From an uncultured Rubrobacteraceae bacterium (lineage in GTDB: Bacteria > Actinomycetota > Rubrobacteria > Rubrobacterales > Rubrobacteraceae): 44,584 nt of DNA. The notes under the pieces were generated by a model, which saw only the letters and a list, made by a program, of their open reading frames with translations, did no database searches and was not told the DNA's origin. Below, one piece after another: positions 1 through 44,584 of the stretch. The stretch's first letter is position 1. Each line of letters starts with the position of its first letter. The translations under genes were made by a program, and so were the position numbers. The stretch lies in the NCBI GenBank assembly GCA_902805975.1, contig CADCUT010000049.1:1894-46477 (forward strand). The letters run 5' to 3'.

Positions 1-1
1 C

Positions 2-730
2 CTGGTGAACCCTATCAGCGCGACCAACCTCGTCCAACCGCTGGCGCGCGCCGGGGACGACGCCGCGGTCGTCAACATCGACTCGCCTTTGAGCGAGGAG
101 GCCATCAACAGCGCGAACGTGGACGTGGACACCTATATAGGGTCGGACAACGTCGCCGCGGGCGGGGTCGCAGGCGAGCACATGCTCGAGTTGTTGGACG
201 AGGGGGATCAGGTCGCCCTGCTCAACGGCATCAGCGGCAACGTGACCGGGGAGGATCGCCTCGACGGGTTTGAGCAGGCCGTCGAGGGCCAACTCGAGAT
301 CGTCCAGACCACCCCGGCGGACTTTGACCGTCAGAGGGCGCTCACCGTCACCACGGACATCCTGCGGGCCAACCCGGACCTCGATGGCATCTTCGCCGCC
401 AACGACCTCATGGCGCTCGGGGCCGTCACGGCCGTACGCAACGCCGGCCGGGAGGAGGAGGTCGAGATCATTGGCCTCGACGGCATAGAGTCGGCGCTGA
501 CCGCCATCGAGCGCGGGGAGCTTTCGGCGACCGTCTCCCAGTACCCCTACGCCATCGGCTCGATGGGCCTCGAGGCCTGCGCCGCCGCCGCCAAGGGTGC
601 GGAGTTGCCCCAGCAGGTCGATGCCCCCGTCAAGCTCGTAACCGGGGACAACGTCGGAAAGGCCCAGGAGAACTTCCCGCGTCCGTTCTTCGACTACGAG
701 AACCCCTTTAGTAAGCCGGCGCGACAGTAG
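2..730 (+). CDS. Sugar ABC transporter substrate-binding protein (5' end cut off)
   Basis: The frame is open to the left edge, so this is the C-terminal roughly 240 residues of a larger protein whose signal peptide lies outside the window. The segment resembles the ribose/xylose-binding (periplasmic-binding-protein type I, RbsB) family: a hinge region around VVNIDSP, the GEDRLDGFEQA stretch, the FAANDLMALGA segment and the GLDGIESA strand are typical of that fold. It should bind a monosaccharide outside the membrane and hand it to the permease encoded 18 nt downstream. The neighbouring epimerase and FGGY kinase suggest a pentose, ketohexose or sugar alcohol as substrate; the exact sugar cannot be read from the sequence. 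Confidence 0.9.
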   Translation: MVNPISATNLVQPLARAGDDAAVVNIDSPLSEEAINSANVDVDTYIGSDNVAAGGVAGEHMLELLDEGDQVALLNGISGNVTGEDRLDGFEQAVEGQLEIVQTTPADFDRQRALTVTTDILRANPDLDGIFAANDLMALGAVTAVRNAGREEEVEIIGLDGIESALTAIERGELSATVSQYPYAIGSMGLEACAAAAKGAELPQQVDAPVKLVTGDNVGKAQENFPRPFFDYENPFSKPARQ

Positions 731-748
731 GATGAAAGGAGCGTCGGC

Positions 749-1726
749 ATGAGCGGGGGGACCGTCGTCCGAGGCTGGGTGGGGGAGGCTGTGGGGCGCC
801 GGCTGCGGGACCCGGGTTTCTGGGCCGAGCGGGCGGCGATCTTCGCCCTGATTGCCGTCGTGGTCGTCTTCGGTATCCTATCGCCGAACTTTCTGACGGT
901 CGGCAACCTCGAGGCCGTGCTGCTGGCGGGGGCCATTCTCGTGGTGCTCGCCGTCGGGCAGACATACGCGGTCGTCACCGCGGGCATCGACCTCTCGCTC
1001 GGGGCGACGCCGACGCTCGCGAGCGTTATGGTCGGTTACGTCGTGGGCCGCGAGGGCGGCACCCTGCTCGCCTGCCTGCTCGCCGTCCTCGTGGCGACGA
1101 CCTTCGGGGTCCTGAGCGGGCTCGTCATCTCCAAGGGTGGCATTACGGACTTTATCGTGACCCTCGGCGCGCTGAGCGTTGCGACCGGCCTCGCCCTGCT
1201 CATCTCCGACGGGCGGCCCGTCGAGGTGTTCGATCCGTTCCTGCTTACATTGGCGACGGGCTCTATAGGGCCCATCGCTTACCTGATGCTGCTCGCGCTC
1301 GTCGTGGCCGTTGCCGGGCACGTACTCATGTTCCACACGGGATTCGGGACGCACCTGCTGGCTACGGGCGGGGACAAAGAGGCGGCGCGCAACATGGGTG
1401 TCAACGTGGACCGGGTAAAGGTGACGGCGTACGCGATCAGCGGCTTTCTCGCGGGCGTGGCCGGCATCATGCTGACCGCCCGCGTGGGCTCCGCCGAGCC
1501 CGCGGTCAACACCGAGTTTCTGCTCAACTCCGTCGCCTCCGTCGTGCTCGGCGGTGTCAGTCTCTTCGGCGGGCGCGGCTCCGTCGCCGGGCCCGTCGCC
1601 GGCGCCCTGCTTCTGACGGCCCTTCTGAACGGTCTCACCCTGCTTGGGGTCTCCGAGTACTGGCAACCCGTAGCCGTCGGCAGCGTAGTCATCCTGTCGG
1701 CGTTTCTGACCAGGTACCAGCGGTGA
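749..1726 (+). CDS. Sugar ABC transporter permease, RbsC type
   Basis: A 325-residue, strongly hydrophobic protein of the BPD_transp_2 (RbsC/XylH) family. It has a short basic N-terminus followed by about eight to ten membrane spans. Family hallmarks visible are the NFLTVGNLEAVL segment after the first span, the AGIDLSLGA motif near residue 80, the ATGGDKEAARNMGV cytoplasmic EAA-like loop that contacts the ATPase (about residue 207) and the GGVSLFGGRGS glycine-rich stretch near residue 268. The ATG follows GAAAGGAG by a few bases. It sits between the binding protein and the ATPase and ends 1 nt before the latter, so all three are surely one operon and one transporter. Confidence 0.93.
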   Translation: MSGGTVVRGWVGEAVGRRLRDPGFWAERAAIFALIAVVVVFGILSPNFLTVGNLEAVLLAGAILVVLAVGQTYAVVTAGIDLSLGATPTLASVMVGYVVGREGGTLLACLLAVLVATTFGVLSGLVISKGGITDFIVTLGALSVATGLALLISDGRPVEVFDPFLLTLATGSIGPIAYLMLLALVVAVAGHVLMFHTGFGTHLLATGGDKEAARNMGVNVDRVKVTAYAISGFLAGVAGIMLTARVGSAEPAVNTEFLLNSVASVVLGGVSLFGGRGSVAGPVAGALLLTALLNGLTLLGVSEYWQPVAVGSVVILSAFLTRYQR

Positions 1727-1727
1727 G

Positions 1728-2519
1728 GTGGTGAGCGTGGCGACGGACGACGGGAGTGCCATACTGCAGGTCGAGGAGGTCGCGAAGCACTTCGGTAACG
1801 TGGTGGCGCTTGAGGGGGCGTCTATGGAGGCCAAGGACGGCGAGATCACGGCCATCGTCGGGGATAACGGGGCGGGGAAATCCACACTGATCAAGTGCGT
1901 CGCCGGCGTCCACCTCCCCGACCGGGGGAGGATCGTTTTCGGGGGAGAGGTGGTCCGGTTCTCCTCGCCGGAGGAGGCGAGGAGGGCCGGCATAGAGACC
2001 GTCTACCAGAACCTGGCGCTCGTGGACGAGTTGACGATCTGGCAGAACCTTTTCCTGAACCGGGAGATCAAGCGCGGGGTTGGACCGGTGAGCTTTCTGG
2101 ACCGGAAGGCGATGGCCCGTCGCTCCGAAGAGATGCTCTCGCGGCTCGATATTCATATTCCGTCGGTGCACGCCAGGGTGCGTCGACTCTCGGGCGGGCA
2201 ACGCCAGGCCGTCGCCATCAGCCGCGCTACGGGCTGGGGCTCCAGGCTAATCGTCATGGACGAGCCCACGGCGGCGCTCGGGGTCAAGGAGAGCGGACGG
2301 GTGGAGGAGTTGATCCTACGCCTTCGCGAGGAGGGCCACTCGCTGCTCGTTATCAGCCATAACTTCGACCAGGTACTGAGGCTCTCGGATCAGATCTGGG
2401 TGATGCGCCAGGGCCGCGTTGTCGGCGGACGCCGCACGAGCGAAACCACTGGCGACGAGCTCGTCGCCCTGGTGACGGGCGCTAACCGGGGAGAACCGGA
2501 CGAGGAGGGGGAAGCTTGA
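1728..2519 (+). CDS. Sugar ABC transporter ATP-binding protein (single nucleotide-binding domain)
   Basis: A 263-residue ATPase that energises the transporter. Walker A is GDNGAGKST (residues 45-53), the Q-loop is in TVYQNLALVD, the signature is LSGGQRQAV, Walker B is LIVMDEPTAAL and the switch histidine is in VISHNF. RbsA-type carbohydrate ATPases usually carry two such domains (about 500 residues); this protein has one, as in the fructose-type FrcA group, so a homodimer is expected. Two GTG codons (1728, 1731) are possible starts; the gene begins 1 nt after the permease stop. Its TGA overlaps the TTG start of the next gene. Confidence 0.93.
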   Translation: MVSVATDDGSAILQVEEVAKHFGNVVALEGASMEAKDGEITAIVGDNGAGKSTLIKCVAGVHLPDRGRIVFGGEVVRFSSPEEARRAGIETVYQNLALVDELTIWQNLFLNREIKRGVGPVSFLDRKAMARRSEEMLSRLDIHIPSVHARVRRLSGGQRQAVAISRATGWGSRLIVMDEPTAALGVKESGRVEELILRLREEGHSLLVISHNFDQVLRLSDQIWVMRQGRVVGGRRTSETTGDELVALVTGANRGEPDEEGEA

Positions 2520-3394
2520 ACACATCACTCGCGCGCCAAGACGGACCGGCCTTTGGGGCGCACGCATTCATCTGGGCGGGCGAGTGGTCCCGCGAGGGCT
2601 CGGAACGGGTCATCTTTGGCGCCGCCAGGGCCGGGCTGGACTTCATCGAGATACCGCTCCTGGACTTCGAGACGATTGACGTGGGCCACACCCGGTCCCT
2701 TCTCGAGGATTGTGGCCTTCGCTGCTCCTGCTCCCTCGGCCTACCCAAAGAGGATCACCTCCCCTTCAACCCCGAGGGGGCCGGGCGTTTTCTCGATCGG
2801 GCGATCGAGGCGACCGTGGCCCTCGGCTCCTCCACCCTTACCGGCTGCCTCTACACCCACCTCGGCACCTTGACGGGCAGGCCGCCCGAGCCGGAAGAAC
2901 TCAGGACCGTCGCTCGCGTCCTGAAAGGCGTCGCTCGCCGCGCTGCCGATGTCGGGGTTAAGATCGGCGTAGAAGCCGTCAACCGCTACGAGACGTACCT
3001 TCTGAACCTCGCCTCCCAGGCGAACGACCTTCTCGACGCCATCGACGAGCCGAACGTGTTTGTCCACCTCGACACCTACCACATGAACATCGAAGAGAAG
3101 GGCTTCTACGATCCGATCGTCGCCTTGGGCCCCCGCCTCGGCTACATTCACCTCTCGGAGTCTGACAGGGGCACGCCGGGCACGGGGAACGTCCACTGGG
3201 ATGACGTATTCCGCGGATTAAAGGACGTAAACTACAGGGGTGCTCTGGCGATGGAATCATTCGCCGCCGTGAACGAGGCAATCATCGGCGCCACCGCGCT
3301 CTGGCGTAACGTTGTCGGCGACCCAGATGTCCTGGTGAGAGACGGCCTCTCCTTTTTGCGAGAGAAGGGCCGAGAGCAGGGGGTGCTGAGTTGA
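2516..3394 (+). CDS. Sugar 3-epimerase, D-psicose/D-tagatose 3-epimerase-like (TIM barrel)
   Basis: A 292-residue xylose-isomerase-like TIM barrel (AP_endonuc_2 fold). Metal and substrate residues of ketose 3-epimerases are recognisable: the first catalytic Glu in GVEAVNRYE, the HLDTYHMNIEEKG segment with metal-binding Asp and His, HLSESDRGTPGTG with the C3-recognition Arg, and the second catalytic Glu in AMESF. It likely interconverts ketoses (for example allulose/fructose or tagatose/sorbose type pairs) to feed the kinase next door. Start is TTG at 2516, chosen because GGAGGGGGA lies just before it and the codon overlaps the preceding stop (TTGA), the mark of translational coupling. Exact sugar unknown. 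Confidence 0.85.
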   Translation: MNTSLARQDGPAFGAHAFIWAGEWSREGSERVIFGAARAGLDFIEIPLLDFETIDVGHTRSLLEDCGLRCSCSLGLPKEDHLPFNPEGAGRFLDRAIEATVALGSSTLTGCLYTHLGTLTGRPPEPEELRTVARVLKGVARRAADVGVKIGVEAVNRYETYLLNLASQANDLLDAIDEPNVFVHLDTYHMNIEEKGFYDPIVALGPRLGYIHLSESDRGTPGTGNVHWDDVFRGLKDVNYRGALAMESFAAVNEAIIGATALWRNVVGDPDVLVRDGLSFLREKGREQGVLS

Positions 3395-3432
3395 TAGAAC
3401 GTCACCCCGTCTCCCGACGCCGCTAGCCGCCG

Positions 3433-4890
3433 GTGCTTCTCGGGCTGGACCTCGGCACCGGCTCCGCGAAGGCCCTGCTCCTCGCCGAAGACGGCGCGGT
3501 TGCGGGGGAGGGATCCGCCTCCTACGAAGTCCGGTCGCCCCGCTCGGGGTGGGCGGAGTCCGGAGCTGAAGACTGGTGGAACGCGGTGGCCGCGGCCACG
3601 AGGAGCGCCCTCGGCGGGCGGGGCAGGGAGGTGACGGCGCTCGGCCTCTCGGGCCAGATGCACGGGGTGGTCCTCTCTGACCCGGGAGGTCATCCCCTCC
3701 GGGACGCCATCCTTTGGGCGGACTCGAGGTCCGGCGGCGAGCTCGACGCCTACCGGCGACTGGACCGGGACCTGCGCCACAGTCTCGCCAACCCGCCCGC
3801 CGTCGGCATGGCCGGCCCGAGCCTCCTCTGGCTGGGACGCAACGAGCCGGAGGTCTACGGGGCGGCCCGGTGGGCCCTCCAGCCCAAGGACTGGCTCAGG
3901 CTGCGGCTGACGGGGGAGGCCGCGTCCGAGCCATCCGACGCCTCGGCCACCCTGCTCTACGACCTCCTCTCCGACCGCTGGGCCTACCCCGTGGTCGAGG
4001 CCCTGGGCCTGCGCCCGGACTTACTCGCCCCGCTCGTGCCCTCGGGCGGGGCCGCGGGCGAGCTCGTCCGGCCCGCGGCGGAGGAGCTCGGGGTGCGGGC
4101 CGGCCTGCCCGTGGCGGCGGGGGCGGCCGACACGGCGGCGGCGATGCTCGGGTGCGGGTTGCTGGAGCCCGGCCCCGTGCAGCTCACCATCGGTACGGGG
4201 GCCCAGGTCTTCACCGCGAAGCGGAAGCCCGAGCCGGACCCGAACGGCCGCACCCACCTCTACCGGGCCGCCGCGCCCGGCCTCTGGTACTCGATGGCCG
4301 CGATCCAGAACGCCGGCCTCGCCCTGGAGTGGGCCCGGAAGCTGCTCGGCGCCTCCTGGGAAGAGGTATATGTAGAGGCGTTCTCCGTCGCACCTGGCGC
4401 GGGCGGCGTCTCGTTCCTGCCGTACCTGAGCGGCGAGCGTACGCCCCGGTTCGACCCCGCCGCCCGCGGCGCCTGGACCGGCCTCGGCCTCGACCACACC
4501 CGCGCCCACCTCTTGCGGGCCGCCCTGGAAGGCGTCGCCTTCGCCCTGCGGGAGGGCGTGGAAGCGCTCGAAGAGGCGGGGACCCGTGTGCCCGAGCTCC
4601 GGCTCGCCGGTGGCGGGTCGGGAGGTGAGGAGGGCGAGCCATGGCGCAGGCTCCTCGCGGACGTGCTGGGCCGGCCGTTGCGCCTCCTGCCGGACGGCGT
4701 CGCCTCCGTGGCCTCCGCCCGCGGCGCGGCGCTCCTGGCGGGCCTCGCCTCCGGCGTCTACCGGAGCGTGGGGGACACCCTGGATCTCGCCCCCGAAGCC
4801 GTCCGGACCGTTCGGCCGGGCGAGCATGGTCCGTCCTATGGGGCCGCATACGAACGGTACCTGGAGCTTTACCCCCGCCTCGGCGGGTAG
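3433..4890 (+). CDS. xylB: FGGY-family carbohydrate kinase, xylulokinase-like
   Basis: A 485-residue FGGY kinase. The ATPase-core N-terminus reads LLGLDLGTGSAKALLL, followed by SGQMHGVVL and ILWADSRS (both xylulokinase-like), LQPKDWLRLRLTGE, the TIGTGAQVF phosphate-loop region and, near the C-terminus, RLAGGGSGGE. It would phosphorylate a ketopentose or related ketose, completing the uptake-isomerise-phosphorylate route with the genes upstream. Length and start match E. coli XylB. The GTG at 3433 is the only usable start: an in-frame TAG lies 9 nt upstream, yet no Shine-Dalgarno is visible. Substrate could also be D-ribulose or a 6-carbon ketose, so the xylB symbol is provisional. Confidence 0.82.
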   Translation: MLLGLDLGTGSAKALLLAEDGAVAGEGSASYEVRSPRSGWAESGAEDWWNAVAAATRSALGGRGREVTALGLSGQMHGVVLSDPGGHPLRDAILWADSRSGGELDAYRRLDRDLRHSLANPPAVGMAGPSLLWLGRNEPEVYGAARWALQPKDWLRLRLTGEAASEPSDASATLLYDLLSDRWAYPVVEALGLRPDLLAPLVPSGGAAGELVRPAAEELGVRAGLPVAAGAADTAAAMLGCGLLEPGPVQLTIGTGAQVFTAKRKPEPDPNGRTHLYRAAAPGLWYSMAAIQNAGLALEWARKLLGASWEEVYVEAFSVAPGAGGVSFLPYLSGERTPRFDPAARGAWTGLGLDHTRAHLLRAALEGVAFALREGVEALEEAGTRVPELRLAGGGSGGEEGEPWRRLLADVLGRPLRLLPDGVASVASARGAALLAGLASGVYRSVGDTLDLAPEAVRTVRPGEHGPSYGAAYERYLELYPRLGG

Positions 4891-4974
4891 AGGACGGAGA
4901 TTGTAAGCGAAGCCGCTCCGCTGCTAGATACTCCTTGCTACACTAGCGCGCAAGATGACCGGGAGGCGCGAGAC

Positions 4975-6384
4975 TTGTTGAGCAGCGAGCGCAGAAGACA
5001 CATCCGGGGCGCCGGTACGCCGGACGCCGCCGCGCGGGTCCGCTGGCTGCTCGCCGAGAAGGTGAGCCGGGCCCTCTCCACCCCGCCGGAATACCTGGAA
5101 GAAGAGCGGGTAACGCGTGTCTCGGTGGACGCCGGGCGTGCGGACGTGCTCGCGTGGTTGCGGGAGCAACGGGCGTACCCGAGGTTCTACTGGTCCGGTA
5201 GGGATGGCGGGACGGAGAACGCCGCCGCCGGGGCCGCCGACCTTCAGACGGGTGACGGGCCGGAAGATATCGGGGTGCTCGGCAAGCGTCTACGCGACGG
5301 CGACGCGGAGGTGCGTTACTACGGCGGGGGGCGCTTCGACCCGGCCCGCGGGACGGATGAGGGGTGGGAGACCTTTGGCGCGTACCGCTTCGTCCTTCCC
5401 CGCTTCGAGTTGCGGGTCGAGGAGGCGGGGACGACGCTCTCGTGCAACCTGGTCCTGCCGCGCGACGGGGAGCGCCGGGAGGAGATCCTGGCGGAGATCG
5501 AGGGCATGCGGGTGCCGTCCGAAGGGGACGACGACGCGCTGCCGGAGCCCCTCTACCGGGAAGACGCCCCGGACCGTCCTGGCTGGGAGGAGAACGTCGG
5601 GCGGGCGCTCTCGGCCTTCTCCGAGGGACGGCTCGGCAAGGTCGTGCTCGCGCGGAGGGCCCGTCTCGGCTTTGCGCGAGATCTCGATGGGGTCTCCCTC
5701 CTCCGGGAGCTCCGGGACGTCACGCCGGGATGCTTCCACTTCTACGTCGAGCCCGTGCCTGGGACGGCGTTCGTCGGGGCTTCGCCGGAGCGGCTCTTTC
5801 GCCGGGAGGGACGTCTCGTGACGAGCGAGGCCGTCGCCGGAACACGCCCGCGGGGCGCGTCTCCGGTCGACGACGAGGACCTGCGGGACGAGCTGCTCGG
5901 CAGCGAGAAGGACCGCGCGGAGCACGGGTTCGTCCGGGTCGGCATAGGGGAGGCGCTCAGGCCACTGTGCGAGGAGCTCGAGGTCGAGGAGGGCGTCTCC
6001 GAGATGAAGCTCGCCAGCCGGCGCCACCTCGTCTCAAGGGTGCGCGCGCGGTTGCGGGAAGGAGTGACCGACGCTGAGGTACTCGGCGCGCTCCATCCCA
6101 CGCCGGCCGTCGGCGGGTACCCGAGAGAGGCGGCGATGGAAGATATCCGGGAGCTCGAGCCCTTTGACCGGGGCTGGTGGGCCGGTCCCGTCGGGTGGGT
6201 CGGGGCCGACGCTGCCGAGTTCGCCGTCGGCATAAGGAGCGGGCTCGTCAGGGGGCGAACCCTCGCGCTGTTCTCGGGGGCCGGCATCGTCGCGGGGTCC
6301 ACGCCCGAAGGGGAGTGGGCCGAGATAGAGCAGAAGATCGAGGACTTCACCGGGGCGTTCGGCCTTGGAAACCGCGCGCGCTAA
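4975..6384 (+). CDS. menF: Isochorismate synthase MenF
   Basis: A 469-residue chorismate-utilising enzyme that converts chorismate to isochorismate, the first committed step of menaquinone synthesis. The C-terminal catalytic half carries GKVVLARRA (general-base Lys about 222), FVGASPERLF, TSEAVAGTRPRG, GSEKDRAEH, LHPTPAVGG (374-381) and FSGAGIVAGSTPE, all diagnostic of the family. The N-terminal half is poorly conserved, as usual. Two adjacent TTG codons (4975, 4978) are candidate starts, preceded by GGGAGG at 4960-4965. A short frame, ATG 4955 to TGA 4981 (MTGRRETC), ends inside the TTGA at 4978 and could couple translation. The 3' end overlaps menD by 20 nt. Entry to the menF-D-H-B group. 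Confidence 0.93.
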   Translation: MLSSERRRHIRGAGTPDAAARVRWLLAEKVSRALSTPPEYLEEERVTRVSVDAGRADVLAWLREQRAYPRFYWSGRDGGTENAAAGAADLQTGDGPEDIGVLGKRLRDGDAEVRYYGGGRFDPARGTDEGWETFGAYRFVLPRFELRVEEAGTTLSCNLVLPRDGERREEILAEIEGMRVPSEGDDDALPEPLYREDAPDRPGWEENVGRALSAFSEGRLGKVVLARRARLGFARDLDGVSLLRELRDVTPGCFHFYVEPVPGTAFVGASPERLFRREGRLVTSEAVAGTRPRGASPVDDEDLRDELLGSEKDRAEHGFVRVGIGEALRPLCEELEVEEGVSEMKLASRRHLVSRVRARLREGVTDAEVLGALHPTPAVGGYPREAAMEDIRELEPFDRGWWAGPVGWVGADAAEFAVGIRSGLVRGRTLALFSGAGIVAGSTPEGEWAEIEQKIEDFTGAFGLGNRAR

Positions 6385-8116
6385 CCGCCTCTGGGCGGAC
6401 CTGATCGTCGAGGAACTGGTCCGCTGCGGCGTCGACTTCTTCTGCGTCGCGCCCGGCTCCCGCTCAACACCCCTCGTCGCCGCTCTGGCGGAGAACAAGA
6501 GAGCCCGCAACCTCGTTCACTTCGACGAGCGGGGCACGGCGTTCGCGGCGCTCGGGTACGCGCGGGCGACGGGGGCTCCTGCGGCCTGGATCACGACCTC
6601 GGGCACCGCCGTCGCCAACGGCCTCCCCGCCGTCGTCGAGGCCGTCACGGACGGCGTCCCCATGATCCTTCTGACCGCCGACCGCCCCCCCGAGCTCCGC
6701 CAGACCGGCGCCAACCAGACCATAGACCAGCCCGACATCTTCGGCGACTCTGTCCGCTGGCGCTTCGACCTGCCCGCCCCGAGCCTCGACGTCGACCCCG
6801 CCTCGGTCCTGACTACTATAGACCAGGCCGTCTACCGCGCCGGGAGATCCCCCAAAGGCCCCGTCCACCTCAACCTCATGTTCCGCGAGCCCCTGATCCC
6901 GGGCCCCAAGGAGGACGCGGCACCCGCCGCCGGTCCCGAACGCTGGCGGGAAGCCCGAGAACCCTACACCCGCTACGCGCGGACGAAGCCGACGGTGGAC
7001 GAAGCGGAGGTCGAGGCCCTCTGGGAGCGGCTGCGTCCGGTCGAGCGGGGCCTCGTGGTGGCGGGCAGGCTGACGACCCGCGGTCGGGGTGAGGCCGTCG
7101 AGAGGCTCGCAGGCGCCCTTGGATGGCCGCTGCTGCCCGACGTCGGTTCGCAGGTCCGCCTGGGCGGGAGCCGCGCGAACGCCGCCTTCTACGACGTCCT
7201 GCTGGCGGACGGAGCCTTCGCGGAGGCCCACGCCCCGGAGGCCGTGCTTCATTTCGGGAGCCGCGCCCTGAGCAAGCGCCTGGAGGGGTTCATAGCACGC
7301 CACCGTCCCGACCCCTACGTCGTCGTCCGGGAGCACCCTTTCAGGCTCGACCCGGGCCACCTCGTCACGCACAGCGTCGAGTCCGGCATCGAGGACTTCT
7401 GCGACGCGCTCGGGAAGGCGGCCACCGGGCGCCCCCCCGGGACGGACGCCCCCTGGACCGCCGGGTGGCGCACGGCCTCGGAGAGGGTGGCATCGGTGCT
7501 GGACCGGGCGTTGGCCGAGGAGGGCGGGCTTCACGAGCCGCTCGTCGCGCGGCTGGTCTCGCGGGAGATACCCGAAGGCCACGGCCTCGTCGTGGCGAGC
7601 AGCATGCCCATCAGGGACCTCGACGCGTTCGCGGCCGTGGACGGCGCGGGCGTCCCGGTCGCCGCGAACCGGGGCGCGAGCGGCATAGACGGCACCGTCG
7701 CCACGGCCGCGGGTTTCGCGCGGGGTTCGGGGCGTCCCGTCACCCTGCTCATCGGGGACCTCGCCCTCCTGCACGACCTGAACTCCCTCGCCATGCTGCG
7801 CGGGCTGCCCGTGACGGTGGTGGTCCTGAACAACGACGGGGGTGGGATCTTCTCCTTCCTACCCGTCTCCGGGCACGAATCGTTCTTCGAACCGTTCTTC
7901 GGCACGCCGCAGGGCGTCGGTTTTGGGCACGCGGCGGCCATGTTCGGGCTCTCCTACGAGAGCCCCGAGACGCCGGAAGAGTTTCTCTCTGCCTACCGGA
8001 CGGCCCGGTCGGAGGACGGCCCATCCTTGATAGAGATCCGGACCGGCCGTCACGAGAACGTGGCGGTCCACCGGAGGCTACTGGAAGAGGTGGCGGCCGG
8101 GATGGGTGGGGCCTGA
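6365..8116 (+). CDS. menD: 2-succinyl-5-enolpyruvyl-6-hydroxy-3-cyclohexene-1-carboxylate synthase MenD
   Basis: A 583-residue thiamine-diphosphate enzyme that joins isochorismate to the succinic-semialdehyde unit made from 2-oxoglutarate. The N-terminus starts NRLWADLIVEELVR with VAPGSRSTPL, and the catalytic Glu is E55 in HFDERGTAF, the same number as in E. coli. The C-terminal cofactor domain has the MenD-type LIGDLALLHDLNSL segment and VVLNNDGGGIFSFLP. ANQTIDQPDIFG and FREPL are also typical. It begins at TTG 6365 inside the end of menF (20-nt overlap), so the two are translated together. Confidence 0.95.
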   Translation: METARANRLWADLIVEELVRCGVDFFCVAPGSRSTPLVAALAENKRARNLVHFDERGTAFAALGYARATGAPAAWITTSGTAVANGLPAVVEAVTDGVPMILLTADRPPELRQTGANQTIDQPDIFGDSVRWRFDLPAPSLDVDPASVLTTIDQAVYRAGRSPKGPVHLNLMFREPLIPGPKEDAAPAAGPERWREAREPYTRYARTKPTVDEAEVEALWERLRPVERGLVVAGRLTTRGRGEAVERLAGALGWPLLPDVGSQVRLGGSRANAAFYDVLLADGAFAEAHAPEAVLHFGSRALSKRLEGFIARHRPDPYVVVREHPFRLDPGHLVTHSVESGIEDFCDALGKAATGRPPGTDAPWTAGWRTASERVASVLDRALAEEGGLHEPLVARLVSREIPEGHGLVVASSMPIRDLDAFAAVDGAGVPVAANRGASGIDGTVATAAGFARGSGRPVTLLIGDLALLHDLNSLAMLRGLPVTVVVLNNDGGGIFSFLPVSGHESFFEPFFGTPQGVGFGHAAAMFGLSYESPETPEEFLSAYRTARSEDGPSLIEIRTGRHENVAVHRRLLEEVAAGMGGA

Positions 8117-8167
8117 TCCCCCAGACCTCCATCGCGCGCAGCGAGGTGATGGAGGCGAGAACGTCCC

Positions 8168-8959
8168 CTGCCTAACCTGAACTACACTCTATCGGGAGAT
8201 CCCGAGGGCCCGGCCGTGCTCTTCCTGCACGGCTTCATGGGACTTGCGGAGGACTGGCGCGATGTCTCGGCCGGCCTGGACGAACGTTTCCTCTGCGTTG
8301 CCCCAGATCTCCCCGGACACGGCGCCTCGCTCGGGATGCCCCCCGACCGCTACACGATGGAGGGCGCGGCCCGATCCGTGCTCGGCGTCCTTGACGGGAC
8401 CGGGGTGGACCGGGCGACGGTCGTCGGCTACTCGATGGGCGGCCGGCTCGCCCTGTACCTGGCGCTCCGCCACCCGGATCGCTGCGCCGGGCTCTTCCTG
8501 GAGTCCGCCTCCCCGGGCCTGGAACACGATGGGGAGAAAGCGGAGAGACGGCGCGCCGACGAAGGGAAGGCGGAACGGTTGGAGTCGGGAGACCTCCGCG
8601 AGTTTCTGCGCGACTGGTACCGTCAGCCGCTCTTCGCGCCGCTCGCGCGCGACGAGGGCCTCTTGCGCCGGGCCATCGAAGACAAGATGCGCAACGACCC
8701 CGCCGAGCTTGCCCGTTCGTTGCGGGGCATGGGGACCGGCAGCCAGCCCTCGCTATGGGGCGAGCTTCCAAAGCTCCGCGTCCCAGCGCTCGCCGTCGCG
8801 GGAGAGCTGGACGAGAAGTTCGTCGGGATCTCGCAGCGTATGGCGTCGCTCTGTCCTCCCATGAGGACGGCCGTCGTGCCGGGAGCGGGTCACAACGTGC
8901 ACGCCGAGGCCCCCGGCGAGTACATCGCTTCGTTACGGGGCTTCCTGGACGGCCGGTAA
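8168..8959 (+). CDS. menH: SHCHC synthase MenH (alpha/beta hydrolase), probable non-canonical CTG start
   Basis: An alpha/beta hydrolase that removes pyruvate from the MenD product. Motifs: LFLHGFMG oxyanion region, the DLPGHG strand, nucleophile elbow GYSMGG, the acid in GELDEKF and the His in GAGHNVHAE, matching MenH. The first ATG/GTG/TTG in frame is GTG 8216, but starting there deletes the first beta-strand. The frame is open back to 8150 and encodes [17 protein letters not shown] before LFLHG, as expected for a complete N-terminus. Only CTG codons (8168, 8177) are available there, and GGAGG lies at 8151-8155, 12 nt before CTG 8168. I place the start at 8168; a tool that disallows CTG would choose 8216. 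Confidence 0.8.
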
Positions 8960-9016
8960 CCGCCGCCGGGCGGGACAACTTTCGTCGTCGCGCGCCCTGG
9001 GGCACGGAATGCACCA

Positions 9017-9022
9017 TATAAT
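9017..9022 (+). promoter_or_regulatory. -10 element of a probable leaderless menB promoter
   Basis: TATAAT, a perfect -10 hexamer in otherwise GC-rich sequence, ends 7 nt before ATG 9030. A transcript would start at about that A, giving a leaderless mRNA. No convincing -35 hexamer is seen at the expected place (8994-8999). Confidence 0.55.
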
Positions 9023-9029
9023 CCCCACC

Positions 9030-9881
9030 ATGACAGAGATAGCGTGGGAACCGGCCGGAGAGTTCGAGGACATCAAGTACGAGAAGGCGGGGGGGATCGC
9101 CAAGATCACCATAAACCGCCCCGAGGTGCGCAACGCCTTCCGCCCGCTGACGGTGGTGGAGATGATGAGGGCCCTCGATGACGCCCGCGAGGACCACGAG
9201 ACGGGCGTCATCATTCTGACCGGGGAGGGGCCTGACGCGTTCTCCTCGGGCGGGGACCAGAAGGTGCGCGGGGACGCAGGATATCTGGATTCTCCGGACG
9301 ACCCGCGGCGCACGCCGGGCGGCGCTTCGGTCGGACGCTTTCATGTTACGGACCTGCACGTCCAGATCCGGCGCTGCCCCAAGCCCGTCGTCGCCATGGT
9401 TGCCGGCTACGCGGTCGGCGGGGGGCACGTGCTGCACGTGATCTGCGACCTCACCATCGCCGCGGACAACGCGAAGTTCGGCCAGGTGGGACCTAAGGTC
9501 GGCTCCTTCGACGGCGGCTACGGGGCCTCCGTCCTCACCCAACTCGTCGGCCCGAAGCGGGCCAAGGAGATCTGGTTTCTCTGCCGCATGTACTCGGCCG
9601 AGGAAGCCGCCGAGATGGGCCTCGTCAACAAGGTCGTCCCCCTCGCCGACCTCGAGGCGGAGACGGTAAGCTGGTGCCGCGAGATGCTGCAGCACTCCCC
9701 GTTCGCGCTGCGGATGCTAAAGGCGAGCTTCCACGCCCACGAGGACGGCTTCGCCGGCATCCAGCAACTCGCCCACGACGCGAACCTTCTCTTCTACGGC
9801 AGCGAAGAGGCCCAGGAAGGCCGCGACGCCTACAAGGAGAAGCGCCGCCCGGACTTCTCCCGGTTCCCTCGCCGTCCCTGA
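9030..9881 (+). CDS. menB: 1,4-dihydroxy-2-naphthoyl-CoA synthase MenB
   Basis: A crotonase-fold enzyme that closes the naphthoquinone ring of O-succinylbenzoyl-CoA. Nearly the whole protein reads like E. coli Men[85 protein letters not shown] and a C-terminal [11 protein letters not shown] 9030 (283 residues) is preferred over ATG 9009 because TATAAT at 9017-9022 lies 7 nt upstream of it and no Shine-Dalgarno exists, so transcription should begin at or next to the start codon. The gene follows menH by 70 nt and may have its own promoter. Confidence 0.95.
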
Positions 9882-9888
9882 AGGGCCG

Positions 9889-9935
9889 CAAAAAATACAG
9901 GACCGGCCCCACATATGAACCCGAAGCTAGGGTTC
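9889..9935. terminator. Convergent hairpins between menB and the opposing phosphoesterase gene
   Basis: The 64 nt between the two converging genes holds a stem GAACCC/GGGTTC (9917-9922 with 9930-9935, 7-nt loop) and a looser GGGCCG/CGGCCC pairing before it. There is no clear T-tract on either side; it may serve both strands as a weak terminator. Confidence 0.4.
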
Positions 9936-9945
9936 GGCCTTCGCG

Positions 9946-11433
9946 CTATCTCTCTGTTGGCCGCGGCTCCGCCCGGGGCAGCACCTCCGTGCGTGCCACG
10001 CGGGGTGTGGAATCCGGCGCGGGTTGCGCCGGGAGGCGTCCGAGGATCGCGATCCGCTCGGCGGTGCGCAGGTGATGGGGTGTGGGCCTGGGGTGTTCCC
10101 AGAGCTCCGCGCGGACCCCGGAGCCGTCGAGGTAGACCCGCGCGTGCGTCTGCGCGAACTTCGGGACGAACACCGGCGGTCCCCCGAAATGCGCCCGAAC
10201 CGGCCGTAGTTGCCTGAGCCAGCAGCCGGAGTTCACCACGATAGCATCATCTCCGGCCTCCCCCGGAAGCCGAGATAGCGAGGGGGCGTGGGTGTGTCCT
10301 GAGACGAAGACGGCTATCTCCCGCCCGAGGATGCCGCGGCCCATCGGCGGGTGCCGCCCCGACGTGAGCAGGGCTCGGATCTCACCCGGGGAGCCCGCGG
10401 GGCGCGCCGGGTCCGGTGCCCCGCCGGGACTTTCGCCGGGAGGCGGCTGTGTAAAGGAGGAGCCCAGGCGCGCCGCCGTTCTCCGGATGGCGAAGAAAAA
10501 GAGCACGAACACGGTGACGAGGAGGAGCGCGTCCCAGGCGATCTCCCCGAAGAGCACCTGCACCCCCGGCAGCGTGCGGTAGCTCTCCCAGAAAGAGAAG
10601 GAGAGCGGACCCTCGTTCACGATCGCGAGCACGTAGGCGACCATCCTGTACGCGGCGTACCCCGCGAGCAGCGGCAGCAGCAGGCGTGTTGCCACCCGGC
10701 CGAGCAGATCGTAGAAGACGCGGCCCGCTATCCACTCGGGGATCGTCGCCAGCGGAAATACCTTGTTGACGTCGCGAAGATCAAAGCCCCTCGTGATGCG
10801 GCCCCGCGTCACGACCCGCCGGACCACGTCGGTGACGATGTGGTCTCCGAAGGGGGTGTCGAGCGGGTCGTCGTAGTCCGTTATGGTGTTCGCCGGATCG
10901 AACTGGTTGCCGTGCTCGCAGTAGATGAGGTGTCCGGGGGCCGACTCGAAGCGGGCGGCGTAGGACAACGCGAACTCGTCCACCAGCCCCTCCTCGCGCA
11001 ACGTGCCCCGGACCTCCTCGTTCCACCAGACCTCGGCGTCGTGGTTGCCCGGCAGGTACACGACCCGGCGGTCCCCGCCCGCGGCGAAGTCCCGCAGGGC
11101 GGAGAAGAGCTTTCGGTACTCCGGGCGCGAGATCGTCGCCGAGGCGCGGTTCTCGCCTTCCGGCGCTTCGCCTATCTGGAGAAAGTCGAAGAAGTCCCCG
11201 CCGAGGACCAACTCGACCGGGCCGTCGTGGGCCGCGAGTTCCTGAAGCAGCGCCGCGAGTTGCTCCGGTGACTCGAAGATGTCGCGGCCCGGGTCGCCGC
11301 CGATGTGGGTGTCCGAGAGAAAGACCACGAGCGCGTCGTCCCGCAGCATCCTGACGCCGGCTGGGGGCGGGGCGCCGTCCCGGTTACCAGCTTCGGGTTC
11401 GAGCCTGCCTTCCACCAGTGGGCTAGGCTCCAC
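9946..11433 (-). CDS. Calcineurin-like metallophosphoesterase with an inserted membrane hairpin
   Basis: A 495-residue protein of the metallophosphatase superfamily. All five metal-site motifs are present: SDTHIGGD, GGDFFDF, GNHDAE, CEHGNQFD and, near the C-terminus, GHTHAPS. Between the fourth and fifth lies an insertion of about 140 residues with two hydrophobic stretches (GRVATRLLLPLLAGYAAY... and WDALLLVTVFVLFFFAI) that should anchor the enzyme in the membrane. The order of motifs recalls UDP-2,3-diacylglucosamine hydrolases, but the insertion is unusual and the substrate unknown. The GTG start at 11433 overlaps the stop of the upstream flavoprotein by 11 nt; Met at 11349 is an alternative start. 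Last gene of a four-gene minus-strand operon. Confidence 0.8.
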   Translation of the reverse strand: MEPSPLVEGRLEPEAGNRDGAPPPAGVRMLRDDALVVFLSDTHIGGDPGRDIFESPEQLAALLQELAAHDGPVELVLGGDFFDFLQIGEAPEGENRASATISRPEYRKLFSALRDFAAGGDRRVVYLPGNHDAEVWWNEEVRGTLREEGLVDEFALSYAARFESAPGHLIYCEHGNQFDPANTITDYDDPLDTPFGDHIVTDVVRRVVTRGRITRGFDLRDVNKVFPLATIPEWIAGRVFYDLLGRVATRLLLPLLAGYAAYRMVAYVLAIVNEGPLSFSFWESYRTLPGVQVLFGEIAWDALLLVTVFVLFFFAIRRTAARLGSSFTQPPPGESPGGAPDPARPAGSPGEIRALLTSGRHPPMGRGILGREIAVFVSGHTHAPSLSRLPGEAGDDAIVVNSGCWLRQLRPVRAHFGGPPVFVPKFAQTHARVYLDGSGVRAELWEHPRPTPHHLRTAERIAILGRLPAQPAPDSTPRVARTEVLPRAEPRPTER

Positions 11434-13108
11434 CGAGATATTCGTGGACCTGCTGGATGACGATGGAGCCCTCTCCGACGGCGGAGGCCACCCGCTTTAC
11501 CGAACGGTACCTCACGTCTCCTACCGCGAACACGCCGGGCATGCTCGTCTCCAGAAGCAGGGGGGGCCGGTCCTGGGATGGTCTCAAAACGGTCTGAGAA
11601 CCGCGTGTCAGGTCAGGCCCGGTGGCGATGAAGCCTTTCTCGCCGCGCTCTATCTCCCCGGGCAGCCAGCCCGTGCGCGGTTCGGCCCCGATCAGGACGA
11701 AGAGGGCCGCGGCGGGGACCGTCTCCGTGGACCCGGGGGAGACGTCTTCGAGGGTGAGGTGTTCGAGGCGGCCCGCCCCGCCGCCTCCCGTAACCCGGGT
11801 GTTCAGCCGTACCCTGATGTTCTCGGCGGCCTCCATCTCCCGGATCAGGTAGTCGGACATGGTGGCGGCCACGGACCCTCCGCGCACGAGCAGGGTGACG
11901 CGCGAGGCGTACTTTGAGAGGTGGAGCGCGGCCTGCCCGGCGGAGTTGGCGCCCCCGACCACGTACACCTCCCGGCCCTTCATCGCCGGGGCCTCGGTCG
12001 TCGCGGCGCCGTAGAACACCCCGACACCATCCAACGCCTCGAGCTCGGGCACGTTCAGGCGCCGGTAGGAGGCCCCGGTCGCCACGATGACGGCCTGTCC
12101 CGAGACCTCGGTGCCGTCCGAGAGGGAGACCACCAGGTCCCCGTCCGACCGGCGAACTCCCGTGGCGTTGCGCATGAGGCGGAAGTTCGCGCCGAAAAAG
12201 GAGGCCTGATGAAAGGCCTCCCTGGCCAGTTTCTGGCCGCTGATGCCGCGCGCGAAGCCGAGGTAGTTACGTATCAGGGAGCTCGTCCCCGCCTGCCCGC
12301 CCACGGCCTCACCCTCAACGACCAGGGTCGAGAGCCCCTCGGACGAGGCGTAGACCGCGGCGGCAAGCCCCGCCGGACCCCCGCCGACGACGATCAGGTC
12401 GAAGCTGTCGTTCGTGGGGATGGCGTCGGCCCCCGCGTGGACGTCGGCGATCGTCTCTTTCGAGGGATCGACCAGTACCTGACCGTCCTGCATCACGAGC
12501 ACGGGGAGGGTCTCCGGGGTCCGTCCCGCCTCCCTGAGAAGGTTCCGGCCCTCCTCAGAGTCGGCGGGGTAGAAGGCGCAGGGTATCAGGTACCGCTCGA
12601 AGAGGTCCCTGATCTCGTATGAGCGCTGCGACCGTTTCTGGCCGACGATGCGAACGGCCGGCTGCGTCCGGGAGCGGTAGGGCCTGCCCGACTCTTCGAG
12701 GAGGGCCGTAACGATCTCGTGAAAGGTCTCGTTGGGGGGCGGCCCCGGCTTCGGCTCGAAAAAGTCGATCCGCCCGAGCGCCATGGCCTGCGGGAGTATC
12801 GTCCCGCCGCTCCTCTCCGTCCGGGTGGTCAGCAGCAGCCGCTTGGCGGTTGGATGGACCTCCCTGACACGGCCCAGAAACTCCACGCCGCCCATCTCCC
12901 GCATCTGCTGGTCAGCGAGCACGAGGGCTACCCTTTCCCCGGCCTCTCCGAGACGTCGCAGGGCCTCCAGCCCGCTCTCGCCCGAACCCTCCAGAACGAC
13001 GCGGTAATCAGCCTCGTAGCGGGCGCGCAGCTCGCGTTCGATCCTCTGCATGTCCCCGGGATCTTCGCAGGCCGCGAGGATCACCGGCCGGCCGTCTGGC
13101 GCCGTCAC
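11423..13108 (-). CDS. Receiver domain fused to a thioredoxin-reductase-like flavoprotein without CxxC
   Basis: 561 residues in three parts. Residues 8-140 form a response-regulator receiver with phospho-acceptor D66 (LADQQM) and the conserved Lys near 120 (FFEPKPG). Residues 150-225 resemble a glutaredoxin/thioredoxin fold (VRIVGQKRSQRSY, LPVLVMQDGQVLVDP) but have no CxxC. Residues 236-561 are a thioredoxin-reductase fold with FAD motif GGGPAG (242-247), NADPH motif GGANSAG (385-391) and the late GD (530-531). Where the reductase should have its CATC pair the sequence reads FYGAATTEAPA (365-375), so it cannot be a classical disulfide reductase. GTG 13108 is chosen because it overlaps the preceding TGA (GTGA) and fits the receiver N-terminus. 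Confidence 0.85.
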   Translation of the reverse strand: MTAPDGRPVILAACEDPGDMQRIERELRARYEADYRVVLEGSGESGLEALRRLGEAGERVALVLADQQMREMGGVEFLGRVREVHPTAKRLLLTTRTERSGGTILPQAMALGRIDFFEPKPGPPPNETFHEIVTALLEESGRPYRSRTQPAVRIVGQKRSQRSYEIRDLFERYLIPCAFYPADSEEGRNLLREAGRTPETLPVLVMQDGQVLVDPSKETIADVHAGADAIPTNDSFDLIVVGGGPAGLAAAVYASSEGLSTLVVEGEAVGGQAGTSSLIRNYLGFARGISGQKLAREAFHQASFFGANFRLMRNATGVRRSDGDLVVSLSDGTEVSGQAVIVATGASYRRLNVPELEALDGVGVFYGAATTEAPAMKGREVYVVGGANSAGQAALHLSKYASRVTLLVRGGSVAATMSDYLIREMEAAENIRVRLNTRVTGGGGAGRLEHLTLEDVSPGSTETVPAAALFVLIGAEPRTGWLPGEIERGEKGFIATGPDLTRGSQTVLRPSQDRPPLLLETSMPGVFAVGDVRYRSVKRVASAVGEGSIVIQQVHEYLGGA

Positions 13109-13754
13109 CCGCCGCGCCCCCGGAGCCCGCGCACCAGGGGACGGCCGTACACCTGCCAGAGCTGACCCAGGAAGAGGGCGTCGAAGCGCCCGATGGCGGC
13201 CACCCCGCCGGCCAGCGAGGTTGACCCGGCGCGGAAGGTCGTGAGCTGCCGCGCAAAGTCCCACGGCCTCAGACGCAAGATCCCGGACGCCACCACCTCG
13301 GCGCCGGGTTCGCCTTCCTCCTCCACGTGACCGCGCAGCACCCGCGTGTACAGGGTCGAGGTGTCGCGCCAGGCGTGGCCGCCCGAACGCTCCCGCACGA
13401 CCTTGAAACCCGCCAGCGTCAGCGGGTGTCCGACCCCGTCCCGGAAGAAGAGCCGGTAGAGCATCCGCTTCCGGCCCGGCCCGTCGTCGACAAAGAGGTT
13501 GAAGGCGCCCCTCTCCACCGGCAGCCTGCCGCCGAGGGCCTCGCACCGCACCCAGCCTTCGGCGCTGGCCCCGCGCATCTCGTCGGCCTCGAAACGGTCC
13601 AGGTCCTCGACCTGGATGGTGAGGTGGAACATCAGGCGCGTGCCGGCATCGCGTCCTTCCCGGGCGCCGCGCTCGTGGTCCCGCTCCCCGAACGAGACGT
13701 GGCCCTTCATCTCCTCGGTGAAACGGACGCTGGTACGTCCCTCTGCCCCCCGCT

Positions 13755-13758
<4 letters not shown>
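13105..13758 (-). CDS. Unknown 217-residue protein, partner of the GMC oxidoreductase
   Basis: Not assigned to a function. The protein starts near SVRFTEEMKGHVSF and has an alternating beta-rich pattern with LTIQVEDLDRFE, MLYRLFFRDG, HPLTLAGFKVV and a C-terminal LRPWDFARQLTTFRA stretch. A similar F-T-E-x-M-x-G opening occurs, as I recall, in proteins fused to or encoded beside ChoD-like GMC oxidoreductases and related hydrolases, so it may be an accessory or lipid-binding domain; that is memory-based and unverified. ATG 13758 overlaps the GMC stop (ATGA) and its own stop overlaps the next start (GTGA), so it is translated strictly with both neighbours. The much longer open frame upstream is only the shadow of the GMC gene. 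Confidence 0.75.
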
Positions 13759-15470
<1,712 letters not shown>

Positions 15471-15772
15471 CACCCTTCCTCTCGCCGGCTCCCGAGCTAC
15501 GGTAACCTTCGTTCCTCGCGGGGCCGCCCGACCCGCGATCTGCACAGCAGTTTACAGGGAGCCCGGGCCTGCGGACGAAGGCGCGCCTACCGGGTACCGT
15601 TCTCGACACCGCGCCGGGAGCCCCGGCGCGAGCCTCCGCAGAGCCGCCTGATGCGTGCCCGCTGCCACATCCACGCCAGCCGGGTCCTGAATGACCTCCG
15701 CCACAGGCTCGGCGCGCTCCTACTCGTGACCCGCCAGACTCTGAGCCGGGCCACGACCCCACCGGCCTCTTC
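15471..15772. other. Intergenic stretch without a supported gene
   Basis: About 300 nt between the GMC start and the SRPBCC stop, both on the minus strand. It should contain the GMC operon promoter on the minus strand, but I see no convincing hexamer pair, hairpin or coding pattern. Open frames crossing it on either strand are arginine- and proline-rich shadows. Confidence 0.5.
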
Positions 15773-16234
15773 TCACCCACCAGGCCGGGACGACATCTCC
15801 TTTCCGGCGGCGTCGAGGTGTCCCAGCCAGGCAACCAGAGACCCGTCGAGTGCTTTCTGCATCGCCTCCACGTTCGCCTCGATGGGCTCTCCGCTCCAGG
15901 ACTCGGCCGTCTCAACGCGCGTGCCGCCCCCGACGGGCGTGAACCTCCACTCGTGGATGCCCACGATGCCGTGCGCCGGCCCGCCCCACAGCGTGCGCCG
16001 CCCGAACTCTACCTCGTAGTTTGTCGAGTTGATGTCGAGGCCGCTCGTGTGCCAGGAGAAGGTCGAGCCCGGGGCGAAGGGACCGTCGAGGCGCGCGGTC
16101 TCTATGTCCGCCTGCCAGTCGGGCCAGGCGTTTACGGCGGTGTGCAGTGCCCACAGCACCTCGATGGGGGCGTCTATCACGGCGCTGTGGCGGGAGATGA
16201 CCGGCGCCTGGGTGTCGATCTCGTTCGGGATCAT
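15773..16234 (-). CDS. SRPBCC-family protein (polyketide-cyclase/AHSA1-like ligand-binding fold)
   Basis: A 153-residue START/Bet v1-like protein: IDAPIEVLWALHTAVNAWPDWQADI at the N-terminus, GSTFSWHTSGLDINS in the middle and a long C-terminal helix after AESWSGEPIEANVEAMQKAL. Such proteins bind hydrophobic ligands; no catalytic residue can be named. ATG 16234 follows GAGAGGAGA closely. In other actinobacteria such genes often sit beside ArsR- or MarR-type repressors; none is adjacent here, but the upstream promoter carries a perfect palindrome (16395-16412), so repression by a distant regulator is likely. Confidence 0.85.
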   Translation of the reverse strand: MIPNEIDTQAPVISRHSAVIDAPIEVLWALHTAVNAWPDWQADIETARLDGPFAPGSTFSWHTSGLDINSTNYEVEFGRRTLWGGPAHGIVGIHEWRFTPVGGGTRVETAESWSGEPIEANVEAMQKALDGSLVAWLGHLDAAGKEMSSRPGG

Positions 16235-16276
16235 CTGGTTCTCCTCTCTTGCCGCCCTCGTGGGAGCAGCTTGTGG

Positions 16277-16327
16277 TACCGCGGTTCAGGCTTTCAGCGA
16301 CGATCGGCCGGTCAGCCTACCGCGGTA
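16277..16327. repeat. Two TACCGCGGT palindromic sites 41 bp apart
   Basis: TACCGCGGT occurs at 16277-16285 and 16318-16326, the second extending to the 10-bp palindrome TACCGCGGTA. The spacing is about four helical turns. Both lie in the predicted leader of the SRPBCC gene. They may be operator half-sites or simply chance in GC-rich sequence. Confidence 0.35.
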
Positions 16328-16391
16328 TTAGCCCGCCCTCGGCCTGCGCTCCTGGATGCCCCATACCTACAATCTCCAATCTATGAACGAA

Positions 16392-16420
16392 ATACTAACT
16401 TAGTTAAGTTAGGCCGTCAA
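16392..16420 (-). promoter_or_regulatory. Minus-strand promoter with a perfect palindromic operator, probably for the SRPBCC gene
   Basis: Read on the minus strand: -35 TTGACG (16420-16415), 17-nt spacer, -10 TAGTAT (16397-16392). The spacer is filled by CTAACTTA-GT-TAAGTTAG (16395-16412), an 8-bp-arm inverted repeat overlapping the -10. Transcription would begin near 16385, giving a leader of about 150 nt before the SRPBCC start. The geometry is that of a repressor operator of the TetR, MarR or ArsR type. Confidence 0.6.
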
Positions 16421-16501
16421 GACCCTTCCGAGAATTGGTAGGTCGTCTGTAGGATCGGGGGCTCCGCAAGCAAGATCCGAACTTCAGCGAGAGCCCCGTC
16501 C

Positions 16502-16530
16502 TTGACGTGACATCATTGTGATGTCATTAT
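16502..16530 (+). promoter_or_regulatory. Promoter with perfect palindromic operator before the RHH-DUF4097-menC genes
   Basis: -35 TTGACG (16502-16507), 17-nt spacer, -10 CATTAT (16525-16530). The inverted repeat TGACATCA-TTG-TGATGTCA (16508-16526) fills the spacer exactly. A strong AGGAGG follows at about 16545, 8 nt before ATG 16558. The arrangement fits autorepression by the ribbon-helix-helix protein encoded downstream, which is inference. Confidence 0.6.
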
Positions 16531-16557
16531 GATGCTATAGATTCAGGAGGAAGGGTT

Positions 16558-16779
16558 ATGGACACGGAATTGTGGCGGGAGTACAGGTTGGATGTTGCCC
16601 GCGGGGTGGCAGCGGCGCGTGTTGGCGGGACAACGCTCGACGGGGCACGGTCGATGTGGCGAGGTCTGTTGCGAAGTGGTTTCGGGGTGCTCGGGTATAG
16701 TGGAGCGGGAAGGGACGGTACTGCCGGTAAGCGGCGGTGTCGCCGGGGAACGGGTGTCCGGACGTCGAGGAGGTGGTGC
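16558..16779 (+). other. Translatable leader or N-terminal extension ahead of the RHH gene
   Basis: ATG 16558 has an excellent Shine-Dalgarno and opens a frame (MDTELWREYRLDVARG...) that reads without stop into the RHH gene. Its roughly 74 codons have fewer G/C third bases than neighbouring genes and become Arg/Gly-rich toward the end, unlike a folded domain. It may be a true N-terminal extension, a short leader peptide gene, or a separate small gene fused by chance. A possible internal -10, TATAGT (16696-16701), also lies here. Confidence 0.4.
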
Positions 16780-17229
16780 GTGGACAGCAAGGCGGCGGTT
16801 GCCAGGTTCGAGGCGGCCATGACCGGGCAGGCGGCGCTGGCGGGTGGGGATCCGGTGGTGGAGTCGGCGGTGCGGGCGTTGCGGGATGCCCTGGGTCCGG
16901 CGGCTCGTCAGCTCGCCCTGGAGCTCGCGGAGCAGGCGGCGGCCGAGGTCGACGCGCAGTTGCCGCACCAGCAGGTCGAGGTCGTGTTGCGGGGTGGGCA
17001 GCCGGAGCTTGTGATCAGGGCGGGGATGGAGGGGGAGAGGCGACCGGCCGACGAGGAGTACGAGGCCAGGATCTCACTCCGCCTCCCCCCGAGCTTGAAG
17101 GGCGCTATCGAGGAGGCGGCCCGGTCCGCCGGCGAGTCGGTGAACTCGTTTCTCGTCAGGGACCTCTCGCGGCTGACCGCCCGATCCGGGCGCGTCGGGA
17201 AGCGGATGCGCGGGACGTTGCGGACGTGA
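16780..17229 (+). CDS. HicB-like ribbon-helix-helix DNA-binding protein
   Basis: A 149-residue protein. The N-terminal two thirds are an Ala-rich helical region (ESAVRALRDALGPAARQLALELAEQ), followed by an acidic linker and, at residues about 102-140, a ribbon-helix-helix domain: ARISLRLPPSLKGAIEEAA, then GESVNSFLVRDLSRL. This layout is common for HicB-type antitoxin-like regulators of actinobacteria, though no HicA toxin is present. GTG 16780 follows GAGGAGG (16767-16773) by 6 nt; an upstream in-frame ATG at 16558 is an alternative start. The stop overlaps the next GTG (GTGA). It likely represses its own promoter through the palindrome at 16508-16526. Confidence 0.75.
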   Translation: MDSKAAVARFEAAMTGQAALAGGDPVVESAVRALRDALGPAARQLALELAEQAAAEVDAQLPHQQVEVVLRGGQPELVIRAGMEGERRPADEEYEARISLRLPPSLKGAIEEAARSAGESVNSFLVRDLSRLTARSGRVGKRMRGTLRT

Positions 17230-17996
17230 GCGATCTCCGGCGGGAGAGCCTCGAAGTCGACGGAAGGACGAGGGTGGAGCTGAACCTGCCTTCGGGGGAG
17301 GCGGTCTTCCTGCCCGGCGGGCCGGGGACGGTGGAGGTCACCGTCGAAGGGCGTCAGGCGGACGAGTTCGTCGTCGAGAAGTTGGGAGGGAGGATCTTGC
17401 TCCGCACGCCGGGAAGCGCGCGGAGCCGGTGGGATTCGTTCGACCTGACGGTCCGGATGCCGGCGGGATGCGAGCTGGAAGTCCGGGCGGCATCGGCCGA
17501 CGTGAGGGCGGAGGTGGAACTCGGTTCGCTGAGGATGGAGGTGGCCTCCGGAGACATCGTGGTGGGGGACGTCGCAGAAGACGCGGCCGTCCGGTCCGCC
17601 TCGGGGGGCGTGGACCTCGGGGGTGTGTCCGGGGATTTAACCGTAAACACGGCCTCGGGGGACGTCAGGGTGCGGGAGATCAGGGGTCGCGCGACCCTCG
17701 ACAGCGCCTCGGGCGACGTGCGGGTGGGAGAGGCGTCCGGCGTCCTCGCCGTCTCTTCCCAGAGCGGGGACCTGGAGGTGGGGCGCTACGGGGGGGATGA
17801 CCTGGAGTGCGGCTCCACCTCAGGCGACGTCAGGATCGGGCTTCCCCCGGGCCGGGACCTGGCCGTGGACATCGATACCATCTCCGGTGAGATCCACAGC
17901 GATTTCCCGCCCGAAGAAGGGGGTGGCGCGACCGCGCGCCTGCGCGTCAAGACGGTCTCCGGCGACGTCACGCTCTTCAGGGCCATCGAACGGTAG
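17226..17996 (+). CDS. DUF4097-family beta-repeat protein
   Basis: A 256-residue protein built from repeating short strands with SGD turns: VASGDIVVGDV, RSASGGVDLGGV, TASGDVRVREI, SASGDVRVGEA, SQSGDLEVGRY, STSGDVRIG, TVSGDVTLF. This right-handed beta-helix style repeat marks the DUF4097 (adhesin-like) family, whose role is not established. There is no signal peptide or membrane segment, so it is cytoplasmic here. GTG 17226 overlaps the RHH stop, making the two a coupled pair often seen together in actinobacteria. It ends just 3 nt before menC. Confidence 0.82.
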   Translation: MSDLRRESLEVDGRTRVELNLPSGEAVFLPGGPGTVEVTVEGRQADEFVVEKLGGRILLRTPGSARSRWDSFDLTVRMPAGCELEVRAASADVRAEVELGSLRMEVASGDIVVGDVAEDAAVRSASGGVDLGGVSGDLTVNTASGDVRVREIRGRATLDSASGDVRVGEASGVLAVSSQSGDLEVGRYGGDDLECGSTSGDVRIGLPPGRDLAVDIDTISGEIHSDFPPEEGGGATARLRVKTVSGDVTLFRAIER

Positions 17997-17999
17997 AGC

Positions 18000-19097
18000 A
18001 TGCGTCGCGTGATCGTTTCGGGGGTGGAGATCTATCGCTACGAGATCCCGTTCAGGGAGCCCGTAACGCTCAAAGACGCCACGCTGCACCGCCGCGAGGG
18101 CGCCCTGATACGCCTCACCACCGACGATGGCTCCGAGGGCTGGGGCGAGACCGCCCCACTACCGGGCTTCAGCCCCGAAAGCCTGGAAGACGCAACCGAC
18201 CAACTGCGCGCGACGGCGCCGCACCTGGTGAACCACGAGGTTTCCGCGAGCCTCTGGAGGCCGGACGAAACCTCGTTTCCGGAACTCTCCCACCTGACCT
18301 CCTCCGCACGGTTCGGCCTCGAACTAGCCCTCCTGAACCTATCCGCGGCCTCCCACGGTCTGACCTTGCCCGAACTTCTAACGGATTCTCCACGAGAGAC
18401 CATCTCTGTGAACGGACTATTATCCGGTACGCTAGAGAAAACGCTTGCGGACGCTTTTTCTATGAGGAAGTATGGTTACCGGGCCGTCAAGCTCAAGATT
18501 GGGAGGCGGGAGGTCCCGGAGGATGTGGAGACCGTTCTGAGGGTGGGGGAGATCCTTGGCGGTGGTGTCTCTTTGCGGCTGGACGCGAACCGGGCCTGGG
18601 GGTTCGACGAGGCGCTGGAGTTTGCCCGGGGGGTCTCGGGCATAGAGATCGAGTACGTCGAGGAGCCGCTGGCCGAGCCCTGGCGGCTGGCCGATCTCGC
18701 GCGGGGTTGGGACCTGCCAGTGGCGCTCGACGAGTCGCTGGTCGGGATGGGACCGGAAGGGCTTGGGCTGCACCCTTACGCCCGGGCCGTCGTGCTCAAG
18801 CCGACGTTGCTCGGCGGGATGTCGCGGGCCTTGCGTTTCGCGGAGGAGGCAGGGGCTTTGGGTATGGCGTCCGTCGTGAGCTCCTCCTACGAGGGAGGTG
18901 TGGGCACGGCGGCGCTCGTGGCGCTCGCGGCGGCGGTCGGGGAGGAGCCCGCGGGGCTGGACACCTACCGCGCGTTGGCGGAGGACGTGATCGAGGCCCC
19001 GCTGCGGCTCCCGGCGCCGACGATGGACGTACGGGGGACGATGGAGGCCGCGCGAAAGGTCGACGTGCGCCGTCTGGAGCCCGTTCCACTTGGTTGA
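18000..19097 (+). CDS. menC: o-Succinylbenzoate synthase MenC
   Basis: A 365-residue enolase-superfamily enzyme that dehydrates the MenH product to o-succinylbenzoate. The Lys pair of the active site is in AVKLKIG, the metal ligands are in LDANRAW, YVEEPL and ALDESL, and the second catalytic Lys is in VLKPTLLGG; SSSYEGGVG near the end is typical of MenC. An N-terminal capping domain reads IPFREPVTLKD ... WGETAPLPGFSPE. Start ATG 18000 lies 3 nt after the DUF4097 stop without a clear Shine-Dalgarno, so menC is probably transcribed and perhaps translated together with the RHH/DUF4097 pair rather than with menF-D-H-B. Confidence 0.93.
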   Translation: MRRVIVSGVEIYRYEIPFREPVTLKDATLHRREGALIRLTTDDGSEGWGETAPLPGFSPESLEDATDQLRATAPHLVNHEVSASLWRPDETSFPELSHLTSSARFGLELALLNLSAASHGLTLPELLTDSPRETISVNGLLSGTLEKTLADAFSMRKYGYRAVKLKIGRREVPEDVETVLRVGEILGGGVSLRLDANRAWGFDEALEFARGVSGIEIEYVEEPLAEPWRLADLARGWDLPVALDESLVGMGPEGLGLHPYARAVVLKPTLLGGMSRALRFAEEAGALGMASVVSSSYEGGVGTAALVALAAAVGEEPAGLDTYRALAEDVIEAPLRLPAPTMDVRGTMEAARKVDVRRLEPVPLG

Positions 19098-19171
19098 TGC
19101 GGTCAGTTCCGGTCCGTATTTCTTGGGCGAGCGCCCGCCAGGGACCCCGGCGCCCGGGATAACATAGAGAG

Positions 19172-20593
19172 GTGAGCGAAAACCGTACACGCGTCCCCTG
19201 TCCGCTGAGGACGGCCGCCCTTGAATTCCCGGAAGCCGAGGCGGTCGTGGGGCCCGGGTGGGCCGTCTCCTACCGGGAACTAGACGGCACGGTCTCGGCG
19301 GCGGAGAGGCGTCTGGCAAAGCGTGGCGTCGCGCCCGGCACGCGGGTGGCCCTCTACCTGCCGAAGAACGTGGGTTACCTGGTCGTGCTGCTTGCTCTGA
19401 TGCGGGCCGGGGCCGTGGCGTGTCCCTTGAGCACGCGCCTACCGGCCGGCGGGGTCGGGCCGTTGCTCGAAGGGGCGGGTTGCTCGGCCCTGATCTCCAC
19501 CGACGAGAAGGTCCTGAGCGCGGTTGATGGTATCGATATATTGGCCCCGGATGCGATTCTCGCCGGCGGCGAGAGAGATGGATGGGTCCCGGAGCCAGAG
19601 GAGATCCCGCTCGACAGGCCGGCGACGGTCGTCTTTACCTCCGGCAGCACGGGGATGCCGAAGGCGGCGCTTCACACCTTCGGGAACCACTACCACAACG
19701 CCCTCGGCTCCAACGGGAACATCGCGCTCGCGCCCGGTGACCGCTGGCTGCACTCGCTGCCGCTCTACCACGTCGGCGGGCTCTCCATCCTCTTTCGCTG
19801 CCTGCTCGCCGGAGCCACCATCGCGCTGCCCGAGCCGGGAGCCGGGCTCGGCCGGTCCGTCTCCGAACTCCGGGCCACCCACGTCTCCCTCGTCTCCACG
19901 CAGCTCCTGCGGCTTCTAGACGAGGGCACTGACCTGTCCGGGCTCGGGGCGGTCCTGATAGGCGGGGGCCCGATCCCCCCCTCACTCGTGGACGAGGCCC
20001 TCGCGCGCGGCGTGCCGGTCCATACCAGCTACGGCCTCACGGAGATGGCCTCCCAGGTCACGAGCACCCCGCCCGGCGCGTCCCGCGAAGAACTCCGCAC
20101 GGCGGGACGCGCCCTGCCGCACCGCGAGGTGCGTATCTCCGGAGAAGGCGAGATACTGGTCAGGGGAGAGACGCTCTTCGCCGGATATCTCAAGGATGGG
20201 GATGTCGACCTCCCGCTCGACGACGGCGGATGGTTCCGCACCGGTGACCTCGGAGCGTTGGGCGCCGGCGGATATTTGAAGGTCTCAGGCCGGCGGGACA
20301 ACCTGTTCATCTCCGGCGGGGAGAACGTCCAGCCCGAGGAGATCGAGGCTGCGCTGGGCCGGATCTCCGGCGTCCGGGAGGCCGTCGTGGTGCCGGTGCC
20401 GGATAGAGAGTATGGTGCGAGGCCGGTCGCCTTCGTGCGCGGGAGCGGAGAGGCGGGGGATCTGGCCGGGGAGCTGGAGAAAGTCCTGCCGCGGTTCAAG
20501 GTCCCGGTCGCCTTCCACGACTGGGAGGGGGTCGGCGGCATGAAGCCGGACCGGGCGGCGCTCCAACGGCGGGCCCGGGGCGCAGATCAGTAG
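19172..20593 (+). CDS. menE: o-Succinylbenzoate-CoA ligase MenE
   Basis: A 473-residue adenylate-forming enzyme that activates o-succinylbenzoate with ATP and CoA for MenB. Motifs: P-loop FTSGSTGMPKAALHT, the DRWLHSLPLYHVGG segment, TSYGLTEMAS, GWFRTGDLG, the hinge GRRDNLFISGGENVQPEEIE and the catalytic Lys in GGMKPDRAAL. The GTG start at 19172 has a -10-like TAACAT (19160-19165) 6 nt upstream, so a leaderless transcript is possible, although GAGAG before the GTG could also act as a weak ribosome site. It converges with the malic enzyme gene. Confidence 0.93.
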   Translation: MSENRTRVPCPLRTAALEFPEAEAVVGPGWAVSYRELDGTVSAAERRLAKRGVAPGTRVALYLPKNVGYLVVLLALMRAGAVACPLSTRLPAGGVGPLLEGAGCSALISTDEKVLSAVDGIDILAPDAILAGGERDGWVPEPEEIPLDRPATVVFTSGSTGMPKAALHTFGNHYHNALGSNGNIALAPGDRWLHSLPLYHVGGLSILFRCLLAGATIALPEPGAGLGRSVSELRATHVSLVSTQLLRLLDEGTDLSGLGAVLIGGGPIPPSLVDEALARGVPVHTSYGLTEMASQVTSTPPGASREELRTAGRALPHREVRISGEGEILVRGETLFAGYLKDGDVDLPLDDGGWFRTGDLGALGAGGYLKVSGRRDNLFISGGENVQPEEIEAALGRISGVREAVVVPVPDREYGARPVAFVRGSGEAGDLAGELEKVLPRFKVPVAFHDWEGVGGMKPDRAALQRRARGADQ

Positions 20594-20618
20594 CCCCGGG
20601 CCCGGCGATCTAGGGCTT

Positions 20619-20638
20619 GGGCTGGTTTGAACCCGCCC
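20619..20638. terminator. Hairpin between convergent menE and malic enzyme genes
   Basis: GGGCTGGT (20619-20626) pairs with ACCCGCCC (20631-20638) with one mismatch and a TTGA loop, filling the short gap between the convergent stops. No T-tract, so it is a plausible bidirectional terminator of modest strength. Confidence 0.45.
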
Positions 20639-21973
20639 CTACAGGCCCGTGGGGGCCTTGTCCATGTGGGCGGCGCCGTCCTCTATGGCGGCGTCGCGGA
20701 CGGCGGTCGAGACGCGTTCGTGGACCTCGGGGTCGAGGGCGTCGGGGACGAGCTCTGACTGCTGGGTGAGGTCGGCTATGGCGTTGGCGGCGGCGAGCTT
20801 CATGCCGAGCGTTATCTCCTCGGCCCCGGAGAGTAGCGCGCCCCGGAAGATGCCGGGGTAGCCGAGGACGTTGTTCACGCTGGTGCCGTCGGCGGCGAAG
20901 GCGGCCCCGGCCTCTATCGCCCTCTCTGGTTCGATCTCTGGGTACGGGTTGGTGAGCGCCAGGATGACCTGGCCCTCGCGCACCATGGCCGGGTCTATCA
21001 GGCCGGCCCGGCCCGTCGTCGCGACCACGACGTCCGCCTCGGCCATCACCGTCTCGAGGTCTGAGATCTCGATGCCCTTCCGGCGGGCGCGCTCGTGGGA
21101 GAGGGGGTTCGGGTCGGAGGCGATGACGCGCCTGGCGCCGGCGTCGGCCATGAGCGCGGCGATCCCGTACCCGGCCGCCCCGAGCCCGATCTGGCCGACC
21201 ACCTCGTCCTCGAGCGTGAGCCCGGCGTGTCGGCAGGCGACGAGCACCGCGGCGAGCGTCACCACCGCCGTGCCGTGCACGTCGTCGTGCATGACGGGCT
21301 TTGGGAGGATCTCGATGAGCCGCCGCTCTATCTCGAAGCACTCGGGCGCCGAGATGTCCTCCAGGTGGATGCCCCCGAAGGTCGGCGCTATGCGGACCAC
21401 CGTCTCCACGAACTCGTCCACGTCCTTCGTATCGATCAGGATCGGCATGGCCGAGACGTTGGCGAGCTGGTGGTAGAAGACGGCCTTCCCCTCCATCACC
21501 GGCATCGAGGGGACCGGGCCTATGTCGCCCAGCCCCAGCACCCTCGTCCCGTTGGTGCAGATGGCGACGCTGCGCCCGATCATGGTCAGCTCCCTGGCCA
21601 GCGAAGGGTCCTCGGAGATCGCCACACACGCCCGCGCCACGCCCGGCGTGTAGACGTCTCGCATGTCCTGGACCGTCCTGATGGGTCTGGTCGAGCCTAT
21701 GACGAGCTTGCCGCCCTCGTGCCGGAGCAACGCCCGGTCGCGCGACCAGAGCACCTCGACCCCTTCGAGGTCGTTGAGGATCTCCACGATGCGCTCGGCC
21801 TGGTCGTGGTCCTCGACGGCCAGCGTGATCTCGCGTATAGACGAGTCCCGCCCGACGTTGATGGTCGTAACGTCCCCGATGAGGCCCCCGCCCTCGGCGA
21901 TAGCCCCGGCGACCGCCGCCAACTGGCCCGTGCGGTGCGGCTGGCGGACGCGGTACGTGTAATCTAGCGGCAC
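20639..21973 (-). CDS. NAD(P)-dependent malic enzyme with N-terminal ACT domain
   Basis: 444 residues. Residues 1-85 form an ACT domain (YRVRQPHRTGQLAAV ... VEILNDLEGVEVLW). The malic-enzyme core follows: VYTPGVARAC with the catalytic Tyr, GKAVFYHQLANV with the catalytic Lys region, the metal site in FGGIHLEDISAPECFEIE, PVMHDDVHGTAVV, and the dinucleotide fold IGLGAAGYGIA ... ALTNPYPEIEP. It decarboxylates malate to pyruvate. The ACT domain suggests feedback by an amino acid. GTG 21973 has a good AGAGGGGGTT just upstream. No coupling to neighbours. Confidence 0.92.
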   Translation of the reverse strand: MPLDYTYRVRQPHRTGQLAAVAGAIAEGGGLIGDVTTINVGRDSSIREITLAVEDHDQAERIVEILNDLEGVEVLWSRDRALLRHEGGKLVIGSTRPIRTVQDMRDVYTPGVARACVAISEDPSLARELTMIGRSVAICTNGTRVLGLGDIGPVPSMPVMEGKAVFYHQLANVSAMPILIDTKDVDEFVETVVRIAPTFGGIHLEDISAPECFEIERRLIEILPKPVMHDDVHGTAVVTLAAVLVACRHAGLTLEDEVVGQIGLGAAGYGIAALMADAGARRVIASDPNPLSHERARRKGIEISDLETVMAEADVVVATTGRAGLIDPAMVREGQVILALTNPYPEIEPERAIEAGAAFAADGTSVNNVLGYPGIFRGALLSGAEEITLGMKLAAANAIADLTQQSELVPDALDPEVHERVSTAVRDAAIEDGAAHMDKAPTGL

Positions 21974-22025
21974 GAAGAACCCCCTCTGGTCCCGGACTCC
22001 CGGATCAAATTCTATCCGCCCGGCC

Positions 22026-22424
22026 TCACGGGATCACCGCGACGGCCTCCACCTCGACGAGGAGCCGCGGGTCTATGAGGGCCGAGACCTCCACCATCGA
22101 GGACGCAGGATACGGCTCCCCGAAAAACCGCCGCCTGACCTCGTGGATCTCGTCGTAATGGGCCATGTCCGTGATAAACACCGTAACCTTCACGATGTCG
22201 TCCAGGCTTCCACCGGCCTCTTCGAGGACGACCGCGACGTTCTCCAGCACCTTCTGTGTCTGGGCCTTCGCGTCGCCCTCCCCGACCACGTCACCCTCCG
22301 CGTCCATCGCGACCTGCCCCGAGACGTAGACGGTCCTGCCGGCCGGGGCCTCCACCCCGGCGGAGAAGGCCCCGCCGCGCATCGGCGCCGGCAGTTTCGG
22401 GCTCCAGATCACCCTCCCGCGCAA
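22026..22424 (-). CDS. RidA-family enamine/imine deaminase-like protein
   Basis: 132 residues with the RidA (YjgF/YER057c/UK114) layout: FSAGVEAPAGRTVYVSGQVAMD, AQTQKVLENVAVVLEEAGGSLDDIVKVTVFITDMA and a C-terminal YPASSMVEVSALIDPRLLVEVEAVAV. The Arg of the RidA active site (usually in a CxR context) is not conserved in the same way, here SSMVEV with no Arg, so it may belong to a non-canonical Rid subgroup. TTG 22424 is taken as start because GGAGAGGAG lies 5 nt before it; the GTG at 22412 has no room for a ribosome site. Divergent from the PLP enzyme gene. Confidence 0.85.
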   Translation of the reverse strand: MRGRVIWSPKLPAPMRGGAFSAGVEAPAGRTVYVSGQVAMDAEGDVVGEGDAKAQTQKVLENVAVVLEEAGGSLDDIVKVTVFITDMAHYDEIHEVRRRFFGEPYPASSMVEVSALIDPRLLVEVEAVAVIP

Positions 22425-22485
22425 TAGTGCTCCTCTCCTTGCCTCCGGGGCCACGTTAACAGCCCCGACGACCCCACGCCTGATG

Positions 22486-22491
22486 TAAACT
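22486..22491 (+). promoter_or_regulatory. Possible -10 of the class V aminotransferase gene
   Basis: TAAACT preceded by TGATG in the 99-nt divergent spacer. A leader of about 25 nt containing GAGGGGAGGA would follow before ATG 22524. No clear -35. Confidence 0.35.
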
Positions 22492-22523
22492 CGCCCGGCC
22501 ACGCCCAGAGGGGAGGACCCAGC

Positions 22524-23756
22524 ATGCAGCAGACGTTCGACGTGGAGGCCGTTCGCGCCCGGTTCCCGGCGCTCTCCCGCCTGCACGACGGCAGGCCCGT
22601 CGCCTACTTCGACGGCCCGGGCGGCTCGCAGGTGGCGAGACCTTCCATCGACGCGATGACGCGCTACATGGAGCGCGGCGGGGCCAACCTCCATGGCGTC
22701 TTCCCCACGAGCACCGAGACAGAGGAGATACTGGCCTCGACCCGCGCCGCCTGCGCGGCCTTTCTCGGCGCCGAACCGGACGAGGTCGCCTTCGGGGCGA
22801 ACATGACGACCCTCACCCTCTCCATCTCACGCGCGCTGTCTGACTCCTGGGATGAGGACTCCGAGATAGTCGTAACCGAGCTCGACCACCGCGCGAACGT
22901 GGACCCCTGGCTCATCGCCGCCAGAGAGAAAGGGGCGAAGGTACGCTGGATCGGGGTTGACCCGGAAACCTTAACCCTGAACTTGAGCGACCTCGACCAG
23001 AAGATCAACCCGCGTACGAAGCTCGTCGCCGTCGGCCTGGCCTCAAACGCGGTAGGCACGGTCAACGACGTGGCCGCCGTCGCCGAACGCGCCCACGCTG
23101 TGGGCGCGGTAGTCGCTGTGGACGCCGTTCACGCCGCCCCGCACGTCCCGATGGACAGGGAAGCCATAGGGGCCGACGTCCTTACCTGCTCGGCCTACAA
23201 GTTCTTCGGCCCGCACGTCGGCGTGACGGCCATCAGGCGCGGCCTCTTCGAGGTTCTGCCCGTCTACAGGCTCGACCCCGCGCCGGACCACATCCCGGAC
23301 AAACTGGAGACCGGCACCCAGAACCACGAGGGCATAGCGGGGGTGATGGGGGCCATCGAGTTCATCGCCTCGCTCGGCGGGGGAGCGTCCCTTCGGGAGA
23401 GGCTCCTCGACGCGATGCGGACCGTCGAGGAGCACGAGACGCGCCTGGCCGACCGTTTCCGCGCTGCGCTGCGCGAGGTGCCGGGCGTAACCCTCTACGC
23501 GGCCCCCGATACCATCCGCAAGACCCCGACCGTCGCGTTCCGGCTGGAAGGACTCGCGCCGCTTGAGGTCTGCCAGCACGCGGCCGATCACGGTTTCTTC
23601 ATAGCCGCCGGGGACTTCTACGCCTCGACGCTCTCCCGCAAGCTCGGGCTCGACGGGTCGGGAGGCTTCGTGCGGGCCGGGCTCGCCCCGTACAACACCG
23701 GGGAGGAGGTCGAGGAGTTTGTGCGGGTGCTTCGGGGGCTGTCCCTTAGCCGGTAG
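22524..23756 (+). CDS. Cysteine desulfurase-like class V aminotransferase
   Basis: A 410-residue fold-type I PLP enzyme of the cysteine-desulfurase-like subgroup (TIGR01976 style). PLP contacts are in TELDHRANVDPW, VASNAVGTVNDV, VDAVHAAPHVPMD and the Schiff-base Lys in CSAYKFFGPHVG. The early FDGPGGSQVARPSIDAM and the LETGTQNHEGIAGVMGAIEF segments are typical. The C-terminal loop that in true NifS/IscS enzymes carries the catalytic Cys is absent; Cys occurs at VCQHAADHG instead, so desulfurase activity is uncertain. Good GAGGGGAGGA before ATG 22524. Divergent from a RidA gene, which would suit an enzyme that releases enamine intermediates. Confidence 0.88.
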   Translation: MQQTFDVEAVRARFPALSRLHDGRPVAYFDGPGGSQVARPSIDAMTRYMERGGANLHGVFPTSTETEEILASTRAACAAFLGAEPDEVAFGANMTTLTLSISRALSDSWDEDSEIVVTELDHRANVDPWLIAAREKGAKVRWIGVDPETLTLNLSDLDQKINPRTKLVAVGLASNAVGTVNDVAAVAERAHAVGAVVAVDAVHAAPHVPMDREAIGADVLTCSAYKFFGPHVGVTAIRRGLFEVLPVYRLDPAPDHIPDKLETGTQNHEGIAGVMGAIEFIASLGGGASLRERLLDAMRTVEEHETRLADRFRAALREVPGVTLYAAPDTIRKTPTVAFRLEGLAPLEVCQHAADHGFFIAAGDFYASTLSRKLGLDGSGGFVRAGLAPYNTGEEVEEFVRVLRGLSLSR

Positions 23757-23781
23757 ATCGTCCGGCCGGCTGTGGCGGGCC

Positions 23782-23812
23782 TTGACGACAAGAGGCGAGA
23801 TTCTGTTATACT
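23782..23812 (+). promoter_or_regulatory. Promoter of the cold-shock gene
   Basis: -35 TTGACG (23782-23787) and -10 TATACT (23807-23812), spacer 19 nt (18 if TTATAC is used). It predicts a leader of about 110 nt before ATG 23933, as is typical of cspA-like mRNAs. Confidence 0.6.
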
Positions 23813-23857
23813 GCTGCCCGTAACGTAGGAGTAAGGTGGGTTTACATTTGACGGAGC

Positions 23858-23894
23858 GCCACCCCGAGATAGATTGAGGGTGGCCTTTCTGTTT
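23858..23894 (+). promoter_or_regulatory. Leader hairpin with U-rich tail in the cold-shock mRNA
   Basis: GCCACCC (23858-23864) pairs perfectly with GGGTGGC (23878-23884), 13-nt loop, followed by CTTTCTGTTT. It has the shape of an attenuator or intrinsic terminator placed inside the 5' leader, upstream of the ribosome site. Confidence 0.5.
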
Positions 23895-23932
23895 GGTGGA
23901 GGCCCATAAACACGAAAGGTGGGCGCCTGATT

Positions 23933-24136
23933 ATGGCCCAAGGAACAGTGAAGTGGTTCAGCGACGAGAAGGGCTACGGCTTTATCTCCCCGGACGATGG
24001 GGGCGAGGACCTCTTCGTGCACCACACCGGCATATCCGGCGAGGGCTTCAAGACCCTCGATGAGGGTGCCAAGGTCACCTATGAGGCGACCCAGGGACGC
24101 AAGGGGATGCAGGCGGAGAACGTCACTCCCGCCTAA
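23933..24136 (+). CDS. Cold-shock domain protein (CspA family)
   Basis: 67 residues, the usual length of a single cold-shock OB-fold. RNP1 KGYGFI (13-18) and RNP2 DLFVHH (26-31) are intact, with KWFSDEKG before them and [17 protein letters not shown] at the end. It binds single-stranded RNA/DNA and acts as an RNA chaperone. The ribosome site is GAAAGGTGG ten nt before ATG. The gene has its own promoter, a long structured leader and a terminator, so it is a monocistronic unit. Confidence 0.96.
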
Positions 24137-24138
24137 CA

Positions 24139-24155
24139 TCCGATAACTTATCGGA
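24139..24155. repeat. 17-bp perfect palindrome just after the cold-shock stop codon
   Basis: TCCGATAA-C-TTATCGGA, two nt after the TAA. As RNA it forms a short stem with a tight loop; as DNA it looks like an operator. It lies before the terminator hairpin. Confidence 0.5.
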
Positions 24156-24161
24156 GAGCGC

Positions 24162-24187
24162 AGGGCCGGGGTTAATCCCCCGGCCCT
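24162..24187 (+). terminator. Terminator of the cold-shock gene
   Basis: A perfect 10-bp stem, AGGGCCGGGG (24162-24171) with CCCCGGCCCT (24178-24187), and a 6-nt loop TTAATC, followed by CGTCTTG. Strong stem, poor T-tract. Confidence 0.7.
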
Positions 24188-24256
24188 CGTCTTGCCGCAA
24201 GAAACCACGAGACCGCGCCAAACGGGGCTTCGGTGCTCGTCTGGAGGAGGTCTTAC

Positions 24257-25066
24257 GTGGAATACGTCGTCGCCGTGATCGTGGGGTTGGCCCTGAGCCA
24301 GCTCGCCACGCTCATCACCACCGTCTACTTGCACCGGGTGCTCTCGCACAGGTCTATCCGGCTCCACCCGGCGCTCACGATGGCGATGCGCTTCGGAACT
24401 TGGATGCTCACGAGCATCTCGCCCAGGGAATGGGTGGCCGTCCACCGCAAGCACCACAACTTCAGCGACGTCGAGGGCGACCCCCACAGCCCGCATATCG
24501 AGGGGTACTGGCAGATCATGATCGGCAACGTCTACTACTATCGCCGCGAGGCGAACAACGATGACACGATGGAGAAGTACGCCGCCGACCTCCCCTTCGA
24601 TAGGCTCGACACGCTGCTCCTGCGCCGCGGCGTTCTGGGCTTCTCCCTGACGGGCGTGGCGCTCGTCGTCCTCTTCGGCCTCTTCGGCCCAGGGTGGGGC
24701 ATAGGCCCCGGCCTCGTGGCCCTCGCGACGCTCGCGGTCGTCTACCTGCTCCTGAACGCCGCCATCAACGGGGCGGGGCACACCTTCGGGTACAAGAGCT
24801 TCGAGAACGACGCGACGAACCTCAAATTGCTCGCGCTCATCACCTTCGGGGAGGGCCTGCACAACAACCACCACGCGCGTCCGGCGTCCGCCAAGCTCGC
24901 CGCGTTCAAGGACGAGTTCGACCCCGCCTGGCCCGTGATCCGTCTGCTCGAGAAGCTCCGCCTCGCGGAGGTCCTCACCAAGGTGGACGAAGGCTGGGTC
25001 GACCACCGTCGCCGAATCCCACGCACCACGGTAAGCCCCCTGGGCAACAAGACCGTCCAGGACTGA
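24257..25066 (+). CDS. Membrane fatty-acyl (acyl-CoA type) desaturase
   Basis: 269 residues. The three histidine boxes of delta-9 type membrane desaturases are present: HRVLSH (26-31), HRKHH (63-67) and HNNHH (202-206), which hold the di-iron centre. Hydrophobic spans lie at about 3-22, 38-52, 127-142 and 150-170. It would introduce a double bond into acyl chains and so adjust membrane fluidity. GTG 24257 follows GGAGGAGG (24243-24250) by 6 nt; an open frame extends to GTG 24233 but that would place the ribosome site inside the gene. It follows the cold-shock gene by 120 nt, a suggestive neighbour. Confidence 0.9.
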   Translation: MEYVVAVIVGLALSQLATLITTVYLHRVLSHRSIRLHPALTMAMRFGTWMLTSISPREWVAVHRKHHNFSDVEGDPHSPHIEGYWQIMIGNVYYYRREANNDDTMEKYAADLPFDRLDTLLLRRGVLGFSLTGVALVVLFGLFGPGWGIGPGLVALATLAVVYLLLNAAINGAGHTFGYKSFENDATNLKLLALITFGEGLHNNHHARPASAKLAAFKDEFDPAWPVIRLLEKLRLAEVLTKVDEGWVDHRRRIPRTTVSPLGNKTVQD

Positions 25067-25183
25067 TCCGGGAGAAATCTCCGGCCCCAGAGGCCCGAAA
25101 CTCTCTCCATCGGGCCAAAGACCTAGGGGCGGGTCCGCGCCTATAGTGCGGCCCGTACCCGAGGTCTATCCGAAGGAGATCGC

Positions 25184-25435
25184 ATGGAAGCCCCGACCGT
25201 AAGGAGCGCGCCGCTCCTCCACCAGGAGTACGGCCGCATCGCCATCCCCGAGGCCGTCCCCGAGCTCGGCATCCGGGAGGGGGACGAGGGCGTCATACGG
25301 CGGCTGACGTACCTGCGCAACACCGTCTTCGCTTTCGTCATGGTCACCTACTCGACGGGACAGCCCAGGGGCTGGGTCGTCGTGGAGATCAAGCCGGAGC
25401 GAAAGGTCCGCTCCTACACGACGGCCTCCAAGTAG
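25184..25435 (+). CDS. Small protein of unknown function (83 aa)
   Basis: Starts at ATG after AAGGAG with ideal spacing. The sequence (EYGRIAIPEAVPELGIREGDEGVIRRLTYL ... FAFVMVTYSTGQPRGWVVVEIKPERKV) looks like a small beta-barrel, with strands separated by turns and no membrane segment or cysteine. The GIREGDEGVI piece recalls small SH3-like or DUF4926-type barrels, which is only an impression. Single-gene unit followed by a GC-rich hairpin. Confidence 0.75.
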   Translation: MEAPTVRSAPLLHQEYGRIAIPEAVPELGIREGDEGVIRRLTYLRNTVFAFVMVTYSTGQPRGWVVVEIKPERKVRSYTTASK

Positions 25436-25472
25436 TACCACCCCCGGGAGGGTCGTTCGCGGACCCGAGAGC

Positions 25473-25506
25473 GCCCTCCCGCCGGAAGGATCTCGGCCGG
25501 GAGGGC
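25473..25506. terminator. GC-rich hairpin after the 83-aa gene
   Basis: GCCCTCCCG (25473-25481) pairs with CGGGAGGGC (25498-25506), 9 bp, 16-nt loop. It lacks a T-tract but closes the unit before the sigma-factor locus. The rest of 25436-25636 shows nothing else recognisable. Confidence 0.5.
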
Positions 25507-25636
25507 ACCCTCCAGAACGCGTTAAAGAAAGACCAAGAGTAGCCCATTTGCGGGATACGTCGCCCCTGGCGGGGGACTATGCTGCGTCCATGATCCCAAG
25601 AGAGCAACCTTCAGGGTTTCGTTCTGGCCGCCGGCA

Positions 25637-25664
25637 TCGAACTTTCTGGCGCGCCCGCGCATCT
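25637..25664 (+). promoter_or_regulatory. ECF-type promoter before the first sigma factor gene
   Basis: TCGAACTTT (25637-25645), 13 nt, GCATCT (25659-25664). The same two blocks with the same spacing occur at 27394 and 29276. Transcription would begin about 40 nt before the GTG at 25711. Confidence 0.75.
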
Positions 25665-25710
25665 TATCTAGCGTGAAGACAGATACGATGCCTATGAGAG
25701 GGGCCGGCGC

Positions 25711-26664
25711 GTGTTGAGAGGACGGGTGCCAAGCGATGCGGATCTCGTCCGGGCGGCGCAGGGGGGGGACGCGACGAGCCTGGGGCTCCTGCTCGAACGC
25801 TACCGGGCTTCGCTGTACGGGCAGGCCCTCGGCATCCTGGGCTACGGACCCCAGGCCGAAGACGCGGTTCACGACGCCTTCGTCGTGGCCCTGCGGAAGA
25901 TAGACGCGGTGCGCGAGCCGGCCGCGGTGGGCGGGTGGCTCCACGCTGTCTTGCGCAACGTCTGCCTGATGCGGTTGAGGACCGGACGGGACGAGGTCCT
26001 CTTCGATGAGGTACGACTCCCCACCCGGGAGGACCCTTCGGAGAGATCGGTCGAGGAGTCCATAGATCAACTGGCGATGCGCGAGTGGGTGTGGACGGCG
26101 CTATCCGAGCTGCCCGAGGTGTTGCGGGTGACGGCGATGTTACGCTACTTCGGCGGTCGCTGCTCTTACGAGGAGATGGCGGCCATCCTGGGAGTGCCGG
26201 TAGGCACGGTGAGGAGCCGGCTCAGCCAGGCCAGGCTAAGGCTGGCCGACGCGCTCCTGGAGACGGCGGGGCTCGCCCACGACGAGGCCCGCCGTCTCCA
26301 GGAGTCCAGCACCCGCTACTTCGGGGCCGCCGCCGAGGAGATAAACCGCGGCCAGGGATACGAACTTCTACTGAACGCCTACTCCGATGCCCCCGCTTGT
26401 TTCCTGGGTGACGGGCAGACCCTGCACGGACGCGGGGTCGTGATCGAGAGCCTTGAGGGTGACCTCGAAGCCGGGGTGAAGCTGCACCCGACGAACGTGC
26501 TGGCGAGCAAGGACATAATCGTCTTGGAGGCCGATTTCGAGAACCCGCGCGACGATCCCTTCCACTGTCCGCCCGCCACGACGCAGGTCCACTTCCAGCG
26601 CGACGGCCTGACGTACCGGGTGCACCTCCACTTCGCGCCGCGCCCGAGGGAGGAGGAAGGCTGA
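25711..26664 (+). CDS. ECF RNA polymerase sigma factor with C-terminal SnoaL-like domain (paralogue 1)
   Basis: 317 residues. Sigma region 2 spans about 10-95 (DADLVRAAQGGDATSLGLLLERYRASL is split across helices, then DAVHDAFVVALRKID), region 4 about 115-170 with the helix-turn-helix SYEEMAAILGVPVGTVRSRLSQAR. Residues about 185-317 form an NTF2/SnoaL-like domain ending in NPRDDPFHCPPATTQVHF. ECF factors with such tails (as in ECF41/56-type groups) are controlled by the tail rather than a classical anti-sigma factor. A GTG and adjacent TTG are possible starts. Preceded by a TCGAACTTT/GCATCT promoter, suggesting autoregulation. The cupin gene follows by 81 nt. Confidence 0.9.
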   Translation: MLRGRVPSDADLVRAAQGGDATSLGLLLERYRASLYGQALGILGYGPQAEDAVHDAFVVALRKIDAVREPAAVGGWLHAVLRNVCLMRLRTGRDEVLFDEVRLPTREDPSERSVEESIDQLAMREWVWTALSELPEVLRVTAMLRYFGGRCSYEEMAAILGVPVGTVRSRLSQARLRLADALLETAGLAHDEARRLQESSTRYFGAAAEEINRGQGYELLLNAYSDAPACFLGDGQTLHGRGVVIESLEGDLEAGVKLHPTNVLASKDIIVLEADFENPRDDPFHCPPATTQVHFQRDGLTYRVHLHFAPRPREEEG

Positions 26665-26745
26665 GAGAGCAACGCTAGACCACGGTTCGGGCGGAAGGAA
26701 TCCGACGGGGCACCGAGCCCCGCCGACCACAAAGGAGCGGATCAG

Positions 26746-27114
26746 ATGCGCGCAAAAAGCGAAGAGATGCCTGTGGCGTTCGAGGGGGGCGGCGTCGTCA
26801 GCCGCCAGGTGCAGTGGGGAGAGATGCAGGTCGCCAGGGAGACCGCCCCCGCCGGCATGGACACCCGCCCAATGTTCAAGGACTTGTCCGGGGACTCCTG
26901 CCAGTGCCCGCACTGGGGGTACATGATCAGGGGCAGGGCACGGGTTATCTACCCGGATCGGGAGGAGGTCCTCCAGGCCGGCGACGCCTACTACCTGGAG
27001 CCGGGCCACAACCTCGTGGTCGAGGAGGCCGGTGAGGTCGTCGAGTTCAGCCCGGCGGGCGAGTATCAAAAGACGATGCAGGCGGTGGCCGAGAACATGC
27101 AGGCCTCCCGGTAA
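26746..27114 (+). CDS. Small cupin-domain protein
   Basis: 122 residues. The central part is a single cupin barrel: MFKDLSGDSCQCPHWGYMIRGRARVIYPDREEVLQAGDAYYLEPGHNLV contains the G-x5-H-x-like first motif (CPHWGYMIRG) and the second G-D-x-x-x-x-P-G-H motif. Metal ligands appear reduced to the His residues of HWG and GHN, and a Cys-x-Cys pair sits next to the first. It may sense a small ligand or metal. ATG follows AAAGGAG by 8 nt. It lies between the two sigma factors and probably shares the transcript of the first. Confidence 0.82.
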   Translation: MRAKSEEMPVAFEGGGVVSRQVQWGEMQVARETAPAGMDTRPMFKDLSGDSCQCPHWGYMIRGRARVIYPDREEVLQAGDAYYLEPGHNLVVEEAGEVVEFSPAGEYQKTMQAVAENMQASR

Positions 27115-27153
27115 GGCCCGATCTGCTAGCTGATGCCCTCGCCGCCAATTCGT

Positions 27154-27171
27154 CCCCGCCAGCAAGCGGGG
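27154..27171. terminator. GC-rich hairpin after the cupin gene
   Basis: CCCCGC (27154-27159) pairs with GCGGGG (27166-27171) around CAGCAA; an alternative pairing uses GGCGGGG at 27171-27177. No T-tract. The remainder of the 350-nt gap to the DUF998 gene holds only the ECF-type promoter. Confidence 0.4.
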
Positions 27172-27393
27172 GCGGGGGTGCCGCGCTGCGATCGCCCCGG
27201 CCTCGCGGACCGTCCGCGCGGCCAAGCTGACGGCAACGTGGCCCTGACTACGCCTTTCCGGATCGAACGCCCCGCTGGGGATAGGTACTTCGGGCGGCGT
27301 CTGGCATGCTCCTCGGCTGTGGCGCGGGGTACCTGGCCGGGATGATCACGGTAGGGGTGAATTCAGAGGCGACGAATATTCTTCGCCTCCCAA

Positions 27394-27421
27394 TCGAACT
27401 TTTCTCGCGCAGGGAGCATCT
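27394..27421 (+). promoter_or_regulatory. ECF-type promoter before the DUF998 gene
   Basis: TCGAACTTT (27394-27402), 13 nt, GCATCT (27416-27421). It overlaps the ATG at 27422, which argues that the true start of the gene is further downstream (27467), leaving a leader of about 37 nt. Confidence 0.75.
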
Positions 27422-27466
27422 ATGCCCCGACGATGCAGGAGAGACGAGAGGGCGGAGGCTGGAGCT

Positions 27467-28168
27467 ATGCAACAGGAGAACACGGGCCAACCGGTACACG
27501 GGGCTCAGGTGACAGAAACACGGGGCGGGCGTGACGGGTCTGCTTCGGGCGCTGTCGGAGGTCGGCGGGGGTCGAACCTCTTCGCCACCGTGGCGCTTGT
27601 CGGCTCGGGGTGCTTCGTGGCGTCCGCGCTGCTGCTACCCGCCGTTTCGGAGTACGGGATAAGGCAGGACTTTATCAGCGAGCTCGCCTTGGGCCGTTAC
27701 GGCTTTGTCCAGACGCTGGCGTTCGTGGCGTTCGGGGTCGGCGCCCTGGCGTTGGCGGCGGGCCTCCGCAAGACGACGAAAGGCTCGTGGGGTTCGCTCG
27801 CCGGGTCCGTCCTCGTCGGCCTGTTCGGTATCGGGGTCCTGCTCGACGCGGTCTTTCCCCTCGATCCAGGTGGGCAGATGGCGACGGTAGCCGGAACCGT
27901 GCACCTCATGGCGGCGCTTGTGGCCTTCGTGTGTATGATCGTGGCGATGTTCGTGTTGTCGAGGACCTTCAAGCAGAGCGCCGGGTGGCGTTCCCTCTGG
28001 TCTGTGTCCCTGGCGCTCGCCTTCCTGGCGCTCGCCGCCTTCTTCCTTCCGAGCGGCGGCGAGTGGGCCGGCCTCTTCCAGCGCGTGTTCGTTGGGATCG
28101 TGATCTCCTGGATGGTCATCGTGGCGACCCGGCTGCGCTCCACGGTACTCCGGCCTACGGTGAGATGA
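27467..28168 (+). CDS. DUF998-type integral membrane protein
   Basis: 233 residues. A polar N-terminus of about 40 residues is followed by six hydrophobic spans (LFATVALVGSGCFVASALLL, VQTLAFVAFGVGALALAAGL, LAGSVLVGLFGIGVLLDAVF, LMAALVAFVCMIVAMFVLS, LWSVSLALAFLALAAFFL, VFVGIVISWMVIVATRL). The pattern, with ISELALGRYG after the first span and FPLDPGG after the third, matches DUF998 proteins of unknown function. ATG 27467 has GGAGG and GGAG just upstream. Its promoter shares the sigma-factor motif, so it may be part of the signalling circuit, for instance as a membrane sensor; that is inference. Confidence 0.82.
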   Translation: MQQENTGQPVHGAQVTETRGGRDGSASGAVGGRRGSNLFATVALVGSGCFVASALLLPAVSEYGIRQDFISELALGRYGFVQTLAFVAFGVGALALAAGLRKTTKGSWGSLAGSVLVGLFGIGVLLDAVFPLDPGGQMATVAGTVHLMAALVAFVCMIVAMFVLSRTFKQSAGWRSLWSVSLALAFLALAAFFLPSGGEWAGLFQRVFVGIVISWMVIVATRLRSTVLRPTVR

Positions 28169-28274
28169 TGGGCCCCGTGGAGCATCGGGCGCCCCATGCT
28201 TACCCTCCACGTTTGCCCACTTGGAACATCTTCTCTACCATGACGGCCCATACAGAATTCGAGGGAGCCGGAAG

Positions 28275-29225
28275 ATGCTAAGGGGACAGGTTGCGGGCGA
28301 TGCGGACCTCGTCCGGGCGGCGCAGGGGGGCGACGCGACGAGCCTGGGGCTCCTGCTCGAACGCTACCGGGCTTCGCTGTACGGCAAGGCCGTCGGCATC
28401 CTGGGCTACGGACCCCAGGCGGAAGACGCCGTTCACGATACCTTCGTGGTGGCCTTGCGAAAGATAGATGCGGTGCGCGAGCCGGCCGCGGTGGGGGGAT
28501 GGTTGCACGCTATCTTGCGGAACGTCTGCCTCATGCGGCTCCGGGCGGGGCAGGGCGAAGTCCTGTCGAACGAGCTGTACGGCGGGGTGGACGGTGATCC
28601 TTCGGACCCGACGGGCGAGGCCGCGATAGAGCAACTGGCGATGCGCGAGTGGGTGTGGACGGCGCTCTCGGAGCTACCTGAAGTGCTGCGGGTAACGGCG
28701 ATGCTGCGCTACTTCGGCAGCTACACCTCGTATGCGGAGATCTCGGCGATCCTCGGGGTCCCCGTCGGTACGGTGCGGAGCCGCCTCGCCCAGGTCAAGG
28801 CCAAGCTGGCCGAAGCGCTGCTGGAGACGACGGGGCTCGCCCACGCCGAGGCCGGCCGTCTCACGGCATCCACCAACCGCTTTTTCTTGGAGCTGTTCGC
28901 CGAGAACAACCGGGCGGAGATCACCCCCGCCAGCATGGACGTCTACTCGAAGGACGCGGAGATCCTCTGGACCGACGGGTCTTCCATTCGCGGGCGCGAA
29001 AACCTGGCCGCTGGTTTCAGGAGCGACCAGGAAGCCGGCGTGAAAATACACCTGACGAACGTGCTGGCGAGCAGGGACATAGTCGTGGTCGAGGCCGATT
29101 TCGAGAACCCACCCGAAGACCCCTTCCACTGCCCGCCAGCCATAACACAGGTGTACTTCTACAGGCGCGGCCGGATCCAACAGATACGCTTCTACTACCC
29201 GGCGCGTCCGAACGGAGAAGACTAG
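28275..29225 (+). CDS. ECF RNA polymerase sigma factor with C-terminal SnoaL-like domain (paralogue 2)
   Basis: 316 residues, collinear with the first sigma factor: the region-2 half differs by only a handful of residues and long stretches are almost identical even at the DNA level (for example 28306-28385 against 25741-25820), while the C-terminal domain has diverged more (NRFFLELFAENNRAEITP, then NPPEDPFHCPPAITQVYF). Region 4 helix-turn-helix: SYAEISAILGVPVGTVRSRLAQ. ATG 28275 follows GAGGGAG by 7 nt; the open frame starts earlier at 28221. Unlike paralogue 1 it has no TCGAACTTT/GCATCT promoter directly upstream; it may be read through from the DUF998 gene 106 nt before it. Confidence 0.9.
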   Translation: MLRGQVAGDADLVRAAQGGDATSLGLLLERYRASLYGKAVGILGYGPQAEDAVHDTFVVALRKIDAVREPAAVGGWLHAILRNVCLMRLRAGQGEVLSNELYGGVDGDPSDPTGEAAIEQLAMREWVWTALSELPEVLRVTAMLRYFGSYTSYAEISAILGVPVGTVRSRLAQVKAKLAEALLETTGLAHAEAGRLTASTNRFFLELFAENNRAEITPASMDVYSKDAEILWTDGSSIRGRENLAAGFRSDQEAGVKIHLTNVLASRDIVVVEADFENPPEDPFHCPPAITQVYFYRRGRIQQIRFYYPARPNGED

Positions 29226-29275
29226 AGGCCAAGCCGGTCTTCAGGTCTGGCAGGTCCGAGCATTTCTCGTCCTGA

Positions 29276-29303
29276 TCGAACTTTTCGTCGCCGTCGCGCA
29301 TCT
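29276..29303 (+). promoter_or_regulatory. ECF-type promoter before the secreted propeller protein gene
   Basis: TCGAACTTT (29276-29284), 13 nt, GCATCT (29298-29303). The leader to ATG 29434 would be about 120 nt. An ATG at 29311 lies 7 nt after the -10 and is in frame, but an N-terminus from there would precede the signal peptide by 41 residues. Confidence 0.75.
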
Positions 29304-29433
29304 TACCTGCATGATGCCCGAAGGGAGCAGTGCGGCGCCGAACCGATCGGCACCCCGGGCTGCGCATCACGGCCGGACGACCATACGCGAAGGTGGGATG
29401 GTTCCCGCCGTAACCAGGAGAGGTAGGAGCAGC

Positions 29434-30819
29434 ATGACGACGTTCTCCACGATCATCAGAACATCGGCGGTCGGAGTGGCGACGGTCCTGGCGCTTGGAC
29501 TGCTGATGCTGACCGTGGGCATAGGCCCCGTCCAGGCCACTTTCCCCGGAGCGAACGGCAAAATCGCATTCATCAAGAGAGACAACGGTGTACAAGGTAT
29601 CTCCACCGTAAACCCTGATGGCAGCGGGCTTACAGATCTCACCGGTCCGCGGGCTCTGGCAGGCGAGCCTGCCTGGTCTCCCGATGGTACGAGGCTTGCT
29701 TTCACGGGTTTCGTAAGCGTCTACACGATGAACGCGGATGGCTCCGGATTGAGACGCCTCACCATAGAGGACTTCAGCGGAGATCCTTCATGGTCCCCGG
29801 ACGGCACGAAGATAGCCTTCATGAGCGATCGTTCCGGGAACGACGAGATCTACACGATGAACGCGGACGGTTCGGGGGTGAGGCGCCTCACCAACGATCC
29901 CGCCGAAGACGGAGGCCCCGACTGGTCCCCGGATGGGACCAAGATCGCCTTCACCAGCAACCGGGATGGGAATCGCGAGATCTACGCCATGAACGCGGAC
30001 GGCACCGACGAGACCAACCTGACTAATTTTTCGGCGGGTGACGACATACATCCTTCCTGGTCGCCGGACGGAACACAGATAGCTTTCTCGGGCGAGGAGA
30101 CGGATGGTGCGGCAATCATCTACACCATGAACGCTAACGGCTCCGGACAGACGCCTCTCACCGGGTCCATCAGGGGCGTCGACTACAGGCCCGACTGGTC
30201 CCCGGATGGGGCCAGGATCGCCTTCGACAGCATTCGGAACGGCGACACCACGATCTACGTCATGAACGCGAACGGCACGGGAGAGGCTATCCTGGCCAAC
30301 GGCCCCGAGTTGGAGATTGGTCCCAGCTGGCAACCCATCCCACCTTGCACCATCGTCGGTACCCAGGGAAATGACAAGCTGCGCGGCTCCGCGGCGAAGG
30401 ATGTTATCTGCGGCCTCGCCGGCGACGACCTCCTCTCCGGGTGGGAAGGTGACGATATCCTTATCGGCGGCAAAGACGACGATACTCTGTACGGGGGACC
30501 TGACAACGACACCCTCAACGGCGGCCCCGGCGCCGATACCGCAAGCTACCTGGGCGCGGCGACCGCGGTTCGAGCCTCCCTCAAGACCAATTTTGCCAAC
30601 GGACAGGGCTCGGACGTCTTTGTGGAAGTAGAGGACCTTACCGGCACGGCCTTCGGGGACGACCTGGAGGGTTCGAACAGGGCAAACACCCTCGAAGGTT
30701 TCGGGGGGCCCGACGTGCTGAGGGTCAGGGACGGTAGGGGCAACGACACGGCGGACGGGGGCGCGGGCTCGGACACCTGCCAAATGGACGCCGGGGATAC
30801 AGCGAGGAGTTGCCCTTAG
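29434..30819 (+). CDS. Secreted TolB-like beta-propeller with RTX-type calcium repeats
   Basis: 461 residues. A signal peptide (1-35, hydrophobic core VGVATVLALGLLMLTVGI, cleavage after VQA) precedes a WD40/TolB-like propeller with five clear blades marked by WSPDGT and MNADGSG motifs (about 40-300). Residues 310-400 carry haemolysin-type glycine-aspartate repeats (GNDKLRGSAAKDVI, AGDDLLSGWEGDD, GGKDDDTLYGGPDNDTLNGGPGAD), which bind calcium, with further repeats at the end. It should be an extracellular or surface sensor or binding protein. ATG 29434 follows GGTAGGAG. Its promoter matches those of the nearby sigma locus, so it is probably a target gene. Confidence 0.88.
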   Translation: MTTFSTIIRTSAVGVATVLALGLLMLTVGIGPVQATFPGANGKIAFIKRDNGVQGISTVNPDGSGLTDLTGPRALAGEPAWSPDGTRLAFTGFVSVYTMNADGSGLRRLTIEDFSGDPSWSPDGTKIAFMSDRSGNDEIYTMNADGSGVRRLTNDPAEDGGPDWSPDGTKIAFTSNRDGNREIYAMNADGTDETNLTNFSAGDDIHPSWSPDGTQIAFSGEETDGAAIIYTMNANGSGQTPLTGSIRGVDYRPDWSPDGARIAFDSIRNGDTTIYVMNANGTGEAILANGPELEIGPSWQPIPPCTIVGTQGNDKLRGSAAKDVICGLAGDDLLSGWEGDDILIGGKDDDTLYGGPDNDTLNGGPGADTASYLGAATAVRASLKTNFANGQGSDVFVEVEDLTGTAFGDDLEGSNRANTLEGFGGPDVLRVRDGRGNDTADGGAGSDTCQMDAGDTARSCP

Positions 30820-30827
30820 CGAGCCGC

Positions 30828-30858
30828 TACCCCTCCTGGCCGCGCGCCAGGAGGGGTA
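30828..30858. terminator. Strong bidirectional terminator
   Basis: A perfect 13-bp stem, TACCCCTCCTGGC (30828-30840) and GCCAGGAGGGGTA (30846-30858) around CGCGC, between the propeller gene and the convergent argF. Strongest hairpin in the window. Confidence 0.75.
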
Positions 30859-30944
30859 TGCCGCGTATCGCGCGGGCTAGGCGTACAACTTTCGACCTCG
30901 TTGCAGAGCTGGTTCGGGTCCTATGTCCTTTTGTTGGGGGTTGG

Positions 30945-31904
30945 TTATCCCATGAGCAGGTACAGCAGCGCCTTCTGGGCGTGCAGCCGGTTCTCGGCCT
31001 GGTCGAAGACGCGGCCCTGCGGCCCGTCTATGACCCCCGCGGTCACCTCCTCGCCCCGGTGCGCCGGCAGGCAGTGGAGGAAGATGGCGTCTTTGGCGGC
31101 GAGGCCCATCAGCTCCTCGTTTACCTGAAACGGGGCGAACCTCTCCTTGCGTTTCGCGGCCTCGGCCTCCTGACCCATGCTGGCCCACACGTCGGTGTAC
31201 ACGACCCGGGCCCCGCTGACCGCCTCGCCGGGGTCCCCGGTCAGGACGGGCGCGGCCCCGAGCTTCCGCGCCGTCTCGACGACCTCTGGGTCCGGGCCGT
31301 GGCCCTCCGGGTGGGCGATGGCGAGCTCGGCGCCGGTGAGGGCGCAGGCTAGCGCCAGGGAATGGGCCACGTTGTTGCCGTCGCCGACGTACGCTATCTT
31401 CACGCCCTCCAGCGTTCCGAACTCATCGCGCACGGTCAGCAGGTCGGCGAGGGCCTGGCATGGATGATGGGCGTCGGAGAGGCCGTTTATGACGGGGACG
31501 TCGGCCGCACCGGCGAGCTCTTCCAGTTCCCCGTGGTCGAAGGTGCGGATCATGATGGCGTCGATGTAGCGGGCGAGGACGCGGCCGGTGTCCGACGGGG
31601 TCTCGCGCTTGCCCATCTGTATCTCCTGGGGGGAGAGGGAGAGGGCGTGGCCGCCGAGCTGGTACATCCCGACCTCGAACGAGACGCGCGTTCGGTTGGA
31701 CGGCTTCTGGAAGACCATCGCGAGCGTCCGGCCGCGGAGAGGTCGGTATGGGATGCGGGCCTTCTGCATGGCTCTGATCTTGACGGCCTCGTCCAGGATG
31801 AGCGCCACCTCATCCGGCGCGTACTCCGCCAGCGTCAGGCAGTCTCGGCCCGAGAGGGGGGACGGCTTTGGCGGGACGTCGTCTATCTGCGGGATCACGG
31901 CCAA
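30945..31904 (-). CDS. argF: Ornithine carbamoyltransferase ArgF
   Basis: A 319-residue transcarbamylase making citrulline from ornithine and carbamoyl phosphate. The carbamoyl-phosphate loop reads KPSNRTRVSFE (usually S-T-R-T-R), followed by DAHHPCQALADLLT, the second-domain VGDGNNVAHSL, DVWASMGQE and the catalytic HCLPAHRGEEV near the C-terminus. Start is TTG 31904, 6 nt after the argD stop, with GTG 31898 as an alternative; no strong ribosome site, so it relies on coupling to argD. Last gene of argJ-B-D-F. Confidence 0.94.
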   Translation of the reverse strand: MAVIPQIDDVPPKPSPLSGRDCLTLAEYAPDEVALILDEAVKIRAMQKARIPYRPLRGRTLAMVFQKPSNRTRVSFEVGMYQLGGHALSLSPQEIQMGKRETPSDTGRVLARYIDAIMIRTFDHGELEELAGAADVPVINGLSDAHHPCQALADLLTVRDEFGTLEGVKIAYVGDGNNVAHSLALACALTGAELAIAHPEGHGPDPEVVETARKLGAAPVLTGDPGEAVSGARVVYTDVWASMGQEAEAAKRKERFAPFQVNEELMGLAAKDAIFLHCLPAHRGEEVTAGVIDGPQGRVFDQAENRLHAQKALLYLLMG

Positions 31905-31910
31905 GACGAC

Positions 31911-33104
31911 CTACGCCACCGCGGCTTCTGGCACGGCCACGCTCATCGCAGCCCGCACGCCGCCTCGAAAGGTGTCGAGCGCGGCCCGAACCTCCGTCCT
32001 GGTAACGGTGAGCGGCGGCGCCAACCGGATGGTCGTTCCCCCGACCAGGTTCACCAGCAAGCCCTCATCCAGACAGTGCTCGAAGACCGACCGCGCCAGA
32101 TCCGGGTTCCCGAGATCAAACCCGATCAGCAACCCCTCCCCCCGAACCTCTGCCCCCGGTACCCGCCCCGCCAGAACCTCCAGCGCGCTCTTCAAGATCT
32201 TTCCCTTGAACCGGACCTCCTCCAGGAACTCCTCGTCGTCTACCACCCCGAGCACGGCCTTTACCGCGGCCATCGCCAGCGGGTTGCCCCCAAAGGTCGA
32301 GCCGTGGTTGCCGGGACCCAGCGCCGCGAAAGGCTCCTTCGCCAGCACCGCCCCGACGGGGAAGCCGCCCCCGAGCCCCTTCGCGCTCGCCAGAACGTCC
32401 GGCACGACGCCCATCCCCTGGTACGCGTACAGATGTCCGGTACGTCCGGCGCCGGTCTGGACCTCGTCGAAGATGAGTACCGCGCCCGTCTCGTCGCAGA
32501 GGTCGCGCAGGCCCTGCAGGAAACCTCTGGGGGCGACGTTCACGCCGCCCTCGCCCTGGATGGGCTCGACGAGGATGGCCGCGGTCTGGGGGCCGGTGGA
32601 CTCTCTAGCGGCTTCGAGGTCGCCGTAGGGGGCGTGGACCATGCCGGGGAGCATGGGTCCGAAGCCCTCCTTGAGGGCGGGCTGGGCGGTGGCGGAGAGG
32701 CCGCCGTAGGTGCGGCCGTGGAAGGACTTGGTGAAGGTCAGGACCTCGTGTTTTTCGGGGCCGTGGTTCTCGTGGGCGTGTTTGCGGGCGAGCTTGATGG
32801 CGGCCTCGACGCTTTCGGTGCCGGAGTTGCAGAAAAAGACCCGGTCGAAGTCCGTGGCGGCGGTGAGCATGGCGGCCGCCTCGGCCTGAATCGGGATCTC
32901 GTACAGGTTCGAGCAGTGGATCAACTTGTCGGCCTGCTCTTTTATGGCGCCCACGAGCGCCGGGTGCCCGTGCCCGAGCGAGTTCGTCGCTATTCCACCT
33001 ATAAAGTCCAGGTAGCGGTTGCCGTCGTCGTCGAAGAGCCAGCTCCCGCGCCCGCTCGTCGGTGCGATGCCGAGCCGTTTGTAAGTCTCCATTACCGCGT
33101 GCAT
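31911..33104 (-). CDS. argD: Acetylornithine aminotransferase ArgD
   Basis: A 397-residue class III PLP aminotransferase. GSWLFDDDGNRYLDFIGGIATNSLGH opens the protein in two parts; CNSGTESVEAAIKLAR binds the cofactor phosphate, FHGRTYGGLSATAQ, then the DEVQTGAGRTG motif and the Schiff-base Lys in ASAKGLGGGFPVGA. GSTFGGNPLAMAA follows. It converts N-acetylglutamate semialdehyde to N-acetylornithine (and may serve lysine synthesis). ATG 33104 has a perfect AAGGAGG 7 nt upstream although it overlaps argB by 13 nt. Confidence 0.94.
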   Translation of the reverse strand: MHAVMETYKRLGIAPTSGRGSWLFDDDGNRYLDFIGGIATNSLGHGHPALVGAIKEQADKLIHCSNLYEIPIQAEAAAMLTAATDFDRVFFCNSGTESVEAAIKLARKHAHENHGPEKHEVLTFTKSFHGRTYGGLSATAQPALKEGFGPMLPGMVHAPYGDLEAARESTGPQTAAILVEPIQGEGGVNVAPRGFLQGLRDLCDETGAVLIFDEVQTGAGRTGHLYAYQGMGVVPDVLASAKGLGGGFPVGAVLAKEPFAALGPGNHGSTFGGNPLAMAAVKAVLGVVDDEEFLEEVRFKGKILKSALEVLAGRVPGAEVRGEGLLIGFDLGNPDLARSVFEHCLDEGLLVNLVGGTTIRLAPPLTVTRTEVRAALDTFRGGVRAAMSVAVPEAAVA

Positions 33105-33868
33105 GCCGGCCCTCCTTCGTATATGAGTGTCCCGACGCCCTCGCCGCCAAGTGCCCCGGCCAGAACGTCCTTCCTGTTGCCGTTTAGTACCCTTGCCTTC
33201 ACCCCGCCGCGCGCCGCCTCGGTCGCCGCCCGCAGCTTGGGGACCATCCCCCCGGCGGCGAGACCGCTTCGGACGAAGTCCTCGGACTCCTTCGTATCGA
33301 GGGAGGCGACCGCTTCGCCGTCCTTGAGCAGGCCGTCCACGTCGGTCAGCAAGAACAGGTGTCCCGCCCCAAGGCCTACGGCCAGGGCTGATGCCGCGGA
33401 GTCCGCGTTCACGTTGTACGCGCCCTCCGGGCCGAGGCCGAGAGGGGCCACGACCGGCACGAAGCCGCCGTTCCAGAGAGTCTGGATCAGGCCTGGCTCG
33501 ACGCTCGAGACCTCCCCGACCCTGCTGAGCCCCGGTATGGGCTCGACGAGGAGCGTCGGACCATCTGTGCCGGAGATGCCGGCCGCCGGGACGCCTAAGG
33601 CGTTCAGCCCGCGTACGAGCCCCTTGTTGACGGTCCCTGCAAAGACCATCTCCGCGACCTCCAGCGTCGCCGCGTCGGTGACGCGCAGGCCCTCGTGGAA
33701 ATGGCTCTCGATGCCCAAAGCGTCGAGCATGCGGGTGAGCTGCGGCCCGCCGCCGTGGACGAGGACGACGGGGGTGCCGTCCGCCAGGATGGCCGGCAGG
33801 TCTTCCAGAGCGCCGCCCCGCAGGGCGCCGCCCCCGACCTTCACGACTATGGGGGCTTCGGCGCTCAC
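33092..33868 (-). CDS. argB: N-acetylglutamate kinase ArgB
   Basis: 258 residues of the amino-acid kinase fold: VVKVGGGALRGG, LVHGGGPQLTRML, FHEGLRVTDAATLEV, AYNVNADSAASALA and LTDVDGLLKDGE. The N-terminal arginine-sensing helix of feedback-inhibited, hexameric NAGKs is missing, so this enzyme is probably not arginine-inhibited, as fits a cyclic pathway where ArgJ recycles the acetyl group. GTG 33868 overlaps the argJ stop (GTGA). An open frame runs further upstream but that part is the argJ shadow. Confidence 0.93.
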   Translation of the reverse strand: MSAEAPIVVKVGGGALRGGALEDLPAILADGTPVVLVHGGGPQLTRMLDALGIESHFHEGLRVTDAATLEVAEMVFAGTVNKGLVRGLNALGVPAAGISGTDGPTLLVEPIPGLSRVGEVSSVEPGLIQTLWNGGFVPVVAPLGLGPEGAYNVNADSAASALAVGLGAGHLFLLTDVDGLLKDGEAVASLDTKESEDFVRSGLAAGGMVPKLRAATEAARGGVKARVLNGNRKDVLAGALGGEGVGTLIYEGGPACTR

Positions 33869-35085
33869 GTGCGGTAGCTCCCGTTGATCCTGACGTACTC
33901 GTAGCTCAGGTCGCAGCCCCACGCGGTCGCCGACGCCCCACCCGCGCCCAGCCGGGCTGTGATCCTGACCTCCCCCGACGCGAGCGCCGCGTTCGCCTCG
34001 GCGGTCTCGTGCGGCACGGGCGCCCCATCGAAGACCTTGACCGGCCCGAACCACAGCTCCAGCCCGTCAGGGTCGAAGGGGACGCCCGCGTAGCCCATCG
34101 CCGTCAACACCCGCCCCCAGTTGGCGTCCTCGCCGAAGACTGCGGCCTTGACCAGGCTGCTCCCGACGACGCTCTTCGCCAGCGCCGCCGCGACCTCCTC
34201 GCTCTCGGCGCCCTCGACCACGACCTCCACCAGCCGCGTCGCCCCCTCGCCGTCGCGCGCGATCTCCCTGGCCAGCGTCTGCGCCACAGCCTCGACCGCC
34301 TCTACAAAAGCTGGGTAGTCGGCCGATTCCGTCGTCAGGGGCTCGTCTCCGGCGGCTCCGTTGGCCAGCAGCAGCGCCATGTCGCTGGGGGAGGTGTCGC
34401 CGTCCACGGTCACGCGGTTGAAAGAACGCTCCGTGGCCCGTCCCAGGATCTCTTGCAGACACCCAGGCTCGACGGCAGCGTCGGTTGTGAGGAAGGCGAG
34501 CATGGTGCCCATGTTCGGGTGGATCATGCCGCTCCCCTTGGCCGTCCCCCCGACGGTGATGGTCCTGCCCCCGACCTCGACCTCCACCGCGGCCTCCTTG
34601 GCGCGGGTGTCGGTCGTCAGGATGGCCTCCGCGAACGGCGCCCCGTCCGTGGAGAGCCTGCCGGCGACCTCACCTATCCCGGCCCGGATCTCACCCATCG
34701 GCAGGTGCTCCCCGATCACACCGGTGGAAGCTACCGCCACCCGCCCGGCCTCGATACCCAACGCCTCCGCCGCAGCCCCCTGCATCGCATAAGCGTCCTC
34801 GACGCCCCGCGCCCCCGTGGCCGCGTTGGCGTTCCCGCTGTTGACCACGACCGCCCGCAGCCCGCCCGCCCCGACCGCCTCCCGCGTTACGCCGAGCGGC
34901 GCCCCCTTGAACGCGTTGCGCGTAAAGACCGCCGCCGCCACGCAAGGACGCCCGGAGACGAGCAGCCCCAGGTCCAGCACCCCCGAACCTCGAACCCCGC
35001 ACGCGACCCCGCCAGCCCGAAAACCCGCAGGGGCCGTCGCCCCGCCGGCGAGAGTCGTTATGCTGATTGTTGAATCTTTATTCAT
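33865..35085 (-). CDS. argJ: Bifunctional ornithine acetyltransferase/N-acetylglutamate synthase ArgJ
   Basis: 406 residues. The protein self-cleaves before the Thr of KGSGMIHPNMGTMLAFL; here the residue before Thr is Gly where most ArgJ have Ala. Other hallmarks: GVTREAVGAGGLRAVVVNSGNANA, STGVIGEHLPM, VTVDGDTSPSD, FGEDANWGRVLTAMGYAG and ARLGAGGASATAWGCDLSYEYVRING. It moves acetyl from acetylornithine to glutamate, and may also use acetyl-CoA. ATG 35085 is preferred over GTG 35106 because the promoter (-10 GACAAT at 35102-35097) would start transcription after the GTG. An ARG-box overlaps the start codon. Confidence 0.94.
   Translation of the reverse strand: MNKDSTISITTLAGGATAPAGFRAGGVACGVRGSGVLDLGLLVSGRPCVAAAVFTRNAFKGAPLGVTREAVGAGGLRAVVVNSGNANAATGARGVEDAYAMQGAAAEALGIEAGRVAVASTGVIGEHLPMGEIRAGIGEVAGRLSTDGAPFAEAILTTDTRAKEAAVEVEVGGRTITVGGTAKGSGMIHPNMGTMLAFLTTDAAVEPGCLQEILGRATERSFNRVTVDGDTSPSDMALLLANGAAGDEPLTTESADYPAFVEAVEAVAQTLAREIARDGEGATRLVEVVVEGAESEEVAAALAKSVVGSSLVKAAVFGEDANWGRVLTAMGYAGVPFDPDGLELWFGPVKVFDGAPVPHETAEANAALASGEVRITARLGAGGASATAWGCDLSYEYVRINGSYRT
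35071..35084. promoter_or_regulatory. ARG box over the argJ start codon
   Basis: TGAAT-CTTT-ATTCA, a perfect match to the half-sites and 4-bp spacing of the ArgR operator consensus, covering the first codons of argJ just downstream of its predicted transcription start. Confidence 0.7.
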
Positions 35086-35096
35086 GACCGGCCCGT

Positions 35097-35125
35097 ATTG
35101 TCGCACCCGTGTGTGAGGGCGTCAA
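35097..35125 (-). promoter_or_regulatory. argJ-B-D-F promoter
   Basis: Minus strand: -35 TTGACG (35125-35120), 17-nt spacer, -10 GACAAT (35102-35097). Start of transcription about 35090, leaving only about 5 nt of leader. The -35 is overlapped by the imperfect ARG box around 35123-35140. Confidence 0.65.
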
Positions 35126-35157
35126 TGCAAATATCCAGAAACTTGAATAAATATCCG
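35123..35157. promoter_or_regulatory. Tandem ARG-box-like sites in the divergent promoter region
   Basis: TGAATAAATATCCG (35144-35157) has one exact half-site (TGAAT) and correct spacing. A second related site, CAATGCAAATATCC (35123-35136), shares AAATATCC exactly 20 bp away, which puts both on the same face of the helix as in other paired ARG boxes. Confidence 0.55.
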
Positions 35158-35171
35158 ACGGATGCTCTAAT
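35143..35171 (+). promoter_or_regulatory. argC promoter with extended -10, probably leaderless
   Basis: -35 TTGAAT (35143-35148), 17-nt spacer, TGC plus -10 TCTAAT (35166-35171), then 6 nt to ATG 35178. Transcription should start at or within a base of the start codon. The -35 is shared with the ARG-box half-site TGAAT. Confidence 0.65.
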
Positions 35172-35177
35172 ACGGGC

Positions 35178-36188
35178 ATGAGCTTGAAGGTTGGGATCTA
35201 CGGCGGCAGCGGGTACGCGGGGGCGGAGCTGGTACGGCTCCTTGGCGGGCACCCGAAGGTGGGGGGGCTTGCGGTGGCGTCGCGCGGGTATGCGGGACGC
35301 CGGATCGGGGAGGTTTTTCCGCAGATCCCGGCCGGGGGGGCGTTCGTCGGGCCGGAAGAGATCGAGGCTTCCGGGCTCGACGTGGCTTTTGTGGCCTACG
35401 GGCACGGTGAGAGTGCGGCGACCGTGGCCGCGTTGCTGGAGGCCGGGGTCGGGCTCGTGGTGGACCTCTCGGCGGACTTCAGGTTGCCGGAGGTAGGGAT
35501 GTACGAGGAGTGGTATGGGGGGCATCCCGCGCCGGGGTTGCTGGCGGAGGCGCACTACGGGCTGCCGGAGGTTTTCGGGACGGCGGAGGGGCGTATCGTC
35601 GCCAACCCCGGGTGCTACCCGACGGCGGCCGTGCTGGCGCTCGCGCCGGTGGTCAGGAGGATGGGAGGGGGGATCCGATCCATCGTCATCAACGCCCTCT
35701 CCGGTGTCAGTGGGGCGGGGGCCCGGCCGAGCGTCAAGACGCACTTCGTGAGCGCCAACGAGAGCGCGAACGCCTACGGGGCGCCGCTGCACCGGCACAC
35801 GCCGGAGATCGAGACCATGCTGCGCAGGGTGGGGGAGAGCCCGGCGGTCACCTTCGTGCCGCACCTGATCCCCATAAGCCGCGGGGAGCTCGAAACGATC
35901 GTGGTGGACCTGGAAGAGCTGCCGGCGGCGGAGGACGTACTCGACTGGTACGCGGAGGACTACGGGGACTGGGCCTTCGTCGAGGCGAGGGAGGAGTACC
36001 CGCACATCTCCCACGTGGCGAACACGAACAGGTGCCGGCTCTCCGCCGTGGTGGACGGGCGGGCCGGGAAGTTGTTGCTCTTCTCGGCGGTGGACAACCT
36101 GCTCAAGGGGGCTTCCGGGGCGGCGGTCCAGAACATGAACCTGGCGCTCGGTTACGCCGAAGATCTGGGTCTCGAGCACCTCAAGTAG
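35178..36188 (+). CDS. argC: N-acetyl-gamma-glutamyl-phosphate reductase ArgC
   Basis: A 336-residue two-domain dehydrogenase. The N-terminal fold binds NADPH (KVGIYGGSGYAGAELVRLL); the active-site Cys lies in VANPGCYPTAA; later HRHTPEIE, VTFVPHLIPISRGE and the C-terminal VVDGRAGKLLLFSAVDNLLKGASGAAVQNMNL complete the family pattern. It reduces the ArgB product to the semialdehyde. No ribosome site precedes the ATG, in line with a leaderless mRNA from the promoter just upstream. First gene of argC-argR-MBL-ACT-argG. Confidence 0.95.
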   Translation: MSLKVGIYGGSGYAGAELVRLLGGHPKVGGLAVASRGYAGRRIGEVFPQIPAGGAFVGPEEIEASGLDVAFVAYGHGESAATVAALLEAGVGLVVDLSADFRLPEVGMYEEWYGGHPAPGLLAEAHYGLPEVFGTAEGRIVANPGCYPTAAVLALAPVVRRMGGGIRSIVINALSGVSGAGARPSVKTHFVSANESANAYGAPLHRHTPEIETMLRRVGESPAVTFVPHLIPISRGELETIVVDLEELPAAEDVLDWYAEDYGDWAFVEAREEYPHISHVANTNRCRLSAVVDGRAGKLLLFSAVDNLLKGASGAAVQNMNLALGYAEDLGLEHLK

Positions 36189-36198
36189 GAGGAAGCGT

Positions 36199-36678
36199 AT
36201 GGGCGCGACGCGCGCACCGGTGGACAAGACGACCAGGCAGGACCTGATCCTGCAGCTCATCTCCGAGCGGGAGCTCGGCACCCAGCAGGGGGTCGTGCAG
36301 GCTCTGGGCGACGAGGGGGTCGAGGTCGCGCAGGCGACGGTGAGCCGGGACCTCGCGGAGCTTGGGGTGCTCAAGGTGGGGAGCCGCTACCTGGCGCTCC
36401 CGCACGACCCCGGGTCTGCCGGCATCGAGGTGCTACCGAGCTTCGTGCTCGGCATCGTTCCAGCCGGCAACCAGGTCGTCATACACACCCGCGACGGCAC
36501 CGCCGGGGCCGTCTCCAGCGTCCTCGACCGGGTGAGGGGCCTCAAGGTCATCGGCACCATCGCCGGCCAGGATACGGTGCTGGCGATCTCGCCGGACAGC
36601 GTCGCTGCCGAAGAGGTCGCGGGCCTCATCGCCGACGTCTGCCGCGCCAAGACCCGCCCCGCCGGAAACGTCGAGTAG
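36199..36678 (+). CDS. argR: Arginine repressor ArgR
   Basis: 159 residues. The N-terminal winged helix ends with the recognition helix EVAQATVSRDLAELGVLKV (43-61); the C-terminal domain forms the hexamer and binds arginine. The ligand motif, usually G-T-x-A-G-D-D-T, reads GTIAGQDT (119-126): the first Asp is replaced by Gln, so corepressor affinity may differ. ATG has AGGAGGAA just upstream, 10 nt after argC. Being in the argC transcript it should regulate its own synthesis through the ARG boxes at 35071-35157. Confidence 0.94.
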   Translation: MGATRAPVDKTTRQDLILQLISERELGTQQGVVQALGDEGVEVAQATVSRDLAELGVLKVGSRYLALPHDPGSAGIEVLPSFVLGIVPAGNQVVIHTRDGTAGAVSSVLDRVRGLKVIGTIAGQDTVLAISPDSVAAEEVAGLIADVCRAKTRPAGNVE

Positions 36679-36687
36679 CCGGGACCC

Positions 36688-37458
36688 GTGAAGATCCAGT
36701 TCATCAGGCACGCCACGTTCGTGTTCGAGGTGGCCGGCCTCCGGGTGCTCGTCGATCCGATGCTCGGCGACGCGGGGACCGCGCCGGCGGTGCCGAACAC
36801 GCCAAACCAGAGGCCGAACCCACTCGTGGATCTACCGTTTGGGGACGATGGTCTCTCGGATCTTATCGACAGCACGGATGCAGTCCTCGTCACGCACACC
36901 CACAACGACCACTGGGACGGGCGGGCGCAGGAACTCGTCCCGAAGGAGACGCTCGTCCTCTGCCAGCCGGAGGACGAGGCGAAGATCTCCGGCGCCGGGT
37001 TCACGAACGTCTCCGCCGTTGACCCCGGCCTGGCCTGGAAGGGCCTGCGGTTCGTCCGCACCGGAGGGCGGCACGGGACCGGGGAGATCGGGGCCCAGAT
37101 GGCCCCCGTCTCGGGCTTCGTAATCCAGACGGACGGCTCCCCGAGCCTCTACGTCGCGGGCGACACGATCTGGTGCGACGAGGTCGAGGAGGCGCTGCGC
37201 GCCCACCGCCCCGACGTGATCCTCGTGAACGCCGGCGCCGCGCGGTTCCTGGAAGGCGACCCCATAACCATGACGGCCGAAGACGTCGCCCGCGTCTGCC
37301 GCGCGGCGCCCGAGGCGCGCGTGATAGCCGTCCACATGGAGGCCATCAACCACTGCCTGCTCACGCGGCCCGAATTGTCCCAGAAGCTCGGCGAACAGGG
37401 GCTGTCTGGCAGGGTCGAGATCCCATCCGACGGTGAGATCCTGGAACTGCCGGCGTGA
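36688..37458 (+). CDS. Metallo-beta-lactamase-fold hydrolase, UlaG-like
   Basis: 256 residues. The zinc motif THTHNDHWDG (about 69-78) is present, with further ligands in VAGDTIWCDEV and AVHMEAINHC. IRHATFVFEVAGLRVLVDPML at the start is typical of UlaG/YtnP-like metal-dependent hydrolases. Substrate unknown. GTG 36688 is 9 nt after argR and the stop overlaps the next GTG (GTGA), so it belongs to the arginine operon; an amide or lactam hydrolase role in arginine or ornithine metabolism is possible but unproven. Confidence 0.85.
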   Translation: MKIQFIRHATFVFEVAGLRVLVDPMLGDAGTAPAVPNTPNQRPNPLVDLPFGDDGLSDLIDSTDAVLVTHTHNDHWDGRAQELVPKETLVLCQPEDEAKISGAGFTNVSAVDPGLAWKGLRFVRTGGRHGTGEIGAQMAPVSGFVIQTDGSPSLYVAGDTIWCDEVEEALRAHRPDVILVNAGAARFLEGDPITMTAEDVARVCRAAPEARVIAVHMEAINHCLLTRPELSQKLGEQGLSGRVEIPSDGEILELPA

Positions 37459-37847
37459 ACGTCTCACGCAAGGAACTACGTCTCTCTCTGCTCACCGGAC
37501 GTATGTCCGTTTGTAGATTGGATCCGGCATCCGAAGTCCCCGATTGGGCCTTGACTGGCGATTTTTTCTCCGTCACGCGCACGGCTGACGAGCTCTCGGT
37601 GATGTGCCCGGATGACGTGGTTCCCGAAGATGTCCGGTGTGAGGGGGGCTGGAGAGCCCTGGAGCTGGAGGGGCCTTTCGAGTTCTCGGAGGTTGGCGTG
37701 CTGATCTCTGTGGCCGAGCCGCTGGCGGAGGCCGGTGTGGGTATCTTCGCCGTCTCGACCTTCGACACGGACTACGTGCTGGTAAAGGAAAAGCAACTTG
37801 AGTCCGCCGTGGCGTCGTTGCGCGGGATGGGTCACGAGGTTCTGTGA
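37455..37847 (+). CDS. ACT-domain protein of the CASTOR/COG3603 type
   Basis: 130 residues with two ACT-like halves. The second half is conserved: LELEGPFEFSEVGVLISVAEPLAEAGVGIFAVSTFDTDYVLVKEKQLESAV. This phrase (an aspartate-containing STFDTDYVLV strand after a GVGIFAVS turn) is what defines the bacterial relatives of the eukaryotic arginine sensor CASTOR. Being directly before argG in an arginine operon, it may bind arginine or another amino acid. GTG 37455 overlaps the upstream stop. No enzymatic motif. Confidence 0.85.
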   Translation: MNVSRKELRLSLLTGRMSVCRLDPASEVPDWALTGDFFSVTRTADELSVMCPDDVVPEDVRCEGGWRALELEGPFEFSEVGVLISVAEPLAEAGVGIFAVSTFDTDYVLVKEKQLESAVASLRGMGHEVL

Positions 37848-37873
37848 AATCTTACGTCTCCCTGGGAGGAAAC

Positions 37874-39100
37874 ATGCTGGAAGGCAAGAAGGTTGTGCTC
37901 GCATATTCGGGGGGACTTGACACCTCGGTCTGCGTGAAGTGGCTGGAGCAGCAGGGTGCGATCCCCTACGCGCTCTACCTCGATCTCGGTCAGGGAGAGC
38001 CTGCCGATGATGTGCGGGCCAAGGCGTTGCGGATCGGCGCCGCCGACGCCTTCGTGCGCGACGCGAGGGCCGAGTTCGTGGACGAGTACGTCGCGCCGGC
38101 CATAAAGGCGAACGCCCTCTACGGGGGCAGGTATCCTCTCTTTACCGCGCTCGGGCGCCCGCTTATAGCGAAGAAGCTAGTCGAGGCCGCCCGCGAGGTC
38201 GGTGCGACGCACATCGCCCACGGCTCAACCGGCAAGGGCAACGACCAGGTCCGCTTCGACGTGACGACCGCCTCCGTCGCCCCCGACCTCACGGTAGTCG
38301 CGCCGGTCCGGGACTGGAACATGAGCCGCCCGGAGGAGATGGCCTACGCCGAGGAGCACGGCATCCCCGTACCGACCACCAAAGAATCCCCCTACAGCGT
38401 CGATCAGAACCTCTGGGGACGCTCCATCGAGGCCGGCCCGCTCGAAGACCCGGACCACGAGCCGACCCCCGACGTCTTCGAGCTCACCGTCGAGCCCGAG
38501 GACGCGCCGGACGAGGCCCGGTACGTCGAGCTGGAGTTCGAGGAAGGGCTGCCGACGAGCCTCGACGGCGAAGAGATGGCGCTGGTCGACCTGATCCCGG
38601 CCCTCAACACCATCGTCGGCCAGCACGGCGTCGGCCGTATCGACATGGTCGAGGACCGCCTGGTGGGTATTAAGAGCCGGGAGATCTACGAGGCCCCTGC
38701 CGCCCTCGCCATTATCCAGGCCCACCAGGAACTCGAGACCCTCACCCTCACCAAGGACACCATCCGCTTCAAGACCACCATCGAACAACGCTACGCCGAG
38801 CTTACCTACGACGGCCTCTGGTTCACCCCCCTCAAATCCGCCCTCGACGCCTTTGTCTCCGAGACCCAGAGGACCGTCACCGGCACCGTCCGCCTCAAGC
38901 TCTACAAGGGAAACTGCACCGTCGCAGGCCGCACCGCCCCCAACGCCCTCTACAGCAAGGACCTCGCCACCTACGACCCTAACAGCACCTTCGACGAGGC
39001 CGCGGCCGCAGGCTTCATAGCCCTCTGGGGCCTCCCCGCACGCCAGTGGGCCGGCGTCAACGGCGGCGCGGAGCAGGGTACCATCCCGACAAAACATTAA
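37874..39100 (+). CDS. argG: Argininosuccinate synthase ArgG
   Basis: 408 residues, class with the N-type ATP pyrophosphatase loop AYSGGLDTSVCVKWL. YALYLDLGQGEP, YPLFTALGRPLIAKKLVE, AHGSTGKGNDQVRFD, and the tetramer-forming C-terminal region are as in ArgG. It joins citrulline and aspartate. ATG 37874 follows GGGAGGAAAC directly and gives the standard MxxGKKVVLAYSGG start, so the GTG at 37844 is dismissed. argH, expected next, is not in the window; a 520-nt AT-richer gap follows instead. Confidence 0.95.
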   Translation: MLEGKKVVLAYSGGLDTSVCVKWLEQQGAIPYALYLDLGQGEPADDVRAKALRIGAADAFVRDARAEFVDEYVAPAIKANALYGGRYPLFTALGRPLIAKKLVEAAREVGATHIAHGSTGKGNDQVRFDVTTASVAPDLTVVAPVRDWNMSRPEEMAYAEEHGIPVPTTKESPYSVDQNLWGRSIEAGPLEDPDHEPTPDVFELTVEPEDAPDEARYVELEFEEGLPTSLDGEEMALVDLIPALNTIVGQHGVGRIDMVEDRLVGIKSREIYEAPAALAIIQAHQELETLTLTKDTIRFKTTIEQRYAELTYDGLWFTPLKSALDAFVSETQRTVTGTVRLKLYKGNCTVAGRTAPNALYSKDLATYDPNSTFDEAAAAGFIALWGLPARQWAGVNGGAEQGTIPTKH

Positions 39101-39588
39101 AGTCCAAGTACAGTCATCTCAGAAGAAAAAGCCGATTTTCCAGGGTTTTCGACGTGTACCGGAGATGGTGTCGTACAGCGATATAGTCTATACGTCATTC
39201 TAGAGTTTAGGCTAACCGTAGTAATGAAGGTTATACTGTCTCGAATCTCTCATTCTGGAGAGATGAACGCCCAAGGGCCCAGTGGTTGGCGGCCGGGGGA
39301 GCATTCTCAGACGTAGCGGTTGGCTACCGTTCCACGCCGATCCGATCTAAGGCAGGAATCGACGGAGGATGACATCCCGGACCGGCTCCTGGACCACTGC
39401 ATTCCTGGCGGGAGGCCCTCTAGTGTGTCCTTCACGGACGTCCAGAGCGTCTCTTATGACGGCTTCCGGACTCTGTAGAAGTCGTGTAGATGGCGTTGCA
39501 GAACCTCCGGTAGATCATCCCTCTACGTCGACCCTCCCCCCGCCTATGGCGTCTCTTGACATAACGGACGCGAGCGGTCTAGAGTTAG
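39101..39588. other. Atypical AT-richer gap after argG
   Basis: About 490 nt of clearly lower GC than the surroundings. It holds a 7-bp stem ATCTCTC/GAGAGAT (39245-39251 with 39258-39264), a TTATACT that could be a -10 (39231-39237), and a short frame from TTG 39320 to TAG 39480 reading ESTEDDIPDRLLDHCIPGG and then SVSFTDVQSVSYDGFRTL, which looks more protein-like than chance but has no ribosome site. It could be the remnant of a decayed gene or of an inserted element, or an unrecognised RNA gene. Confidence 0.4.
39556..39585 (+). promoter_or_regulatory. Promoter of the arsenic operon
   Basis: A perfect -35 TTGACA (39556-39561), 18-nt spacer, -10 TAGAGT (39580-39585). Transcription would begin around 39592, inside the ArsR-type palindrome. 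Confidence 0.65.
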
Positions 39589-39604
39589 ATCAATAAATAT
39601 TGAT
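39589..39604. promoter_or_regulatory. ArsR-type operator
   Basis: ATCAAT-AAAT-ATTGAT, a perfect inverted repeat with 6-bp arms placed over the transcription start of the arsenic operon. ArsR/SmtB-family repressors bind AT-rich repeats of this kind; the arsR gene is second in the operon. Confidence 0.65.
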
Positions 39605-39623
39605 GTGAGAAGGTGGGGTTGGG

Positions 39624-40460
39624 ATGGGGGAAGGTTTGCGGGAGCGTGTCAGGGAGAAGTACGCGGAGCTCGCCACTGCTGCCGGGGGTGGAAGCGAAGG
39701 TTCCTGTTGCGGGGGTTCTTGCGGGTGTGGTTCCGGGACCGGTACGGTCGTTCGGGTCTCGGACCTCTCGGGGAAGAGCTACTCGGAGGCGGAGAGGGGG
39801 GAGTTGCCACTGTTGGCCGCCGGGGCTTCGCTCGGTTGCGGGAACCCGGTGGCGCTGGCCGGCCTCTCGCTGGGGGAGGTCGTGTTGGACCTCGGGAGCG
39901 GGGGTGGGATCGACGTGTTGCTCTCCGCGCGGCGGGTCGCCCCCGGAGGGAAGGCGTACGGCCTCGACATGACCGACGAGATGCTGGAGCTCGCGCGCGG
40001 GAATCAGGAGGAGGCCGGCGTCGGGAACGCGGAGTTTCTGAAAGGTCAGATCGAGGCCGTCCCGCTCCCGGACGCGCACGTGGACGTCGTCATAAGCAAC
40101 TGCGTCGTCAACCTCTCCACGGACAAGCCGCGCGTGATCTCCGAGGCGTTCAGGGTGCTAAAGCCGGGGGGTCGCTTCGCCGTCTCCGACGTGGTCTTCC
40201 TGGGCGACAAGAGAGACCTTCCCGGGGAGGTCCTCGAAACGGTCGGCCTCTGGACCGGGTGCGTGGTCGGGGCGCTTGAGAGGGGGGAGTACGAGGGCCT
40301 GCTCGCGGCGGCCGGCTTCGAAGACGTCTCCGTGGAGGTGACCGACGTCTACGATCCCGAGATGATAGAGGACCTCGACACCGAGGAGAAGCGCACAGCA
40401 CTCCGCGAGGTCCCGGCCGCCAGCGCCTTCATTCGGGCCCGCAAGCCGGAGGCGGGGTAG
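39624..40460 (+). CDS. arsM: Arsenite methyltransferase ArsM
   Basis: 278 residues. The SAM site is [17 protein letters not shown] (87-103), with [13 protein letters not shown] following. The three arsenite-binding cysteines of ArsM are recognisable: C72 (SLGCGNP), C160 (SNCVVNLS) and C213 (WTGCVVGAL). An extra cysteine-rich N-terminus ([12 protein letters not shown], 27-38) could load arsenite. It methylates trivalent arsenic to volatile or less retained forms. ATG follows GAGAAGGTGGGG. First gene of arsM-arsR-arsC. Confidence 0.93.
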
Positions 40461-40463
40461 CCG

Positions 40464-40869
40464 ATGCCGAAGCAGACCCTGGGTGTGATCTCCGAGAACG
40501 GCCGCGCCTCGGGGGACGTCTATGATGGAGCGCGGATCGGGCGTCTAGTCGCGCTCGGGGGCGCCCTCTCCGACCCCATCCGGGTCATGATGCTCGGCAT
40601 GATGGCCGGGGGCCGGGGTTGCTGCAGTCTGCCCGACTGCGGTGTCCCGGCGGAGGACCAGGACGCCGGCATCTGCGTCTGCGAGTTCGAGGCGTACTTT
40701 GGGATGGGCCAGTCGAAGGTCTCCTACCACATGAAGAAGCTCAAGGAGGCCGGGCTCGTACACGAGGAGAGACGGGGCCGCTGGAGCTTCTACTCATTGA
40801 GCCGTGCCGCCGCCGTCGGCCTGCTCGCCGAGACCGCCGACCACCTGAGCCTGGACATGGAGCCCAGAG

Positions 40870-40877
<8 letters not shown>
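40464..40877 (+). CDS. arsR: ArsR-family arsenic-responsive repressor
   Basis: 137 residues with the winged helix VCEFEAYFGMGQSKVSYHMKKLKEAGLV split across its helices (72-99). Cysteines at 53, 54, 59, 71 and 73 are candidates for arsenite binding; the CVC at 71-73 lies at the start of the DNA-reading helices as in classical ArsR (ELCVCDL), and the extra Cys-Cys/Cys group upstream is an unusual insertion. 3 nt after arsM and overlapping arsC by 8 nt. It likely represses through the palindrome at 39589-39604. Confidence 0.93.
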
Positions 40878-41310
<433 letters not shown>

Positions 41311-41619
41311 CGCCTCCTTCGACCGCTCTATCGCTGCGAAGGCTCCAGGCGGTCGAACTCTTCTACGGACGCGGCCGGTACCGAATTGCGGAAGCGGGCG
41401 TACAGGGAGATCTCCCCGAGCCGGCCTGGCCCCGGATCACCGACCTCATCCGCCGACCTGCGTGTATACGCCGTCCTTGCCCACGACCCCACCACGAACG
41501 GCCCCACGTATCTTCTCGTAGACCCCGCAGACCCCAGCGAGACCCTCCACCCGACCCCGTTGCACGCCACCTCCACGGAGGCCCGAAGAGAACACCTTAT
41601 ACCGCCCCCGCCCCCTTGC
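41311..41619. other. Gap between arsC and tadA without a supported gene
   Basis: About 310 nt of GC-rich sequence. Open frames on both strands (for instance minus strand 41576-41328) lack a ribosome site and show no recognisable domain. No terminator with a T-tract is evident. Confidence 0.45.
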
Positions 41620-41625
41620 TATCAT
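41620..41625 (+). promoter_or_regulatory. -10 element of a probable leaderless tadA promoter
   Basis: TATCAT ends 7 nt before GTG 41633 with no Shine-Dalgarno between. The -35 position is weak. Confidence 0.5.
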
Positions 41626-41632
41626 CGGCCCC

Positions 41633-42127
41633 GTGCCCCAGAGACCGCATACCGCCGAAGAGACCGACCTCGCCATGATGCGTCGCGCCCTGCTCGCCGC
41701 CGAGGAGGCTGCCGGCAGGGGAGAGGTTCCCGTCGGAGCCGTGGTCGCCAGGGGGGAGAGAGTCCTCGCCGTGGCCGCCAACGAACGCGAGAGCACCGGC
41801 GACCCGACAGCCCACGCCGAGCTCCTCGCCATCCGCGAGGCCGCGAGCTCTCTGGGCGGCTGGCGCCTCTCCGGCTGCACCCTCTACGCTACCCTCGAAC
41901 CCTGCCCGATGTGCGCCGGCGCCGCCCACGCCGCCCGACTGTCACGACTCGTCTACGCCGCCTCCGACCCCAAGGCCGGCTACGCGGGAACCCTCCACGA
42001 TGTCCCCGGTGACCCCCGCCTCAACCACACCATCGCCGTTCACCGCGGCCTACTCGAGAGAGAGGCCGCCGACCTGCTCCGTTCTTTCTTCAAAGACCGC
42101 CGCCGACGGCCCGCAAAGCCCCAGTAA
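41633..42127 (+). CDS. tadA: tRNA adenosine(34) deaminase TadA
   Basis: A 164-residue cytidine-deaminase-fold enzyme that makes inosine at the wobble position of tRNA-Arg(ACG). The zinc site is HAE (61-63) and PCPMC (90-94), with AAEEAAGRGEVPVGAVV at the start and a basic helix at the C-terminus. The GTG start has a -10 7 nt upstream and no ribosome site, so the mRNA is probably leaderless. Stands alone. Confidence 0.95.
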   Translation: MPQRPHTAEETDLAMMRRALLAAEEAAGRGEVPVGAVVARGERVLAVAANERESTGDPTAHAELLAIREAASSLGGWRLSGCTLYATLEPCPMCAGAAHAARLSRLVYAASDPKAGYAGTLHDVPGDPRLNHTIAVHRGLLEREAADLLRSFFKDRRRRPAKPQ

Positions 42128-42371
42128 CCCCAATGACCCTGGGCTGATGCTGAACTAGACGATATACCTGAAGTTTATGTACAGGTTTATAAGGATAGTA
42201 ATTCTAGGCTCAAGCGTTGGTGCAGGCTGGCGATTCCACCTGAACGTCAAGGTGCGTGATTTGCGGGATATTCGGCTTTTTCGTCCCCCGTTGAAAAAAT
42301 CTTTGAAAAATCTTGCAAGCCGGTTGTGTTGTGTCGATTCCGCTTAACAAAAGGGAGTCGGGCGTTTACGG
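42128..42371. other. AT-rich gap before nrdR
   Basis: About 240 nt of unusually low GC. It contains a near-direct repeat TTGAAAAAATCTT / TTGAAAAATCTT (42291-42314) and two sites of the pattern ACCTGAA-N3/4-AAGGTG (about 42239 and 42380), the second overlapping the nrdR promoter. No gene. Confidence 0.45.
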
Positions 42372-42401
42372 TTGAGTTAACCTGAAGTTAAGGTGTATTT
42401 A
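42372..42401 (+). promoter_or_regulatory. Candidate nrdR promoter
   Basis: -35 TTGAGT (42372-42377), 18-nt spacer, -10 TATTTA (42396-42401). The spacer contains ACCTGAAGTTAAGGT, an imperfect palindrome similar to MerR-type or other operators. Confidence 0.45.
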
Positions 42402-42421
42402 GGACCTGTTGCGTTCGGAAA

Positions 42422-42460
42422 ATGTGGTGTGCTAGGTTTTCGCGGTACCAGATGTGGTGT
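42422..42460. promoter_or_regulatory. Two NrdR-box-like half-sites 30 bp apart
   Basis: ATGTGGTGT occurs at 42422-42430 and 42452-42460, exactly three helical turns apart, in the nrdR leader. The motif resembles one half of the palindromic NrdR box; the other halves are poorly matched. Confidence 0.45.
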
Positions 42461-42482
42461 TGGAGTGACGGGGGTCGTAAGA

Positions 42483-42953
42483 ATGCAGTGTCCGTACTGT
42501 GATTTCGAAGATACAAAGGTCATAGATTCGCGGCTCTCGGAGACCAAGGATGCCGTGCGCCGGCGTCGGGAGTGTCTCTCGTGCGAGAAGAGGTTCACCA
42601 CGTACGAGCGTCGCGAGCCCTTACGGCTCATGGTCTTGAAGAGGGACGGGGTCAAGGAGCCGTTCGAGCGGGAGAAGTTGAGGAGCGGCCTCCTTAAGGC
42701 CTGCGCCAAGCAGCAGGTCACGGACGAGCAGGTCGAGTTGATCGTGGATGAGATCGAGGCCGAGCTCCGTGAGCGGCGGCGGCACGAGGTGACGTCGCGC
42801 CGGCTCGGGGACATGGTGCTCGTCAGGCTCAGGCGGATGGACATGGTAGCCTACCTGCGCTTCGCCTCCGTCTACCGGCAGTACACCGACGTGGACCAGT
42901 TCCGCACCGAGCTCGTGCGGCTGGCCGGATCGGGGATCGGCAACGGCAGATAA
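42483..42953 (+). CDS. nrdR: Transcriptional repressor NrdR
   Basis: 156 residues. The zinc ribbon has C3, C6, C31 and C34 (MQCPYC ... CLSCEKRF), followed by an ATP-cone domain (about 47-137: [22 protein letters not shown] ... [15 protein letters not shown]). It senses ATP/dATP and represses ribonucleotide reductase genes. ATG 42483 gives the universal MxCPYC start. nrdJ follows by about 100 nt, the nrdRJ order known from streptomycetes. Confidence 0.96.
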
Positions 42954-43035
42954 GAGGTAATTAGCAAGACCCCGGCGGGCCTATTGGGGACGGTTCGCCG
43001 GGTGAATACGTCGATGGAAAGCGAAGAACAAGCGG

Positions 43036-43041
43036 TAGAAT
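43036..43041 (+). promoter_or_regulatory. -10-like element just before nrdJ
   Basis: TAGAAT ends 7 nt before ATG 43049. If active it would create a leaderless nrdJ mRNA besides any read-through from nrdR. No good -35. Confidence 0.4.
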
Positions 43042-43054
43042 TGGGAGGATGAGT

Positions 43055-44584
43055 ATGGAGGTAGACCGTAACAGGTTGGCGGCAGGCATAGAACTCACCG
43101 AGAACGCGGTCGCCGTTCTCAAGAAGCGCTATCTCAAAAAGAACGAGCGCGGGGAGGCGATCGAGGAGCCCATCGACATGTTCCTGCGCGTGGCGGGGAA
43201 CATCGCCGAGGGCGAGTATCGGTTCAAGGAGGGCGAGGAGGCCAAAGCGCTCTACGAGGAGTCCAGGGAGAGGTTCCTCGGGATCATGCTGACCAGGAAG
43301 TTCATGCCGAACTCGCCGACCCTCATGAACGCGGGCCGCGAGCTGCAGCAGCTCTCGGCGTGCTTCGTGCTGCCGGTCGAGGACTCCATAGACGGCATCT
43401 ACGACACCCTCAAGCACCAGGCCATCATCCACAAGAGCGGTGGGGGGACGGGCTTCGGCTTCTCCCGCCTGCGTCCCAAGAACGACCTCGTGCAGAGCAC
43501 GATGGGCGTCTCGAGCGGGCCCGTCTCTTTCATGGCCATCTACGACGCCTCGACGGACAAGATCAAGCAGGGCGGCACCAGGCGCGGGGCGAACATGGGC
43601 ATCCTCAGGGTAGACCACCCGGACGTCGAGGAGTTCATCGAGTGCAAGCGCGAGAACGACCAGATCAACAACTTCAACATCTCGGTCGCCATTACCGACG
43701 AGTTCATGGAGGCCGTCGGGGCCGACCGTGATTTCGAGCTCAAGAACCCGAGGGACGGCCAGGTCATAAAGACCGTTCGCGCGAAGGACCTCTTCCGCAA
43801 GATCGTCGAGGGGGCGTGGCTCAACGGCGAGCCGGGTGTGGTCTTTATAGACAAGATCAACGCCGACAACCCGACGCCGCAGTTCCCCATAGAGGCGACC
43901 AACCCCTGCTCCGAGGCGCACCTGCCCGCGTACGACTCGTGCAACTTAGGGTCGATCAACCTGGAGCGCTTCTATAGGGAAGAGACCGGGGACGTCGACT
44001 GGGACGACCTCAGGGAGACGGTCCACACCGCGATTCGCTTCCTGGACAACGTCATAGAGCAGAACAACTACCCGCTGCCCGAGATCGACGCGATGAGCCG
44101 CGGCAACCGGCGCATCGGCCTCGGCGTGATGGGCTTCGCCGACGTCCTCATAAAGCTCGGCATCACCTACGACTCGGACGAGGGCCTCGCCTTTGCCGAG
44201 AAGGTGATGAAGTTCGTGGACGACGAGGCTTGGGAGGAGAGCCGCAACCTCGCCGAGGAGCGCGGCGTGATGCCGAACTTCGAGGGCTCCCGCCACGAGC
44301 TGCGCGGGGACAAGGTCCGCAACGCGACCGTCACCACCATAGCGCCTACGGGCACGATCTCCATGATCGCCGGCTGCTCTGGCGGCATCGAGCCGCTCTT
44401 CGCGGTCGCCTTCATGCGCCGCCAGGCCGACATGGAGATGCCCGACGTCAACCCCGAGTTCGTGAAGATCGCTAAGGAGCGCGGCTTCTACTCCGAGGAC
44501 CTGATGAAGAAGGTCGCCGAGCACGGCTCCGTGCGCGACGTCGAGGAGGTGCCGGCCGACCTCAGGAGCGTGTGGGTCACCTCG
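43055..44584 (+). CDS. nrdJ: Adenosylcobalamin-dependent ribonucleotide reductase NrdJ (3' end cut off)
   Basis: The frame is open to the right edge, giving about 510 N-terminal residues. Class II features: [25 protein letters not shown], the [17 protein letters not shown] effector/substrate loop, [17 protein letters not shown], the catalytic NPCSEA loop with the following SCNLGSINL, and [21 protein letters not shown]. No N-terminal ATP-cone. It reduces ribonucleotides using vitamin B12. Two starts compete: ATG 43049, 7 nt after a TAGAAT -10 (leaderless), and ATG 43055, 6 nt after GGGAGG (43043-43048). I list the latter. Confidence 0.93.

Follow-up and report, generated by a model that had tools for sequence, protein, structure and literature searches.

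Probable promoter motif and locus

The locus analysed here is well supported as a compact, probably autoregulated regulon. Its repeated motif, TCGAACTTT-N13-GCATCT, most likely serves as promoter for a subfamily of ECF sigma factors whose C-terminal domain is NTF2/SnoaL-like and carries a near-invariant CPP loop. The favoured reading, which we consider probable, is a local regulon in which one-piece sigma factors of this subfamily read TCGAACTTT/GCATCT at their own promoter and are gated by their tails. The window, meaning the whole stretch of 44,584 nt that was analysed, carries the locus on its + strand:

25637..25664, +, promoter copy 1, exact match, 5′ of sigma 1
25711..26664, +, ECF sigma factor 1 (Pfam Sigma70_r2 7e-11, r4_2 1.6e-11), with a predicted C-terminal NTF2/SnoaL-like domain at residues ~187-312
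26746..27114, +, small single-domain cupin gene (Cupin_2 E 2.8e-4, under the curated cut-off)
27394..27421, +, promoter copy 2, exact match, 5′ of DUF998 and sigma 2
27467..28168, +, DUF998 membrane protein (DUF998 E 2.5e-31), with about six hydrophobic segments by hydropathy
28275..29225, +, ECF sigma factor 2, a sigma 1 paralogue (65-66% identical)
29276..29303, +, promoter copy 3, exact match, 5′ of the propeller gene
29434..30819, +, propeller gene, TolB-like beta-propeller predicted to be secreted, with RTX-type calcium-binding repeats

An earlier note, made from the sequence alone, had placed equally spaced copies of the motif before the sigma 1, DUF998 and propeller genes, had seen no other copy in the window and had held that this could hardly be chance. 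The window search returns these three exact matches and no others, and dinucleotide shuffles of the window (n=100) contain a mean of 0.00. The judgement on chance is strengthened by other phyla, where the motif accompanies the same sigma family. One extra site appears in the window at up to three mismatches (44436, - strand, three mismatches). An A stands directly 5′ of all three copies, giving 16 fixed letters in the source genome; the motif of the nearest relative, G004, is without it.

The draft source genome (3,528,030 bases) contains the exact motif at the same three sites and nowhere else, so the copies are not scattered at random positions, and a backwards-pattern control gives 0. At up to three mismatches there are 69 sites (3 exact, 66 with three mismatches) versus 91 for the control, and sites with one or two mismatches are absent from this 82.15%-complete draft. 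Since three-mismatch sites are rarer than in the control and one- or two-mismatch sites are missing, the regulon has no visible reach past the locus; the source genome being an 82% draft, further sites may be missing from it.

Genes of the locus

The cupin gene has the same position in G004, where it is 91% identical, and probably rides on the sigma 1 transcript. The DUF998 reading frame as first called starts at 27422, immediately 3′ of motif copy 2. The ATG at 27467 is the likelier start, because it lies 73 nt from the motif start, versus 74 for sigma 1, and because hydropathy favours it. Sigma 2 has no motif of its own upstream (best score 10/15) and is probably transcribed with DUF998. The propeller frame, taken in its longer form from 29311, matches PD40 (5.1e-43) and HemolysinCabind (2e-18). 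Its N-terminus includes a signal-like hydrophobic segment at 6-37, and the gene probably starts at 29434 with this segment. No anti-sigma domain was found among the window neighbours scanned with Pfam, and a promoter/terminator scan gave nothing informative.

Sigma factors and their C-terminal domain

Sigma 1 and sigma 2 both match Sigma70_r2 and r4_2 above cut-off and have no region 3 match at E <= 1, which is the ECF arrangement (regions 2 and 4 without region 3). A TIGR02937 match is likewise above its cut-off. The tail has an NTF2/SnoaL-like fold by model. Its AlphaFold2 model reaches a pLDDT of 80.4, while the full-length model is poor (50.4). In Foldseek, the best match of the tail model is to a ketosteroid-isomerase fold (E 1.6e-4, the one match below 0.001), with SnoaL-like proteins at ranks 11 and 21. 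Pfam SnoaL_2 matches 4 of 11 tails (best E 7.6e-5), sigma 1 not being one of them, and a PDB search with the tail profile gave no credible match. The SnoaL-like tails of the earlier proposal are thus borne out by the model fold, Foldseek and Pfam together.

The CPP loop occurs in all 11 tails of A2; the conserved pattern around it is P-x3-P-x2-C-P-P. The 18-protein set was gathered with a [CS]PP filter, so that its 18/18 CPP is partly built in. Among the five members left out by the filter, CPP is present in L087, L099 and L103, the loop of L106 reads CPA and so retains the Cys, and the L107 tail is cut off ahead of the loop. In the tree of the 18-protein set, sigma 1 pairs with the G004 sigma factor and sigma 2 has no firm placement; from the pairing, the sigma duplication seems older than that split.

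The motif in other genomes

The motif is found 5′ of orthologous sigma genes, or of the next gene, in other Rubrobacteraceae, Nitrospirota, Alphaproteobacteria and Streptomyces. Promoter copy 1 has counterparts 5′ of the orthologous sigma gene in G004, G008, two Nitrospirota and Bradyrhizobium. The sigma genes with their own motif 5′ are sigma 1 and those of G004, G008, L062, L063, L064, G426, G573 and G800, and sigma 2 lacks one. The distance from motif to sigma start is 36 to 89 bases in the first seven of these other loci (G004 to G573), some starts being approximate. The motif precedes the gene after sigma in L062, L063, G573 and six Streptomyces-type loci. The Streptomyces-type clade has the motif 3′ of the sigma gene and none 5′, so autoregulation is not universal. 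What had been read as an ECF-type, autoregulated local regulon stands as to the promoter, its three copies and its local reach, and autoregulation is plausible, as sigma genes of several phyla have the motif 5′.

At least 12 of the 15 letters occur in a flank of 16/23 scored loci (14/21 without the two window sigmas), and at least 13 in 14/23 (12/21). Among 3000 letter-shuffled 490-base stretches, 0.23% reach 12/15 and none reaches 13. The seven family loci below 12/15 are L087, L100, L101, L103, L104, L106 and L084, the last with a broken copy; L100, L101 and L103 show TCGAACTTC or TCCAACTTC together with CCGTC in the equivalent position. G800, a genome found later, has three copies in 5 kb, at the sigma gene, a predicted secreted TPR gene and a GNAT gene.

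The pattern CGAACTTT-N12/13-GCATC has 12 matches in eight genomes (~41 Mb), all within 5 kb of a family sigma gene, versus 1 for the control. All eight genomes already had at least one known site, and the gain of the scan is that nothing lies off-locus and that one new G800 site lies inside its locus. The looser TCGAACTT-N12..15-GCATC has 16 matches in a scan of eight genomes, 10 at sigma loci and 6 elsewhere (control 7). A phylum scan of 396 genomes (spacer 12-14) finds the motif in 10, including G000 and G004. At the remaining eight exact-type sites (L090-L097), no family sigma gene lies within ~1.5 kb. We take them as chance, since the control gives 3 matches and three of the eight are near-identical sites in a single genus (g17).

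The motif could instead be recognised by a different ECF sigma factor of the genome, such as a SigE/SigM-like one, with the tailed sigma genes as targets in a cascade. Many ECF sigma factors share the AAC/GAAC -35 core, and one sigmaE target promoter of Streptomyces coelicolor given in PMC6767563 reads TCGAACCTC...CATCTA. The draft genome has 15 ECF-like matches; setting sigma 1 and sigma 2 aside, this leaves 13 that might in principle recognise a GAAC promoter. However, a general ECF cascade promoter should have other sites, and the draft has none at one or two mismatches; the motif also accompanies the tailed sigma family in several phyla. This makes a cascade unlikely, and sigma 1, sigma 2 or both are the probable readers of the motif.

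Neighbouring genes

The nearest relative, G004, has at its locus (L061) a desaturase, a small gene, the sigma gene, the cupin gene and argF in the same order. Only ~160 bases separate cupin from argF, and DUF998, sigma 2 and the propeller are not there; DUF998 has no match at E <= 1e-6 anywhere in this 88%-complete draft. Elsewhere, the family sigma gene adjoins a hydrolase, CMD protein, TPR protein or acetyltransferase gene. The earlier idea that the five genes form one conserved signalling unit is not borne out by these neighbourhoods, nor is a conserved five-gene order. The sigma factor and its promoter are the constant core, and the targets are recruited anew in each lineage.

The same evidence bears on a self-contained envelope unit, in which DUF998 would be a membrane sensor or anti-sigma factor, the propeller an extracellular receptor and the tails binders of a messenger. 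The genes are linked, their units stand under a common promoter, the DUF998 protein spans the membrane several times and the propeller begins with a signal-like segment. Against this, G004 retains only sigma and cupin, other family members adjoin enzymes or a TPR protein, and Pfam gives only DUF998 and a weak MerC match for the DUF998 protein, with no anti-sigma domain. Such a unit is therefore unlikely. At propeller and DUF998 homologues in other genomes (19 loci, the best matches of a larger number found), the best motif score is 12/15, in 6/19; 22/190 shuffles reach 12/15 and none goes higher. These occurrences are slightly above shuffles, have no fixed place and are judged to be chance.

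The 13-base spacers of the three window copies are unlike one another, and the copies therefore did not arise by recent duplication of some longer segment. A chance repeat or duplicated leader is extremely improbable: the paralogy of sigma 1 and sigma 2 could explain an inherited upstream likeness, but sigma 2 has no upstream copy, the copies precede non-paralogous genes, their spacers differ, and the motif is conserved with the sigma family across phyla.

Proposed mechanism and significance

Under the favoured reading of a tail-gated local regulon, the sigma core (regions 2 and 4) would read TCGAACTTT/GCATCT with a spacer of 13, sometimes 12. The fused NTF2/SnoaL-like domain would gate sigma activity in place of a separate anti-sigma factor, most likely through small-molecule binding or modification of the loop Cys. 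The active sigma factor would drive three units: sigma 1 and cupin as positive feedback, DUF998 together with sigma 2, and the gene of the secreted propeller/calcium-repeat protein. The output in the source strain would probably be an envelope or exoprotein response. More tentatively, the system may be an undescribed, horizontally spread one-component sigma switch whose CPP loop senses a small reactive or hydrophobic molecule. It would then be a portable sigma-promoter cassette with lineage-specific outputs, here a secreted calcium-repeat propeller and a membrane protein.

Members of the subfamily occur in Actinomycetota, Nitrospirota and Alphaproteobacteria; the promoter is near-invariant, and each of the eight scanned genomes shows 1-3 target sites. 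With so few sites and so constant a promoter, the subfamily would lend itself to a simple reporter with which to look for the signal. The tailed sigma factor with its promoter is also a candidate orthogonal promoter-sigma pair. The pair recurs with other neighbours in distant bacteria and looks like a small portable gene-control cassette.

Comparison with known systems

ECF41: This group, with examples in Bacillus licheniformis and Rhodobacter sphaeroides and with M. tuberculosis SigJ, appears to work in a similar way. The tailed-sigma regulon resembles it in the fused SnoaL domain and the local targets; it is without the ECF41 signature motifs, and its promoter reads differently. The earlier note knew of no description of such a set. 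As to general design this has to be qualified, since an ECF core with a fused SnoaL-like C-terminal regulatory domain, a specific bipartite promoter and purely local targets was described for ECF41 in 2012 (PMC3426412); the promoter and signature motifs differ. The WLPEP motif of the region 2-4 linker (as given in PMC3426412) and the distal NPDKL (as given in PMC7730460) are each present in 0/18 family proteins. The ECF41 promoter is TGTCACA - 16 ± 1 - CGTC before the sigma/COE gene, in contrast to TCGAACTTT-N13-GCATCT, whose AAC at -35 follows the general ECF pattern outlined in PMC3426412. The conserved CPP loop and the window neighbours cupin, DUF998 and propeller are further differences. 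ECF41 is sometimes beside a carboxymuconolactone decarboxylase gene, and CMD is found here in L064 and L111. Among genes of ECF41-type linkage (CMD, oxidoreductase, epimerase), a FAD oxidase is found in L083, and none is among the seven window genes scanned.

ECF56, ECF205, ECF294 and ECF295: These groups, with SigG1 of Streptomyces tsukubaensis in ECF56, likewise have SnoaL-like tails, of 120-150 residues, according to the accounts in PMC8999054 and PMC7730460, which present both the regulatory role of such tails and what they sense as open questions in the field. Unlike the present sigma factors, SigG1 is portrayed in PMC7730460 as having a partner anti-sigma factor and ChIP-seq targets spread over the genome. 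ECF205, ECF294 and ECF295 are compared by description only, and the family may equal one of these little-studied groups. Of the NCBIfam profiles, TIGR02960 and NF006089 give matches to sigma 1 or sigma 2 that fall far below cut-off.

SigE: Rows of the promoter table in PMC6767563 show GAAC at -35 and CGTC/CATC at -10 for SigE of Streptomyces coelicolor, similar to the motif described here. In contrast, the SigE regulon comprises many envelope genes, whereas the present sites are local and have a longer fixed -35, TCGAACTTT.

The regulon at the sigma locus

The putative ECF promoter motif, TCGAACTTT-N13-GCATCT, has exact matches at 25637, 27394 and 29276, all on the + strand, and its mean count in 100 shuffles of the window is 0.00. 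The count and coordinates of the earlier note are right, and its statement that no other copy occurs in the window is borne out at up to two mismatches. The genome-wide search that it proposed finds no exact site outside the window in the whole 3,528,030-base draft genome. Allowing three mismatches adds 66 sites, each with three mismatches, versus 91 for a control with the pattern written backwards. The three sites and the local genes are a real, compact regulon, with the following genes:

25711-26664, sigma 1: Sigma70 regions 2 and 4, then about 130 more residues
26746-27114, cupin: downstream of sigma 1, weak Pfam match
27467-28168, DUF998 gene: upstream of sigma 2
28275-29225, sigma 2: Sigma70 regions 2 and 4, then about 130 more residues
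29434-30819, TolB-like propeller with RTX-type repeats: last gene of the set

From motif start to likely gene start there are 74 nt for sigma 1, 73 nt for DUF998, and 158 nt for the propeller. The ATG at 27467 is the likelier DUF998 start; the longest frame, from 27422, is an unlikely one because it would begin directly behind the promoter. Sigma 2 has no upstream motif of its own (best score 10 of 15 consensus letters). The likely transcription units are sigma 1 with cupin, DUF998 with sigma 2, and the propeller alone. Sigma 1 has the motif upstream and therefore probably acts on itself by positive feedback. The propeller/RTX proteins are an expanded family in this genome, with 19 matches (stretches, not genes), second to the 24 of G002 among 39 genomes searched.

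The tail of the sigma factors

No Pfam domain was found in the sigma 1 tail; of 11 tails from family members, four match SnoaL_2 (best E 7.6e-5). When the tail is modelled alone with AlphaFold2, from six sequences, the model reaches pLDDT 80.4 and pTM 0.73, and its predicted order of helices and strands is that of NTF2-like proteins; apart from this tail model, the full-length sigma model is of poor quality. For the tail model, Foldseek ranks ketosteroid-isomerase and SnoaL-like folds highest (best E 1.6e-4), with one match below 0.001 and TM values of 0.4-0.6. All 11 aligned tails share the CPP at residues 286-288. It is also present in all 18 proteins of the tree set, but this set was collected with a [CS]PP filter. 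Among five members from outside the filter, three have CPP, L106 has CPA, and L107 ends short. The CPA member (G451) also has no recognisable motif in its flanks.

Place among ECF groups and mode of action

The family resembles ECF41 in its way of working. It is not assigned to ECF41, because it lacks three of the features tested: WLPEP, NPDKL and the ECF41 promoter. SnoaL-like tails are also described for ECF56, ECF205, ECF294 and ECF295 (PMC8999054, PMC7730460). Among the open-licence papers that topical searches listed, no title or abstract opening describes the family's promoter or signature. ECF41 sigma factors have a fused regulatory domain and purely local targets (PMC3426412). By analogy, the tail would most likely gate the sigma core upon a small-molecule signal; a thiol-based step at the conserved Cys is a speculation.

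Occurrence of the family

A sigma 1 search of 60 genomes gives matches spanning most of the tail in five, including the window's own (G000, G004, G008, G021, G032). The sigma copies of G008 (L082, 7740-8591) and G021 (L084, 6720-7608), both on the - strand, are broken or degenerate, through decay or assembly error; G008 retains the promoter motif. A scan of the public genome collection gives matches of 50-81% identity in a Rubrobacteraceae MAG (taken as G004, the nearest relative), in two Nitrospirota MAGs, and in Bradyrhizobium; one further match, in Amycolatopsis, is weak. A tail profile finds the family in nine of 81 genomes of the G057 family (labelled Streptomyces-type from likeness to Streptomyces plasmid matches), two of 150 in the order of the Bradyrhizobium genome, and two of 198 in the phylum of the Manganitrophaceae genome. 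In the tree, the Streptomyces-type clade stands apart from the clade of Rubrobacteraceae, Nitrospirota, and alphaproteobacterial proteins, and G426 groups with the latter though it is of the G057 family. The distribution is sporadic, and this patchy spread over phyla suggests horizontal transfer.

Co-occurrence of the putative promoter and the sigma gene

The motif lies upstream of the sigma gene in G004, G008, L062, L063, L064, G426, G573, and G800 (a genome from a Nitrospirota sample), and in diverged form in G032. L062, L063, G573, and G800 have a second copy between sigma and the next gene. Six Streptomyces-type loci have the motif only downstream of sigma. The gene that follows encodes an alpha/beta hydrolase according to Pfam in L086 and L088 and, as judged by eye, also in L102 and L108; the next open frame of L089 and of L099 is not an intact hydrolase. 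Flank scores reach at least 12 of 15 letters at 16 of 23 loci and at least 13 at 14 (14 and 12 of 21 without the two window sigmas), while among 3000 letter-shuffled 490-base stretches 0.23% reach 12 and none 13. At the 12-letter threshold the motif is absent from the flanks of seven loci, three of which show a recognisable variant.

In eight genomes (about 41 Mb), CGAACTTT-N12/13-GCATC has 12 matches, every one within 5 kb of a family sigma gene, and the control has one. These genomes were picked for having the sigma and an already known site, and therefore the scan adds only the lack of sites elsewhere and one new G800 site. A looser pattern, scanned over eight genomes, gives six sites away from sigma loci versus seven for the control.

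Changing neighbour genes

The conserved core is the sigma gene with its promoter. The five-gene set, which the earlier note had read as a self-contained unit, is not conserved: DUF998, sigma 2, and the propeller are absent from the corresponding place in G004, and other loci have other neighbours. The cupin is common only to the window and G004 (91%). G800 has three motif copies like the window (L152; oriented 1983, 3030, and 6922) with other genes: besides sigma there are a TPR protein predicted to be secreted, whose motif scores 14 of 15, and a GNAT acetyltransferase behind a gene that by eye is racemase-like. Elsewhere sigma adjoins a methyltransferase (L105) or an FAD oxidase (L083), with no motif copy before either, or a CMD-family protein in two alphaproteobacteria (L064, 7011-7550, with a poor -10 in the downstream motif, and L111, 1904-2452). 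Judged by eye, both CMD-family proteins begin with a hydrophobic stretch; they may be secreted.
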